From Pseudomonadota bacterium (GTDB lineage Bacteria; Desulfobacterota; Desulfobacteria; Desulfobacterales; Desulfolunaceae): a DNA stretch of 40,222 nucleotides. Numbering within the stretch: the stretch's first letter is position 1; every line of letters starts with the position of its first letter. Under the pieces are notes generated by a model. It searched no databases. It saw nothing but the letters and a program-made list of their open reading frames with translations, and was not told where the DNA came from. Below are positions 1 through 40,222 of this stretch, in pieces. Location: NCBI GenBank assembly GCA_018818835.1, contig JAHIRD010000041.1, forward strand, positions 1 to 40,222, written 5' to 3'. The translations under genes and the position numbers were made by a program.

Positions 1-3000
1 CCCAACTTAAGGATTCTGTCCTATGAACTTTACACCAACAGTTTTGAACTGCCCACAGCCGAGCCCATTGCCGATGTTGTGCCCGAGCAGTACGACCTCA
101 GTTTGAATCTGGAGGTCGAGTCCATGGCCAAGGATACCACCTTGCCCGTGGACATCACCTTTGATCTGGTCATCGGAGGAACCACCTATCCCATGACCTT
201 TTCTGAGCCCAATGAATACAACCTGCTCAGGAAAAAGGCCAAACAGACCTATGAAGTCACATGCCGGCCCGAGGACCGGGATGGATATCCAGTAGGCGAC
301 CGCTGTGCCTCCTTGTACCGCCAGCAACAAACCGGAAAAACCTACAGTCTGCTCATGAACAAAGATGCCTATGATGCACTGAAAACCCGGACAACGGATA
401 CTGCGTGTTCGCTGGTCGTGACCATGGACCCGGCCCTGACCATCGAGGAGTATAACGATAATCTGGCGGACAATACCGTGACACTTCCGGTGATGTTTCT
501 GGCACCGGAAGCACCCTCAAGCAAATCAAAAATGATCGATCAACCCGGATCATCAGAAGTGAACCTGTTTAATCTGCGCGGTGGAAACAGTTACGGGAAT
601 AGTGATTTCGGAATCGATTATACAATAGGGCCCAAGATGGATTACCGGAAAGTCACTCTGGACGGGTATGAAGCGCCTTATGCCGTGAAATTTGATGGTA
701 CGGGTGTTGTCAATGCAAACGTGTTCGGCCTTTCAGTCACCCCCCTAAATGCAGGACCGGAATTTGATTTTGACTTCAGCACCGGAGGCCTGGAACAATC
801 CTATTTCAAATGCGGCTTATATGTCTTCGGATACAGCATCTGGGCCGTTGAGGCCACCATGCCGGACGATTTCGTGGCAAAGGGAAGTGTCTCCCTGTGG
901 AACACCCAGGACGATGACGGGAATGAAAAGTACGTCAAACGCGCGGAAAAGAAAAAGTCCAAGACATTTATTGTCGGTGTGGTCCCGATCACTGTGGAGG
1001 GCGGTGTGGTCGGCGAAATCGGCCTTCGTGGGGATCTCAGTTTTGAAACAGGAAACAAGCTGACCCTGGCTGCCGGCCCCTTTGTCAGTCTCACCGGAAT
1101 GGTGGAAGGCGGGGTCGGTGTTCCCGGATTCTCCGTGGGTGCCGGGGTGGAACTGTTGCTCATCGACCTGTCATTGGCCTTCAGTCCCAGTCTCATGCTC
1201 AAACCCGAGGTCCCCATCGGCATCTTCGAACTCAAGGTACCCATCATATTGACCACCCTTGACGGACGTGCCTATCTGTTTGCCCGGGCCTTTTTCTGGG
1301 AATACGACTACACCATCATTGAATGGGAAGGATACACCTATGAAATAAATCTCTTTCCCTTGTTCTACAAAGGATTCGGCGCCACGGACTTGTATAATGT
1401 CAGTTATTACACCACAACCCAATTTGGCGGCCCATCAATTGCCGGGGGCCGGGAAGGGCTTCTGTCCCATGATTGGGGGACAGGAGGTCCTGCGGAGCTA
1501 AACGGACAGGTGGATAATTTTTCAGCCGTCTTTGAAGGGTACTTTGAATTCTCCGGCACGGATAATTACATTTGGGGTGATACGGGCTCAAGCTATGGCA
1601 GTGATTACACCTTCTATGTCATCGGTGACGATCATCTAACCATCAAAATGGACGATAAGGCCATCCGGTCTCAGGCTTTCTACGGAGAGACTCATTTTGT
1701 GGAGACCATTCCTGCTGGTTTTCATAAACTTACCGTGAACTACGTCGAGTGGGAGAATTTGGCAAAGCTCCAGCTTTATTGGACATCCGCCAATCAGTTC
1801 GCCACGTTCTACTATAACAATACGGACTTTTCAGGTGACCCTGTCCTGTTTGAAACAACAAATACCATCGATATGAGCTGGGGGGATCAAAGCCCAAAAC
1901 CCGGCGTGGTGAACTCAGATTATTTCAGCGTTCGGTACCAAGGCGATTTTACATTCCCCGAGTCAACCGATTACCTGTTCAATGCCTATGGGGATGACCT
2001 TGTCAGAATTTACGTGGACGGCGAACTGATCCTGAGCGGAGACTATTCGGCGCCTGTAAACGCGACAAAATATCTGACCGAAGGGATCCACAATGTGAAA
2101 GTTGAGCATGTCGAGACTTACGGTGGGGCGGGTCTCCGGGTGTCCTGGGCTCCGAAGAATACCTTTGTGGGAGCCTATTACAACGAACGCACCTGCAAGA
2201 GCAGGGCTATCAAAGTTCGAAACGATGGCGATTATCTCAAGGCCGATCCCGGATTGTGGGAGCACCATTTCCTGGCCGACTTCGGTTATGACAGACCCTC
2301 CTCCGAGGTGAACTATGACAACTTTGCCGCCAAATGGGAGGGGGCCTTCTACTTTGACGGAGGAGACTATGACTTTGTCATGACACGGGATGATGAGATT
2401 TCCGTGTGGGTGGATGATAAACTGATCGGGTCCTATGGAACAAGCAAGCGGGCCGACCTTGTCACTTCACCGATCACTCCGGGATGGCATATCGTTCGTA
2501 TTCAGTATGTCGAGTATACCGGAAATGCCGTGGCTTCTGTGAAATGGGGAAAAAAGCAAAAAGATATCGTGACGGAATTTTACGGAACCGATTTTGATGA
2601 ATTCGACAATCTGATCCCCAGAGCCATCAACAGGCGCAGCGACATGGAACAAGACTGGGGTAATGATGCCCCCACAACCGATGAATGGGCACTGGACAGC
2701 AATAATTTCACCATCATCTGGGAAGGTGATTTTGATTTTGAGGCAGCGCCCTACCTGTTTGAAGTGGGTGGTGACGACAACGCCCAATTGTATGTTGATC
2801 ATGTCCCCATCGTAAAAACCACCTGGAAGGACTGGAAGGCCTTTACCACTGAATCACTCGCCATGAACCAGGGCACGCATCATATCAAGGCTGTGATCAA
2901 GGAAGGTGGCGGCAGTGCTTTGGGGCAGGTCAGATGGGGACAAATGACACCGAATACATTATACGGATTGAAATACGATAGTGCCTATACCCAATCCAGC

Positions 3001-3348
3001 GCCTCATTTCAAACCTTTGCACTTGACTTTGATTATAACTTTGGCAACGGACCTGCGTTGGGAGTCACAGACAATTTCATGATTGAATGGGTCGGCGTGT
3101 TCACGCTCACTGAGGATGGGTCCTATTATTTCGATGGCGTTGCGGATGATAAAATCGAGCTGTTGGTTGATAATGTGGTTTTGCAGACGTACATTACTCC
3201 TGGCTGGAACTACACAACCTTTATCGATAACGTTCTCTTCCGTGAGTTAACCCTATTAAAGCTTAAAAAAGGGACGCACTCCATTAAGATTCGTTACTGG
3301 GAATACACCGGTAATTCAATGGTGTCCTTTCAGATGCATAAACGATAG
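1..3348 (+). CDS. Large PA14-repeat protein, 5' end missing
   Basis: The frame is open from the first base to a TAG at 3346-3348, so the start lies outside the window and at least 1,115 residues are present. The GTG at 79 is only an internal start candidate. The C-terminal 60% contains five tandem PA14-like domains, at about 1380-1785, 1795-2150, 2160-2550, 2560-2940 and 2950-3345. Each opens with an aromatic-rich strand and a W-G-x-x-P-type turn, then an NF-x-x-x-W/F-EG strand, and carries one acidic pair followed by a V/M-D motif (GDDHLTIKMDD, GDDLVRIYVDG, RDDEISVWVDD, GDDNAQLYVDH, ADDKIELLVDN). In known PA14 domains such Asp-Asp pairs bind calcium next to a carbohydrate. The segment before the repeats is glycine-rich and beta-like, and I do not recognise it. 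The likely role is a secreted or surface adhesin or carbohydrate-binding protein; the ligand is unknown. A signal peptide cannot be judged. Confidence 0.85.
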   Translation, partial: PNLRILSYELYTNSFELPTAEPIADVVPEQYDLSLNLEVESMAKDTTLPVDITFDLVIGGTTYPMTFSEPNEYNLLRKKAKQTYEVTCRPEDRDGYPVGDRCASLYRQQQTGKTYSLLMNKDAYDALKTRTTDTACSLVVTMDPALTIEEYNDNLADNTVTLPVMFLAPEAPSSKSKMIDQPGSSEVNLFNLRGGNSYGNSDFGIDYTIGPKMDYRKVTLDGYEAPYAVKFDGTGVVNANVFGLSVTPLNAGPEFDFDFSTGGLEQSYFKCGLYVFGYSIWAVEATMPDDFVAKGSVSLWNTQDDDGNEKYVKRAEKKKSKTFIVGVVPITVEGGVVGEIGLRGDLSFETGNKLTLAAGPFVSLTGMVEGGVGVPGFSVGAGVELLLIDLSLAFSPSLMLKPEVPIGIFELKVPIILTTLDGRAYLFARAFFWEYDYTIIEWEGYTYEINLFPLFYKGFGATDLYNVSYYTTTQFGGPSIAGGREGLLSHDWGTGGPAELNGQVDNFSAVFEGYFEFSGTDNYIWGDTGSSYGSDYTFYVIGDDHLTIKMDDKAIRSQAFYGETHFVETIPAGFHKLTVNYVEWENLAKLQLYWTSANQFATFYYNNTDFSGDPVLFETTNTIDMSWGDQSPKPGVVNSDYFSVRYQGDFTFPESTDYLFNAYGDDLVRIYVDGELILSGDYSAPVNATKYLTEGIHNVKVEHVETYGGAGLRVSWAPKNTFVGAYYNERTCKSRAIKVRNDGDYLKADPGLWEHHFLADFGYDRPSSEVNYDNFAAKWEGAFYFDGGDYDFVMTRDDEISVWVDDKLIGSYGTSKRADLVTSPITPGWHIVRIQYVEYTGNAVASVKWGKKQKDIVTEFYGTDFDEFDNLIPRAINRRSDMEQDWGNDAPTTDEWALDSNNFTIIWEGDFDFEAAPYLFEVGGDDNAQLYVDHVPIVKTTWKDWKAFTTESLAMNQGTHHIKAVIKEGGGSALGQVRWGQMTPNTLYGLKYDSAYTQSSASFQTFALDFDYNFGNGPALGVTDNFMIEWVGVFTLTEDGSYYFDGVADDKIELLVDNVVLQTYITPGWNYTTFIDNVLFRELTLLKLKKGTHSIKIRYWEYTGNSMVSFQMHKR

Positions 3349-3362
3349 CCCGTGTTCACATT

Positions 3363-3389
3363 CCCAGGGCAATCCTGTGTTGCCCTGGG
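3363..3389. other. Perfect 10-bp hairpin after the PA14 gene
   Basis: CCCAGGGCAA (3363-3372) and TTGCCCTGGG (3380-3389) are perfect inverted copies around a 7-nt loop, 15 bases after the stop codon of the PA14 gene. No T-run follows on the plus strand (AAAAAC follows instead), so it is not a textbook intrinsic terminator. It may still protect the 3' end of the mRNA. Confidence 0.6.
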
Positions 3390-3772
3390 AAAAACACCTT
3401 AGACAGCTGTTCGTGGCATCGGAAGGTCATTGGATTATATTGGGGATGGCTTTGATAACCGTGACACGAACGGCAGATTAAATGAGAGAAATACGTCTTG
3501 GATAAGAAAAGATGACCTGACCATGTTAACGGTGATTATGGCCAGGTATCCAGCGTTTTTGTAAAAATTTTGATTATTTTCCCGTTTAAAAGGCTTTGGG
3601 TAGAAATCATAAACAAGATAAAAAACAGTGTCCATTGGAATAGGGTAACAATTTATATACTACCTAATTTATTTAATATTCCATATAATTTATTTGCCTG
3701 CGCCTGTATTTGAAAATAACTGAAAGAATTATTTTACCAGTGTATTATTTGATACAATATCCAATAATATCC
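3390..3772. other. AT-rich gene-free stretch
   Basis: I see no convincing gene here. A 66-codon open frame on the minus strand (3435-3635) has no ribosome site and no recognisable protein character. From about 3640 the DNA becomes very AT-rich, leading into the promoter at 3773-3800. Confidence 0.5.
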
Positions 3773-3800
3773 TTGAAGATCCTGGGATATGCCCTATAAT
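3773..3800 (+). promoter_or_regulatory. Sigma70-type promoter for the 53-aa gene
   Basis: TTGAAG (3773-3778) and a perfect TATAAT (3795-3800) are separated by 16 bases. Transcription would start near 3807, giving a leader of about 94 nt before the ATG at 3901. Confidence 0.6.
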
Positions 3801-3900
3801 AAAGTTAAATAAACAATTTTACTCCTAAAGTTTTTAACTATAGCGCCGATCTAATGAGTAAGTTACCGGATTGTTATAATCACTCGAAAGGAGGCTTGGG

Positions 3901-4062
3901 ATGAAATACGGTGAAATCAAATGGAAGGTAGAAAAAGTCGTTTTTCAGATTCATGGGGGGGTAATTACCCGAAAATCCGAAGTTGATGAAGGCCGGACAC
4001 TCATAAAAAAAGTCTCCGAACAAACTGACTGCACAGAACATTCAGAAGCTTCTGCCTGTTAG
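3901..4062 (+). CDS. Orphan 53-residue protein
   Basis: ATG at 3901, TAG at 4060-4062. AAAGGAGG lies 8-9 bases before the ATG, one of the strongest ribosome sites in the window. A consensus-like promoter upstream and a good intrinsic terminator 28 bases downstream make this a complete single-gene unit. The product (starts MKYGEIKWKVEKVVFQ, ends EASAC) is charged, with alternating basic and acidic residues, two cysteines near the C-terminus (one is the last residue), no signal peptide and no membrane segment. I do not recognise the family. It sits between a giant surface protein and a recombinase remnant beside tRNA genes, so it may be a leftover of an integrated element or a small regulator. 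Function unknown. Confidence 0.7.
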   Translation: MKYGEIKWKVEKVVFQIHGGVITRKSEVDEGRTLIKKVSEQTDCTEHSEASAC

Positions 4063-4090
4063 TTTTAGTCATAAAAATAGTATAGTAATA

Positions 4091-4123
4091 AAGGGCTTCT
4101 CCTTAGAGGGAAGCCCTTTTTTT
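4091..4123 (+). terminator. Intrinsic terminator of the 53-aa gene
   Basis: AAGGGCTTC (4091-4099) pairs with GAAGCCCTT (4110-4118) around a 10-nt loop, and the T-run continues to 4123. It is oriented for plus-strand transcripts and lies 28 bases after the stop of the small gene. Confidence 0.85.
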
Positions 4124-4136
4124 ATCGATCCTCACG

Positions 4137-4316
4137 ATGTACACCATTGAAAAGCTTCTGACCCACAAAGATCCGCGTATGGCTCAACGATATGCCCACC
4201 TGAGAGACGAAACCCTATCATACCGGATAAGCATCCTGGCACCCGTTAAGTCAAAACAACAAGAGGGGGTCAATAGAGTTGCAATTCTCAAATTTGTAAC
4301 TGTTCTGTACTACTAA
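4137..4316 (+). pseudogene. Tyrosine recombinase C-terminal remnant
   Basis: The frame from 4137 to the TAA at 4314-4316 begins with YTIEKLLTHKDPRMAQRYAH followed by LRDETL. This is the last block of phage-type tyrosine integrases: the LxHK segment followed by the nucleophilic tyrosine in QRYAHL. Only about 30 residues are recognisable. The Arg and His-x-x-Arg catalytic blocks that should precede it are absent, and a transcription terminator sits immediately upstream. After about 4226 the frame runs on into unrelated sequence. It is therefore a truncated, dead gene. Its position some 350 bases from the 3' end of tRNA-Asp fits an old tRNA-targeted integration event, although which tRNA was the target is an inference. 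Confidence 0.75.
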
Positions 4317-4526
4317 TATCAACCCATTTTTTGCATATTGCATCTTTTCCCGCAGTGACAGCGGCTTCAGTGTATGTTCAGAGTTCTGGATATTCTGATG
4401 TGTTTTCAAGGTGGCGGTACGTTCGACTATGCATAGGCCTTCGGGGCATACGCCAGGAAGAAAAATATCTGCACCTGTGAACCTTGCAAAACATCATACG
4501 TTGTGGGGAATGATTTTTTTAAGCCA
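4317..4526. other. Gene-free stretch between integrase remnant and tRNAs
   Basis: No assured gene. An open frame on the minus strand (4251-4493, about 80 codons) has no usable start codon or ribosome site. Its translation (for example GADIFLPGVCPEGLCIVERT) looks protein-like, so it may be a fragment of a decayed gene, but I cannot name it. Confidence 0.3.
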
Positions 4527-4562
4527 ATAAAAAAGGCCCTTGAATTTCTTCAAGAGCCTTTA
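4527..4562 (-). terminator. Terminator of the tRNA-Val/tRNA-Asp transcript
   Basis: Read on the minus strand, an AAGGCTCTTGAA arm pairs (one G-U or mismatch) with TTCAAGGGCCTT around a 4-nt loop and is followed by TTTTATT. It lies about 10 bases past the 3' end of tRNA-Asp. Confidence 0.8.
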
Positions 4563-4571
4563 TTATCGAGT

Positions 4572-4648
<77 letters not shown>

Positions 4649-4668
4649 TAAACTTTTTTTTGATGGAG

Positions 4669-4744
4669 TGGTGGGCGATGCAGGGCTTGAACCTGCGACT
4701 TCAACCTTGTAAGGGTTGCACTCTCCCAACTGAGTTAATCGCCC
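4669..4744 (-). tRNA. tRNA-Val (TAC)
   Basis: The minus strand begins GGGCGAT, has anticodon TAC in the loop CTTACAA, a GGTTCAAGCCC T-arm and an encoded CCA. It is the first gene of a two-tRNA transcript driven by the promoter at 4790-4818. Confidence 0.95.
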
Positions 4745-4789
4745 GAGTGCTTTGAATTTCGTTTATTTTCGATTTCCAAAACGGATGAA

Positions 4790-4818
4790 TATTTAACAGG
4801 ATAAGACTGACGAGTCAA
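4790..4818 (-). promoter_or_regulatory. Promoter of the tRNA-Val/tRNA-Asp operon
   Basis: On the minus strand TTGACT (4818-4813) and TAAATA (4795-4790) are separated by exactly 17 bases, with the predicted start about 40 bases before tRNA-Val. The -35 box directly abuts the hairpin at 4819-4841 downstream of lon. Confidence 0.7.
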
Positions 4819-4850
4819 GGGAATAATCATCGATTATTCCCTTTTTTTTT
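4819..4850. terminator. Hairpin at the 3' end of lon
   Basis: GGGAATAATC (4819-4828) and GATTATTCCC (4832-4841) form a perfect 10-bp stem with a 3-nt loop. The nine-T run (4842-4850) is on the plus-strand side. For lon, on the minus strand, the hairpin falls 15 bases past the stop but only two T residues follow it. It could end lon mRNA or block plus-strand readthrough. Confidence 0.55.
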
Positions 4851-4856
4851 ACCATT

Positions 4857-7250
4857 CTACGGCTCAATTTCAAAATCTTTGAATAAGGGTTCATTATCTT
4901 TCACAATAAGAGACAATTGGAGAACTTCATCCATGCTTTCCACAAACAGGATTTCCATCTCTTTGGTAATGAAGGCTGGTATTTCAGCAATGTCCTTTTC
5001 ATTATCCTTGGGTGCGATAACACGTTTAATTCCGCCCCGGTGGGCAGCCAGGATTTTTTCTTTCAGACCGCCAATGGGAAGGACTCGTCCTCTCAATGTA
5101 ATTTCACCGGTCATGGCTACCTGCCGGTTAACCGGTCTCTTTGTCAGAGAGGAAACCAGGGCCGTGCACATGGCAATACCGGCTGAAGGTCCGTCTTTGG
5201 GGATGGCTCCTTCAGGAACATGGATGTGGATATCGTTTTCACCGTAAAAATCCTTGTTGATATTCAGACGTTCTGACCGTGACCGAACATAGCTCATGGC
5301 AGCCCGTGCCGATTCTTTCATCACGTCCCCCAGCTTTCCTGTGACAATCAGGTTGCCTTTCCCGGGCATGGGGACCGTTTCGATGCATAACAGCTCTCCA
5401 CCCACCGGCGTCCAGGCAAGACCCGTGACAATGCCAATCTGGTCTTTCTCTTCAAGTTGGGCATAACGAAACCTATCCGGACCGAGATGCTTTTGAATCG
5501 TTTTTGAGGAAATAATGACTTTTCCGTTGTTCTTTTTCTTGACAATCTCAAGGGCGGTCTTCCTGCAGATGGCGGAAATTTCACGTTCAAGGTTCCGGAC
5601 ACCGGCCTCCCGGGTATAATTTCTTATGATCGTATAGATGGAATTCTTGGAAAAAGAGACGTTCTCCATGGATAAACCGTTCATCTTCACCTGTTTGGGG
5701 ACCAGATAATCCTTTGCAATCTGGTATTTTTCAATTTCCGTATAACCTGCAATCCGAATAACCTCCATTCTGTCCTGCAAGGGCAGAGGAATATCGGAAA
5801 GGGTATTGGCTGTGGTGATGAACATGATATCGGACAAATCATAATCCAGATCCAGAAAATGATCGTTGAATTTGTTGTTCTGTTCGGGGTCGAGTACCTC
5901 AAGAAGGGCCGAGGAAGGATCCCCCCTGAAATCCATACTCATCTTGTCAACTTCATCCAGACAGAATACGGGATTGTTCACACCCGCCTTTTTAAGGTTC
6001 TGGATGACTTTTCCCGGAAGGGCTCCCACGTATGTCCGCCTGTGCCCCCGGATTTCCGCTTCGTCCCTGACTCCACCCAGTGAAATGCGGATAAAGCGGC
6101 GACCCGTTGCCCGGGCAACGGATTTGGCCAGGGATGTTTTTCCCACACCAGGCGGCCCTACAAGACAAAGAATGGGGCCTCTGATCTTATTGACGAGACA
6201 TTGAACCGCCAGGTATTCCAATATCCTCTGTTTTGGTTTTTCAAGGCCAAAATGGTCATCGTTGAGGATTTGCTCGGCCCGGTCCAGATCGTTGCTGGTC
6301 TTGCTCCTGTTATACCAGGGAAGGTCAAGAATCCAGTCAATGTAATTTCTGACAACACTGGCTTCAGCGGACATGGGCGACATCATCTTGAGTTTTTTGA
6401 ACTCCTGCCTGATCTTATATGCCGCCTCTTTGGTCAGTTTCTTGGCACCGATCCGTTTATCGAGTTCCTGGAGCTCATCATCAGCAGAGTCATCCGCCCC
6501 CATTTCCCGTTTGATGGCTCGCATCTGTTCATTCAGGTAATAATTTTTCTGGGTCTGCTCAATCTGATCCCGTACCCGTCCCTTGATTTTCTGACCCATG
6601 GAATAAATCTCGCCTTCACGTTTGACAAGTTTAAGAAGAAGGGTCAGGCGTTCCGATGGATCAACCGCTTCAAGGAGCTGTTGCTTTTCTGTCACCTTGA
6701 ATGAAATATGGGAGGAAATCGTATCCGCAAGTTTTGACGGATTGGAAATGGTGGACACTTTGGTGATAATATCTTTGGAAATGCTCTTGTTGATCTTGCT
6801 GTAAGATTCAAAGGCACTTGTCACTGCACGGACCAACGCTTCTAACTCAGGTGTCATCGTGTCATCTTCGATCACGGGCTCCAGCTCAACCCGAAAAAAA
6901 TCTTCATTGCTGATGAATTTAATGATCCGTGCGCGTGCTTTACCTTCCACCAGAGCCTTGACGGTCCCGTCTGGAAGCCTGAGCAATTGAAGAATGGTCC
7001 CCACGGTTCCTGTGGCATTGATGTCTTTTTCCTTAGGGGAATCAACGCCTGCAGCCTTCTGGGTCGCAAGAAAAATAGTTTTATTCTTGTTCATGGCTTC
7101 TGCGAGGGCATTAACAGACTTTGTCCTTCCCACAAATAGGGGAACCACCATATGGGGGAATACGACGATGTCTCTTAGGGGCAGAATGGGAAGAATGATA
7201 CTTGAATCGTCAGAATCATCCGGTTTAAAAATCTTGGGTATATTTATCAT
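4857..7250 (-). CDS. lon: ATP-dependent protease Lon
   Basis: 797 residues, the normal length for LonA. The N-terminal substrate-binding domain (about 20-210, starting LPLRDIVVFPHMVVPLFVGR) is followed by a coiled region, the AAA+ module (Walker A GPPGVGKT at 365-372, Walker B VFCLDEVDK near 428-436) and the serine-lysine protease domain (Ser689 in PKDGPSAG, Lys732 in GGLKEK). The hexamer degrades unfolded and regulatory proteins in the cytosol. It is the last gene of the order tig-clpP-clpX-lon, with 163 bases between clpX and lon, so it may have its own promoter. The ATG at 7250 has no strong ribosome site, but no better start lies nearby and the N-terminus aligns with the family. Intact, with all catalytic residues present. 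Confidence 0.98.
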   Translation of the reverse strand: MINIPKIFKPDDSDDSSIILPILPLRDIVVFPHMVVPLFVGRTKSVNALAEAMNKNKTIFLATQKAAGVDSPKEKDINATGTVGTILQLLRLPDGTVKALVEGKARARIIKFISNEDFFRVELEPVIEDDTMTPELEALVRAVTSAFESYSKINKSISKDIITKVSTISNPSKLADTISSHISFKVTEKQQLLEAVDPSERLTLLLKLVKREGEIYSMGQKIKGRVRDQIEQTQKNYYLNEQMRAIKREMGADDSADDELQELDKRIGAKKLTKEAAYKIRQEFKKLKMMSPMSAEASVVRNYIDWILDLPWYNRSKTSNDLDRAEQILNDDHFGLEKPKQRILEYLAVQCLVNKIRGPILCLVGPPGVGKTSLAKSVARATGRRFIRISLGGVRDEAEIRGHRRTYVGALPGKVIQNLKKAGVNNPVFCLDEVDKMSMDFRGDPSSALLEVLDPEQNNKFNDHFLDLDYDLSDIMFITTANTLSDIPLPLQDRMEVIRIAGYTEIEKYQIAKDYLVPKQVKMNGLSMENVSFSKNSIYTIIRNYTREAGVRNLEREISAICRKTALEIVKKKNNGKVIISSKTIQKHLGPDRFRYAQLEEKDQIGIVTGLAWTPVGGELLCIETVPMPGKGNLIVTGKLGDVMKESARAAMSYVRSRSERLNINKDFYGENDIHIHVPEGAIPKDGPSAGIAMCTALVSSLTKRPVNRQVAMTGEITLRGRVLPIGGLKEKILAAHRGGIKRVIAPKDNEKDIAEIPAFITKEMEILFVESMDEVLQLSLIVKDNEPLFKDFEIEP

Positions 7251-7368
7251 ATCAGCAACTAAATAAGTTAAGGAATGGATGAGTACTTGACATTGGGTTC
7301 GTCACACCATCAAGCACGGGATGAAAACCGTTGATGACAGTTAACACTATTCGAATACTGCATGGTAA

Positions 7369-7400
7369 TAAACCGGAGGACCTTGGGCCTCCCGGTTTAT
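7369..7400. other. Hairpin between clpX and lon
   Basis: AAACCGG-AGG and CCT-CCCGGTTT arms form an imperfect stem of about 11 bp around a loop at 7381-7387, just after the clpX stop on the minus strand. No T-run follows, so it may attenuate or stabilise rather than fully terminate. Confidence 0.45.
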
Positions 7401-7413
7401 TCTACCATGGGTA

Positions 7414-8658
7414 TTAAGCTTGTTTTTTTGAAGAAGCATAAATAAGTAGGGGTTCTTCTTCGTTTAATATAACATCCTCACTGATCACGCATTCTTCCAC
7501 GTTCTCAAGGGAAGGAATATCATACATGATATCCAGCATGGAGTTTTCAAGGATGGCACGAAGGCCCCTGGCCCCTGATTTCCGTTTCACAGCAAGCTTC
7601 GCAACAGCCCGGAGTGCATCCTCAGTCAAGCGCAGCCTGACACCTTCATACTCGAATAATTTCTGAAACTGCTTGGCCAGGGCGTTCTTGGGTTCCGTTA
7701 AAATCCTTACCAGTGATTCTTCGTTCAACTCACCAAGTGTCGCCACAACGGGCAATCTGCCCAGAAATTCGGGAATCAGGCCGTATTTCACCAGATCTTC
7801 GGTCTGAACATGTTTGAGCAGTTCACCCAGGCTTTTCTCGGTCTGTTTCTGGACATTGGCACCGAAGCCCATGGCTTTTTTCCCGGTTCTCCGCTGAACA
7901 ACCTTTTCCAAGCCGTTAAAGGTCCCGCCGCATATGAACAGAATATTGCTGGTGTTCACTTTGACAAAATCCTGCTGGGGATGCTTTCGGCCCCCTTTGG
8001 GAGGTACGCTGGCCGTGGTTCCTTCGATGATTTTCAAAAGAGCCTGTTGAACACCTTCACCTGAGACATCCCGAGTAATGGAGGGATTGTCCGATTTCAT
8101 GGCGATTTTATCGATTTCATCGATATAAACTATGCCGCGTTCAGCTTTTTCCACATCGTAATCGGCATTCTGCAACAGTGACAGAATGATGTTTTCAACA
8201 TCCTCTCCCACATAACCTGCTTCTGTCAAGGTTGTTGCATCAGCAATGGTAAAAGGAACGTCCAGAAAACGTGCCAGGGTCTGGGCCAGCAATGTTTTAC
8301 CACACCCTGTCGGACCAATCAGAAGAATATTACTTTTCTGAATTTCCACATCATCTGTTCGTACCGTTGAATCAAGTCGTTTGTAATGATTCCTCACAGC
8401 AACGGCGAGGATCTTTTTTGCATGATCCTGTTCAATCACGTATTCATCAAGCATTTTCTTAATTTCACGGGGCGTTAAAAGCTTTTCCGGATGCTCAATG
8501 GACCGATTGCTTTCATCATCGATAATTTCTCCGCAAAGCTGAATACATTCATCACAAATATAAACATTAGGCCCGGCTATGAGTTTTTTGACTTCTCTCT
8601 GATTTTTTCCGCAAAATGAGCAGAAAAGTTTATCATTTCCTTCTCCAGGATCTGTCAT
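7414..8658 (-). CDS. clpX: ClpX, ATPase subunit of ClpXP
   Basis: 414 residues from the ATG at 8658. This start has GGAGGAG 5 bases upstream and lies one base beyond the clpP stop; an upstream in-frame start would overlap clpP and add non-homologous residues. The N-terminal zinc-binding domain has Cys13, Cys16, Cys35 and Cys38. The AAA+ module has Walker A GPTGCGKT (115-122) and Walker B IVYIDE (176-181), a GYVG pore loop (148-151) and a GRKH (RKH) pore loop. The ClpP-docking loop is MGF where many homologues have IGF or LGF. ClpX unfolds tagged substrates and feeds them to ClpP, whose gene is directly upstream and translationally close. Confidence 0.98.
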
Positions 8659-8659
8659 A

Positions 8660-9280
8660 TTACTCCTCCGTTTTCTCCAGAGTTTCCAACTCGCCTCTGT
8701 TTGTAACAACGTGGTCAATCAATCCGTAAGATTTTGCTTCTTCACCGGACATGAAATAATCCCTATCCGTATCTTTTCTAATTTTTTTGATGTCCTGATT
8801 TGTGTGGAAAGCCAACATCTGGTTCAGGGTTTCCTTCATCCGAATGATTTCTTTGGCTTGAATTTCAATATCAGACGCCTGCCCTTGGGCACCACCCAGG
8901 GGCTGGTGAATCATAATTCTTGAATTGGGAAGGGAAAAGCGTTTCCCCTGTGTTCCCGCAGTAAGAAGAAGAGATCCCATGCTTGCTGCCTGTCCTATGC
9001 ACACGGTTGAAATATCAGGTTTGATATAGCGCATGGTGTCATAGATGGCCATTCCCGCCGTCACGGAACCTCCGGGTGAATTGATATAAAAATTGATATC
9101 CTTTTCAGGGTCATCGGATTCAAGAAACAGCAATTGAGCAACAATCAGATTCGCAACATCATCATTCACGGCCGTTCCAAGAAAAATTATTCTGTCTTTC
9201 AGAAGTCGAGAGTAAATATCATAAGAACGCTCACCACGGCTCGTCTGCTCGATCACATATGGCATGGGTATATATGTCAC
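8660..9280 (-). CDS. clpP: ClpP, serine protease subunit of ClpXP
   Basis: 206 residues. The catalytic triad is Ser100 (GQAASMGS), His125 (MIHQP) and Asp174 (TDRDYFMS), each shifted by three relative to mature E. coli ClpP. The start is a GTG at 9280 with AAGGAGG 6-7 bases upstream; the ATG at 9265 (MPYVIEQ) has no such site, so GTG is preferred. The product forms the double heptameric proteolytic chamber in the cytosol. It is followed after one base by clpX and preceded by tig, the classic cluster. Confidence 0.98.
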
Positions 9281-9423
9281 GTTTATCCTCCTTTATGAAC
9301 CCTTGTTGCCTTGCCCAGAATCATTTGGCCAGATTTACCAACGGATCATGTGCAAGGCCAAGAACTTGACCCCAAGAACTTGTTTTATACTAACATAGTC
9401 GAATAAAAAATTTACAGTTTTTT

Positions 9424-10743
9424 TTATTCCTGTGATGCATCCTCTAACTCGGGTTTGATTTCTTCAATAACACTATTATCAATAATAAGCTTTAATGCCT
9501 TTTTTTCAAGCAGGGTATGTTTGAAATATTCAATTTTGTCCGGATTTGATTTGTAAAAGGCACGAATCCCTTCCACTGGCTGATGAATGGCCTTGGCTGT
9601 TTCCTCGAAGCCTGCCTCCATTTCTTCATCGGTCAGATCGATTTTCTCCTGTTTAATGAGGGCACCCAGGATCAGGTGACGCCGGACTTGTTTTTCAGCA
9701 AGGCCGCCGTATTCCTTTTCAAGATCCTCACGGGTCTTGCCAATCTGTTCAAGGCTTATTCCGTTCATCATAAAGGCTTTTTCTGCCTCTGCGATGATGC
9801 TTGCAAGTTCGTACTGAACCATAAGGTCAGGCACTTCAAAGCTGACTTTTTCAATCAGGTTGGTGTGGACCTGCTCATTGAGCTCCTGTTCCATTCGTTT
9901 GTCGTATCCGCTTTTGAGGTTATCCATAATCGCGTCTCGAAGGGCATCAAGAGTTTCAAAGTCACCGACTCGTTTTGCAAATTCATCATCAAGTTCCGGC
10001 AGGACTTCGTGCTGAATGGCATTCAATTTAACCGTAAAGGATAAGGTATTGCCAGCTAAAGCCTTGTTGACATATGTATCGGCATAAACCACGTCAAACA
10101 CTTTAACTTCGCCGGGTTGCATGCCCACAAGCTGATCGTCAAAATCATTTGAAAAAACAGCCGAACCGATTTTATGGCTCGTATTTTCGACCTTGGGGGT
10201 TGCATCAAACGGTTGCCCGTCTTTCAACCCTTCGTAATCAATAAGGACATAATCATTCTGCTGGGCAGCTCTTACTTCGTCAAGAGCAACCCGTTTGGCC
10301 AGATTCTTCCGAATCATTTCAAGCTGGGCATCAACTTCGTTTTCAGACGGCTCGTACATGGTTTTTTTGATTTGAATCCCTGAAAAGTCAATGGGGCCAA
10401 GTTCAGGCATCAGTTCAAGGGTGGCACTGAATTTATATGCGCTTTTGGGATCAAAGTCAGGCATATCCACCACAGGTTCACCGATATATTTCAGCTTGTT
10501 CTCCTGGATGGCTTCAAAAAGAGTTGTCTGGACCAGATGACTTACCACATCGGCATGCACATCACTCTTGAATTTTCTTTCCAGAACCGCTCTGGGTGCC
10601 TTGCCTGTTCTGAAACCATTGACCTTTGCCGTTTTTTTGAGTTTGTTGTAAGCGGCATCCACATCACTGACGACTTTTTCTTCCGGTACTTCAATATGCA
10701 GAATTTTCTTAACGGTATTTACGTCTTCAATCGATACTTGCAT
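9424..10743 (-). CDS. tig: Trigger factor chaperone
   Basis: 439 residues, typical length. The N-terminal ribosome-binding domain carries the signature GFRTGKAPRAVLERKF (residues 43-58), close to the canonical GFRxGKxP motif that docks on ribosomal protein L23. A FKBP-type prolyl isomerase domain (about 150-240, QNDYVLIDYEGLKDGQPFD) and a long helical C-terminal cradle follow. It binds nascent chains at the ribosome exit. The ATG at 10743 has AGAGGA 7 bases upstream. The gene is 143 bases upstream of clpP and preceded by a long structured leader. Confidence 0.97.
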   Translation of the reverse strand: MQVSIEDVNTVKKILHIEVPEEKVVSDVDAAYNKLKKTAKVNGFRTGKAPRAVLERKFKSDVHADVVSHLVQTTLFEAIQENKLKYIGEPVVDMPDFDPKSAYKFSATLELMPELGPIDFSGIQIKKTMYEPSENEVDAQLEMIRKNLAKRVALDEVRAAQQNDYVLIDYEGLKDGQPFDATPKVENTSHKIGSAVFSNDFDDQLVGMQPGEVKVFDVVYADTYVNKALAGNTLSFTVKLNAIQHEVLPELDDEFAKRVGDFETLDALRDAIMDNLKSGYDKRMEQELNEQVHTNLIEKVSFEVPDLMVQYELASIIAEAEKAFMMNGISLEQIGKTREDLEKEYGGLAEKQVRRHLILGALIKQEKIDLTDEEMEAGFEETAKAIHQPVEGIRAFYKSNPDKIEYFKHTLLEKKALKLIIDNSVIEEIKPELEDASQE

Positions 10744-10763
10744 TATTTTTCCTCTTTTTGGCG

Positions 10764-10828
10764 GAGCCCCCGACGCTGTGGCCCCTTGTCTCTTGTTATT
10801 AACATGTTAAAACTCTGCACAGGGGCTC
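10764..10828 (-). promoter_or_regulatory. Structured leader just upstream of tig
   Basis: GAGCCCC (10764-10770) plus TGTG (10777-10780) are complementary to CACA (10818-10821) plus GGGGCTC (10822-10828), an 11-bp stem with a 6-nt bulge ending about 20 bases before the tig start codon. The stem leaves the AGAGGA ribosome site free. This is a possible 5' UTR control element; no known riboswitch class is recognised. The rest of the gap between tig and the amidase gene shows no coding sequence. Confidence 0.4.
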
Positions 10829-11025
10829 AAAAAAAGGCCCTCCATCTCGTGCCAGGGGCGATCAAGACCGGCAGAATAATCTAAAAAAAACTGTTCAAAC
10901 TTTCTTTTATTCATTATATTACGCCCTATGGTTCACGTCGCAACATGAATAATAAGAATATATTCGTTCAATGTATTGGCCATTTTATATGTATTACACC
11001 AATATGAAAGCAAAGCCAATTTATG

Positions 11026-11054
11026 AAAGTAATATCAAAAGAAATGGCTGTCAA
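11026..11054 (-). promoter_or_regulatory. Candidate promoter of tig
   Basis: On the minus strand a perfect TTGACA (11054-11049) is followed after 17 bases by TACTTT (11031-11026). The -10 is weak, and the resulting leader would be nearly 280 nt long, consistent with the structured element near the start of tig. Confidence 0.35.
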
Positions 11055-11123
11055 GAAAATTGAGACAAGAAATTTCGTGTGATAATCACTAATTATTCTT
11101 AACAAGGCCCATCACCCTATATT

Positions 11124-11858
11124 ATGAAAAGTAATACGTTTTTTTTTGGATTGATCTTTTTTTTGGTCCTGGCCGGGATACCGTCCCAGGTTTCGCCCCA
11201 AGTCCCTCTGTTTTCAGGGTTAAAAAAAACCATTGTCATTGACCCGGGGCACGGGGGCAATGACACCGGGGCCAGGGGAACCGATAAGGCCCTTGAGAAG
11301 GACGTGACACTTTCCTTTGCAAAAACCATGAAAGCGGCCCTTCATAAAACATACCATGTTACCCTCACTCGGACCGATGATTATTCCATTGATAATCAGA
11401 GCCGAACAGAAACAGCGAACCGGTCCGGTGCCGATCTGTTTATCAGCCTCCATGCCGGTGGGAACTTCATCCATGAGAGCCAGGGCATAGGGATCTATTA
11501 TTACGAAAGGGGACCGGGGCCTGATTTTAATCCTAACACTGATCAAGACGCATTGAACAAAAACATCCCCCCTGCGTCTTGGACCAGAACACAGGAGAAA
11601 TATTCGCCAATAAGCCATGCCCTGGCCCAGTCACTTGCTGAGCATTTTGCCAAGGGCTCTTTGCATCGGAATATACATGTGGAGTCTCTGGCTTTGGTCG
11701 TCCTTTCCGGGGCAAGCATGCCCGCCGTTCTCATCGAGCTTGGCTATATCACCAGCCCCTTTGATGAGAAGCGCATGGCTAATCCCGACTATATATCTGA
11801 TTTTTCGAAAGAATTCTGTACGGCCATTGATGAATATTTCAGCATATATTCCAAATAG
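11124..11858 (+). CDS. N-acetylmuramoyl-L-alanine amidase (Amidase_3)
   Basis: 244 residues. A signal peptide (residues 1-25, KSN then a hydrophobic run FFFGLIFFLVLAGIP) exports it. The catalytic domain begins TIVIDPGHGGNDTGA. The zinc ligands are His43 (DPGHGG), Glu58 (LEKDVT) and His110 (ISLHAG), and the catalytic Glu is Glu205 (VLIELGYITSP). It cleaves the amide bond between MurNAc and the stem peptide, for cell separation or wall turnover in the periplasm. No AMIN targeting domain or SPOR domain is present, so it is a minimal AmiA/CwlD-like enzyme. No good ribosome site is seen before the ATG. It is a single-gene unit upstream of tRNA-Pro. Confidence 0.93.
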   Translation: MKSNTFFFGLIFFLVLAGIPSQVSPQVPLFSGLKKTIVIDPGHGGNDTGARGTDKALEKDVTLSFAKTMKAALHKTYHVTLTRTDDYSIDNQSRTETANRSGADLFISLHAGGNFIHESQGIGIYYYERGPGPDFNPNTDQDALNKNIPPASWTRTQEKYSPISHALAQSLAEHFAKGSLHRNIHVESLALVVLSGASMPAVLIELGYITSPFDEKRMANPDYISDFSKEFCTAIDEYFSIYSK

Positions 11859-11959
11859 TTTTTTTGACATTAAAATAACAGCGCCACCCAAATCTATCCG
11901 ACCCTATAAAAGGACCTTTAACCCGGGTACAAAACGCCTGAATTTTGATGATTTATGGC

Positions 11960-11988
11960 TTGCAAGTTATATGAAAGAGTGGTAAATT
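11960..11988 (+). promoter_or_regulatory. Candidate promoter of tRNA-Pro
   Basis: TTGCAA (11960-11965), a 17-base spacer and TAAATT (11983-11988) lie 32 bases before the tRNA-Pro 5' end, the expected place for a tRNA promoter. Confidence 0.45.
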
Positions 11989-12020
11989 GCGTTCTCTTCT
12001 GAGTTGGATAAGTGGAATAG

Positions 12021-12097
12021 CGGGGCGTAGCGCAGTCTGGTAGCGCGCTTGCTTTGGGAGCAAGATGTCGCAGGTTCGAATCCTGCCGCCCCGACCA
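12021..12097 (+). tRNA. tRNA-Pro (TGG)
   Basis: 77 nt with encoded CCA. The acceptor CGGGGCG pairs with CGCCCCG, the anticodon is TGG in the loop CTTTGGG, and the T-arm is GGTTCGAATCC. Flanked by the amidase gene and, convergently, the STAS gene. Confidence 0.95.
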
Positions 12098-12146
12098 TTG
12101 CTATTGCCTTTGTCCTTACCATGAACCTTTCAGCCGCCTGTTTTGG

Positions 12147-12455
12147 TCAGCTTGCTTTTTCAACCGTAAAATGACGGTCCAGCCGCATTGTGCTGAACAA
12201 ACCATATATGTCTTCTGCAATGTTGATGACCTTGAGTTTTCCACCCTTCTGATCAAGGGAATTATGTGTGGCAATGATAACACCAATTCCCACTGAATCA
12301 ACCATTTCAACTCCAGACAGATCAATCACAAGCTCAGACGGGGATTCTTGGATCTGAGAATTTAATTCCGCTCTAAATTCATTGGCCATGGAAGCGACAA
12401 CATCTCGACCCGGTTTTACAGTAACTTGGTTTCCGTCTTTATTGATTATGCTCAT
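12147..12455 (-). CDS. STAS-domain anti-sigma factor antagonist
   Basis: 102 residues from the ATG at 12455, preferred because GGGGTG lies 5-6 bases upstream; an ATG at 12467 in the same frame lacks one. The whole protein is one STAS domain: a strand (QVTVKPG), helix, the core strand ELVIDLSGVEMVDSVGIGVI with the conserved phosphorylatable serine (Ser54 in DSVG), and a C-terminal helix. SpoIIAA/RsbV-like proteins bind an anti-sigma kinase when unphosphorylated and release a sigma factor or response pathway. No partner kinase or phosphatase gene is adjacent, so its pathway is unknown. Confidence 0.9.
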   Translation of the reverse strand: MSIINKDGNQVTVKPGRDVVASMANEFRAELNSQIQESPSELVIDLSGVEMVDSVGIGVIIATHNSLDQKGGKLKVINIAEDIYGLFSTMRLDRHFTVEKAS

Positions 12456-12889
12456 AAAACACCCCATGTAATAATAAATGATTCGTTGAAAAAAGTGTCA
12501 CACACCAAAAGCTCATCATTATCCCATAAATAACACATGTAATTTATATGTTTATATTGAATTATCTGCTCATTTTTCGCAGTGTGAAATGAATAATGCA
12601 CATAAATTGAGGAAGGAGGATCTCGTCACTCCATATTATTAATCGTAATTATTTTTACCATATTCATTCTCAAATCTCAAACGAATTGTTTACCCGATTA
12701 TTTTTCTTCCGTTCCTTTCAGATAAAATCATTTCAACAAAAAGATCAAAAAACTGGTTGACACCGTCCGTAGTCATGCCGGATAAGTGGACAACGATCAC
12801 GTGATTTTCTCCGAATCAGGACCTTATTTATAAAATAATGTTGATTGAAAACTCATAATCTCTACAAGCTCAACCATGAAGGAATAGGC
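12456..12889. other. Gene-free region between STAS gene and lnt
   Basis: The two genes diverge, so this must contain both promoters. I see AT-rich DNA and one strong purine stretch (AGGAAGGAGGATC near 12611-12623) that resembles a ribosome site, but no open frame follows it. No repeats or hairpins of note. Confidence 0.5.
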
Positions 12890-14479
12890 ATGTTGCCAAA
12901 AATTAGTTATGCAGATCTTAGAATAATGTTTTTCTCAGGCCTTTCAGGCCTTTTCATGTCCATGTCCTTTCCAAAAGCTGATTTGAACTGGCTTTCCTGG
13001 TTTGCCTTTATCCCTCTTTTTTACGTGATCAATAATATAAAGCCAAAGAAGGCCTTCCTTGCCGGCCTCAGCTTTGGCCTGGTCCACTTTCTTTCCCTCT
13101 TATACTGGATCATCACTGTTCTTAATATCTACGGGTATATTCCATTTGCCCTATGTCTCCCCATTCTGGGGCTTCTGACCCTTTATCTGGCCCTGTACCC
13201 AGCATTTTTTTCCTGGTTTCTTTTAAAATTTTGTAAAAAACCAGGTTTCCTTATACTTCTTGCTCCTCCCTTGTGGGTCTGCCTGGAGTTGATTCGGACC
13301 TATGCCTTTTCCGGTTTTCCCTGGGAACTTCTGGGCTATTCACAGCACAATTACATCAAAATTATTCAAATAGCTGATATAACAGGAGTATACGGCCTTT
13401 CCTTCCTGATTATGCTTGTAAATTGCAGCCTTTTTAGTCTTCTTCTCTTTCTTTCAAAAAAACCATGGCAGGGCCATCGTGTCACGCCGGGCATTGCCCT
13501 TGCCCATGTGGCGGCAGCAAGCGTTCTTTTTGCCCTTTGCCTTATTTACGGGGATTTCAGGATAAAACAGATTGATCAATGGGTATCAAAGGCACCCGGT
13601 TTGACTGTTTCCGTGATTCAGGGGAATATCGATCAATCACTGAAATGGACGCCGGCCTACCAACAACAGACCATTTTGAAATACAACCGCTTATCATCCC
13701 TTGCATCGGCAGATTCGCCCGACCTGGTGATCTGGCCCGAAACAGCAGCCCCTTTTTATTATGGAAATGACAAAGCCTTGACCCATCTCCTCATGCAAGG
13801 GCTTTCGAGTACAGGCAGGGATTTTATCATCGGCTTTCCCTCATTTGTCCAAAAACAAAACCATTTTGACTTTTACAATAGTGCCATACTTCTGGATCGG
13901 GATGGTGCCATCAAAGACACTTACAGTAAAGTTAAGCTGGTGCCTTTCGGCGAGTATGTTCCCCTGCAGAAATACATCCCCTTCATTCATAAACTAACGG
14001 AGCAATCCGGTGATTTTTATTCGGGACAAATGGGGGAAACCCTTGATCTTGACAAGGCTGTGGCCGGTGTTCAAATTTGTTTTGAGGTGATTTTTCAAAA
14101 CCTGAGCCGGGCCATGGTAAACAACAAGGCAACATTCCTGATCAATATCACCAATGATGCTTGGTTTGGGAAAAGTTCTGCCCCTTACCAGCACTTTTCC
14201 ATGGTAAAATTCCGGGCCGTTGAAAACCGGAGATCCGTTGCCCGGGCAGCCAATACAGGAATAAGCGGATTCATCGACCCGTCGGGCAGAGAACTATCCC
14301 TAACCGAGCTTTACACCGACGCCTATGTGACCCAGACGATTCCGCTTTTAGATCAACTGACGGTTTATACCCGCTTCGGGGACTGGTTCGCTTTTTTGTG
14401 TTTTCCCATGCTTCTTTTTGCCTTTTTGGCCAGGGATGGAAATGATCGTTTCACCTGTGAAAAAGGGCCCGTTAAATAA
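12890..14479 (+). CDS. lnt: Apolipoprotein N-acyltransferase
   Basis: 529 residues from the ATG at 12890, which has GAAGGA 7 bases upstream; a TTG 45 bases earlier lacks a ribosome site. The N-terminal half has about six to seven membrane helices and the SGFPWELLGY signature. The C-terminal half is a periplasmic nitrilase-fold domain with the Glu284 (WPE), Lys347 (YSKVKLVPFGE) and Cys397 (QICFE) triad. It transfers a fatty acyl chain to the N-terminal cysteine of lipoproteins, the last step of maturation, matching lipoprotein genes such as the M16 protease in this window. The next gene is prfB, 119 bases downstream. Confidence 0.97.
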   Translation: MLPKISYADLRIMFFSGLSGLFMSMSFPKADLNWLSWFAFIPLFYVINNIKPKKAFLAGLSFGLVHFLSLLYWIITVLNIYGYIPFALCLPILGLLTLYLALYPAFFSWFLLKFCKKPGFLILLAPPLWVCLELIRTYAFSGFPWELLGYSQHNYIKIIQIADITGVYGLSFLIMLVNCSLFSLLLFLSKKPWQGHRVTPGIALAHVAAASVLFALCLIYGDFRIKQIDQWVSKAPGLTVSVIQGNIDQSLKWTPAYQQQTILKYNRLSSLASADSPDLVIWPETAAPFYYGNDKALTHLLMQGLSSTGRDFIIGFPSFVQKQNHFDFYNSAILLDRDGAIKDTYSKVKLVPFGEYVPLQKYIPFIHKLTEQSGDFYSGQMGETLDLDKAVAGVQICFEVIFQNLSRAMVNNKATFLINITNDAWFGKSSAPYQHFSMVKFRAVENRRSVARAANTGISGFIDPSGRELSLTELYTDAYVTQTIPLLDQLTVYTRFGDWFAFLCFPMLLFAFLARDGNDRFTCEKGPVK

Positions 14480-14598
14480 ATATTTACATCTCATTCTTGA
14501 TCCATTATGAATAAACGGATATATTTATACCAAGAATTTTAATCCCCTTCCCATGACAACCGGGATGATTGAAACACTATTTATGTGGAGGAAAAACA

Positions 14599-15697
14599 AT
14601 GTCTTTAGAACCGAAAAGTGCACTCAAAGAGTTTCATGCCAAATTAAACCAGTTAGAAGGCTGTCTTTGACCTTGCTGGCAAAGAACACCGATTAAAAGA
14701 ACTCGAAGCCCAGATCGCCCACAAGGATTTCTGGAACAACCCCGACGCCACCGCAGCCGTTCTCAAAGAACGCACAAACCTGACCCAAACCGTAGATAAC
14801 TGGAAAGATTTAAACACCCTTGTGGAGGATTCGGAAATTCTCCTCGAACTTGCCATGGATGAAGCAGATGAGGCGGCCCTCAAGGAGGTTGAAAATCAGA
14901 TAAGGGACATTGACAAACGCCTGTCCCGGATGTCCATGCAGATGATGCTGAACGGAACGGAAGACGGCAACAATGCCATTGTATCTATCAATGCAGGAGC
15001 CGGCGGCACCGATTCCCAGGATTGGGCTGAAATGCTGTTCCGCATGTATTCCAGGTGGTGTGATCAGAAAGGGTTCAAGGAGAACATGATTGATTACCAG
15101 CCGGGAGATGAGGCCGGTATCAAAGGGGTCACGTTTTCCGTATCCGGCGAGAATGCATACGGATATCTAAAGGTTGAAAGCGGCGTCCACCGCCTGGTGA
15201 GGATTTCTCCGTTTAACGCCAATGGAAAACGCCAGACATCCTTTAGCTCGGTGTTTGTCTGTCCGGAACTCAACGATGAAATCGTTGTGGATGTGGAGGA
15301 AAAAGACCTCCGTGTGGACGTGTTCCGTGCCAGCGGTTCCGGTGGTCAGCATGTCAATAAGACCAGCAGTGCCATTCGAATCACCCATTTCCCGTCGGGA
15401 ATCGTTGTGCAGTGCCAGCAGGAGTCTTCACAACATCGAAACCGTGATATTGCCATGAAGGTACTCAAATCCCGTCTTTATCAGATGGAAAGACAGAAAC
15501 GTGATGAAAAACTTCAGGCCATGCATGACGGAAAGGACGACATCAATTTCGGCAGCCAGATCCGATCCTACATCCTTCACCCTTACCAGATGGTTAAGGA
15601 TCACCGAACCCTTCACGAAACCGGCAATGTAAAAGGCGTCCTTGACGGGGATTTGGACCTTTTCATCGAAGCAGCCCTCCTTGCCGGGACCTCCTGA
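14599..15697 (+). CDS. prfB: Peptide chain release factor 2, with programmed +1 frameshift
   Basis: The gene starts at ATG 14599 (GTGGAGG 7 bases upstream), runs 23 codons to an in-frame TGA (14668-14670) inside the classic slip site CTTTGAC (14665-14671), then continues in the +1 frame from GAC at 14669 to the TGA at 15695-15697. The joined product is 365 residues, the same length as E. coli RF2. The stop-recognition motif SPF is at 203-205 and the GGQ hydrolysis motif at 248-250. RF2 reads UGA and UAA, and low RF2 levels favour the shift, giving autoregulation. The internal Shine-Dalgarno-like stimulator is only AGAAGG, 4 bases before the slip codon, weaker than the usual AGGGGG. A call beginning at 14822 would lack 74 residues. 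Confidence 0.97.
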
Positions 15698-15702
15698 TTG
15701 CC

Positions 15703-16263
15703 ATGGTAAACACCGAAGACATCATCCGAACTGTGTATAAGCCGGATTCCCAGGCCTTCCGGATTATCATGGAACACAGCCGGTGTGTGGCGGACAAGGC
15801 CCTTGGGGCAGCCCGAAACCTGGCCCACCTTGGGCCTGATCTGGTGTTCATCGAAGAAGCCGCCCTTCTCCATGACATCGGAATCATCCGGACCCATGCC
15901 CCGAAGATTGGCTGCCATGGCAACCTGCCTTACGTGTTCCATGGGGTTCAGGGGCGGGAAATCCTTGAGGGCATTGGCTTACCCGGACACGGGCTGGTTG
16001 CAGAAAGGCATACGGTGGCAGGTATCACAAAAGAGACCATTCTTTCAAAAGGCCTTGGACTTCCCGCAAGGGATATGATCCCCATCAGTCTGGAAGAAGA
16101 GATCATCTGTTATGCTGACAAGTTCTTTTCAAAAACCCCCGGTAAACTGACCAATGAAAAGACCATGGAAGAGATTCTCGACCAGTTGTCACGATATGGA
16201 GAAGACCAGGTCCGCACGTTCAAACAGTGGCATGAGCGATTCGGGTATTCGCATGGGCAATGA
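15703..16263 (+). CDS. HD-domain metal-dependent phosphohydrolase
   Basis: 186 residues, starting 5 bases after the prfB stop. His25 (IMEHSRCVA), His57-Asp58 (ALLHDIG) and a later HGLVAERH segment form the HD metal-binding set. The spacing matches the compact one-domain HD family near tRNA nucleotidyltransferase or YqeK-like proteins. The substrate cannot be told from sequence. The stop overlaps the thiL start by 11 bases, so the two are translationally coupled and probably cotranscribed with prfB. Confidence 0.85.
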   Translation: MVNTEDIIRTVYKPDSQAFRIIMEHSRCVADKALGAARNLAHLGPDLVFIEEAALLHDIGIIRTHAPKIGCHGNLPYVFHGVQGREILEGIGLPGHGLVAERHTVAGITKETILSKGLGLPARDMIPISLEEEIICYADKFFSKTPGKLTNEKTMEEILDQLSRYGEDQVRTFKQWHERFGYSHGQ

Positions 16264-17206
16264 ATTTGATCTGATCAAAAAAATCCAGCAGAAAATCAGT
16301 GGGATAAATCGCAACCATTCTGCTCTGATCGTACCGCCAGGGGATGATGCGGCTCTTTTATCCAGTCTTGTCCGACCGGTGATCACCACAGACTGTCAAC
16401 GTCAGAATGTCCATTTCCGGCTGGACTGGCAAAGCCCCGAGGAAATCGGTTTCAAGGCTGCAGTGGTCACCCTCAGTGATCTTGCCGCATCCTATGCCCA
16501 GCCGGTCTGTTTGTTCGTGAACCTGACCATCCCCGAAGGAATCTCTGAGCTGACCCTTCTCCAGCTTTATGATGGCCTCTGCGAGGCCCTGACCCTTTAC
16601 CCTTGCGCTCTTGGCGGGGGTAATATTTCATCGGGGTCGGAGCTTTCCCTGGATCTCTTTGCCATGGGAGAAGGGAGCTCCCTCTTGTTTCCCTTACGAT
16701 CCAAGGCCCTTTTGGGCCAGGGACTTTATGTAACTGGCCCCCTGGGCCTGGCCCGGGCTGGCCTGGATGCCCTTGAACGGGGCCTGACAGATGTTCCGGA
16801 TCTAATCCGGTTCTTCAAGCGACCCAGACCCCGGTTTGATGCCGCCGATATACTGTTAAAAAAGCATATCTCCTGTGTCATGGATATCAGCGACGGCCTT
16901 GCCGGTGATGCCCATCACCTGGCCGAAGCCTCCAATATTGCCATTCGCTTCGAAATCCAAACGTCTTTTATGCCTGATATCCTGAAAGAGTATTGCCAGC
17001 GATTCAATCTTTCACCCCTGGAGATGACACTGGCTGGAGGCGAAGATTATGAACTGCTATTTACCTGTGAGGAGTCTGTGTTTCAAACCATAAATAAAGA
17101 CCTTCCAGGTGCCTTCAAGGTTGGGACCTGTCTTGAATTTCAGGGCACCCGGATCCTGAATCCTCCCCTCAGTGCCCATTCGTTTGTTCATACCGTGGGG
17201 GACTGA
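16253..17206 (+). CDS. thiL: Thiamine-monophosphate kinase
   Basis: 317 residues from the ATG at 16253 (MGNEFDLIKKIQQKI, the usual ThiL N-terminus EFDLI). A longer frame from 16154 would run entirely inside the HD gene and is not used. The family signatures are PPGDDAALL, TTDCQRQNVHF (usually TxDxxVEGxHF), VTLSDLAASYA, LGGGNISSG, VMDISDGLAGD and LAGGEDYELLF. It phosphorylates thiamine phosphate to the diphosphate coenzyme using ATP. Overlap with the upstream HD gene suggests coupling. No other thi genes are nearby. Confidence 0.96.
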   Translation: MGNEFDLIKKIQQKISGINRNHSALIVPPGDDAALLSSLVRPVITTDCQRQNVHFRLDWQSPEEIGFKAAVVTLSDLAASYAQPVCLFVNLTIPEGISELTLLQLYDGLCEALTLYPCALGGGNISSGSELSLDLFAMGEGSSLLFPLRSKALLGQGLYVTGPLGLARAGLDALERGLTDVPDLIRFFKRPRPRFDAADILLKKHISCVMDISDGLAGDAHHLAEASNIAIRFEIQTSFMPDILKEYCQRFNLSPLEMTLAGGEDYELLFTCEESVFQTINKDLPGAFKVGTCLEFQGTRILNPPLSAHSFVHTVGD

Positions 17207-17267
17207 TTTTTTGCTGTCTTCGACAACGTCCATCATTATTCAATGGTTTCGCCGGTTGAGCGGTGAT

Positions 17268-17293
17268 GTTGGGTTTCGTGGCCTCAACCCAAC
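17268..17293. repeat. Hairpin repeat, GTTGGGTT type
   Basis: GTTGGGTT (17268-17275) and AACCCAAC (17286-17293) flank a 10-nt loop. Sequences of this form (TTGGGTT...AACCCAACCTACG) recur between genes in many bacteria. A second palindrome, CAACCTTTT-T-AAAAGGTTG, follows at 17324-17342. Confidence 0.55.
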
Positions 17294-17368
17294 CTACGGA
17301 CTCATCCCAAAATGCATGTTTGGCAACCTTTTTAAAAGGTTGGCCCCCGGCAGGAATAATCTTTTGCC

Positions 17369-17487
17369 CTTCTTTGTGCTCTTCGTGTGCTTGTGGTTAA
17401 AATACGTTTATTTCGTTTCCAGGCAAAGCCTGAAAACTTAACTTTAATCTTACAAGTCATGAAGGACACGAAGAGTACGAAGAAAAA
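17369..17487. repeat. Inverted pair of CTTCGTG-type repeats
   Basis: The left arm 17369-17396 (contains GTGCTCTTCGTGTGCTT) and the right arm 17459-17487 (contains AAGGACACGAAGAGTACGAA) are degenerate reverse complements around a centre that holds a small AGGC-AAA-GCCT palindrome. The same motif recurs at 36630-36650, 36695-36713 and 36893-36912. The rest of the gap before tatD shows nothing else. Confidence 0.6.
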
Positions 17488-17643
17488 CAAATAATTTTAC
17501 AGGTATTGTTTTTCTTCATATTGGATGTATTTTACAGATTAAATTTTGAAAATCTTCCGATAAAGACAAAATGATTGCTCATCTTCCGTTCAGATGATAA
17601 ACGCAGGGTTATTTTTTGAATTTATTAAAGGAGTGTTATACCC

Positions 17644-18441
17644 ATGAAATTATTTGACAGTCATTGCCATCTGGATGACTCGTCCTATTATAAGGATATG
17701 GACCTGGTTATGGAACGCGCCCGGACAGCCGGAGTTGAGGCCATTATGCTGGTGGGCATCACGGAAAAAAATTCTGCCCGGCTGGTTGACATGGCTGAAG
17801 CAAACCCCATGTTTTATTGCTCGGTGGGCATTCATCCCCACGATGCATCACAGGCAACGGACCAGGCCCTTTTAAATCTGAAGGCATGTGCAAAAAATCC
17901 CAAGGTCAAAGCCTGGGGAGAAACCGGACTTGATTTTGCCAGGATGCATTCACCCCGGGAAACCCAGGAATTCTGGTTTGAAAAGCAGATGGCGGCAGCG
18001 GCCGACCTTAATCTCCCCTTGATTTTCCACGAACGGGATTCCCAGGGACGTTTTCTTGAAATGGTCACAACCCACAGCAAGACTCACGATTTAAAGGGAG
18101 TCGTTCACTGTTTCAGCGGCAACCTCACCGAAATGAACGCCTATCTCGATCTGGGATTATACATCGGAATTACGGGGATTCTCACCTTGAAGGGACGAGG
18201 CGTGGATTTACGGGAACAGGTGCTCCAGATACCCGAAGACAGACTCCTCGTCGAAACCGATGCCCCCTACCTGACCCCGGCCCCGGAAAAAAACAAAAGC
18301 CGTCGGAACGAACCGGCCTTTGTTCGCTCGACATTTCTGAAGCTGGCTGAATTAAGACAGGATGATCCGGAACGTTTGTCCGAGGTGATCTGGAATAATA
18401 CCTTGAGACTCTATAATATCGATGCCACCACCGGCCGTTGA
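17644..18441 (+). CDS. TatD-family metal-dependent hydrolase
   Basis: 265 residues, the usual length. Metal-binding residues: His7 and His9 (SHCHLD), Glu93 (GETGLD), His129 (IFHERD), His155 (VHCFSG) and Asp206 (ETDAPYL). Members are 3'-5' exonucleases/DNases or D-aminoacyl-tRNA deacylase-like enzymes of the amidohydrolase fold in the cytosol; the true substrate of this copy is not clear. AAGGAG lies about 10-11 bases before the ATG, a little long. It is a single-gene unit flanked by repeats upstream and a pseudogene downstream. Confidence 0.93.
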   Translation: MKLFDSHCHLDDSSYYKDMDLVMERARTAGVEAIMLVGITEKNSARLVDMAEANPMFYCSVGIHPHDASQATDQALLNLKACAKNPKVKAWGETGLDFARMHSPRETQEFWFEKQMAAAADLNLPLIFHERDSQGRFLEMVTTHSKTHDLKGVVHCFSGNLTEMNAYLDLGLYIGITGILTLKGRGVDLREQVLQIPEDRLLVETDAPYLTPAPEKNKSRRNEPAFVRSTFLKLAELRQDDPERLSEVIWNNTLRLYNIDATTGR

Positions 18442-18501
18442 ATTACAGAGAATGCAATCTGCATACTTGGACGTGTTCCCTTCTCTTAGCAAGGAACTAT
18501 T

Positions 18502-18714
18502 TCAAATAGTGCTCCGGGACGTTGCCAAACTGGTTCTCTGCCATTCGTGTTTAAGAATACTCATGACAATTTTATCATGGTATTTGTTATCTCGAAAACA
18601 AGCTTTCCTCATTCGTCCTTCCACGATATAGCCAACTTTCGTATAAGAGCGAATTGCGGCGTTATTAGTTTCGGACACAGAACGTTTCTTTGGAAGACGT
18701 CTACCCGTATTTTT
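18502..18714 (-). pseudogene. GNAT acetyltransferase C-terminal remnant
   Basis: The minus strand reads SETNNAAIRSYTKVGYIV then EGRMRKACFRDNKYHDK and IVMSILKHEWQRTS before a TGA at 18502-18504. This is the unmistakable last third of a RimJ/RimL-like GNAT N-acetyltransferase (acetyl-CoA-binding helix and final strand). The frame is open only from 18714, no start codon precedes the homologous part, and the N-terminal two-thirds is missing or frameshifted; another frame upstream holds TYYGKGK, which may be a scrap of the earlier acetyl-CoA loop. It starts within a few bases of the methyltransferase stop. Confidence 0.8.
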
Positions 18715-18858
18715 TCAGTGATAGTCTGTGATTTCGTCTTCATAGGCATGGCCTTCCTGCCAAATAAAACAAATACGGTATTGCGGCTTGTCCGCAGGAT
18801 GTTAGCTCCTAATCGCTTTCCTTTGCCATAGTAGGTGCGTTGTGAGACAGTCATAAGA

Positions 18859-19812
18859 TTAATATCCGCTCTTTCGAGCTTTGAACAAATAGAATGCAGG
18901 TATAAGCTTTTCAAATTGAATCTCATTAAATCCCGCATCATAAAGTTGATCACACACATTGTCTGGAGTAGGTAAAGGGCCAAAGCCATCTGTCATTGAG
19001 GACCAAAGATTCATCAGTTGTATTGAAGGATCATTTGCCGGACATAATGTAGTCAATATCAATGTGCCGCCCGGACTTAATAAATTACCAAGATTACGGA
19101 GCAATTCGGTCCTTTCATCTTCAGGGAAATAGTAAATAAGATTGAAAAAAGTTACTATATTAAATTGGTTATCACTTTGAAAGTGCCGCACATCGATATG
19201 TTCGATTGTAACGCGATTATTTATCTGCCAAATAATTGTATTCTCTCTTGCAAAATCAGCCACTGGCTTTTGCAATTCCAGGCCTATTACTGTAAGGTTT
19301 GGATTTCGGTCACATGCGCGTTTGATGTATATACCTGATCCACAACCCGCTTCCAATAAACGGCATGCGCCATTTGATGGGATAATTTTATCAACCACAT
19401 CGATTAATAACGGTTCAACCGTTCTAGAGGACTTGGCAAACAACTCACCATATGAATGACTGAAATCAAATTTCTTGTTTTGTTTCAGTAAAGCTGGCGT
19501 ATTTTTAATATAGTCATAAAAAATCTCAACGCGCGCTTGAAAAAAAGCCTTCCAGGTATCATTGGCAGGCTTTAATATTTTTTTTGAAAATGAACTTTTA
19601 ATACTGTAGCCACCGTTCTTTTTATCCAGTTCACCTATAGCTACACCCAAGTCAAGCCAGGCTTTCAGACCTTCCTTATCTATACCAGTTCCTATATTTC
19701 TTTGCATATCTTCAATGCTTTCTGGACCGTTAGACAATACATCATAAATTCCCTCAGAAATTGCAGTTGAAATAAAACCGGCTCTGTAAAATTCATTCAG
19801 AGTCTTATTCAT
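18859..19812 (-). CDS. SAM-dependent methyltransferase, class I
   Basis: 317 residues. The N-terminal helical region (1-110, FYRAGFISTAISEGIYDVL) resembles the winged-helix dimerisation module of small-molecule O-methyltransferases. The Rossmann domain has motif I LLEAGCGSGIYI (152-163), an acidic residue after strand 2 (VIGLEL), FNIVTFFNLIYYF, and LSPGGTLILTT. The natural substrate is unknown. The gene is clearly more AT-rich than the core genes around it, has no ribosome site before the ATG, and lies between an acetyltransferase remnant and attC-like palindromes, all signs of acquired DNA. It is on the same strand as the DJ-1/PfpI gene, 370 bases downstream of it. Confidence 0.85.
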   Translation of the reverse strand: MNKTLNEFYRAGFISTAISEGIYDVLSNGPESIEDMQRNIGTGIDKEGLKAWLDLGVAIGELDKKNGGYSIKSSFSKKILKPANDTWKAFFQARVEIFYDYIKNTPALLKQNKKFDFSHSYGELFAKSSRTVEPLLIDVVDKIIPSNGACRLLEAGCGSGIYIKRACDRNPNLTVIGLELQKPVADFARENTIIWQINNRVTIEHIDVRHFQSDNQFNIVTFFNLIYYFPEDERTELLRNLGNLLSPGGTLILTTLCPANDPSIQLMNLWSSMTDGFGPLPTPDNVCDQLYDAGFNEIQFEKLIPAFYLFKARKSGY

Positions 19813-19935
19813 TCACAATATTAATGAAATTGGATTTTTCATAATGAATTTTATCAAAGTATTAATAGCCATTTTATCCTCTATCTGAAGAAATACATTT
19901 AAAATGAGCCTGTGTTTAATTCACACCATGCGAAA

Positions 19936-19992
19936 GCATAACGTGCAAATCCCGCGCTGTTTTTCGAGTCCGATGAATTTGCCTGGTTATAC
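19936..19992 (-). repeat. attC-like imperfect palindrome
   Basis: GCATAAC (19936-19942) with GCAAATC (19945-19951) is inverted as AATTTGC (19976-19982) with GTTATAC (19986-19992). The outer boxes look like integron core sites (minus strand ends in GTTATGC). One arm has a 2-base and the other a 3-base spacer, giving an unpaired base as in attC. Against it: the inner boxes lie closer to the outer ones than in classical attC sites. Confidence 0.35.
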
Positions 19993-20123
19993 GCTTTGCA
20001 AGCTCTTTTTTAAGAACCTATTTTTTAGCCTCACTATTTTTCTTATTACGGTTTACAGTGGCTGTTACCAGACACCGCACAAGACTCGATAATCGATGTG
20101 CCGGGTGTACTTTCGATGCATTC

Positions 20124-20188
20124 GCCTTCATATCACTTCGTGGCGCACCGCGGCCTTTTGCGCGTCCCACACCAGCGGAATGTTATGC
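20124..20188 (-). repeat. attC-like half site at the end of the DJ-1 gene
   Basis: On the minus strand the stop codon of the DJ-1/PfpI gene is inside GCATAAC (20188-20182), followed by ATTCCGCTGGTGTGGGACGC and a GCGC...GCGC palindrome. Integron cassettes commonly have the gene's stop codon in or near the first attC box, and GGGACGC-like text is common in attC arms. I cannot find a matching 3' arm with GTTRRRY within 150 bases, so the site is incomplete or degenerate. The remaining sequence between the two genes has no coding features. Confidence 0.3.
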
Positions 20189-20806
20189 GCTTGCGGCTTT
20201 CATTAGCGCATCAAAATATTCGGGTCGCCCCGTTTTATAAAGTCCATACCAAGCGTCCAACACTTGCAGAGAATAGAAATCAAGACGCCGAAAAATGTGG
20301 TATGCAAAATCGATGGGTGCGATTCCGGATGCTGTTATCACATTGTCGTCAGTAACGGCAGGCGCGTTTTCATAAAATTCCGCACCGCAGTACTGAGTCG
20401 CAGCCAGATATTCAGGTGCATTGCTTGTATGTCGACGACAATCCAGTAACCCTCCACGGGCAAGCCCAGCAGTAGCGCCACAAATCGCAGCCACTGGTAC
20501 GCCTAAGCCAAGAAATGCAGCGGCGACCTCGACAGTTTCCATATTCTTGCCTTCATCCCAAGCTATTCCGCCCGGTAATATCAACATAGAGCTGTCCTTT
20601 GGAGATAGCATATCGAGTGCCATGTCAGGAATAATATGAATTCCACCCATTGTCATAACCGGGTTTTTTCCTAACGCCACAGTACGGATTCGACTGTTAC
20701 CCGGATTTTTTTGAAACTGCGGACTATTTATCCCAGCAACTGCAAAACCTATTTCCCAATCTGATAAACTATCAAATACAAAAAGATGTACGTCGTGTTG
20801 TTTCAC
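20183..20806 (-). CDS. DJ-1/PfpI-family (class I glutamine amidotransferase-like) protein
   Basis: 207 residues from a GTG at 20806 with GGAG 10-11 bases upstream (after TA); an in-frame ATG at 20947 would add 47 residues rich in basic and aromatic residues unlike the family. The fold signature is present: VHLFVFDSLSDWE with Glu18, LILPGG (75-80) and the nucleophile elbow AAICGATAGLA with Cys109. The family includes deglycases/chaperones, proteases and isonitrile hydratases; the closest feel is of the YdeA/PfpI-like stress proteins, but the substrate is not predictable. The stop lies within an attC-like box and the composition is more AT-rich than core genes, suggesting a captured cassette. 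Confidence 0.88.
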   Translation of the reverse strand: MKQHDVHLFVFDSLSDWEIGFAVAGINSPQFQKNPGNSRIRTVALGKNPVMTMGGIHIIPDMALDMLSPKDSSMLILPGGIAWDEGKNMETVEVAAAFLGLGVPVAAICGATAGLARGGLLDCRRHTSNAPEYLAATQYCGAEFYENAPAVTDDNVITASGIAPIDFAYHIFRRLDFYSLQVLDAWYGLYKTGRPEYFDALMKAASA

Positions 20807-21392
20807 TTTATGTCTCCTACGCAACAATTTTATTTGAGCAACAAAACTCTCAATATATATTTTATGATAATCTAACAAGAATACACTTAATCTACGAAGA
20901 TAAAAACATACAACATACCATTTTATCAGCAAATATTGATGACACACTCACGTTTAGACTTACGATCTTCAGCATATATCCAGTGTATGAAATCAGGCCG
21001 ATTGTCAATGAATTATATGCCTGAGTCTGCATGAATCAGATCGCAATATTCCTGAAAAACAAGAATATTGAGTGGCTTCATACGGCACTAATGAAAGAGA
21101 TTCCCTTGACTTAACCGCCTATAAATTCTTTAACCATTTACTTACCATATGTCCAGAATATTTTGATTTGTTTCTAAACGTAAAATTCCGTAAAAGGGAA
21201 TTCCCGGTTTCGAAAGAAAAGAATTTTGATCTTCCCTCCGGTATTTATTCACGGGTACTATCGTCTATGTCAAGACACATGAATGGCAAAGTCTCACCCT
21301 TAGCTATGTCATTCCGGGCGGGACTTCTTCTGTTTCTGACGTTTAAATCGTCTATAGACTCATCCGGGCCCTTCAGACGGGAATGCGAAGCC
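20807..21392. other. Gene-free stretch upstream of the DJ-1 gene
   Basis: No convincing gene. A 118-codon GTG-initiated frame (21072-21428) has no ribosome site, runs into the inverted repeat at 21393, and shows no family features, so it is not called. Confidence 0.45.
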
Positions 21393-21473
21393 GACCCGGA
21401 ATCCATGGTCTTGGGTCAGGGAGGATGAAATTGAATAGAACGGTTATGCGTTTACGGATATGGATTCCGGGTC
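21393..21473. repeat. 14-bp perfect inverted repeat
   Basis: GACCCGGAATCCAT (21393-21406) and ATGGATTCCGGGTC (21460-21473) are exact inverted copies 53 bases apart. A related TCATTCCGGGCG lies at 21309-21320. The arrangement resembles small palindromic intergenic elements of the GGAATCC family. Confidence 0.75.
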
Positions 21474-21626
21474 ACAAAAAGCCGTGCCCGCACCGTCAGA
21501 GCCCTTCCCCCATAATTCGGCAATCGTTTATGCTATTCGATGCATGATTTTATAGGGGCAGGCACTTGGCCTGGCCGAACAGCAACATCTTCCGAAAAAT
21601 AACCAACACCATTGATATGCGAACAA

Positions 21627-21659
21627 GGGCAACCACAGGGGGATTGCCCCCACGGGTTG
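21627..21659. repeat. Compact nested inverted repeats
   Basis: GGGCAA (21627-21632) pairs with TTGCCC (21644-21649), while CAACC (21630-21634) can pair with GGTTG (21655-21659). The text resembles the widespread intergenic GGGCAACCACAGGGGGATTGCCC element, preceded at 21555 by a GGGGCAGGC box. Confidence 0.45.
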
Positions 21660-21879
21660 CGGGATTTCGAACGAAGGGAACATTTATCAGACGGCAGGAT
21701 GCGGGGTAATTATCCTGTGAAAATATACACCCGATGGGGTGAGGTCGTTCATGGTTTTATTTCTGTTGGAGTCCCATGAATTTCTTTCTTCTTTGCCGTG
21801 CGGACTGAGGAGAACAGCATCAAAAGATGGATTGGTCAGTGACCTTTCAGAGATGGTAGATTAGAGTTCAGGTCACGTG

Positions 21880-21905
21880 TCCGGCATAGCCTTGGCGACG
21901 ACGGA
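21880..21905. repeat. Short TCCG...CGGA hairpin repeat
   Basis: TCCG (21880-21883) and CGGA (21902-21905) bound a GGCATAGCCTTGGCGACGA core that resembles a hairpin repeat I associate with Desulfobacterota intergenic regions. Weak on its own; notable because it adds to the repeat density here. Confidence 0.3.
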
Positions 21906-21957
21906 AACCCGAGAACGCAGACATAGGCTGCAAGATTCGTTTCCACTATGAGCAAGA

Positions 21958-22095
21958 TTGATGAACTCGTAAAAGTCAACGGATGGCTATGGAAAAAGGT
22001 TCATAGGCAAGGCATAGTGTTTGGCCGGGCGTGAAGGCATACTTGTTCGTATGTCGAACGTCTGGCCAAACACTATAACGCCGCATATGGGACTT
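21958..22095. repeat. Large nested palindrome downstream of ccsB
   Basis: The inner arms ATAGTGTTTGGCC (22014-22026) and GGCCAAACACTAT (22064-22076) are a perfect 13-bp inverted repeat. The stem continues inward with wobble pairs to CGT/ACG and then CATAC/GTATG around a small loop. Outer arms CGTAAAAGTC (21968-21977) and GACTTTTTACG (22089-22099 region) are inverted with one extra base. The structure lies just past the ccsB stop on the minus strand and could act as a transcript end or a mobile palindromic unit. Confidence 0.75.
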
Positions 22096-22112
22096 TTTAC
22101 GACGCCATCACA

Positions 22113-22955
22113 TTAGCCTTTGCCGTAGCTATGAAGCCCGGGAAGATAATTAACCCCAAAATAGGTGAACATCACCGCCATGAATCCGATAATGGAAATC
22201 ATGGCGATTTTTGTCCCGTTCCAGCCCCGAACATGACGCAGGTGGAGAAAAATGGCATAGACAAACCAGGTGATCAGGGACCAGGTTTCTTTGGGATCCC
22301 AGGTCCAGTATGAGCCCCAGGCTGAATTGGCCCAGACCGATCCGGTGATAATCCCCAGGGAAAGAAACAGAAATCCGAACATGACGGTCTGCTGGGTCAG
22401 TTCATCAAGGAGGTCATAATCAGGCAGTCGGCCCATCAGGCCTTTCCCGTTGTTTGACAGTGCTTTTTTTGCCAGATACATGATGCTGATGCCAAAGGCA
22501 ATGGCAAAACCGGCATAGCCCAGAAAACAGGTCATGACATGGACCGTGAGCCAGTTACTTTTGAGGGCCGGAATCAGGGGTTGAATGTCCCCTGCACCCT
22601 GACCGGCTTTGAGTGAGGCATAGGCAAAAATCAAAAACGCAAGGGATATGGAAAAGGCATTGATATGGCTGTTTTTATATTTCCATTCGAGAAACAGGCA
22701 TACCACGGCAATGGTCAAAGCAAAGAAAACCAGGGATTCGTACAGATTGGACAAAGGGATATGACCGTATCCATGGCCATAGGACTCCACCCATCTTAAG
22801 ATAAAGCCTGCAATATTACCGAAAATGGCCACCACAGCAAGGGCCGCCCCGATTCGTGCCAGGATTTTTTTATTAAAAATCCAGGATGATATATAAAAAA
22901 CTGAGGAAAAACCATACACGAAGGTCACGATAGCCAGAATAAGTGAGCTTGTCAT
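22113..22955 (-). CDS. ccsB: Cytochrome c assembly protein CcsB/CcsA (heme handling)
   Basis: 280 residues with about eight membrane helices. The tryptophan-rich WWD motif WANSAWGSYWTWDPKETWSL (208-227) and the histidines His139 and His238 that ligate heme on the outer face are present. With ResB it forms the System II heme exporter and cytochrome c synthase in the inner membrane, attaching heme to CxxCH apocytochromes in the periplasm. The gene begins 22 bases after resB, clearly the same operon. AAAGGA lies about 9 bases before the ATG. A multiheme-cytochrome organism such as a sulfate reducer would need it. Naming varies (ccsA, resC, ccsB). Confidence 0.94.
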   Translation of the reverse strand: MTSSLILAIVTFVYGFSSVFYISSWIFNKKILARIGAALAVVAIFGNIAGFILRWVESYGHGYGHIPLSNLYESLVFFALTIAVVCLFLEWKYKNSHINAFSISLAFLIFAYASLKAGQGAGDIQPLIPALKSNWLTVHVMTCFLGYAGFAIAFGISIMYLAKKALSNNGKGLMGRLPDYDLLDELTQQTVMFGFLFLSLGIITGSVWANSAWGSYWTWDPKETWSLITWFVYAIFLHLRHVRGWNGTKIAMISIIGFMAVMFTYFGVNYLPGLHSYGKG

Positions 22956-22977
22956 AAACTGAGTTCCTTTATGCCTA

Positions 22978-24345
22978 TCATACGTCTTTGATCAACGACG
23001 CAATGCGCTTGATTTTAAGGGCCATGCCCATTCTATTCTTGTTGGCACTGCCAGAAACCATAACACGGCACCCTGTGTCACCCATGGTCTGACATTCAAC
23101 GCAGAGGCTCTGGTGGGACATGAAAAAGGCCACCCAGCAGCCGATGATCATCAGGATGAATCCAAGATATACCAGCCACACCCCCGGATCTTTGGTCACC
23201 TGCAAACCTGTATAGTATCTCTTTTCATAATCCACAACCGCAACAGACACAGCGCCTTTTCTCATTTTGTCAAAGCCGTTGAAACGGATGGGAAGGATCA
23301 CCTCCTGGGGTTCTTGTTCGCCATGGGTCAGTTTTCCGATGAAACACTCGCCCAGATCATGACCCATATAGCCATAGGAGTTCGAATGGTGATTCAGGGT
23401 AAAGGTGCCAAGGTTTTCAGGGAGCTCAAGGCTTTCACCCATGGCTATTTTCCTTTCGTAGACCATGCCCGAATCCTTGCTGGTGAACGCCAGGGTGGCC
23501 CCATTTCCGGCAAGAGTGCCGAAGCTGGATTGAAAAACATTGATTCCTTTGTAGCGCAAGGGATCATTGACGATGATCCTTTTTTTGAAAATCTCTTTAT
23601 CGTTTTCAAAAACGGTCAGATCCGAGCGGTACTCCTTGGGTGCTCCGTTATCATAATGGGACATATCAAAATCGTCACATCGTATGCTGAAATCAAGTTG
23701 CCTTGCTTCATTTGTATTTCTGAGAATCACCTGGCTGCTCGTTTCACCTTCGGGAATCATCATGGAGCCTTCGAATCCACGCAGTGACCCCAACATGCCC
23801 CCCATCAAAAGCAGAAGGATACTGGAATGGACCACATAGACCCCCATTCTGCTGTAGCGGCCTTTCTCGCTGAACAAAATGAAACCGCCGTCTTTTTGCT
23901 CAACCACACAGTGTCCGAATGTCTTACGGACCAGGGCAATAACCAGATTTTCCTTTTCCTGTGCAGATCCTTTGATTTTAAAGGTCTGGGTGTCTTTGTT
24001 CCGTCTGAATTTTTCCACATCAAAGGACGGCTTTTTCCTCACGATTTTCCAGACATGGGGCAGTCTGTCAAAGGAGCAGATCGTAATATTCATGGAAAGA
24101 ACAAGAATCAGGAAGCGGAACCACCAGGAATGGTACATGTCAAACATATTCAAGGTTGTAAACACCCTGAAAAGAACCTCGCCGTATTTATGAAAATAAA
24201 AGTCGGGGAGCTGGTTTTGGGGAATCACGGTTCCGATGATGGATGTGGCGGCAAGAAGAAGAAGCACAAGTACCGAAAGCCTCACCGATGAGAAGATGTC
24301 CCAGATCTTATCGAAGAGTCCTTTCGGCTTTTTTTTCCGGCTCAT
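22978..24345 (-). CDS. resB: ResB-family cytochrome c biogenesis protein
   Basis: 455 residues. Three N-terminal membrane helices (about 20-45, 65-92, 163-185), a large periplasmic domain, and a last helix near 395-415 followed by the family tail with SGSANKNR. The N-terminal text SVRLSVLVLLLLAATSIIGT and GRYSRMGVYVVHSSILLLLMGG is diagnostic. It partners CcsB in the System II heme lyase. Unusual: the tail right after the last helix reads LCVECQTMGDTGCRV, a CxxC plus a third Cys where homologues I recall have no cysteines. AAGGACGCC precedes the ATG by several bases. It is the first gene of the two-gene operon. Confidence 0.93.
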   Translation of the reverse strand: MSRKKKPKGLFDKIWDIFSSVRLSVLVLLLLAATSIIGTVIPQNQLPDFYFHKYGEVLFRVFTTLNMFDMYHSWWFRFLILVLSMNITICSFDRLPHVWKIVRKKPSFDVEKFRRNKDTQTFKIKGSAQEKENLVIALVRKTFGHCVVEQKDGGFILFSEKGRYSRMGVYVVHSSILLLLMGGMLGSLRGFEGSMMIPEGETSSQVILRNTNEARQLDFSIRCDDFDMSHYDNGAPKEYRSDLTVFENDKEIFKKRIIVNDPLRYKGINVFQSSFGTLAGNGATLAFTSKDSGMVYERKIAMGESLELPENLGTFTLNHHSNSYGYMGHDLGECFIGKLTHGEQEPQEVILPIRFNGFDKMRKGAVSVAVVDYEKRYYTGLQVTKDPGVWLVYLGFILMIIGCWVAFFMSHQSLCVECQTMGDTGCRVMVSGSANKNRMGMALKIKRIASLIKDV

Positions 24346-24479
24346 GGCATGGCGTCCTTACATTAAAGTTTATCACTCACAAAGGTTCCTGGCCAGCTTG
24401 ACCAAGGAGGATTTTATAACGACAAGCCATAAACTATAGGCTTATTTCAATGAAAGCAAGAGGGTACCTTAGTCTTTTT

Positions 24480-24517
24480 GAAAAAAAAACCGGACAGGCC
24501 ACATGGGCTCTGTCCGG
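24480..24517 (-). terminator. Intrinsic terminator of the Na/Pi cotransporter gene
   Basis: On the minus strand CCGGACAG (24517-24510) and CTGTCCGG (24497-24490), extended by inner GCC/GGC pairs, are followed by a run of nine to ten T residues. It lies 24 bases after the transporter stop codon. Confidence 0.85.
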
Positions 24518-24540
24518 AAAGGGTCTAAATCTGAGTCGGG

Positions 24541-26193
24541 CTATTTGATTTCGCCCATGACAATCTGGGCGATATTGAACACCTGGTCACCGGTTTTTTC
24601 CAGGTTGTTCAGGATATCAATGTAGAGAATGCCGTTTTCAACGGTGCAGGAACCGTCATGAAGCCGGTCGATGTGTTTCATCCGGAGTTGTTTTCTCAGG
24701 GAGTCGATCAGGTCCTCGTCATCGGTGTTGACCTTTTTGGGCATGCCCCCTTTGTTGTATGCTTTGATGATCTCTTCGGCGAAACGAATGGCCACATCAA
24801 AAAGTTCTCCGATTTCGGTCATGGCAGGTTCGGAGAAAACCACATTCCCATCGATGATTTTTTCGGTGTATTTGGCAATATTCTCAGCGTAGTCTCCGAT
24901 TTTTTCGAGGTCGTGAAGCACATTGAGCATGCTGTTGATATCTTGTGACGTTTGTTCACTGATGGGCTGTTGATTGAGTTTTACAAGAAATTTGGTAATA
25001 TCCCTTTCCAGAAGATCCACGGTTTTCTCATGCTGGAAAATGGCGTTTATTTTTTTCCGGTCCCGTTCAAAAAAACATTCCTTGGACAATTTAAGCATAT
25101 CAATGGAGACTCCCGACATGCGCTTTACCTCTTTTATGGCCTGAGAGACCCCAAAGGAAGGTGTTTCGATCAGGCGATCGTCCAGAAACAGGAGTTTGTG
25201 TTCGATACTGTCCTTTCCCGGAATGATTTTCTCGCAGAGCTTGGCCAAAAGGTGGAGTATGGGCAGAAAAACGATCACGTTGAGGATATTAAAGCCTGTG
25301 TGGAGATTGGCGATGTGCCGATCGATGTCGGGCCGGATACCCTCGGCGTTGATGAAATTGGGATCTCCCGGGGTGAACCAGTCCACTCCGGCGATAAACA
25401 GCTTCAGGAAAAAAAGCATGTATGCAACACCCAGGACGTTGATCAGAAAATGCCCAAAGGCTGCCCGCCGTGCTGTGGGACTTGTCCCGATGGCCGCAAG
25501 GTTTGCCGTGATGGTGGTACCTATGTTTTCACCCAGGACCAGGGCACAGGCCGCATAAAAATCAATCAATCCTGTGGATGCCAGGGCAATGGTAATACCG
25601 ATGGTGGCTGAACTGCTTTGAACAACCATGGTCAGAATGGCACCGGCAAAAACCGCCATCAATGGATTGGTTGAAAAATAAACAAAGGCATGCCTGAATG
25701 CCTCATTGTGCTTCAACGGTACAAAGCTGTCTTTCATGACATCCAGGCCGGTGAACAAAAGACCGAATCCAATGAGAACTTCGCCGTAATAATGGATTTT
25801 CTTTTCATGGGTGAACATGCGCAGAACCACACCGAGACCAATGGCAGGATAGGCCAGAGCACCAACCTTAAAGGAGATCAGCTGGGCCGTGATGGTGGTG
25901 CCCACATTGGCACCCAAAACAACGCTTAAGGCCTGCATCAGATCCATTAATCCGGCATTGACAAAGCCAACCACCATGACGGTGGTGGCGGAACTGCTTT
26001 GGATAATGGCCGTGACAATGGCACCGGCCATGGTCCCGACAACCCTGTTCATGGTCAGTTTTTCCAGAAAACCCCTTAAACCGTTTCCAGCTACTTTTTG
26101 AAGGCCCTCGGACATCATCTTCATGCCGTACAAAAATAGCCCCAGGCCTCCAGCCAGCCCACTCATCAATCCAAGCCAGTTAATTGAATTCAC
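24541..26193 (-). CDS. Na/Pi cotransporter family protein with PhoU-like tail
   Basis: 550 residues. Two inverted membrane repeats each carry the QSSSAT signature (65-70 and 192-197), with GANVGTTITAQ and GENIGTTITAN pairs, the hallmark of the PNaS/NptA-YjbB group. The C-terminal 200 residues are helical with PhoU-like patterning (LNVLHDLEKIGDYAENIAKY and a second LNNLEKTGDQVFNIAQ). It should move phosphate across the inner membrane with sodium; in E. coli YjbB exports phosphate, so direction is uncertain. The start is GTG 26193, with AGGAG 7-8 bases upstream. A DUF47 PhoU-like gene and a PhoB/PhoR-like pair lie downstream in the window, making a phosphate link plausible. Confidence 0.93.
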   Translation of the reverse strand: MNSINWLGLMSGLAGGLGLFLYGMKMMSEGLQKVAGNGLRGFLEKLTMNRVVGTMAGAIVTAIIQSSSATTVMVVGFVNAGLMDLMQALSVVLGANVGTTITAQLISFKVGALAYPAIGLGVVLRMFTHEKKIHYYGEVLIGFGLLFTGLDVMKDSFVPLKHNEAFRHAFVYFSTNPLMAVFAGAILTMVVQSSSATIGITIALASTGLIDFYAACALVLGENIGTTITANLAAIGTSPTARRAAFGHFLINVLGVAYMLFFLKLFIAGVDWFTPGDPNFINAEGIRPDIDRHIANLHTGFNILNVIVFLPILHLLAKLCEKIIPGKDSIEHKLLFLDDRLIETPSFGVSQAIKEVKRMSGVSIDMLKLSKECFFERDRKKINAIFQHEKTVDLLERDITKFLVKLNQQPISEQTSQDINSMLNVLHDLEKIGDYAENIAKYTEKIIDGNVVFSEPAMTEIGELFDVAIRFAEEIIKAYNKGGMPKKVNTDDEDLIDSLRKQLRMKHIDRLHDGSCTVENGILYIDILNNLEKTGDQVFNIAQIVMGEIK

Positions 26194-26509
26194 AGTTTTC
26201 TCCTGCGCTTCTGATTATCTTTGATCGTCTTTTAAGTTCTTGGCACTGTCTTTTATAAACATCACTATTCTGATGATTTATTGCTGTTTTAAACCTGATT
26301 TCTACAGAGCTTTAAGGGCATGTTCAACACCTGGCAAAGACCTGGTGTCACATCATGGGCATCCCGACAACCGCTGTTACAAGTAAGCCTCATATAGAGG
26401 AATGACAGGTGGATGTCAACACTTGAATGCATGCATAAATCCTATCATTCGACTATGAAATGATGAAAACAAAGGCCGAGGAATAATTCACCGGCACAGC
26501 CCAAATTTT
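26194..26509. other. Gene-free spacer between M16 protease and transporter
   Basis: Only a short imperfect hairpin (ACACCTGG at 26328-26335 against CCTGGTGT at 26341-26348) is visible. It lies between two same-strand genes and probably contains the M16 gene's end and the transporter's promoter. No open frame worth calling. Confidence 0.45.
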
Positions 26510-29377
26510 TTATTTCTCCGGTAGAATCGTCAGGATTGCTGCATTTTGATTATCAAGATACTGCCCTGCTACGGTTTGAATATCGACGGCGGTGATGGAA
26601 CCGTAATCTTTTTCCATGGTCCGTGTCCATTCGAATTTATCAGGGTACCGTCCTGATCCTGAAAGGACGCTGTTCAGCCAGTATCCGTTTGTTCTCCTCA
26701 TGTCCCGGATGCTGGTCAGGATGGGGTCCACTGATCGTTTGAGCTCATCATCCGTAATGCCATTTTGGATAAGCTCCTGGGATATCTTTTCAATTTTTCC
26801 GGCCACCAGACCTGCCAAGGCCGGATCCAGGGTGACCACGGCCTGAAAAACCCCGTATCCCGGAAAGGCTATACTCGATTGGTTGTAGGCATAAGGGGAA
26901 TAGGCCGCCCCCAGCTCTTCCCGGATGGTATTTCTCAATTTCTCTGAAAAAACCGCCCCCAAAACCGAAAGACGACGGGTTCGTGATATATCCCAGAAAT
27001 CATCGGTGGGGTAGGCGACTTTGACAAGGCCCTTGGGAATGACCGTTTTAACAGAAAGGGTCAATGTTTTTGAGCGGGGCAGGCAAGGAACAATATCCTT
27101 CCCTTTTATTAAAGGAACATATGGTTTTCGACCAGATGGAAGGCTTCCCAGATAGATGGCCGTAAGGTCTATCACGGCTTCAGGATCAAAATCTCCCACC
27201 AGTGAAAGCTCAAGACCTTCGTCCTTGAACACCTTGCCCATCCAGTCTTCGACATCCTTGATCGTATTTTTGCGATAGATATTAAACGGGGGCAGACCGA
27301 ATCTCGGGTCATTCCCGGCCAGAAAAGCTTCTCCATACATGGAATCCATGCCGGAAACAGTTGTCTCCATTTCTTCGTAATTCTGTTTCATCCTCTCCAT
27401 GGTCAGAAAATAGGCGTCTTCATGGAATCCCGGATCAAGAAGCTGGGTCCGGAGCAATTGGAATATCAGAGCTGTTTCATTGGGAACACTGCTTCCGGAT
27501 ATGACAAAACTATCCTCGGAAACGGAAAAATACATCTGGGTGTTCTTTCCTGCAAGGGCTCGGTTCAGGTCTTCTTTGTCCAGTGTTTTAAAGCCGCTTT
27601 CATTGATGAGATTCATGGCAAGGGATGCGAGCCCGGGTTTGTCCAGCGGTTCGCAGGCTTTGCCCCCCCCTGCGATAAGCTTGAACAGGATTTGGTTTGC
27701 ATCGAAATCGGTTTTTTTGAGGTTCAGTCTCACCCCGTTTTTAAATTCAACCGTGGTAACCCCAAGGTCCTGAATATCTTTCCGATAGCTAATCTCTCCT
27801 GCATATTTCGGTTCCTCAAGGTAAGGAAAGGTCACCTTGGCATCTTCGGTCCTTTTGACCACAGTCACGTTTTTGCTTTCCTCGTATACCTGACGAATTT
27901 TTTCATCGGGTGATGGTTTTGACATGGTCAAATCCGTGTTTCCTGTCACAAGAACCAGCCGATGGTTTTTTTCCCATATATCCTTAAACGCTGTATTGAC
28001 CTCTTTGAGACTGATGCTTCTGACAAAAGGCCCCAGAAGGACAAGGGTGTCCTGGGGAGACAGGATGGTCTTTCCATTGGCCAAAGCTTGAATGATCTCA
28101 CTGCTGAGCATATTACTGTTTCGAGTGGTTGCGGCTTTTACGTTCTGCTCCATTTCGGACAATGTATCCTGCCTGATCCGATTCAATTCCTGCTGGCTGA
28201 ATCCGAAAACAAGGGCCTGCCTCAGGTTTTGCTCAACAAAAGCCAGGGCCTTTTCCCAGTTCTCCGGACTGCAGTCGGCTGAAATGGCTGCGTATTCCAC
28301 ATGCCGGAGGAAAACACCTGCACTGGTTGATACGGACGTAACCGGGCTATCACTTTTTCGGGTCAGGACATCCAGGCGGTTTTGAATCATACCGGTGGCT
28401 ATTCTTTTAATCAGCTCATCCTGTCTAAGGCCAAGGGAATCTTCTTCAGTTGGAATTTTGTTCAGAACCTCCAGAGCAACGGTTGTCTTACCGATCTCTT
28501 TTTCATAATGGGAAAATGTTTTTAATCCCTTATGCCTGATATCTCCGGGTTCGGGGTCCTTTGCAGCCCCATCCCGTGCCTTCATGAAGGAAAATGTTTC
28601 GGTGAGCATCGGAAGAGCCAGTTGTTCATCAAAATCTCCAACCACAACCAGGATCATTCGATCGGGCCTATACCAGGTATCATAATATTGTTTGAGCCCA
28701 TCTTGATTAGTATTCCTTATGACCTCTTCATCACCGATGGGCAAGCGCTTGGCCAGCCTCATGTCCGGCAGTTCAAATTTCAAGGTCGATTCAAACATGC
28801 GGTAATCCGCTGAATCCCTATCTCTTTTTTCCGAAAGAATCACATTTTTCTCTTTCTGGACCTCTGCTTCGGGAAGAAGGGCTCCATCGGCAAAATCATA
28901 GAGCACACGCATACCATCCGTGAGATTTTTCTTATCACCACGGGGCAGAACAACATCGTAGACTGTTTCATAAAAACCCGTATGAGCATTGGCATCACCG
29001 CCGAACTGCATGCCGATACTCTGAAAATACTTAACCAGTTCACCAGGAGGAAAATGACGGGTGCCGTTAAACATCATGTGTTCGAGAAAATGGGCCAGGC
29101 CCCTTTGGGAATCTTCTTCATGAATTGATCCGGCGAGAATCACCAGGTGCATACTCACCCGTTGTTTGGGCTCTTGATTTTTTTTTAAGACATAGCGGAA
29201 TCCGTTTTCAAAGGTTCCCTGGATAAGCGTGGGGTCATTTTTAAACAGGGGATTGGGTTCCTTGTTTTTAAGGGGCCTATGAGACGGGCAAGCCGCTATG
29301 GACAATAGTAAAAATGAAAAAACAAGGGCGAATCCAATGCTTAAGGCAGATTGGATCCTGGGCTGTGTTGATGTCAT
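26510..29377 (-). CDS. M16-family zinc metalloprotease, lipoprotein
   Basis: 955 residues, the size of pitrilysin-like two-unit M16 proteins. The N-terminal signal ends in the lipobox SIAAC, so Cys30 should be lipidated and the protein anchored in the periplasm. The active M16 unit has the inverted zinc motif HFLEH (96-100) and a downstream Glu in EKNVILSEKRDR. The second half repeats the fold without the zinc motif and forms the other side of the chamber. Homologues in proteobacteria (PqqL-like) degrade peptides or small proteins in the periplasm. It stands alone, divergent from the DUF47 gene. Confidence 0.94.
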   Translation of the reverse strand: MTSTQPRIQSALSIGFALVFSFLLLSIAACPSHRPLKNKEPNPLFKNDPTLIQGTFENGFRYVLKKNQEPKQRVSMHLVILAGSIHEEDSQRGLAHFLEHMMFNGTRHFPPGELVKYFQSIGMQFGGDANAHTGFYETVYDVVLPRGDKKNLTDGMRVLYDFADGALLPEAEVQKEKNVILSEKRDRDSADYRMFESTLKFELPDMRLAKRLPIGDEEVIRNTNQDGLKQYYDTWYRPDRMILVVVGDFDEQLALPMLTETFSFMKARDGAAKDPEPGDIRHKGLKTFSHYEKEIGKTTVALEVLNKIPTEEDSLGLRQDELIKRIATGMIQNRLDVLTRKSDSPVTSVSTSAGVFLRHVEYAAISADCSPENWEKALAFVEQNLRQALVFGFSQQELNRIRQDTLSEMEQNVKAATTRNSNMLSSEIIQALANGKTILSPQDTLVLLGPFVRSISLKEVNTAFKDIWEKNHRLVLVTGNTDLTMSKPSPDEKIRQVYEESKNVTVVKRTEDAKVTFPYLEEPKYAGEISYRKDIQDLGVTTVEFKNGVRLNLKKTDFDANQILFKLIAGGGKACEPLDKPGLASLAMNLINESGFKTLDKEDLNRALAGKNTQMYFSVSEDSFVISGSSVPNETALIFQLLRTQLLDPGFHEDAYFLTMERMKQNYEEMETTVSGMDSMYGEAFLAGNDPRFGLPPFNIYRKNTIKDVEDWMGKVFKDEGLELSLVGDFDPEAVIDLTAIYLGSLPSGRKPYVPLIKGKDIVPCLPRSKTLTLSVKTVIPKGLVKVAYPTDDFWDISRTRRLSVLGAVFSEKLRNTIREELGAAYSPYAYNQSSIAFPGYGVFQAVVTLDPALAGLVAGKIEKISQELIQNGITDDELKRSVDPILTSIRDMRRTNGYWLNSVLSGSGRYPDKFEWTRTMEKDYGSITAVDIQTVAGQYLDNQNAAILTILPEK

Positions 29378-29453
29378 AATGTCTCCAAAGTGGTCTGGCT
29401 CTTGTCCTATTCACAGGACCTTAAGCATTAAAATCAGAGCTGCACGCGTGACG

Positions 29454-29495
29454 TTGGGTCATGGGGAAAGCGCATTGTGCAAGCCCATGGCCCAA
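29454..29495. repeat. 12-bp inverted repeat in the divergent promoter region
   Basis: TTGGGTCATGGG (29454-29465) and CCCATGGCCCAA (29484-29495) match at 11 of 12 positions (the odd pair can be G-U) around an 18-nt loop. It sits between the divergent M16 and DUF47 genes and could be an operator or an RNA hairpin in either leader. Confidence 0.55.
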
Positions 29496-29664
29496 TCGAA
29501 AGAAATTCTTTAATTTAACATAATCATTGTTAAACCATAAGAGAAATCATAACCGGCACTTTTTTATTTTTGTTGCTTTGAATCGTATGCCGTGCTATCA
29601 GCCGAAGAATTGAATTATGACCCCCAAGAATGGGTTGTAGAGAGAGTCAATATAAGGAGGTTAC

Positions 29665-30333
29665 ATGCGGATTCCACTGATTTCACAACCAAAACGGACA
29701 CCCCTCGACACGGTTGAGGTTCATATAAAAAAAATCAAGGAGTGTACATGGGCGTTTCAACAAGCCCTTGAATGCCATCACAGCAAAAAATGCGAGTCCT
29801 ATGAAGATCACAAAAACGACGTCGTCCGTCTGGCCAATGAGGCACACTCACTCAAAGACCAGATTCTGTCCCAGATCTCCGGGATGAAGCGCTCCCATGT
29901 CACCATGTTTTTGCTTTTAAGCTACCTGAAAGAGCAGTCCCGGATTGTGAGAGCCGTTGAATCAGCTCTCGAGTGGATATCCTTCCGAAGCGGAGTTCTG
30001 GTGCCCGAGATTATTGAAAAAGACTTTTTCCTTTTGTTTGATTCGGTCATCGACCCCATAGAAGAGCTGGTGAAACTGGTGACAGAAGCCCGTAAGCTGC
30101 TCATTACCCCTTCTTCAAAACAGCGGGCCCTTGTCTTAAAAATTATTTCAGGTATATCAAACATGGAATCTGAAGCCAACAGGGTGGAGGAGAGACTGAA
30201 ACGTAAAATCTTTTCTTCAATAGACAATACGGCAGAACTCTACCACCTGGTCCGGCTCACTGAAATCATCGCATCCATTTCAGACCAGGCAGAAAACTCA
30301 GCCGATATCATGCGGGCCATTGTTCATGTTTAA
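29665..30333 (+). CDS. DUF47 family PhoU-like protein
   Basis: 222 residues, all helical, with two PhoU-like three-helix bundles (TWAFQQALECHHSKKCESYE, then GISNMESEANRVEERLKRKI and TEIIASISDQAENSADIM). DUF47 proteins bind metals through acidic E/D-x3-D/N-type patches and are usually encoded next to Pit-type phosphate transporters, whose activity they appear to modulate. Here no pit gene is adjacent, but a Na/Pi cotransporter is 3.5 kb away. AAGGAGG lies 6 bases before the ATG. It is divergent from the M16 gene and convergent with the zinc-ribbon gene. Confidence 0.88.
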   Translation: MRIPLISQPKRTPLDTVEVHIKKIKECTWAFQQALECHHSKKCESYEDHKNDVVRLANEAHSLKDQILSQISGMKRSHVTMFLLLSYLKEQSRIVRAVESALEWISFRSGVLVPEIIEKDFFLLFDSVIDPIEELVKLVTEARKLLITPSSKQRALVLKIISGISNMESEANRVEERLKRKIFSSIDNTAELYHLVRLTEIIASISDQAENSADIMRAIVHV

Positions 30334-30385
30334 CGACACCTCGGGAAAATGAATTCATGGGTTCATGAGGCTGACCAGGGTATGT

Positions 30386-30637
30386 CTAACCTGAGTCAGA
30401 CATAAAACGACCAATAAACACCTTCCAGATATATATACCTAAAAGAACCAGCCAGAGAAGAGACGCCAGATAGGCTTTTATACTGATGGGTTTTTTTGCC
30501 AGACCATATTTATCAATCTTCCCCACTTTCATTCTGCATTCAATACAGTGAGTGGCATTTAAACGAAGGTGGGTATAACAGTATGGGCACCGTTTTGAGG
30601 TCAAGGGACGGTTACTGTGTTCGAAGTCAGGGAGCAT
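30386..30637 (-). CDS. Small zinc-ribbon membrane protein
   Basis: 83 residues. An N-terminal CPYCYTHLRLNATHCIEC (two CxxC knuckles, 17-34) should bind one zinc ion. A single membrane helix (about 56-74, YLASLLWLVLLGIYIWKV) follows. I do not recognise a named family. Such zinc-ribbon plus one-helix proteins often sit at the membrane as small adaptors. The ATG at 30637 has no clear ribosome site. It lies downstream of ppiD on the same strand, after an unusual crossing-repeat element. Confidence 0.6.
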   Translation of the reverse strand: MLPDFEHSNRPLTSKRCPYCYTHLRLNATHCIECRMKVGKIDKYGLAKKPISIKAYLASLLWLVLLGIYIWKVFIGRFMSDSG

Positions 30638-30740
30638 AGAACAATTCTCGCCATGAGATGGGGGGCAGGCCCCGGAACGATCGCGTATTCAAGCAGAGGG
30701 TCCTCCCCCCTGCAAAAACATGCTCTTAAGTCGCATCAGA

Positions 30741-30797
30741 TCCGATCACACACAGGACCACCCCTGTCATAAAATGACGATCGGATAATGGTGGTCC
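30741..30797 (-). promoter_or_regulatory. Crossing inverted repeats, possible RNA switch or pseudoknot
   Basis: Read on the minus strand the order is GGACCACC, TCCGATC, GTCAT-ttt-ATGAC, GGTGGTCC, GATCGGA. The first and fourth blocks (30797-30790 with 30762-30755) are perfect 8-bp partners; the second and fifth (30785-30779 with 30747-30741) are perfect 7-bp partners. The two pairings cross, so they are either a pseudoknot or mutually exclusive folds, with the GTCAT hairpin (30778-30766) between. It lies 59 bases after the ppiD stop and about 100 before the zinc-ribbon ATG. Confidence 0.5.
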
Positions 30798-30855
30798 CAT
30801 AAGTCTTTTATATTATGAATTATATCTTTAAAAAGCTCCCTCCGCAACCCTTTTT

Positions 30856-32742
30856 TTAGTCACTCAGGTTAATGTTTTTTTCAATGGTGCTTTTGGCCTT
30901 CAACTGATTCAGCCAGCGGCTGTAGGCCTGGGATTGTTTCTTTTCTGTCAATTCGGATTGAATGCGTTCTTTTTCCTTGTCAAATAAGGCTGCATCGGGT
31001 TCTTTCTTTTCCTTGAGTCGGATTACATAATAGCCGTTCCGACCTTTAACCGGTTTCTCGGACATATTTTTTTCAAGGCTCAAACCAAAGGACTCCTTGA
31101 TCACATTGTCGTCAAATCCAAGCTCGGTCCCTTTGCTGTCCCTTGTGAACACAGCTGTCTCTTTGAGATCTTTCACGTCATCGAATTTGACCGTACCCGC
31201 GTTTATAGAGGCAATCAGGCTGGCTGCTTCTTCTTTTGCCTTGTTATCCTGCATTTCTTTAATCAGATTTGATACAACCCGTGTCCGGACCTCAGAAAGC
31301 GGTTGAATATCCGCCCCTGTTTTTCCTGTGACCTGGATGATAAAATAATCCCCCCCCAGCTCCAGGAGATCGCTGATGCCGTTTTCTGTTAATTCAAAGG
31401 CCGTCTTTGTGAATGAGCGGCGGATAGCGGTATTAATATTCAAGGGCCCTGCCTGGGTAAACCATTCTGTTTCAATGACCTTTCCCTTTGACGTCTGGGC
31501 AGCCTGATCAAGTGTGCTTCCGGAAATGATGTCGTCATAGATCGCATAGGCATTGTCATAGGCCATATTTTCGGACCTTCCCTTGGTCAGACTTTTCTCA
31601 ATCTCTGGTTTCACGTCCGACAGCGTGGGTTTGAAAGCCTCATTGATTTTATCGACCTTGATCACATGGAAACCATACTGTGTTCTAACAGGCTCGCTGA
31701 TTTCCCCTGCTTTCATGGAAAAGGCTTTGTCTGAAAAAGGTTGAATCATCTGACCTTCTTCAAACGCCCCCAGGTCACCGCCATTGTCTTTGGACCCGTC
31801 CTCGGAATAGAGGCGGGCCAGCTCGGAAAAATCCTGGCCGTCCTTGATAGCCAGATCATAAACTTCCTGGGCTTTGAGTCGTTTTTCTTCAACAAGGGCG
31901 GCCGGAGCATTTTCATCTACCTTGATCAAAATATGTTTGGCTTCCACGGTTTTTGGACGTGAAAACGTGTCCTCATTGGTCTTGAAATAATCTTCAATTT
32001 CCTTGTCCGAAAGGGATAGGCTGCCACTGTATTCGTCCGGGCTGAAACGGAGGTATTTGACCTTGGCTTTGGGTTCGGCCCGATAGCCATCCACATTTTT
32101 CTCATAGTAAGCCTTGATTTCGTCATCCGTAGGCGTTAGATCTTTGAACGTGGATGTTTCAAAAAGGACATAATCAATCCGGATGCCCATTTTTTCCCAG
32201 TTGAACCAGGCCCTGGTCTCATCATCCGACACGGTGGCCGTATCAAAAATCAGCCCCTGAAATTTTCTGATCAGGAGCTCTTCCCGCTGCATGGATTCAA
32301 AAAGATCCGGTGACTGGCGAGAGTACTTGATATAGTTGGAATATTTACCGGGACTGAAAGCCCCGTTTTCCTGGAAATAACTGATCCCGCTAATCAGGTT
32401 CTTGACTTCCTCGTCGGTGACTTTGATGCCGTTTTTTTCAGCCTCCTGGGAAATCAACTCCCGATCGATAAGGCTTTCCAGCGTATTTTCCTTGATCCGC
32501 AGCATTTTGATGAATTCATCGTTCATCGTATCACCAAACTGGCTTCGGTAACGTTGAATCACGTTATCATAAGCATTTCTGAACTCATCCATGGAGATGG
32601 CTTTTTTATTAACAACTGCAGCGGTATCCTGATTATTTGTTCTGTCCGGTCCGATTCCCAGAAAGATAAAAACAAGCACAACCACACCCAGAAGAATTTT
32701 GATAATCCATGAGCCGGCATTTTCACGCATTAATTTAAGCAT
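30856..32742 (-). CDS. PpiD-like periplasmic peptidyl-prolyl isomerase
   Basis: 628 residues. One N-terminal membrane anchor (12-30, WIIKILLGVVVLVFIFLGIG), a SurA-type helical chaperone region, a parvulin domain (about 265-365, from VEAKHILIKVDENAPAA to YGFHVIKVDKI with GGDLGAFEEGQM), and a second degenerate C-terminal parvulin-like part. It is anchored in the inner membrane facing the periplasm and assists folding of exported proteins leaving the Sec channel. Length and layout match PpiD of other proteobacteria. No ribosome site stronger than weak purines is visible. Monocistronic or cotranscribed with the zinc-ribbon gene. Confidence 0.93.
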   Translation of the reverse strand: MLKLMRENAGSWIIKILLGVVVLVFIFLGIGPDRTNNQDTAAVVNKKAISMDEFRNAYDNVIQRYRSQFGDTMNDEFIKMLRIKENTLESLIDRELISQEAEKNGIKVTDEEVKNLISGISYFQENGAFSPGKYSNYIKYSRQSPDLFESMQREELLIRKFQGLIFDTATVSDDETRAWFNWEKMGIRIDYVLFETSTFKDLTPTDDEIKAYYEKNVDGYRAEPKAKVKYLRFSPDEYSGSLSLSDKEIEDYFKTNEDTFSRPKTVEAKHILIKVDENAPAALVEEKRLKAQEVYDLAIKDGQDFSELARLYSEDGSKDNGGDLGAFEEGQMIQPFSDKAFSMKAGEISEPVRTQYGFHVIKVDKINEAFKPTLSDVKPEIEKSLTKGRSENMAYDNAYAIYDDIISGSTLDQAAQTSKGKVIETEWFTQAGPLNINTAIRRSFTKTAFELTENGISDLLELGGDYFIIQVTGKTGADIQPLSEVRTRVVSNLIKEMQDNKAKEEAASLIASINAGTVKFDDVKDLKETAVFTRDSKGTELGFDDNVIKESFGLSLEKNMSEKPVKGRNGYYVIRLKEKKEPDAALFDKEKERIQSELTEKKQSQAYSRWLNQLKAKSTIEKNINLSD

Positions 32743-33079
32743 TACCCTTGCCTCTGTCCTTTAAATAAATGAATAATAAATAGTGATGATTCCATGATCG
32801 ACGCATGGTTGTCGAACTATATAGGAGTCTAAACCTATTTCCAACATGTTTTTTTGTCAATACTTTCAGGTAAAAATCTTGATATCAACATTGAGTCGGA
32901 GTATAATTAAATAAACATGGGGTATTTCTGCTTTTTTCTGCATCCTATCCCAACTGATGTGACGACTGATTTTCCTTATATCTTTATTTAAAATTCTGTC
33001 TGTCTCCATTCCTGCTTTTCATATCAGCCATGGCCCCGTAAAAAATGGTAATCCAAACGTCATACCAAGGAGGAAGGCT
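32743..33079. other. Gene-free divergent promoter region of ppiD and the 74-aa gene
   Basis: AT-rich with no open frame or strong repeat. It must hold the promoters of ppiD (minus) and the 74-residue gene (plus), but I cannot place convincing -35/-10 boxes. Confidence 0.4.
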
Positions 33080-33304
33080 ATGCAAACGACACATTATAAG
33101 AATACAACCCCGGATACGACCTCATCGCTCCACCCTACAAAGTGGCGGCGTAGGGGAAAAGAGCGCCGTTTGACGGCCGACGGTTCGTCAAAGAGCCAGA
33201 GTGATTATTCAGAAAAAAGGACCTCCAGTGACAGGCGATTTCATTTTCTGGAATTTTTCTCAAAAATTATTTTCCCCCGGGGCCACGACGGGTTTGATCA
33301 TTAA
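33080..33304 (+). CDS. Basic 74-residue protein of unknown function
   Basis: A strong AAGGAGGAAGG lies directly before the ATG at 33080. The product is hydrophilic and strongly basic, with clusters WRRRGKERR and SEKRTSSDRRFHF, then a short hydrophobic stretch FLEFFSKIIFP near the end. The R-x-x-x-R-R repeats recall short GxDRR-type proteins seen in deltaproteobacteria, but I do not recognise a named family. It lies 250 bases upstream of the phoB-like gene, separated by a hairpin and the Pho-box-like array. Confidence 0.65.
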   Translation: MQTTHYKNTTPDTTSSLHPTKWRRRGKERRLTADGSSKSQSDYSEKRTSSDRRFHFLEFFSKIIFPRGHDGFDH

Positions 33305-33312
33305 ATTTACAG

Positions 33313-33363
33313 CCATGCCCGTGGTGGGTTATTTATTAAAATTAGACGGATGAACGGGCATGG
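33313..33363. repeat. 10-bp perfect inverted repeat after the 74-aa gene
   Basis: CCATGCCCGT (33313-33322) and ACGGGCATGG (33354-33363) enclose 31 bases. No T-run follows. It may mark the 3' end of the small gene's transcript. Confidence 0.55.
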
Positions 33364-33428
33364 TTCCCTCACCTTTGATTTTTCATCCCTTTCAAACCCC
33401 ATTAAATTTCAAACTATCTTGGCCCATC

Positions 33429-33468
33429 CTATCAGAAGTCTCATCAGATTCTCATCAGATTCTAACAC
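33429..33468 (+). promoter_or_regulatory. Pho-box-like array of four heptamers upstream of phoB
   Basis: CTATCAG (33429), CTCATCA (33440), CTCATCA (33451) and CTAACAC (33462) follow each other at exactly 11-bp intervals, with AT-rich 4-bp spacers (AAGT, GATT, GATT). This is the geometry of PhoB binding sites (7-bp half-site plus 4-bp spacer; E. coli half-site CTGTCAT). It ends 86 bases before the phoB-like ATG, so autoregulation is the natural reading. Confidence 0.6.
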
Positions 33469-33554
33469 GACAGCTCTAATTTCCCTGTTGAATGAATTTA
33501 ACTTTCAACATATTATGAACTCTAACCTGATCCTTATAAAACAAAAGGAAAAAA

Positions 33555-34247
33555 ATGCCCGTTAAATATATTATGGTTGTTGATGATGAAGAAGATATCC
33601 TTGAGCTGGTCAGCTACAACTTAATAAGGGAAGGGTACCGTGTCAGTTGCTTTGAAACCGGTGAAAAAGCCATGAAAGCAGCTCTTTTTGAAAACCCCGA
33701 TCTGATTGTTCTCGATCTGATGCTGCCGGGCCTGAGCGGCCTTGAAGTGACTCGCCAGCTCAGGCGGGACAAAAAAAGCGCCCATATCCCCATTATCATG
33801 CTTACAGCCAAGGGTGAGGAAGCAGATGTTGTGGCCGGTCTTGACATGGGAGCCGATGACTATGTGACCAAGCCCTTCAGCCCAAAAATTCTTAATGCAC
33901 GGATCAAAGCCCTTATACGACGAAAGGCGGATGAGGCCCATGACCAGGAGTCCGATGAGATCGTCATCGGTGATCTGTCTGTACACACGGGCCGCCATCA
34001 GGTGATCGCCGCCGGACAGGTGGTTGACCTGACGTACTCGGAATTCCAACTGCTGCTTCTTTTGTGCAAACGGCCGGGCTGGGTATTTACCCGGAACCAG
34101 ATCGTCGATGCCATCCATGGAGAAAATTACGCCGTAACGGACAGGAGTGTGGATGTGCTGGTGGTGGGGCTTAGAAAAAAACTCGGAACCTGTGGACCTG
34201 CCATCGAAACCGTCCGGGGTATCGGATACAGGTTCAAGGAAAATTAA
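33555..34247 (+). CDS. phoB: PhoB-like OmpR-family response regulator
   Basis: 230 residues. The receiver domain (1-120) has the acidic pocket Asp10-Asp11, the phospho-acceptor Asp54 (LIVLDLMLPG), Thr84 and Lys106 (VTKPF). The winged-helix DNA-binding domain (about 135-228) ends ETVRGIGYRF. AAAGGA lies 7 bases before the ATG. The sensor kinase gene begins directly after the stop codon (TAA then ATG). The phosphate assignment rests on overall PhoB/PhoR resemblance, the Pho-box-like repeats upstream and the phosphate genes nearby; other OmpR-type signals are possible. Confidence 0.85.
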   Translation: MPVKYIMVVDDEEDILELVSYNLIREGYRVSCFETGEKAMKAALFENPDLIVLDLMLPGLSGLEVTRQLRRDKKSAHIPIIMLTAKGEEADVVAGLDMGADDYVTKPFSPKILNARIKALIRRKADEAHDQESDEIVIGDLSVHTGRHQVIAAGQVVDLTYSEFQLLLLLCKRPGWVFTRNQIVDAIHGENYAVTDRSVDVLVVGLRKKLGTCGPAIETVRGIGYRFKEN

Positions 34248-36014
34248 ATGAAAAAGAAACGTCTACTCTGGCAGCTTTATCCATCCTATCTGTTTATTAC
34301 CCTTGCGGCCCTTTTAGCTGTAAGTCTTTTCACACTGAGTTCCCTGTCTCATTTTTTCCACAAGCAATACTCCAGTGACCTGGAAGCCCGGGCTCAGCTG
34401 TTTAAAAGCAGAATCGCAGACCTTTTACTTGGGGGCAGCTACCCTGCGCTGGATTTGGAATGCAGGGAATCGGGCAGGACATCAGGAACCCGACTGACTG
34501 TGATTCTGCCTTCGGGGATTGTGGTGGGGGACTCAGAAGAAAATCCCCAGGGAATGGACACTCACAATGATAGGCCCGAGGTGGCCAGGGCTCTTACCGG
34601 AAAAACAGGCACTTCGGTTCGTTTCAGCAGTACCCTCAATCAGAATATGATGTATGTAGCCATTCCGGTCTTCCATGACAATGACGTCCTTGCAGTTCTA
34701 AGAGCCTCAGTGGCGTTGTCGTCCATTGAATCCGAACTGAGACGCATCAGAATGAGAATCATCAGCGTGGGTTTTTTTGCCGCCATTCTCGCTGCCGCCA
34801 TCAGCCTCCTTGTGTCCCGACGTATCGCAAATCCCATCGAAGAGATGACTCGGGGGGTGGGCCATTTTGAAAAAGGCGACCTTGGCTACCGTCTTTTTGT
34901 CACGGACTCGTTTGAACTCGGTGGACTGGCAGAGGCCATGAACAGCATGGCCACCCAGTTGGATGAGAGAATAAAAATCGAAACACGCCAGAAAAACGAA
35001 CTAAAAGCCGTATTATCAGGAATGGCCGAAGGGGTCATCGCCATAGATAATGATAAAAACATCATCAGCATCAATGAGGCCGCAGCCCGTTTTTTTAAAA
35101 CCGATCCTGCTTCAGCCCCGGGCAGAACCCTTTCTGAAATCGTCCGCAACATCACCTTTCTTGATTTTGTAAAAATCTCTGTTAAAGATCAGCAAAACCA
35201 TGAACAGGATATCCTTTTAGACGACTGCGAAAACCGGACCCTTCACACCCGAACCTCCTGCCTGCATGATGAAAAAGACAGTCAGACTGGCATTCTCATT
35301 GTATTTAATGATGTGACGACCCTGAGGCGTCTTGAAACCATGCGAAAGGATTTTGCGGCCAACGTGTCCCATGAAATCAAGACCCCGTTGACCTCCATTC
35401 GGGGCTTTGTGGAAACACTTCTGAGCGATTGCAGTTCATTTTCCGAAAAACAGATTCATTTTTTGGGAATTATTGAAAAAAATGTCAATCGTCTCATGGC
35501 CATCATTGAGGATCTGCTCAAGCTCTCCCGGATTGAAACAGAACGCCCTGAGGATCTTCATTTTATCAAATCCAATATCCACAAGGTCCTTTCATCGGCC
35601 ATAACCACCCTGAAACCCGAAGCGGATAAAAAAAACATTGTGATTAGTCTGGACTGTGATCGGGATCTTACGGCACCCATGGACAGCTCCATGATTGAGC
35701 AGGCAGTCATCAATCTGATCGATAACGCCGTCAAATATTGCGGCAGCAACAGCCGGGTTGACATCCGGGTTGAAATAAAGGGCCAACAGGTTAATATTCA
35801 TGTGACCGACACGGGATTCGGCATTGAACGAGAGCACCTGCCCAGACTTTTTGAACGGTTCTACCGGACAGACAAAGCCCGGAGCAGACAATTGGGAGGG
35901 ACAGGCCTGGGCCTGGCCATTGTGAAACATATCATGCTGGCCCATAAAGGCGATGTTTCCGTGGAAAGCACCCTTGGCAAGGGCAGTGTGTTTACCATGC
36001 ATTTGCCAGGATAA
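34248..36014 (+). CDS. phoR: PhoR-like sensor histidine kinase
   Basis: 588 residues. Membrane helices at 13-33 and 171-190 bracket a periplasmic sensor region of about 135 residues; HAMP follows (191-245), then a PAS domain (about 252-355), the phospho-acceptor helix FAANVSHEIKTPLTSIRGF with His375, and the ATPase domain with the N box (NLIDNAVKY), G1 (DTGFGI), F box (LFERFYR) and G2 (GGTGLGLAI). E. coli PhoR has almost no periplasmic part; this long-sensor, PAS-containing form is the type common in Gram-positives and deltaproteobacteria. Zero-base spacing to phoB implies one operon. Confidence 0.88.
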   Translation: MKKKRLLWQLYPSYLFITLAALLAVSLFTLSSLSHFFHKQYSSDLEARAQLFKSRIADLLLGGSYPALDLECRESGRTSGTRLTVILPSGIVVGDSEENPQGMDTHNDRPEVARALTGKTGTSVRFSSTLNQNMMYVAIPVFHDNDVLAVLRASVALSSIESELRRIRMRIISVGFFAAILAAAISLLVSRRIANPIEEMTRGVGHFEKGDLGYRLFVTDSFELGGLAEAMNSMATQLDERIKIETRQKNELKAVLSGMAEGVIAIDNDKNIISINEAAARFFKTDPASAPGRTLSEIVRNITFLDFVKISVKDQQNHEQDILLDDCENRTLHTRTSCLHDEKDSQTGILIVFNDVTTLRRLETMRKDFAANVSHEIKTPLTSIRGFVETLLSDCSSFSEKQIHFLGIIEKNVNRLMAIIEDLLKLSRIETERPEDLHFIKSNIHKVLSSAITTLKPEADKKNIVISLDCDRDLTAPMDSSMIEQAVINLIDNAVKYCGSNSRVDIRVEIKGQQVNIHVTDTGFGIEREHLPRLFERFYRTDKARSRQLGGTGLGLAIVKHIMLAHKGDVSVESTLGKGSVFTMHLPG

Positions 36015-36022
36015 TAGCGACG

Positions 36023-36544
36023 ATGGTCATCAATTTACTTCCGGCCAATCCCGGATGGAAAGCTCATTTTTCAAAAGGCTTTGATACGCCCCGCCTTGAG
36101 GTCCGGCCGTTCTCCGACACGGACCTTGAATCGGCGAACGCCATCTTGATGGAAAGAGACATTTACCGGTATGTTGAGGACCTTGAAAACGGAAACCAGG
36201 GAAGAGCTTGGTTTGATCGCGTTCGGAGCAAGCGGAACTATCTTTTCCTCACCATGAAAGACCGTATTCTTCATGGTATGGTTGGCCTTGCCGTGTTGGA
36301 CATGTGCCCGGATACGTCTTTGCGACTGGGTGGATTTCTCGGGGAAAGCCACTGGCAAAAGGGATACGCCACTGATTTTCTTTTGGGGCTCAAAACATTT
36401 CTGGATTCATCACATCCGTCCTTTATGGTATTCGCACATGTCCATGAGAATAATCTGGGGGCAAGACGTGCCCTTGAAAAAGCCGGGTTTAGGATATCGC
36501 CCGAGTCTCAATCAGATGGTCGAATAAAATATCTTATGCGTTGA
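36023..36544 (+). CDS. GNAT N-acetyltransferase, RimJ/RimL type
   Basis: 173 residues. The N-terminal strand LEVRPFSDTDLESANAIL, acetyl-CoA loop region ESHWQKGYATDFLLG (Q/R-x-x-G-x-G/A signature QKGYAT) and final HENNLGARRALEKAGFR are typical of ribosomal-protein-alanine acetyltransferase-like GNATs. The substrate is not predictable. It begins 8 bases after the phoR stop and could be cotranscribed, but no ribosome site is evident. Confidence 0.85.
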   Translation: MVINLLPANPGWKAHFSKGFDTPRLEVRPFSDTDLESANAILMERDIYRYVEDLENGNQGRAWFDRVRSKRNYLFLTMKDRILHGMVGLAVLDMCPDTSLRLGGFLGESHWQKGYATDFLLGLKTFLDSSHPSFMVFAHVHENNLGARRALEKAGFRISPESQSDGRIKYLMR

Positions 36545-36629
36545 AGGGGTGAATCATGCATTTATTGGGATTTAGTTCCTTCGGGATCGAACGGAGATAA
36601 GGCTAAAAGCTTGGTAATGATAGTTTTTT

Positions 36630-36912
36630 CTTCGTGCTCTTCGTGTTCTTGAACGACCAAAGGGAGTGGGTGGTTAAACTATTGAATCGTTTTTCTTCAT
36701 GACCTTCATGGTGATTATAAAAATCCCAGGCCATGCCTGGGATTAAAAAAAAGCAGTTTAACCTTGCAACACCGTCTGCGGAACATGTCCGTGTTTGTCT
36801 GTGACAGTCCGTGTTTGTCCAGGCTATTTCTTTCGTGGACGAACACAGACGACCACGGACTGGTTCGGACATTGGAACACTGTCTACCGCACGGTGCTCT
36901 TCGTGTCCTTCA
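36630..36912. repeat. Cluster of CTTCGTG and GTCCGTG repeats
   Basis: Related copies of CTTCGTGCTCTTCGTG lie at 36630-36650, 36695-36713 and 36893-36912, and as an inverted pair at 17369-17487. Between them GTCCGTGTTTGTC is directly repeated with a 20-base period (36787 and 36807), and its inverse (GAACACAGACGACCACGGAC) follows at 36841-36860. No gene is seen in this 400-base gap. Confidence 0.6.
36713..36744 (-). terminator. Hairpin terminator, likely for the mazG-like gene
   Basis: AATCCCAGGC (36722-36731) and GCCTGGGATT (36735-36744) form a perfect 10-bp stem with a 3-nt loop. On the minus strand it is followed by TTTATAATC. It lies 200 bases after the mazG-like stop, inside the repeat cluster. 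Confidence 0.5.
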
Positions 36913-36946
36913 GAGAGCAAGGCGAACGGGTGGTGAATAAAAAGTG

Positions 36947-37291
36947 TCACGTCGGCTCCTTCAGCTTTGGATTGGCGTGATGCCGATCCCGGTCCCGGTT
37001 TGTTTTTTTATCAAGATTCCAGTAAAGGGCCGGGACCAGATCAATGCCTGTCTGGTTGGCAATGCATACAGCCACAAAAAGAACATCGGCAAGTTCATCG
37101 GCAAGATCCTTCTTGTTTTCGGGATTTTTGAAGCTCTGATCCCCATAGGTCCGGGTCATGATACGGGCCACTTCCCCCACCTCTTCCATGAGAATTCCCA
37201 GATTGGTCAATTCTGAAAAATACCTGACGCCGAATGTTTTCACCCAGTGATCAACCTTACTCTGATATTCCCTGATCCCCATCTCGTTCAT
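36947..37291 (-). CDS. MazG-like nucleotide pyrophosphohydrolase
   Basis: 114 residues from the ATG at 37291, chosen because AAGGAGGG lies 6 bases upstream; the frame is open further back but without homology. The all-helical NTP-pyrophosphatase core is shown by LMEEVGEVAR (EExxE metal site) and DLADELADVLFVAVCIAN (ExxD site). Enzymes of this short class hydrolyse non-canonical or excess (d)NTPs to the monophosphate, a house-cleaning role in the cytosol. It is divergent from the U32 gene with about 130 bases between starts. Confidence 0.9.
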   Translation of the reverse strand: MNEMGIREYQSKVDHWVKTFGVRYFSELTNLGILMEEVGEVARIMTRTYGDQSFKNPENKKDLADELADVLFVAVCIANQTGIDLVPALYWNLDKKTNRDRDRHHANPKLKEPT

Positions 37292-37422
37292 TGTTGCCCT
37301 CCTTGATATCGGTTCCATGGGATGCGTTGGCTGGATTGAAACATAGCACAAAACATTGCAAATGATCACACCCTTTGATACATTTCGTGATTCTGACAAT
37401 GCTGTTAATGAAATGGACCGAT

Positions 37423-38706
37423 ATGACCACAACGATTAATAAAATAGAGCTTCTGGCCCCTGCCGGAAACAGAGAAAAACTTGAAATCGCCATTCATTAT
37501 GGTGCCGATGCCGTCTATCTGGCAGGGAAAGATTTTTCCTTACGGAATTTTTCCGGTAATTTTACACCTGGGGAGATGGAAGACGCCATTTCATTTGCAC
37601 ACAACCGGGGAGTCAAAGTATTTGTGGCCTGCAATATCTACTCCCGGAATGATGAACAAATCGCCATTTCCGAATATCTGGAGTCCCTTGGCCGAATCAA
37701 CCCGGATGCCCTTATCGTTGCCGACCCCGGTATTCTTTCAATGGCCAGGACCATAATTCCACATATTGACATTCATCTGAGTACCCAGTCCAATACCACC
37801 AACATCAATACCTGCCTTTTCTGGGAGAAATTCGGTGTCAAACGGGTGAACCTGGCCCGTGAACTTCCTTTGTCCGACATCCGGCAGATTGCAACGGGCA
37901 CGTCCCTTGAAATCGAAACCTTTATTCATGGGGCCATGTGCATCTCCTATTCCGGCAGATGCCTTCTGAGCAGCTTCCTGACTGACCGGGACAGCAACAG
38001 GGGACAATGCAGCCACCCCTGCCGATGGAAATACGCGGTCATTGAGGAACAGCGCCCAGCGGACAGCCACCCCTTCATGGAAGATGAACGGGGGTCGTAT
38101 ATATTTAACTCCAAGGATTTGTGCATGATCGGACATATCCCCGAACTGATTTCCTCTGGCATCACCTCCCTTAAAATCGAAGGGCGTATGAAAGGGATCA
38201 ATTATCTGGCATCTGTGGTTAAAGTTTACAGGGAGGCCATTGATGATTACTACCATTCACCGGATACATACGTGACACGGCCCGAATGGCTTGAAGAACT
38301 GTCCCGGATCAACAGCAGGGAATACTGCACAGGATTTTATTTTGGACATCCTGATGATACGAGACCCAACTACCGTGATGACAGACCTGGCACCATCCAT
38401 CGCTTTGTGGGAAAAATCTTAGAAAACACAGGGCCCTGTCAGATGAGGGTGGATGTGAGAAACAGAATCAGAGTGGGTGATGATGTGGAAATTCTCAGCA
38501 GGAAAGGTCCGGCGGTTAAAGATAAGGTCCATTCCATGCGTGATAAGAAAGGGCAGACAACGGACTGTGCCCAGCCTAATACCCAGGTGATTGTGACCCT
38601 GTCAGGAGATTATGATTCCGATGATCTGATAAGGCATGCAACGGAAATCTCTTATGCGGATCCCGGCCGTTCTCGCGCTCCGAAACATCATCGGGATTCA
38701 GAATAA
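37423..38706 (+). CDS. Peptidase U32 family protein, TrhP-like
   Basis: 427 residues from the ATG at 37423, chosen since IELLAPAGNREKLEIAIHYG begins just after, as in the family; weaker upstream starts (TTG 37375) are unlikely. Signature segments are HLSTQSNTTN, ETFIHGAMCISYSGRCLLSS, RGQCSHPCRWKY and LKIEGRMKGINYLASVVKVY, and REYCTGFYFG near residue 310. The cysteines in these blocks would bind an iron-sulfur cluster or metal. YegQ/TrhP uses prephenate-derived chemistry for 5-hydroxyuridine in tRNA; a true protease role is less likely. The last 9 bases overlap the convergent diguanylate cyclase gene. Confidence 0.88.
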   Translation: MTTTINKIELLAPAGNREKLEIAIHYGADAVYLAGKDFSLRNFSGNFTPGEMEDAISFAHNRGVKVFVACNIYSRNDEQIAISEYLESLGRINPDALIVADPGILSMARTIIPHIDIHLSTQSNTTNINTCLFWEKFGVKRVNLARELPLSDIRQIATGTSLEIETFIHGAMCISYSGRCLLSSFLTDRDSNRGQCSHPCRWKYAVIEEQRPADSHPFMEDERGSYIFNSKDLCMIGHIPELISSGITSLKIEGRMKGINYLASVVKVYREAIDDYYHSPDTYVTRPEWLEELSRINSREYCTGFYFGHPDDTRPNYRDDRPGTIHRFVGKILENTGPCQMRVDVRNRIRVGDDVEILSRKGPAVKDKVHSMRDKKGQTTDCAQPNTQVIVTLSGDYDSDDLIRHATEISYADPGRSRAPKHHRDSE

Positions 38707-39813
38707 ATATAGCTGTTTGGATTCGGTTTTTCTCTCTATTTCCACTCGGTTCCTACCGTTTTCTTTGGCACGGTAAAGGGCCGTGTCGGCGCGATTGATG
38801 GTTGTCTGGAACCCTTCCTGGGGCACGTATACGGCAACCCCGATGGAGACAGTTATATGGAAATCCCCCATGTTATCGAACCGGATTTTCTCGGCAAGCT
38901 CCCTGAGCCGTTCGGCGAACATCATGGCTTCAGATTCGATGGTTCCGGTCAAGACCAGCATGAATTCCTCTCCCCCGTACCGTGCTATGCTGTCGATATC
39001 CCGGATATTCTGGTGGATGGTGCCAGCCACTTTTTTAAGGACGATATCACCGGTTTCATGGCCGAAGCAGTCATTGACCTTTTTGAAATGATCCAGATCA
39101 AAAATACAGAGGGAAAACGATTTGGCGCCCCTGTCAGCCTTGGCTTTTTGATCTTTTAAAATTTCAAGAAGCCTTCTGCGATTATATACCTGTGTCAATT
39201 CATCGGTGACAGCCAGTTTTTCGATGGTTTCAAGGGCTTTGGCAATGGTGGCCCTCAGCTTGGTAATATAACTGCCAACCAGCGAAAACCAGGGCAGAAC
39301 CGTGGCCAGAAAAAGAATATTGATCAGCTCCACGTTGATGTTGATTTCATAGGGATGTAACCTGTGGAGGAAATAGACCACGATGGAATAATTGACAATG
39401 GCAAAAAAAGACAGAAATAAAAACTGAAGAAATCGGAGCCTGAAGACTCCGAATACAAAAACCACAAAATAAAGCATCAGCATGGAGCTTCGTATTTCCC
39501 CAGCCCCGTAAAGACAGATCATGCTCCACAGAGTGCCCAACATCATTTGGGGCATGGTGAGGCTCGGGTCCTTGAACCGTTTGTTCAGACCGGACCTTAA
39601 CACGCCATAGACTATCACATTGACCGTAATGACCACCAGGGAAAGGCCAATGAGATCATAAAAGGAAAACAGGGTAAATCCTTGAAGTATGCATATAGTG
39701 CAGAGGATGATCCACATGACGTAGGAACCGGCAGCCATGAGAAACCGTTTGATTCTCAAGACCTGCTCCGGATCATCCGGATAAAATGTAAACCTCCCCT
39801 TCTTTGTCATCAT
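38698..39813 (-). CDS. Membrane diguanylate cyclase (GGDEF)
   Basis: 371 residues. Six membrane helices (about 25-48, 53-72, 92-108, 111-124, 128-150, 164-184), without a recognised sensor family, are followed by a GGDEF domain (about 200-355) with the active GGEEF (280-284) and an inhibitory RxxD site (RDID, 271-274) five residues before it. It should make c-di-GMP from two GTP and be feedback-inhibited. A Phe/Leu-rich tail (KQLYLF) ends the protein. It starts 4 bases after the end of another GGDEF gene; the two catalytic domains are closely alike, suggesting duplication. Confidence 0.92.
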   Translation of the reverse strand: MMTKKGRFTFYPDDPEQVLRIKRFLMAAGSYVMWIILCTICILQGFTLFSFYDLIGLSLVVITVNVIVYGVLRSGLNKRFKDPSLTMPQMMLGTLWSMICLYGAGEIRSSMLMLYFVVFVFGVFRLRFLQFLFLSFFAIVNYSIVVYFLHRLHPYEININVELINILFLATVLPWFSLVGSYITKLRATIAKALETIEKLAVTDELTQVYNRRRLLEILKDQKAKADRGAKSFSLCIFDLDHFKKVNDCFGHETGDIVLKKVAGTIHQNIRDIDSIARYGGEEFMLVLTGTIESEAMMFAERLRELAEKIRFDNMGDFHITVSIGVAVYVPQEGFQTTINRADTALYRAKENGRNRVEIERKTESKQLYLF

Positions 39814-39817
39814 TGCC

Positions 39818-40222
39818 TCAGATCATCTCATTGACGCCGAGAGGTTCGTATTCCACCCTGTCCCGGCCATTGGCCTTGGCTCTGTAGAGTGCCCTGTCCG
39901 CACGGTTTACAGCATCCTGAATGGGCTCGGACGGCTGGTACTTGGTTACACCCACCGAAATGGTGATCCGAAAATCCGGGGGCATTTTATCAAAGACCAG
40001 TTCACGGGCCATGGTGCGTATTCGCTTGGCACAGATCATGGCCTCCCGACTTCCTGAATTGGTCAGGATAAGGATGAATTCTTCCCCACCGTAACGGGCA
40101 ATATGATCAATATCCCTCAGATTTTTATGAACTTCCTGGGCCACGGATTTCAGGACGATGTCCCCAGCCTCGTGGCCATATGTGTCATTGACATTCTTAA
40201 AATGATCCAAATCGAATATACA
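39818..40222 (-). CDS. GGDEF diguanylate cyclase, N-terminus outside window
   Basis: The frame runs from the window's last base (coding CIFDLDHFKNVNDTYGHE) to a stop at 39818, so only the 135-residue catalytic part is visible. Active GGEEF and the RxxD inhibitory site (RDID) five residues before it are intact, followed by ISVGVTKYQPSEPIQ and NRADRALYRAKANGRDRVEY. It is cotranscribed with and just upstream of the membrane GGDEF gene, whose domain it resembles closely. The N-terminal sensor part is not in the window. Confidence 0.93.
   Translation of the reverse strand, partial: CIFDLDHFKNVNDTYGHEAGDIVLKSVAQEVHKNLRDIDHIARYGGEEFILILTNSGSREAMICAKRIRTMARELVFDKMPPDFRITISVGVTKYQPSEPIQDAVNRADRALYRAKANGRDRVEYEPLGVNEMI

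Follow-up and report, generated by a model that had tools for sequence, protein, structure and literature searches.

The window analysed here, a stretch of 40,222 nucleotides from a 6.75-Mb genome of the Desulfobacterales (a sulfate-reducing order), encodes a phoB-like response regulator and, directly behind it, a histidine kinase. Upstream of both genes lies an array of four short direct repeats resembling a Pho box. The features are:

33429 to 33468, forward strand: Pho-box array CTATCAG / CTCATCA / CTCATCA / CTAACAC (seen in the sequence, with the relatives' matrix and with the genome-wide three-unit pattern)
33477 to 33482, forward strand: TAATTT, probably the -10 element of a promoter activated by PhoB, beginning 15 nt past the C of the fourth unit
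33488 to 33516, forward strand: possible second, weak sigma-70-like promoter TTGAAT-17-TATTAT (consensus scan, 9/12)
33555 to 34247, forward strand: phoB-like response regulator, 230 aa (NCBIfam TIGR02154; Response_reg and Trans_reg_C)
34248 to 36014, forward strand: phoR/pnpS-like histidine kinase, 588 aa (HAMP, PAS, HisKA, HATPase_c)

The original prediction had described four heptamers at exact 11-bp steps, and this is what the sequence contains: they occupy 33429-33435, 33440-33446, 33451-33457 and 33462-33468, with 11 bp from start to start and the spacers AAGT, GATT and GATT between them. The two central units are identical across the full 11 bp, and the array lies 86 bp upstream of the start codon of the phoB-like gene at 33555. 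An exact copy of CTCATCANNNNCTCATCA occurs only once in the window and, across the 6.75 Mb of the genome, again only at this array. The enterobacterial half-site CTGTCAT does not occur within 33429-33468.

For the regulator TIGR02154 (PhoB) is the best family, with 239.1 bits, which is below the curated cut-off of 296.2. Likewise the kinase stays below the cut-offs of its two NCBIfam profiles, scoring 388 bits for PnpS (cut-off 400) and 307 bits for PhoR (cut-off 334). Among named relatives the closest one found is Desulforapulum autotrophicum, whose PhoB is 78% identical and would place the genome in the Desulfobacterales. The genetic context also identifies the regulator as PhoB: a PhoR-type kinase adjoins it, and orthologues occur in pst-phoU-phoB operons, with 10 of 30 phoB loci (the best 30 of 42) having a PhoU motif in the 350 bp before the gene.

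An unannotated small ORF of 74 aa precedes the array (33080-33304, forward strand). It is rich in arginine (KWRRRG.ERR...DRR...IIFPRG) and by eye has a strong ribosome site, and it gave no Pfam match at E values up to 1. The ORF is present in seven of the 58 genomes searched, including our own, all from one family, about 250-410 bp upstream of phoB and on the same strand; an eighth case was seen by eye (G004, L146). The product seems to be a small protein specific to this family and associated with phoBR. A second Arg-rich small ORF (ERRFG.DRR.PFERR...RRFGW.RMGRW) stands before the first one in L124, L127, L128, L136 and L146.

For the comparison with relatives 58 genomes were searched, including our own; 42 had a match for phoB and 44 for pstS, and the best 30 loci were used for each gene. 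The training set comprised 29 pstS and 29 phoB regions, own genome excluded, each extending 350 bp upstream or up to the contig end. Among these best relatives' loci, pairs of CTAA[CT] at exactly 11 bp were found in 21 of 29 pstS and 8 of 29 phoB regions, as against none in either set of 29 on the opposite strand and a mean of 0.03 in shuffled regions; a looser pair pattern occurred on the opposite strand of one pstS region. A unit matrix was derived from the 38 of 58 regions over threshold, which contribute 107 units. Its consensus is CTAACA, where position 3 may be A or C and position 5 may be C or T (15 of the 107 units have C for A at position 3, and 17 have T for C at position 5). Three-unit arrays scoring at least 9 on the wrong strand were present in three of the 58 training regions (L149, L182, L185).

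Does the phoB array share its unit with other phosphate genes? The absence of the array from every other phosphate gene had been named as the finding that would speak against a phosphate operator, and pstS of the same genome does carry one. This array reads CTAACCCGATG CTAACACAACT CTAACA, with the units CTAACC, CTAACA and CTAACA. The prediction of a phoB operator therefore holds for the tandem 11-bp Pho-box-like array in front of the phoB-like gene; its proposal of CTCATCA as the half-site has to be given up, as neither the own pstS units nor the CTAACA-like units of the relatives have this spelling. The genome-wide search for CTCATCA pairs returned no further exact site, and the pstS upstream site was missing among the 64 places scanned that match with at most two mismatches, so that CTAACA was preferred. 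By eye, CTCATCA also stands in the middle of a three-unit array, between two CTAACA units, in the pstS upstream region of another genome (L203), and CTCATTC and CTCATAA are present in phoB arrays of relatives (L121, L128). Because the pstS arrays and the relatives' matrix read CTAACA, we regard CTCATCA on this sequence comparison as a tolerated off-consensus unit, and CTAACA as the unit of the lineage.

The arrays also agree in what follows them. With the last unit's C as zero, a TAnnnT starts at offset 15 in 18 of the 38 relatives' arrays, while any other offset outside the unit has it in at most three of 38. The own pstS (TATTTT) and the own phoB (TAATTT) have it in common. This spacing fits a PhoB-activated promoter in which the -35 element is replaced by the box; for E. 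coli, PMC1906773 gives a distance of 10 bp from the Pho box to the TAN3T/A -10 element downstream of it. TAATTT matches TATAAT poorly, and another weak promoter lies downstream (33488-33516); the sigma-70-like consensus scan of 33300-33600 found two sites, compared to 1.2 on average in shuffles.

We therefore read the array as the operator of a PhoB-activated promoter that drives phoBR, i.e. as a site of autoregulation, and put the probability of this reading at about 0.87. Binding, activation and phosphate dependence at the array are what we infer. Under phosphate shortage the PhoR/PnpS-like kinase would phosphorylate the PhoB-like regulator, whose molecules would then, following the known mode of PhoB, line up head-to-tail on the 11-bp units. 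The near-consensus CTAACAC is nearest to the promoter, and the three weaker units would be stacked upstream of it. Bound PhoB would recruit RNA polymerase to the -10 element at 33477-33482 and raise phoBR expression, and the same regulator would also read the stronger array of CTAACA units that precedes pstS and the pst genes. As a mechanism this is ordinary and known from textbooks; the departure from E. coli is the CTAACA spelling. The four units score 3.6, 3.3, 5.3 and 12.0 in their order, and the weakness of three of them (3.3-5.3 vs 12.0) counts against the operator reading.

Weak units could also mean that PhoB acts here as a brake or tuning factor, in a negative or threshold autoregulation. 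In the own genome the best three units of the phoB array reach 20.6, compared to 33.1 at pstS, and the phoB array is lower in nine of 12 genomes (of the 14 genomes with an array at phoB, two are without a fetched pstS locus). However, across the 12 genomes a Wilcoxon test gave no significant difference (p = 0.077 with three units, p = 0.27 with two), and weaker operators at phoB than at pstS were dropped as a general rule. In addition pstS arrays outnumber phoB arrays in the training of the matrix, and a -10 element downstream of the array at pstS-like spacing fits activation, so that we consider the brake unlikely.

Studying the phoB loci (the best 30 of 42) reveals an alternation with operon structure. 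Of the 20 genomes lacking a PhoU motif in the 350 bp before phoB, 14, own included, have a two-unit array score of at least 13 there, and of the ten with such a motif none has (Fisher p = 0.0003; 0.0004 without the own genome). It follows that phoB has its own box where the pst promoter does not carry it. Six of the 30 phoB genes have neither array nor phoU directly upstream (L126, L138, L142, L147, L148, L149). Some phosphate genes of the own genome are without the box. For each array size, the six best sites of the window include none upstream of its Na/Pi cotransporter or its PhoU_div gene, and a second Na/Pi cotransporter locus reaches at best 9.7 (two units) and 0.8 (three units). Without a top site before these genes, the box marks pst and phoBR and not every phosphate gene.

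Many regulators of the OmpR/PhoB family read tandem repeats at about 10-11 bp, and the array could in principle be bound by one of them other than PhoB. We think this very improbable, as such arrays accompany pstS and phoB in the relatives, which points to the phosphate regulator, and as the three-unit pattern (YTMAYM at 11-bp steps) has exactly two exact matches in the 6.75-Mb genome, one upstream of pstS and one upstream of this phoB. The sequence CTAACANNNNNCTAACA is found exactly in the genome only upstream of pstS. With up to one mismatch the three-unit pattern has 25 sites and the reversed control 18, so that the exact matches alone are distinctive; one of the 23 one-mismatch sites is an overlapping frame of the phoB array. 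From the number of one-mismatch sites we estimate about one exact match per genome by chance, and the weight of the two matches therefore rests on their positions and not on their count.

In the window itself the relatives' matrix ranks the array first among all positions of the two strands, with 17.3 for two, 20.6 for three and 24.1 for four units. That it is a functionless chance repeat is the least probable of all readings: short direct repeats are common and the two-unit score was reached in six of 100 first-order Markov windows, so that two units alone are unconvincing, but the three- and four-unit scores were reached in none of the 100, and the sole two exact genome matches both lie upstream of the expected genes.

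For pairs with mismatches the genome-wide counts are meaningless, because the reversed-pattern control returned more sites than the CTAACA pair pattern itself (665 vs 140). Apart from the pstS array, which accounts for two overlapping sites, 11 one-mismatch CTAACA pairs were viewed in their ORF contexts. Four of them fall within ORFs, and one (C155:34033) lies apparently between converging genes. Another pair, CTAACGGTATTCTAACA (L153, G000:C99:47980), is located between a gene that by eye is porin-like and a divergent gene, and is a possible candidate for a further member of the phosphate regulon. A second box in front of phoB was rejected: the two-unit stretch CTAACCTGATCCTTATAA (33522-33540, forward strand), beside the phoB ribosome site, has the second-best two-unit score of the window, but 22 of 100 random windows also reach this score, and visual inspection showed no such stretch at the corresponding place before phoB in G001.

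For Bacillus and the cyanobacteria the comparison covers the boxes alone. The PhoP box of Bacillus consists of TTAACA-type repeats at 11 bp and thus differs in one base from CTAACA, though its regulator belongs to the Firmicutes. The cyanobacterial SphR box, given in PMC1906773 as CTTAACCT with a minimum of three 11-bp repeats, has the same TAAC core, 11-bp period and three or more units, in another phylum. The Pho box of E. coli and the enterobacteria is alike in its 11-bp tandem direct repeats, its PhoB-type regulator and a TAN3T/A -10 element shortly downstream, as far as the available text of PMC4415409 and PMC1906773 goes, and E. coli phoB is also preceded by a Pho box. However, CTAACA differs from the enterobacterial CTGTCA at positions 3-4, and the relatives' matrix misses the E. 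coli phoB operator (best three-unit score -3.0). Repeat number is a further difference, with four units before the phoB of the window and between two and five, leniently counted, before pstS of the relatives. For another sulfate reducer, Desulfovibrio vulgaris, the excerpts of PMC3333781 and PMC6456213 describe (c/t)GT(n)AC direct repeats as the box of PhoB (DVU1083) and an 11-bp step in the lactate-operon site AGGTTACAGCATAGTTAC; an upstream PhoB site at phoB is stated there as validated (PMC6456213). This box shares with ours the direct repeats and the site at phoB, while its core is GTTAC-like and not CTAAC-like. A published Pho box of the Desulfobacterales or the CTAACA spelling was not found in the literature searched, which lay outside most subscription journals and all regulon databases. 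A text search for CTAACA led only to unrelated papers, and the term 'Pho box' is absent from the accessible parts of PMC5193443, PMC4046663 and PMC11887813.

The regulators differ in a residue that touches DNA. In the E. coli PhoB-DNA structure T194, V197, R201 and R219 make base contacts and R201 bonds a guanine (available portions of PMC3973317 and PMC3264566). Aligned to E. coli PhoB the window protein has S, V, G and R at these positions, and Gly201 instead of Arg is present in 29 of 30 PhoBs, own included (the best 30 of 42). Judged from the alignment, Gly201 would suit a half-site with AA in place of the GT of CTGTCA. E177 and E191, sigma-facing in the E. coli PhoB as far as the source text available covers it, align with N and T in the window PhoB, and the activating contact with sigma may thus differ from E. 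coli.

CTAACA arrays scoring at least 13 were also found before phoB-like genes of several other phyla, 15 on the coding and five on the opposite strand (76 named loci). On either strand such arrays occur at 17 of 36 Gly201 loci and 2 of 40 others (76 of 80 loci). We set the p value of this comparison (Fisher, 3e-5) aside, because the group of 40 contains many nearly identical Lachnospiraceae loci, which may encode regulators of another kind. The opposite-strand arrays belong to one Omnitrophota and four Lentisphaerae/Victivallaceae loci (L053, L057, L059, L067, L078), with L078 having arrays on both strands; perhaps a divergent gene is served there. CTAACA together with Gly201 PhoBs could represent a second Pho-box code, used by Desulfobacterales and several other phyla, from which CTGTCAT and Arg201 would be derived by a joint change of residue and half-site. 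We offer this only tentatively and hold it for somewhat less probable than its opposite.

The operator model, CTAACA at 11 bp with a -10 element at +15, is usable for finding the phosphate regulons of Desulfobacterales, and the lineage provides a natural comparison of how the recognition helix of PhoB changes in step with the half-site.
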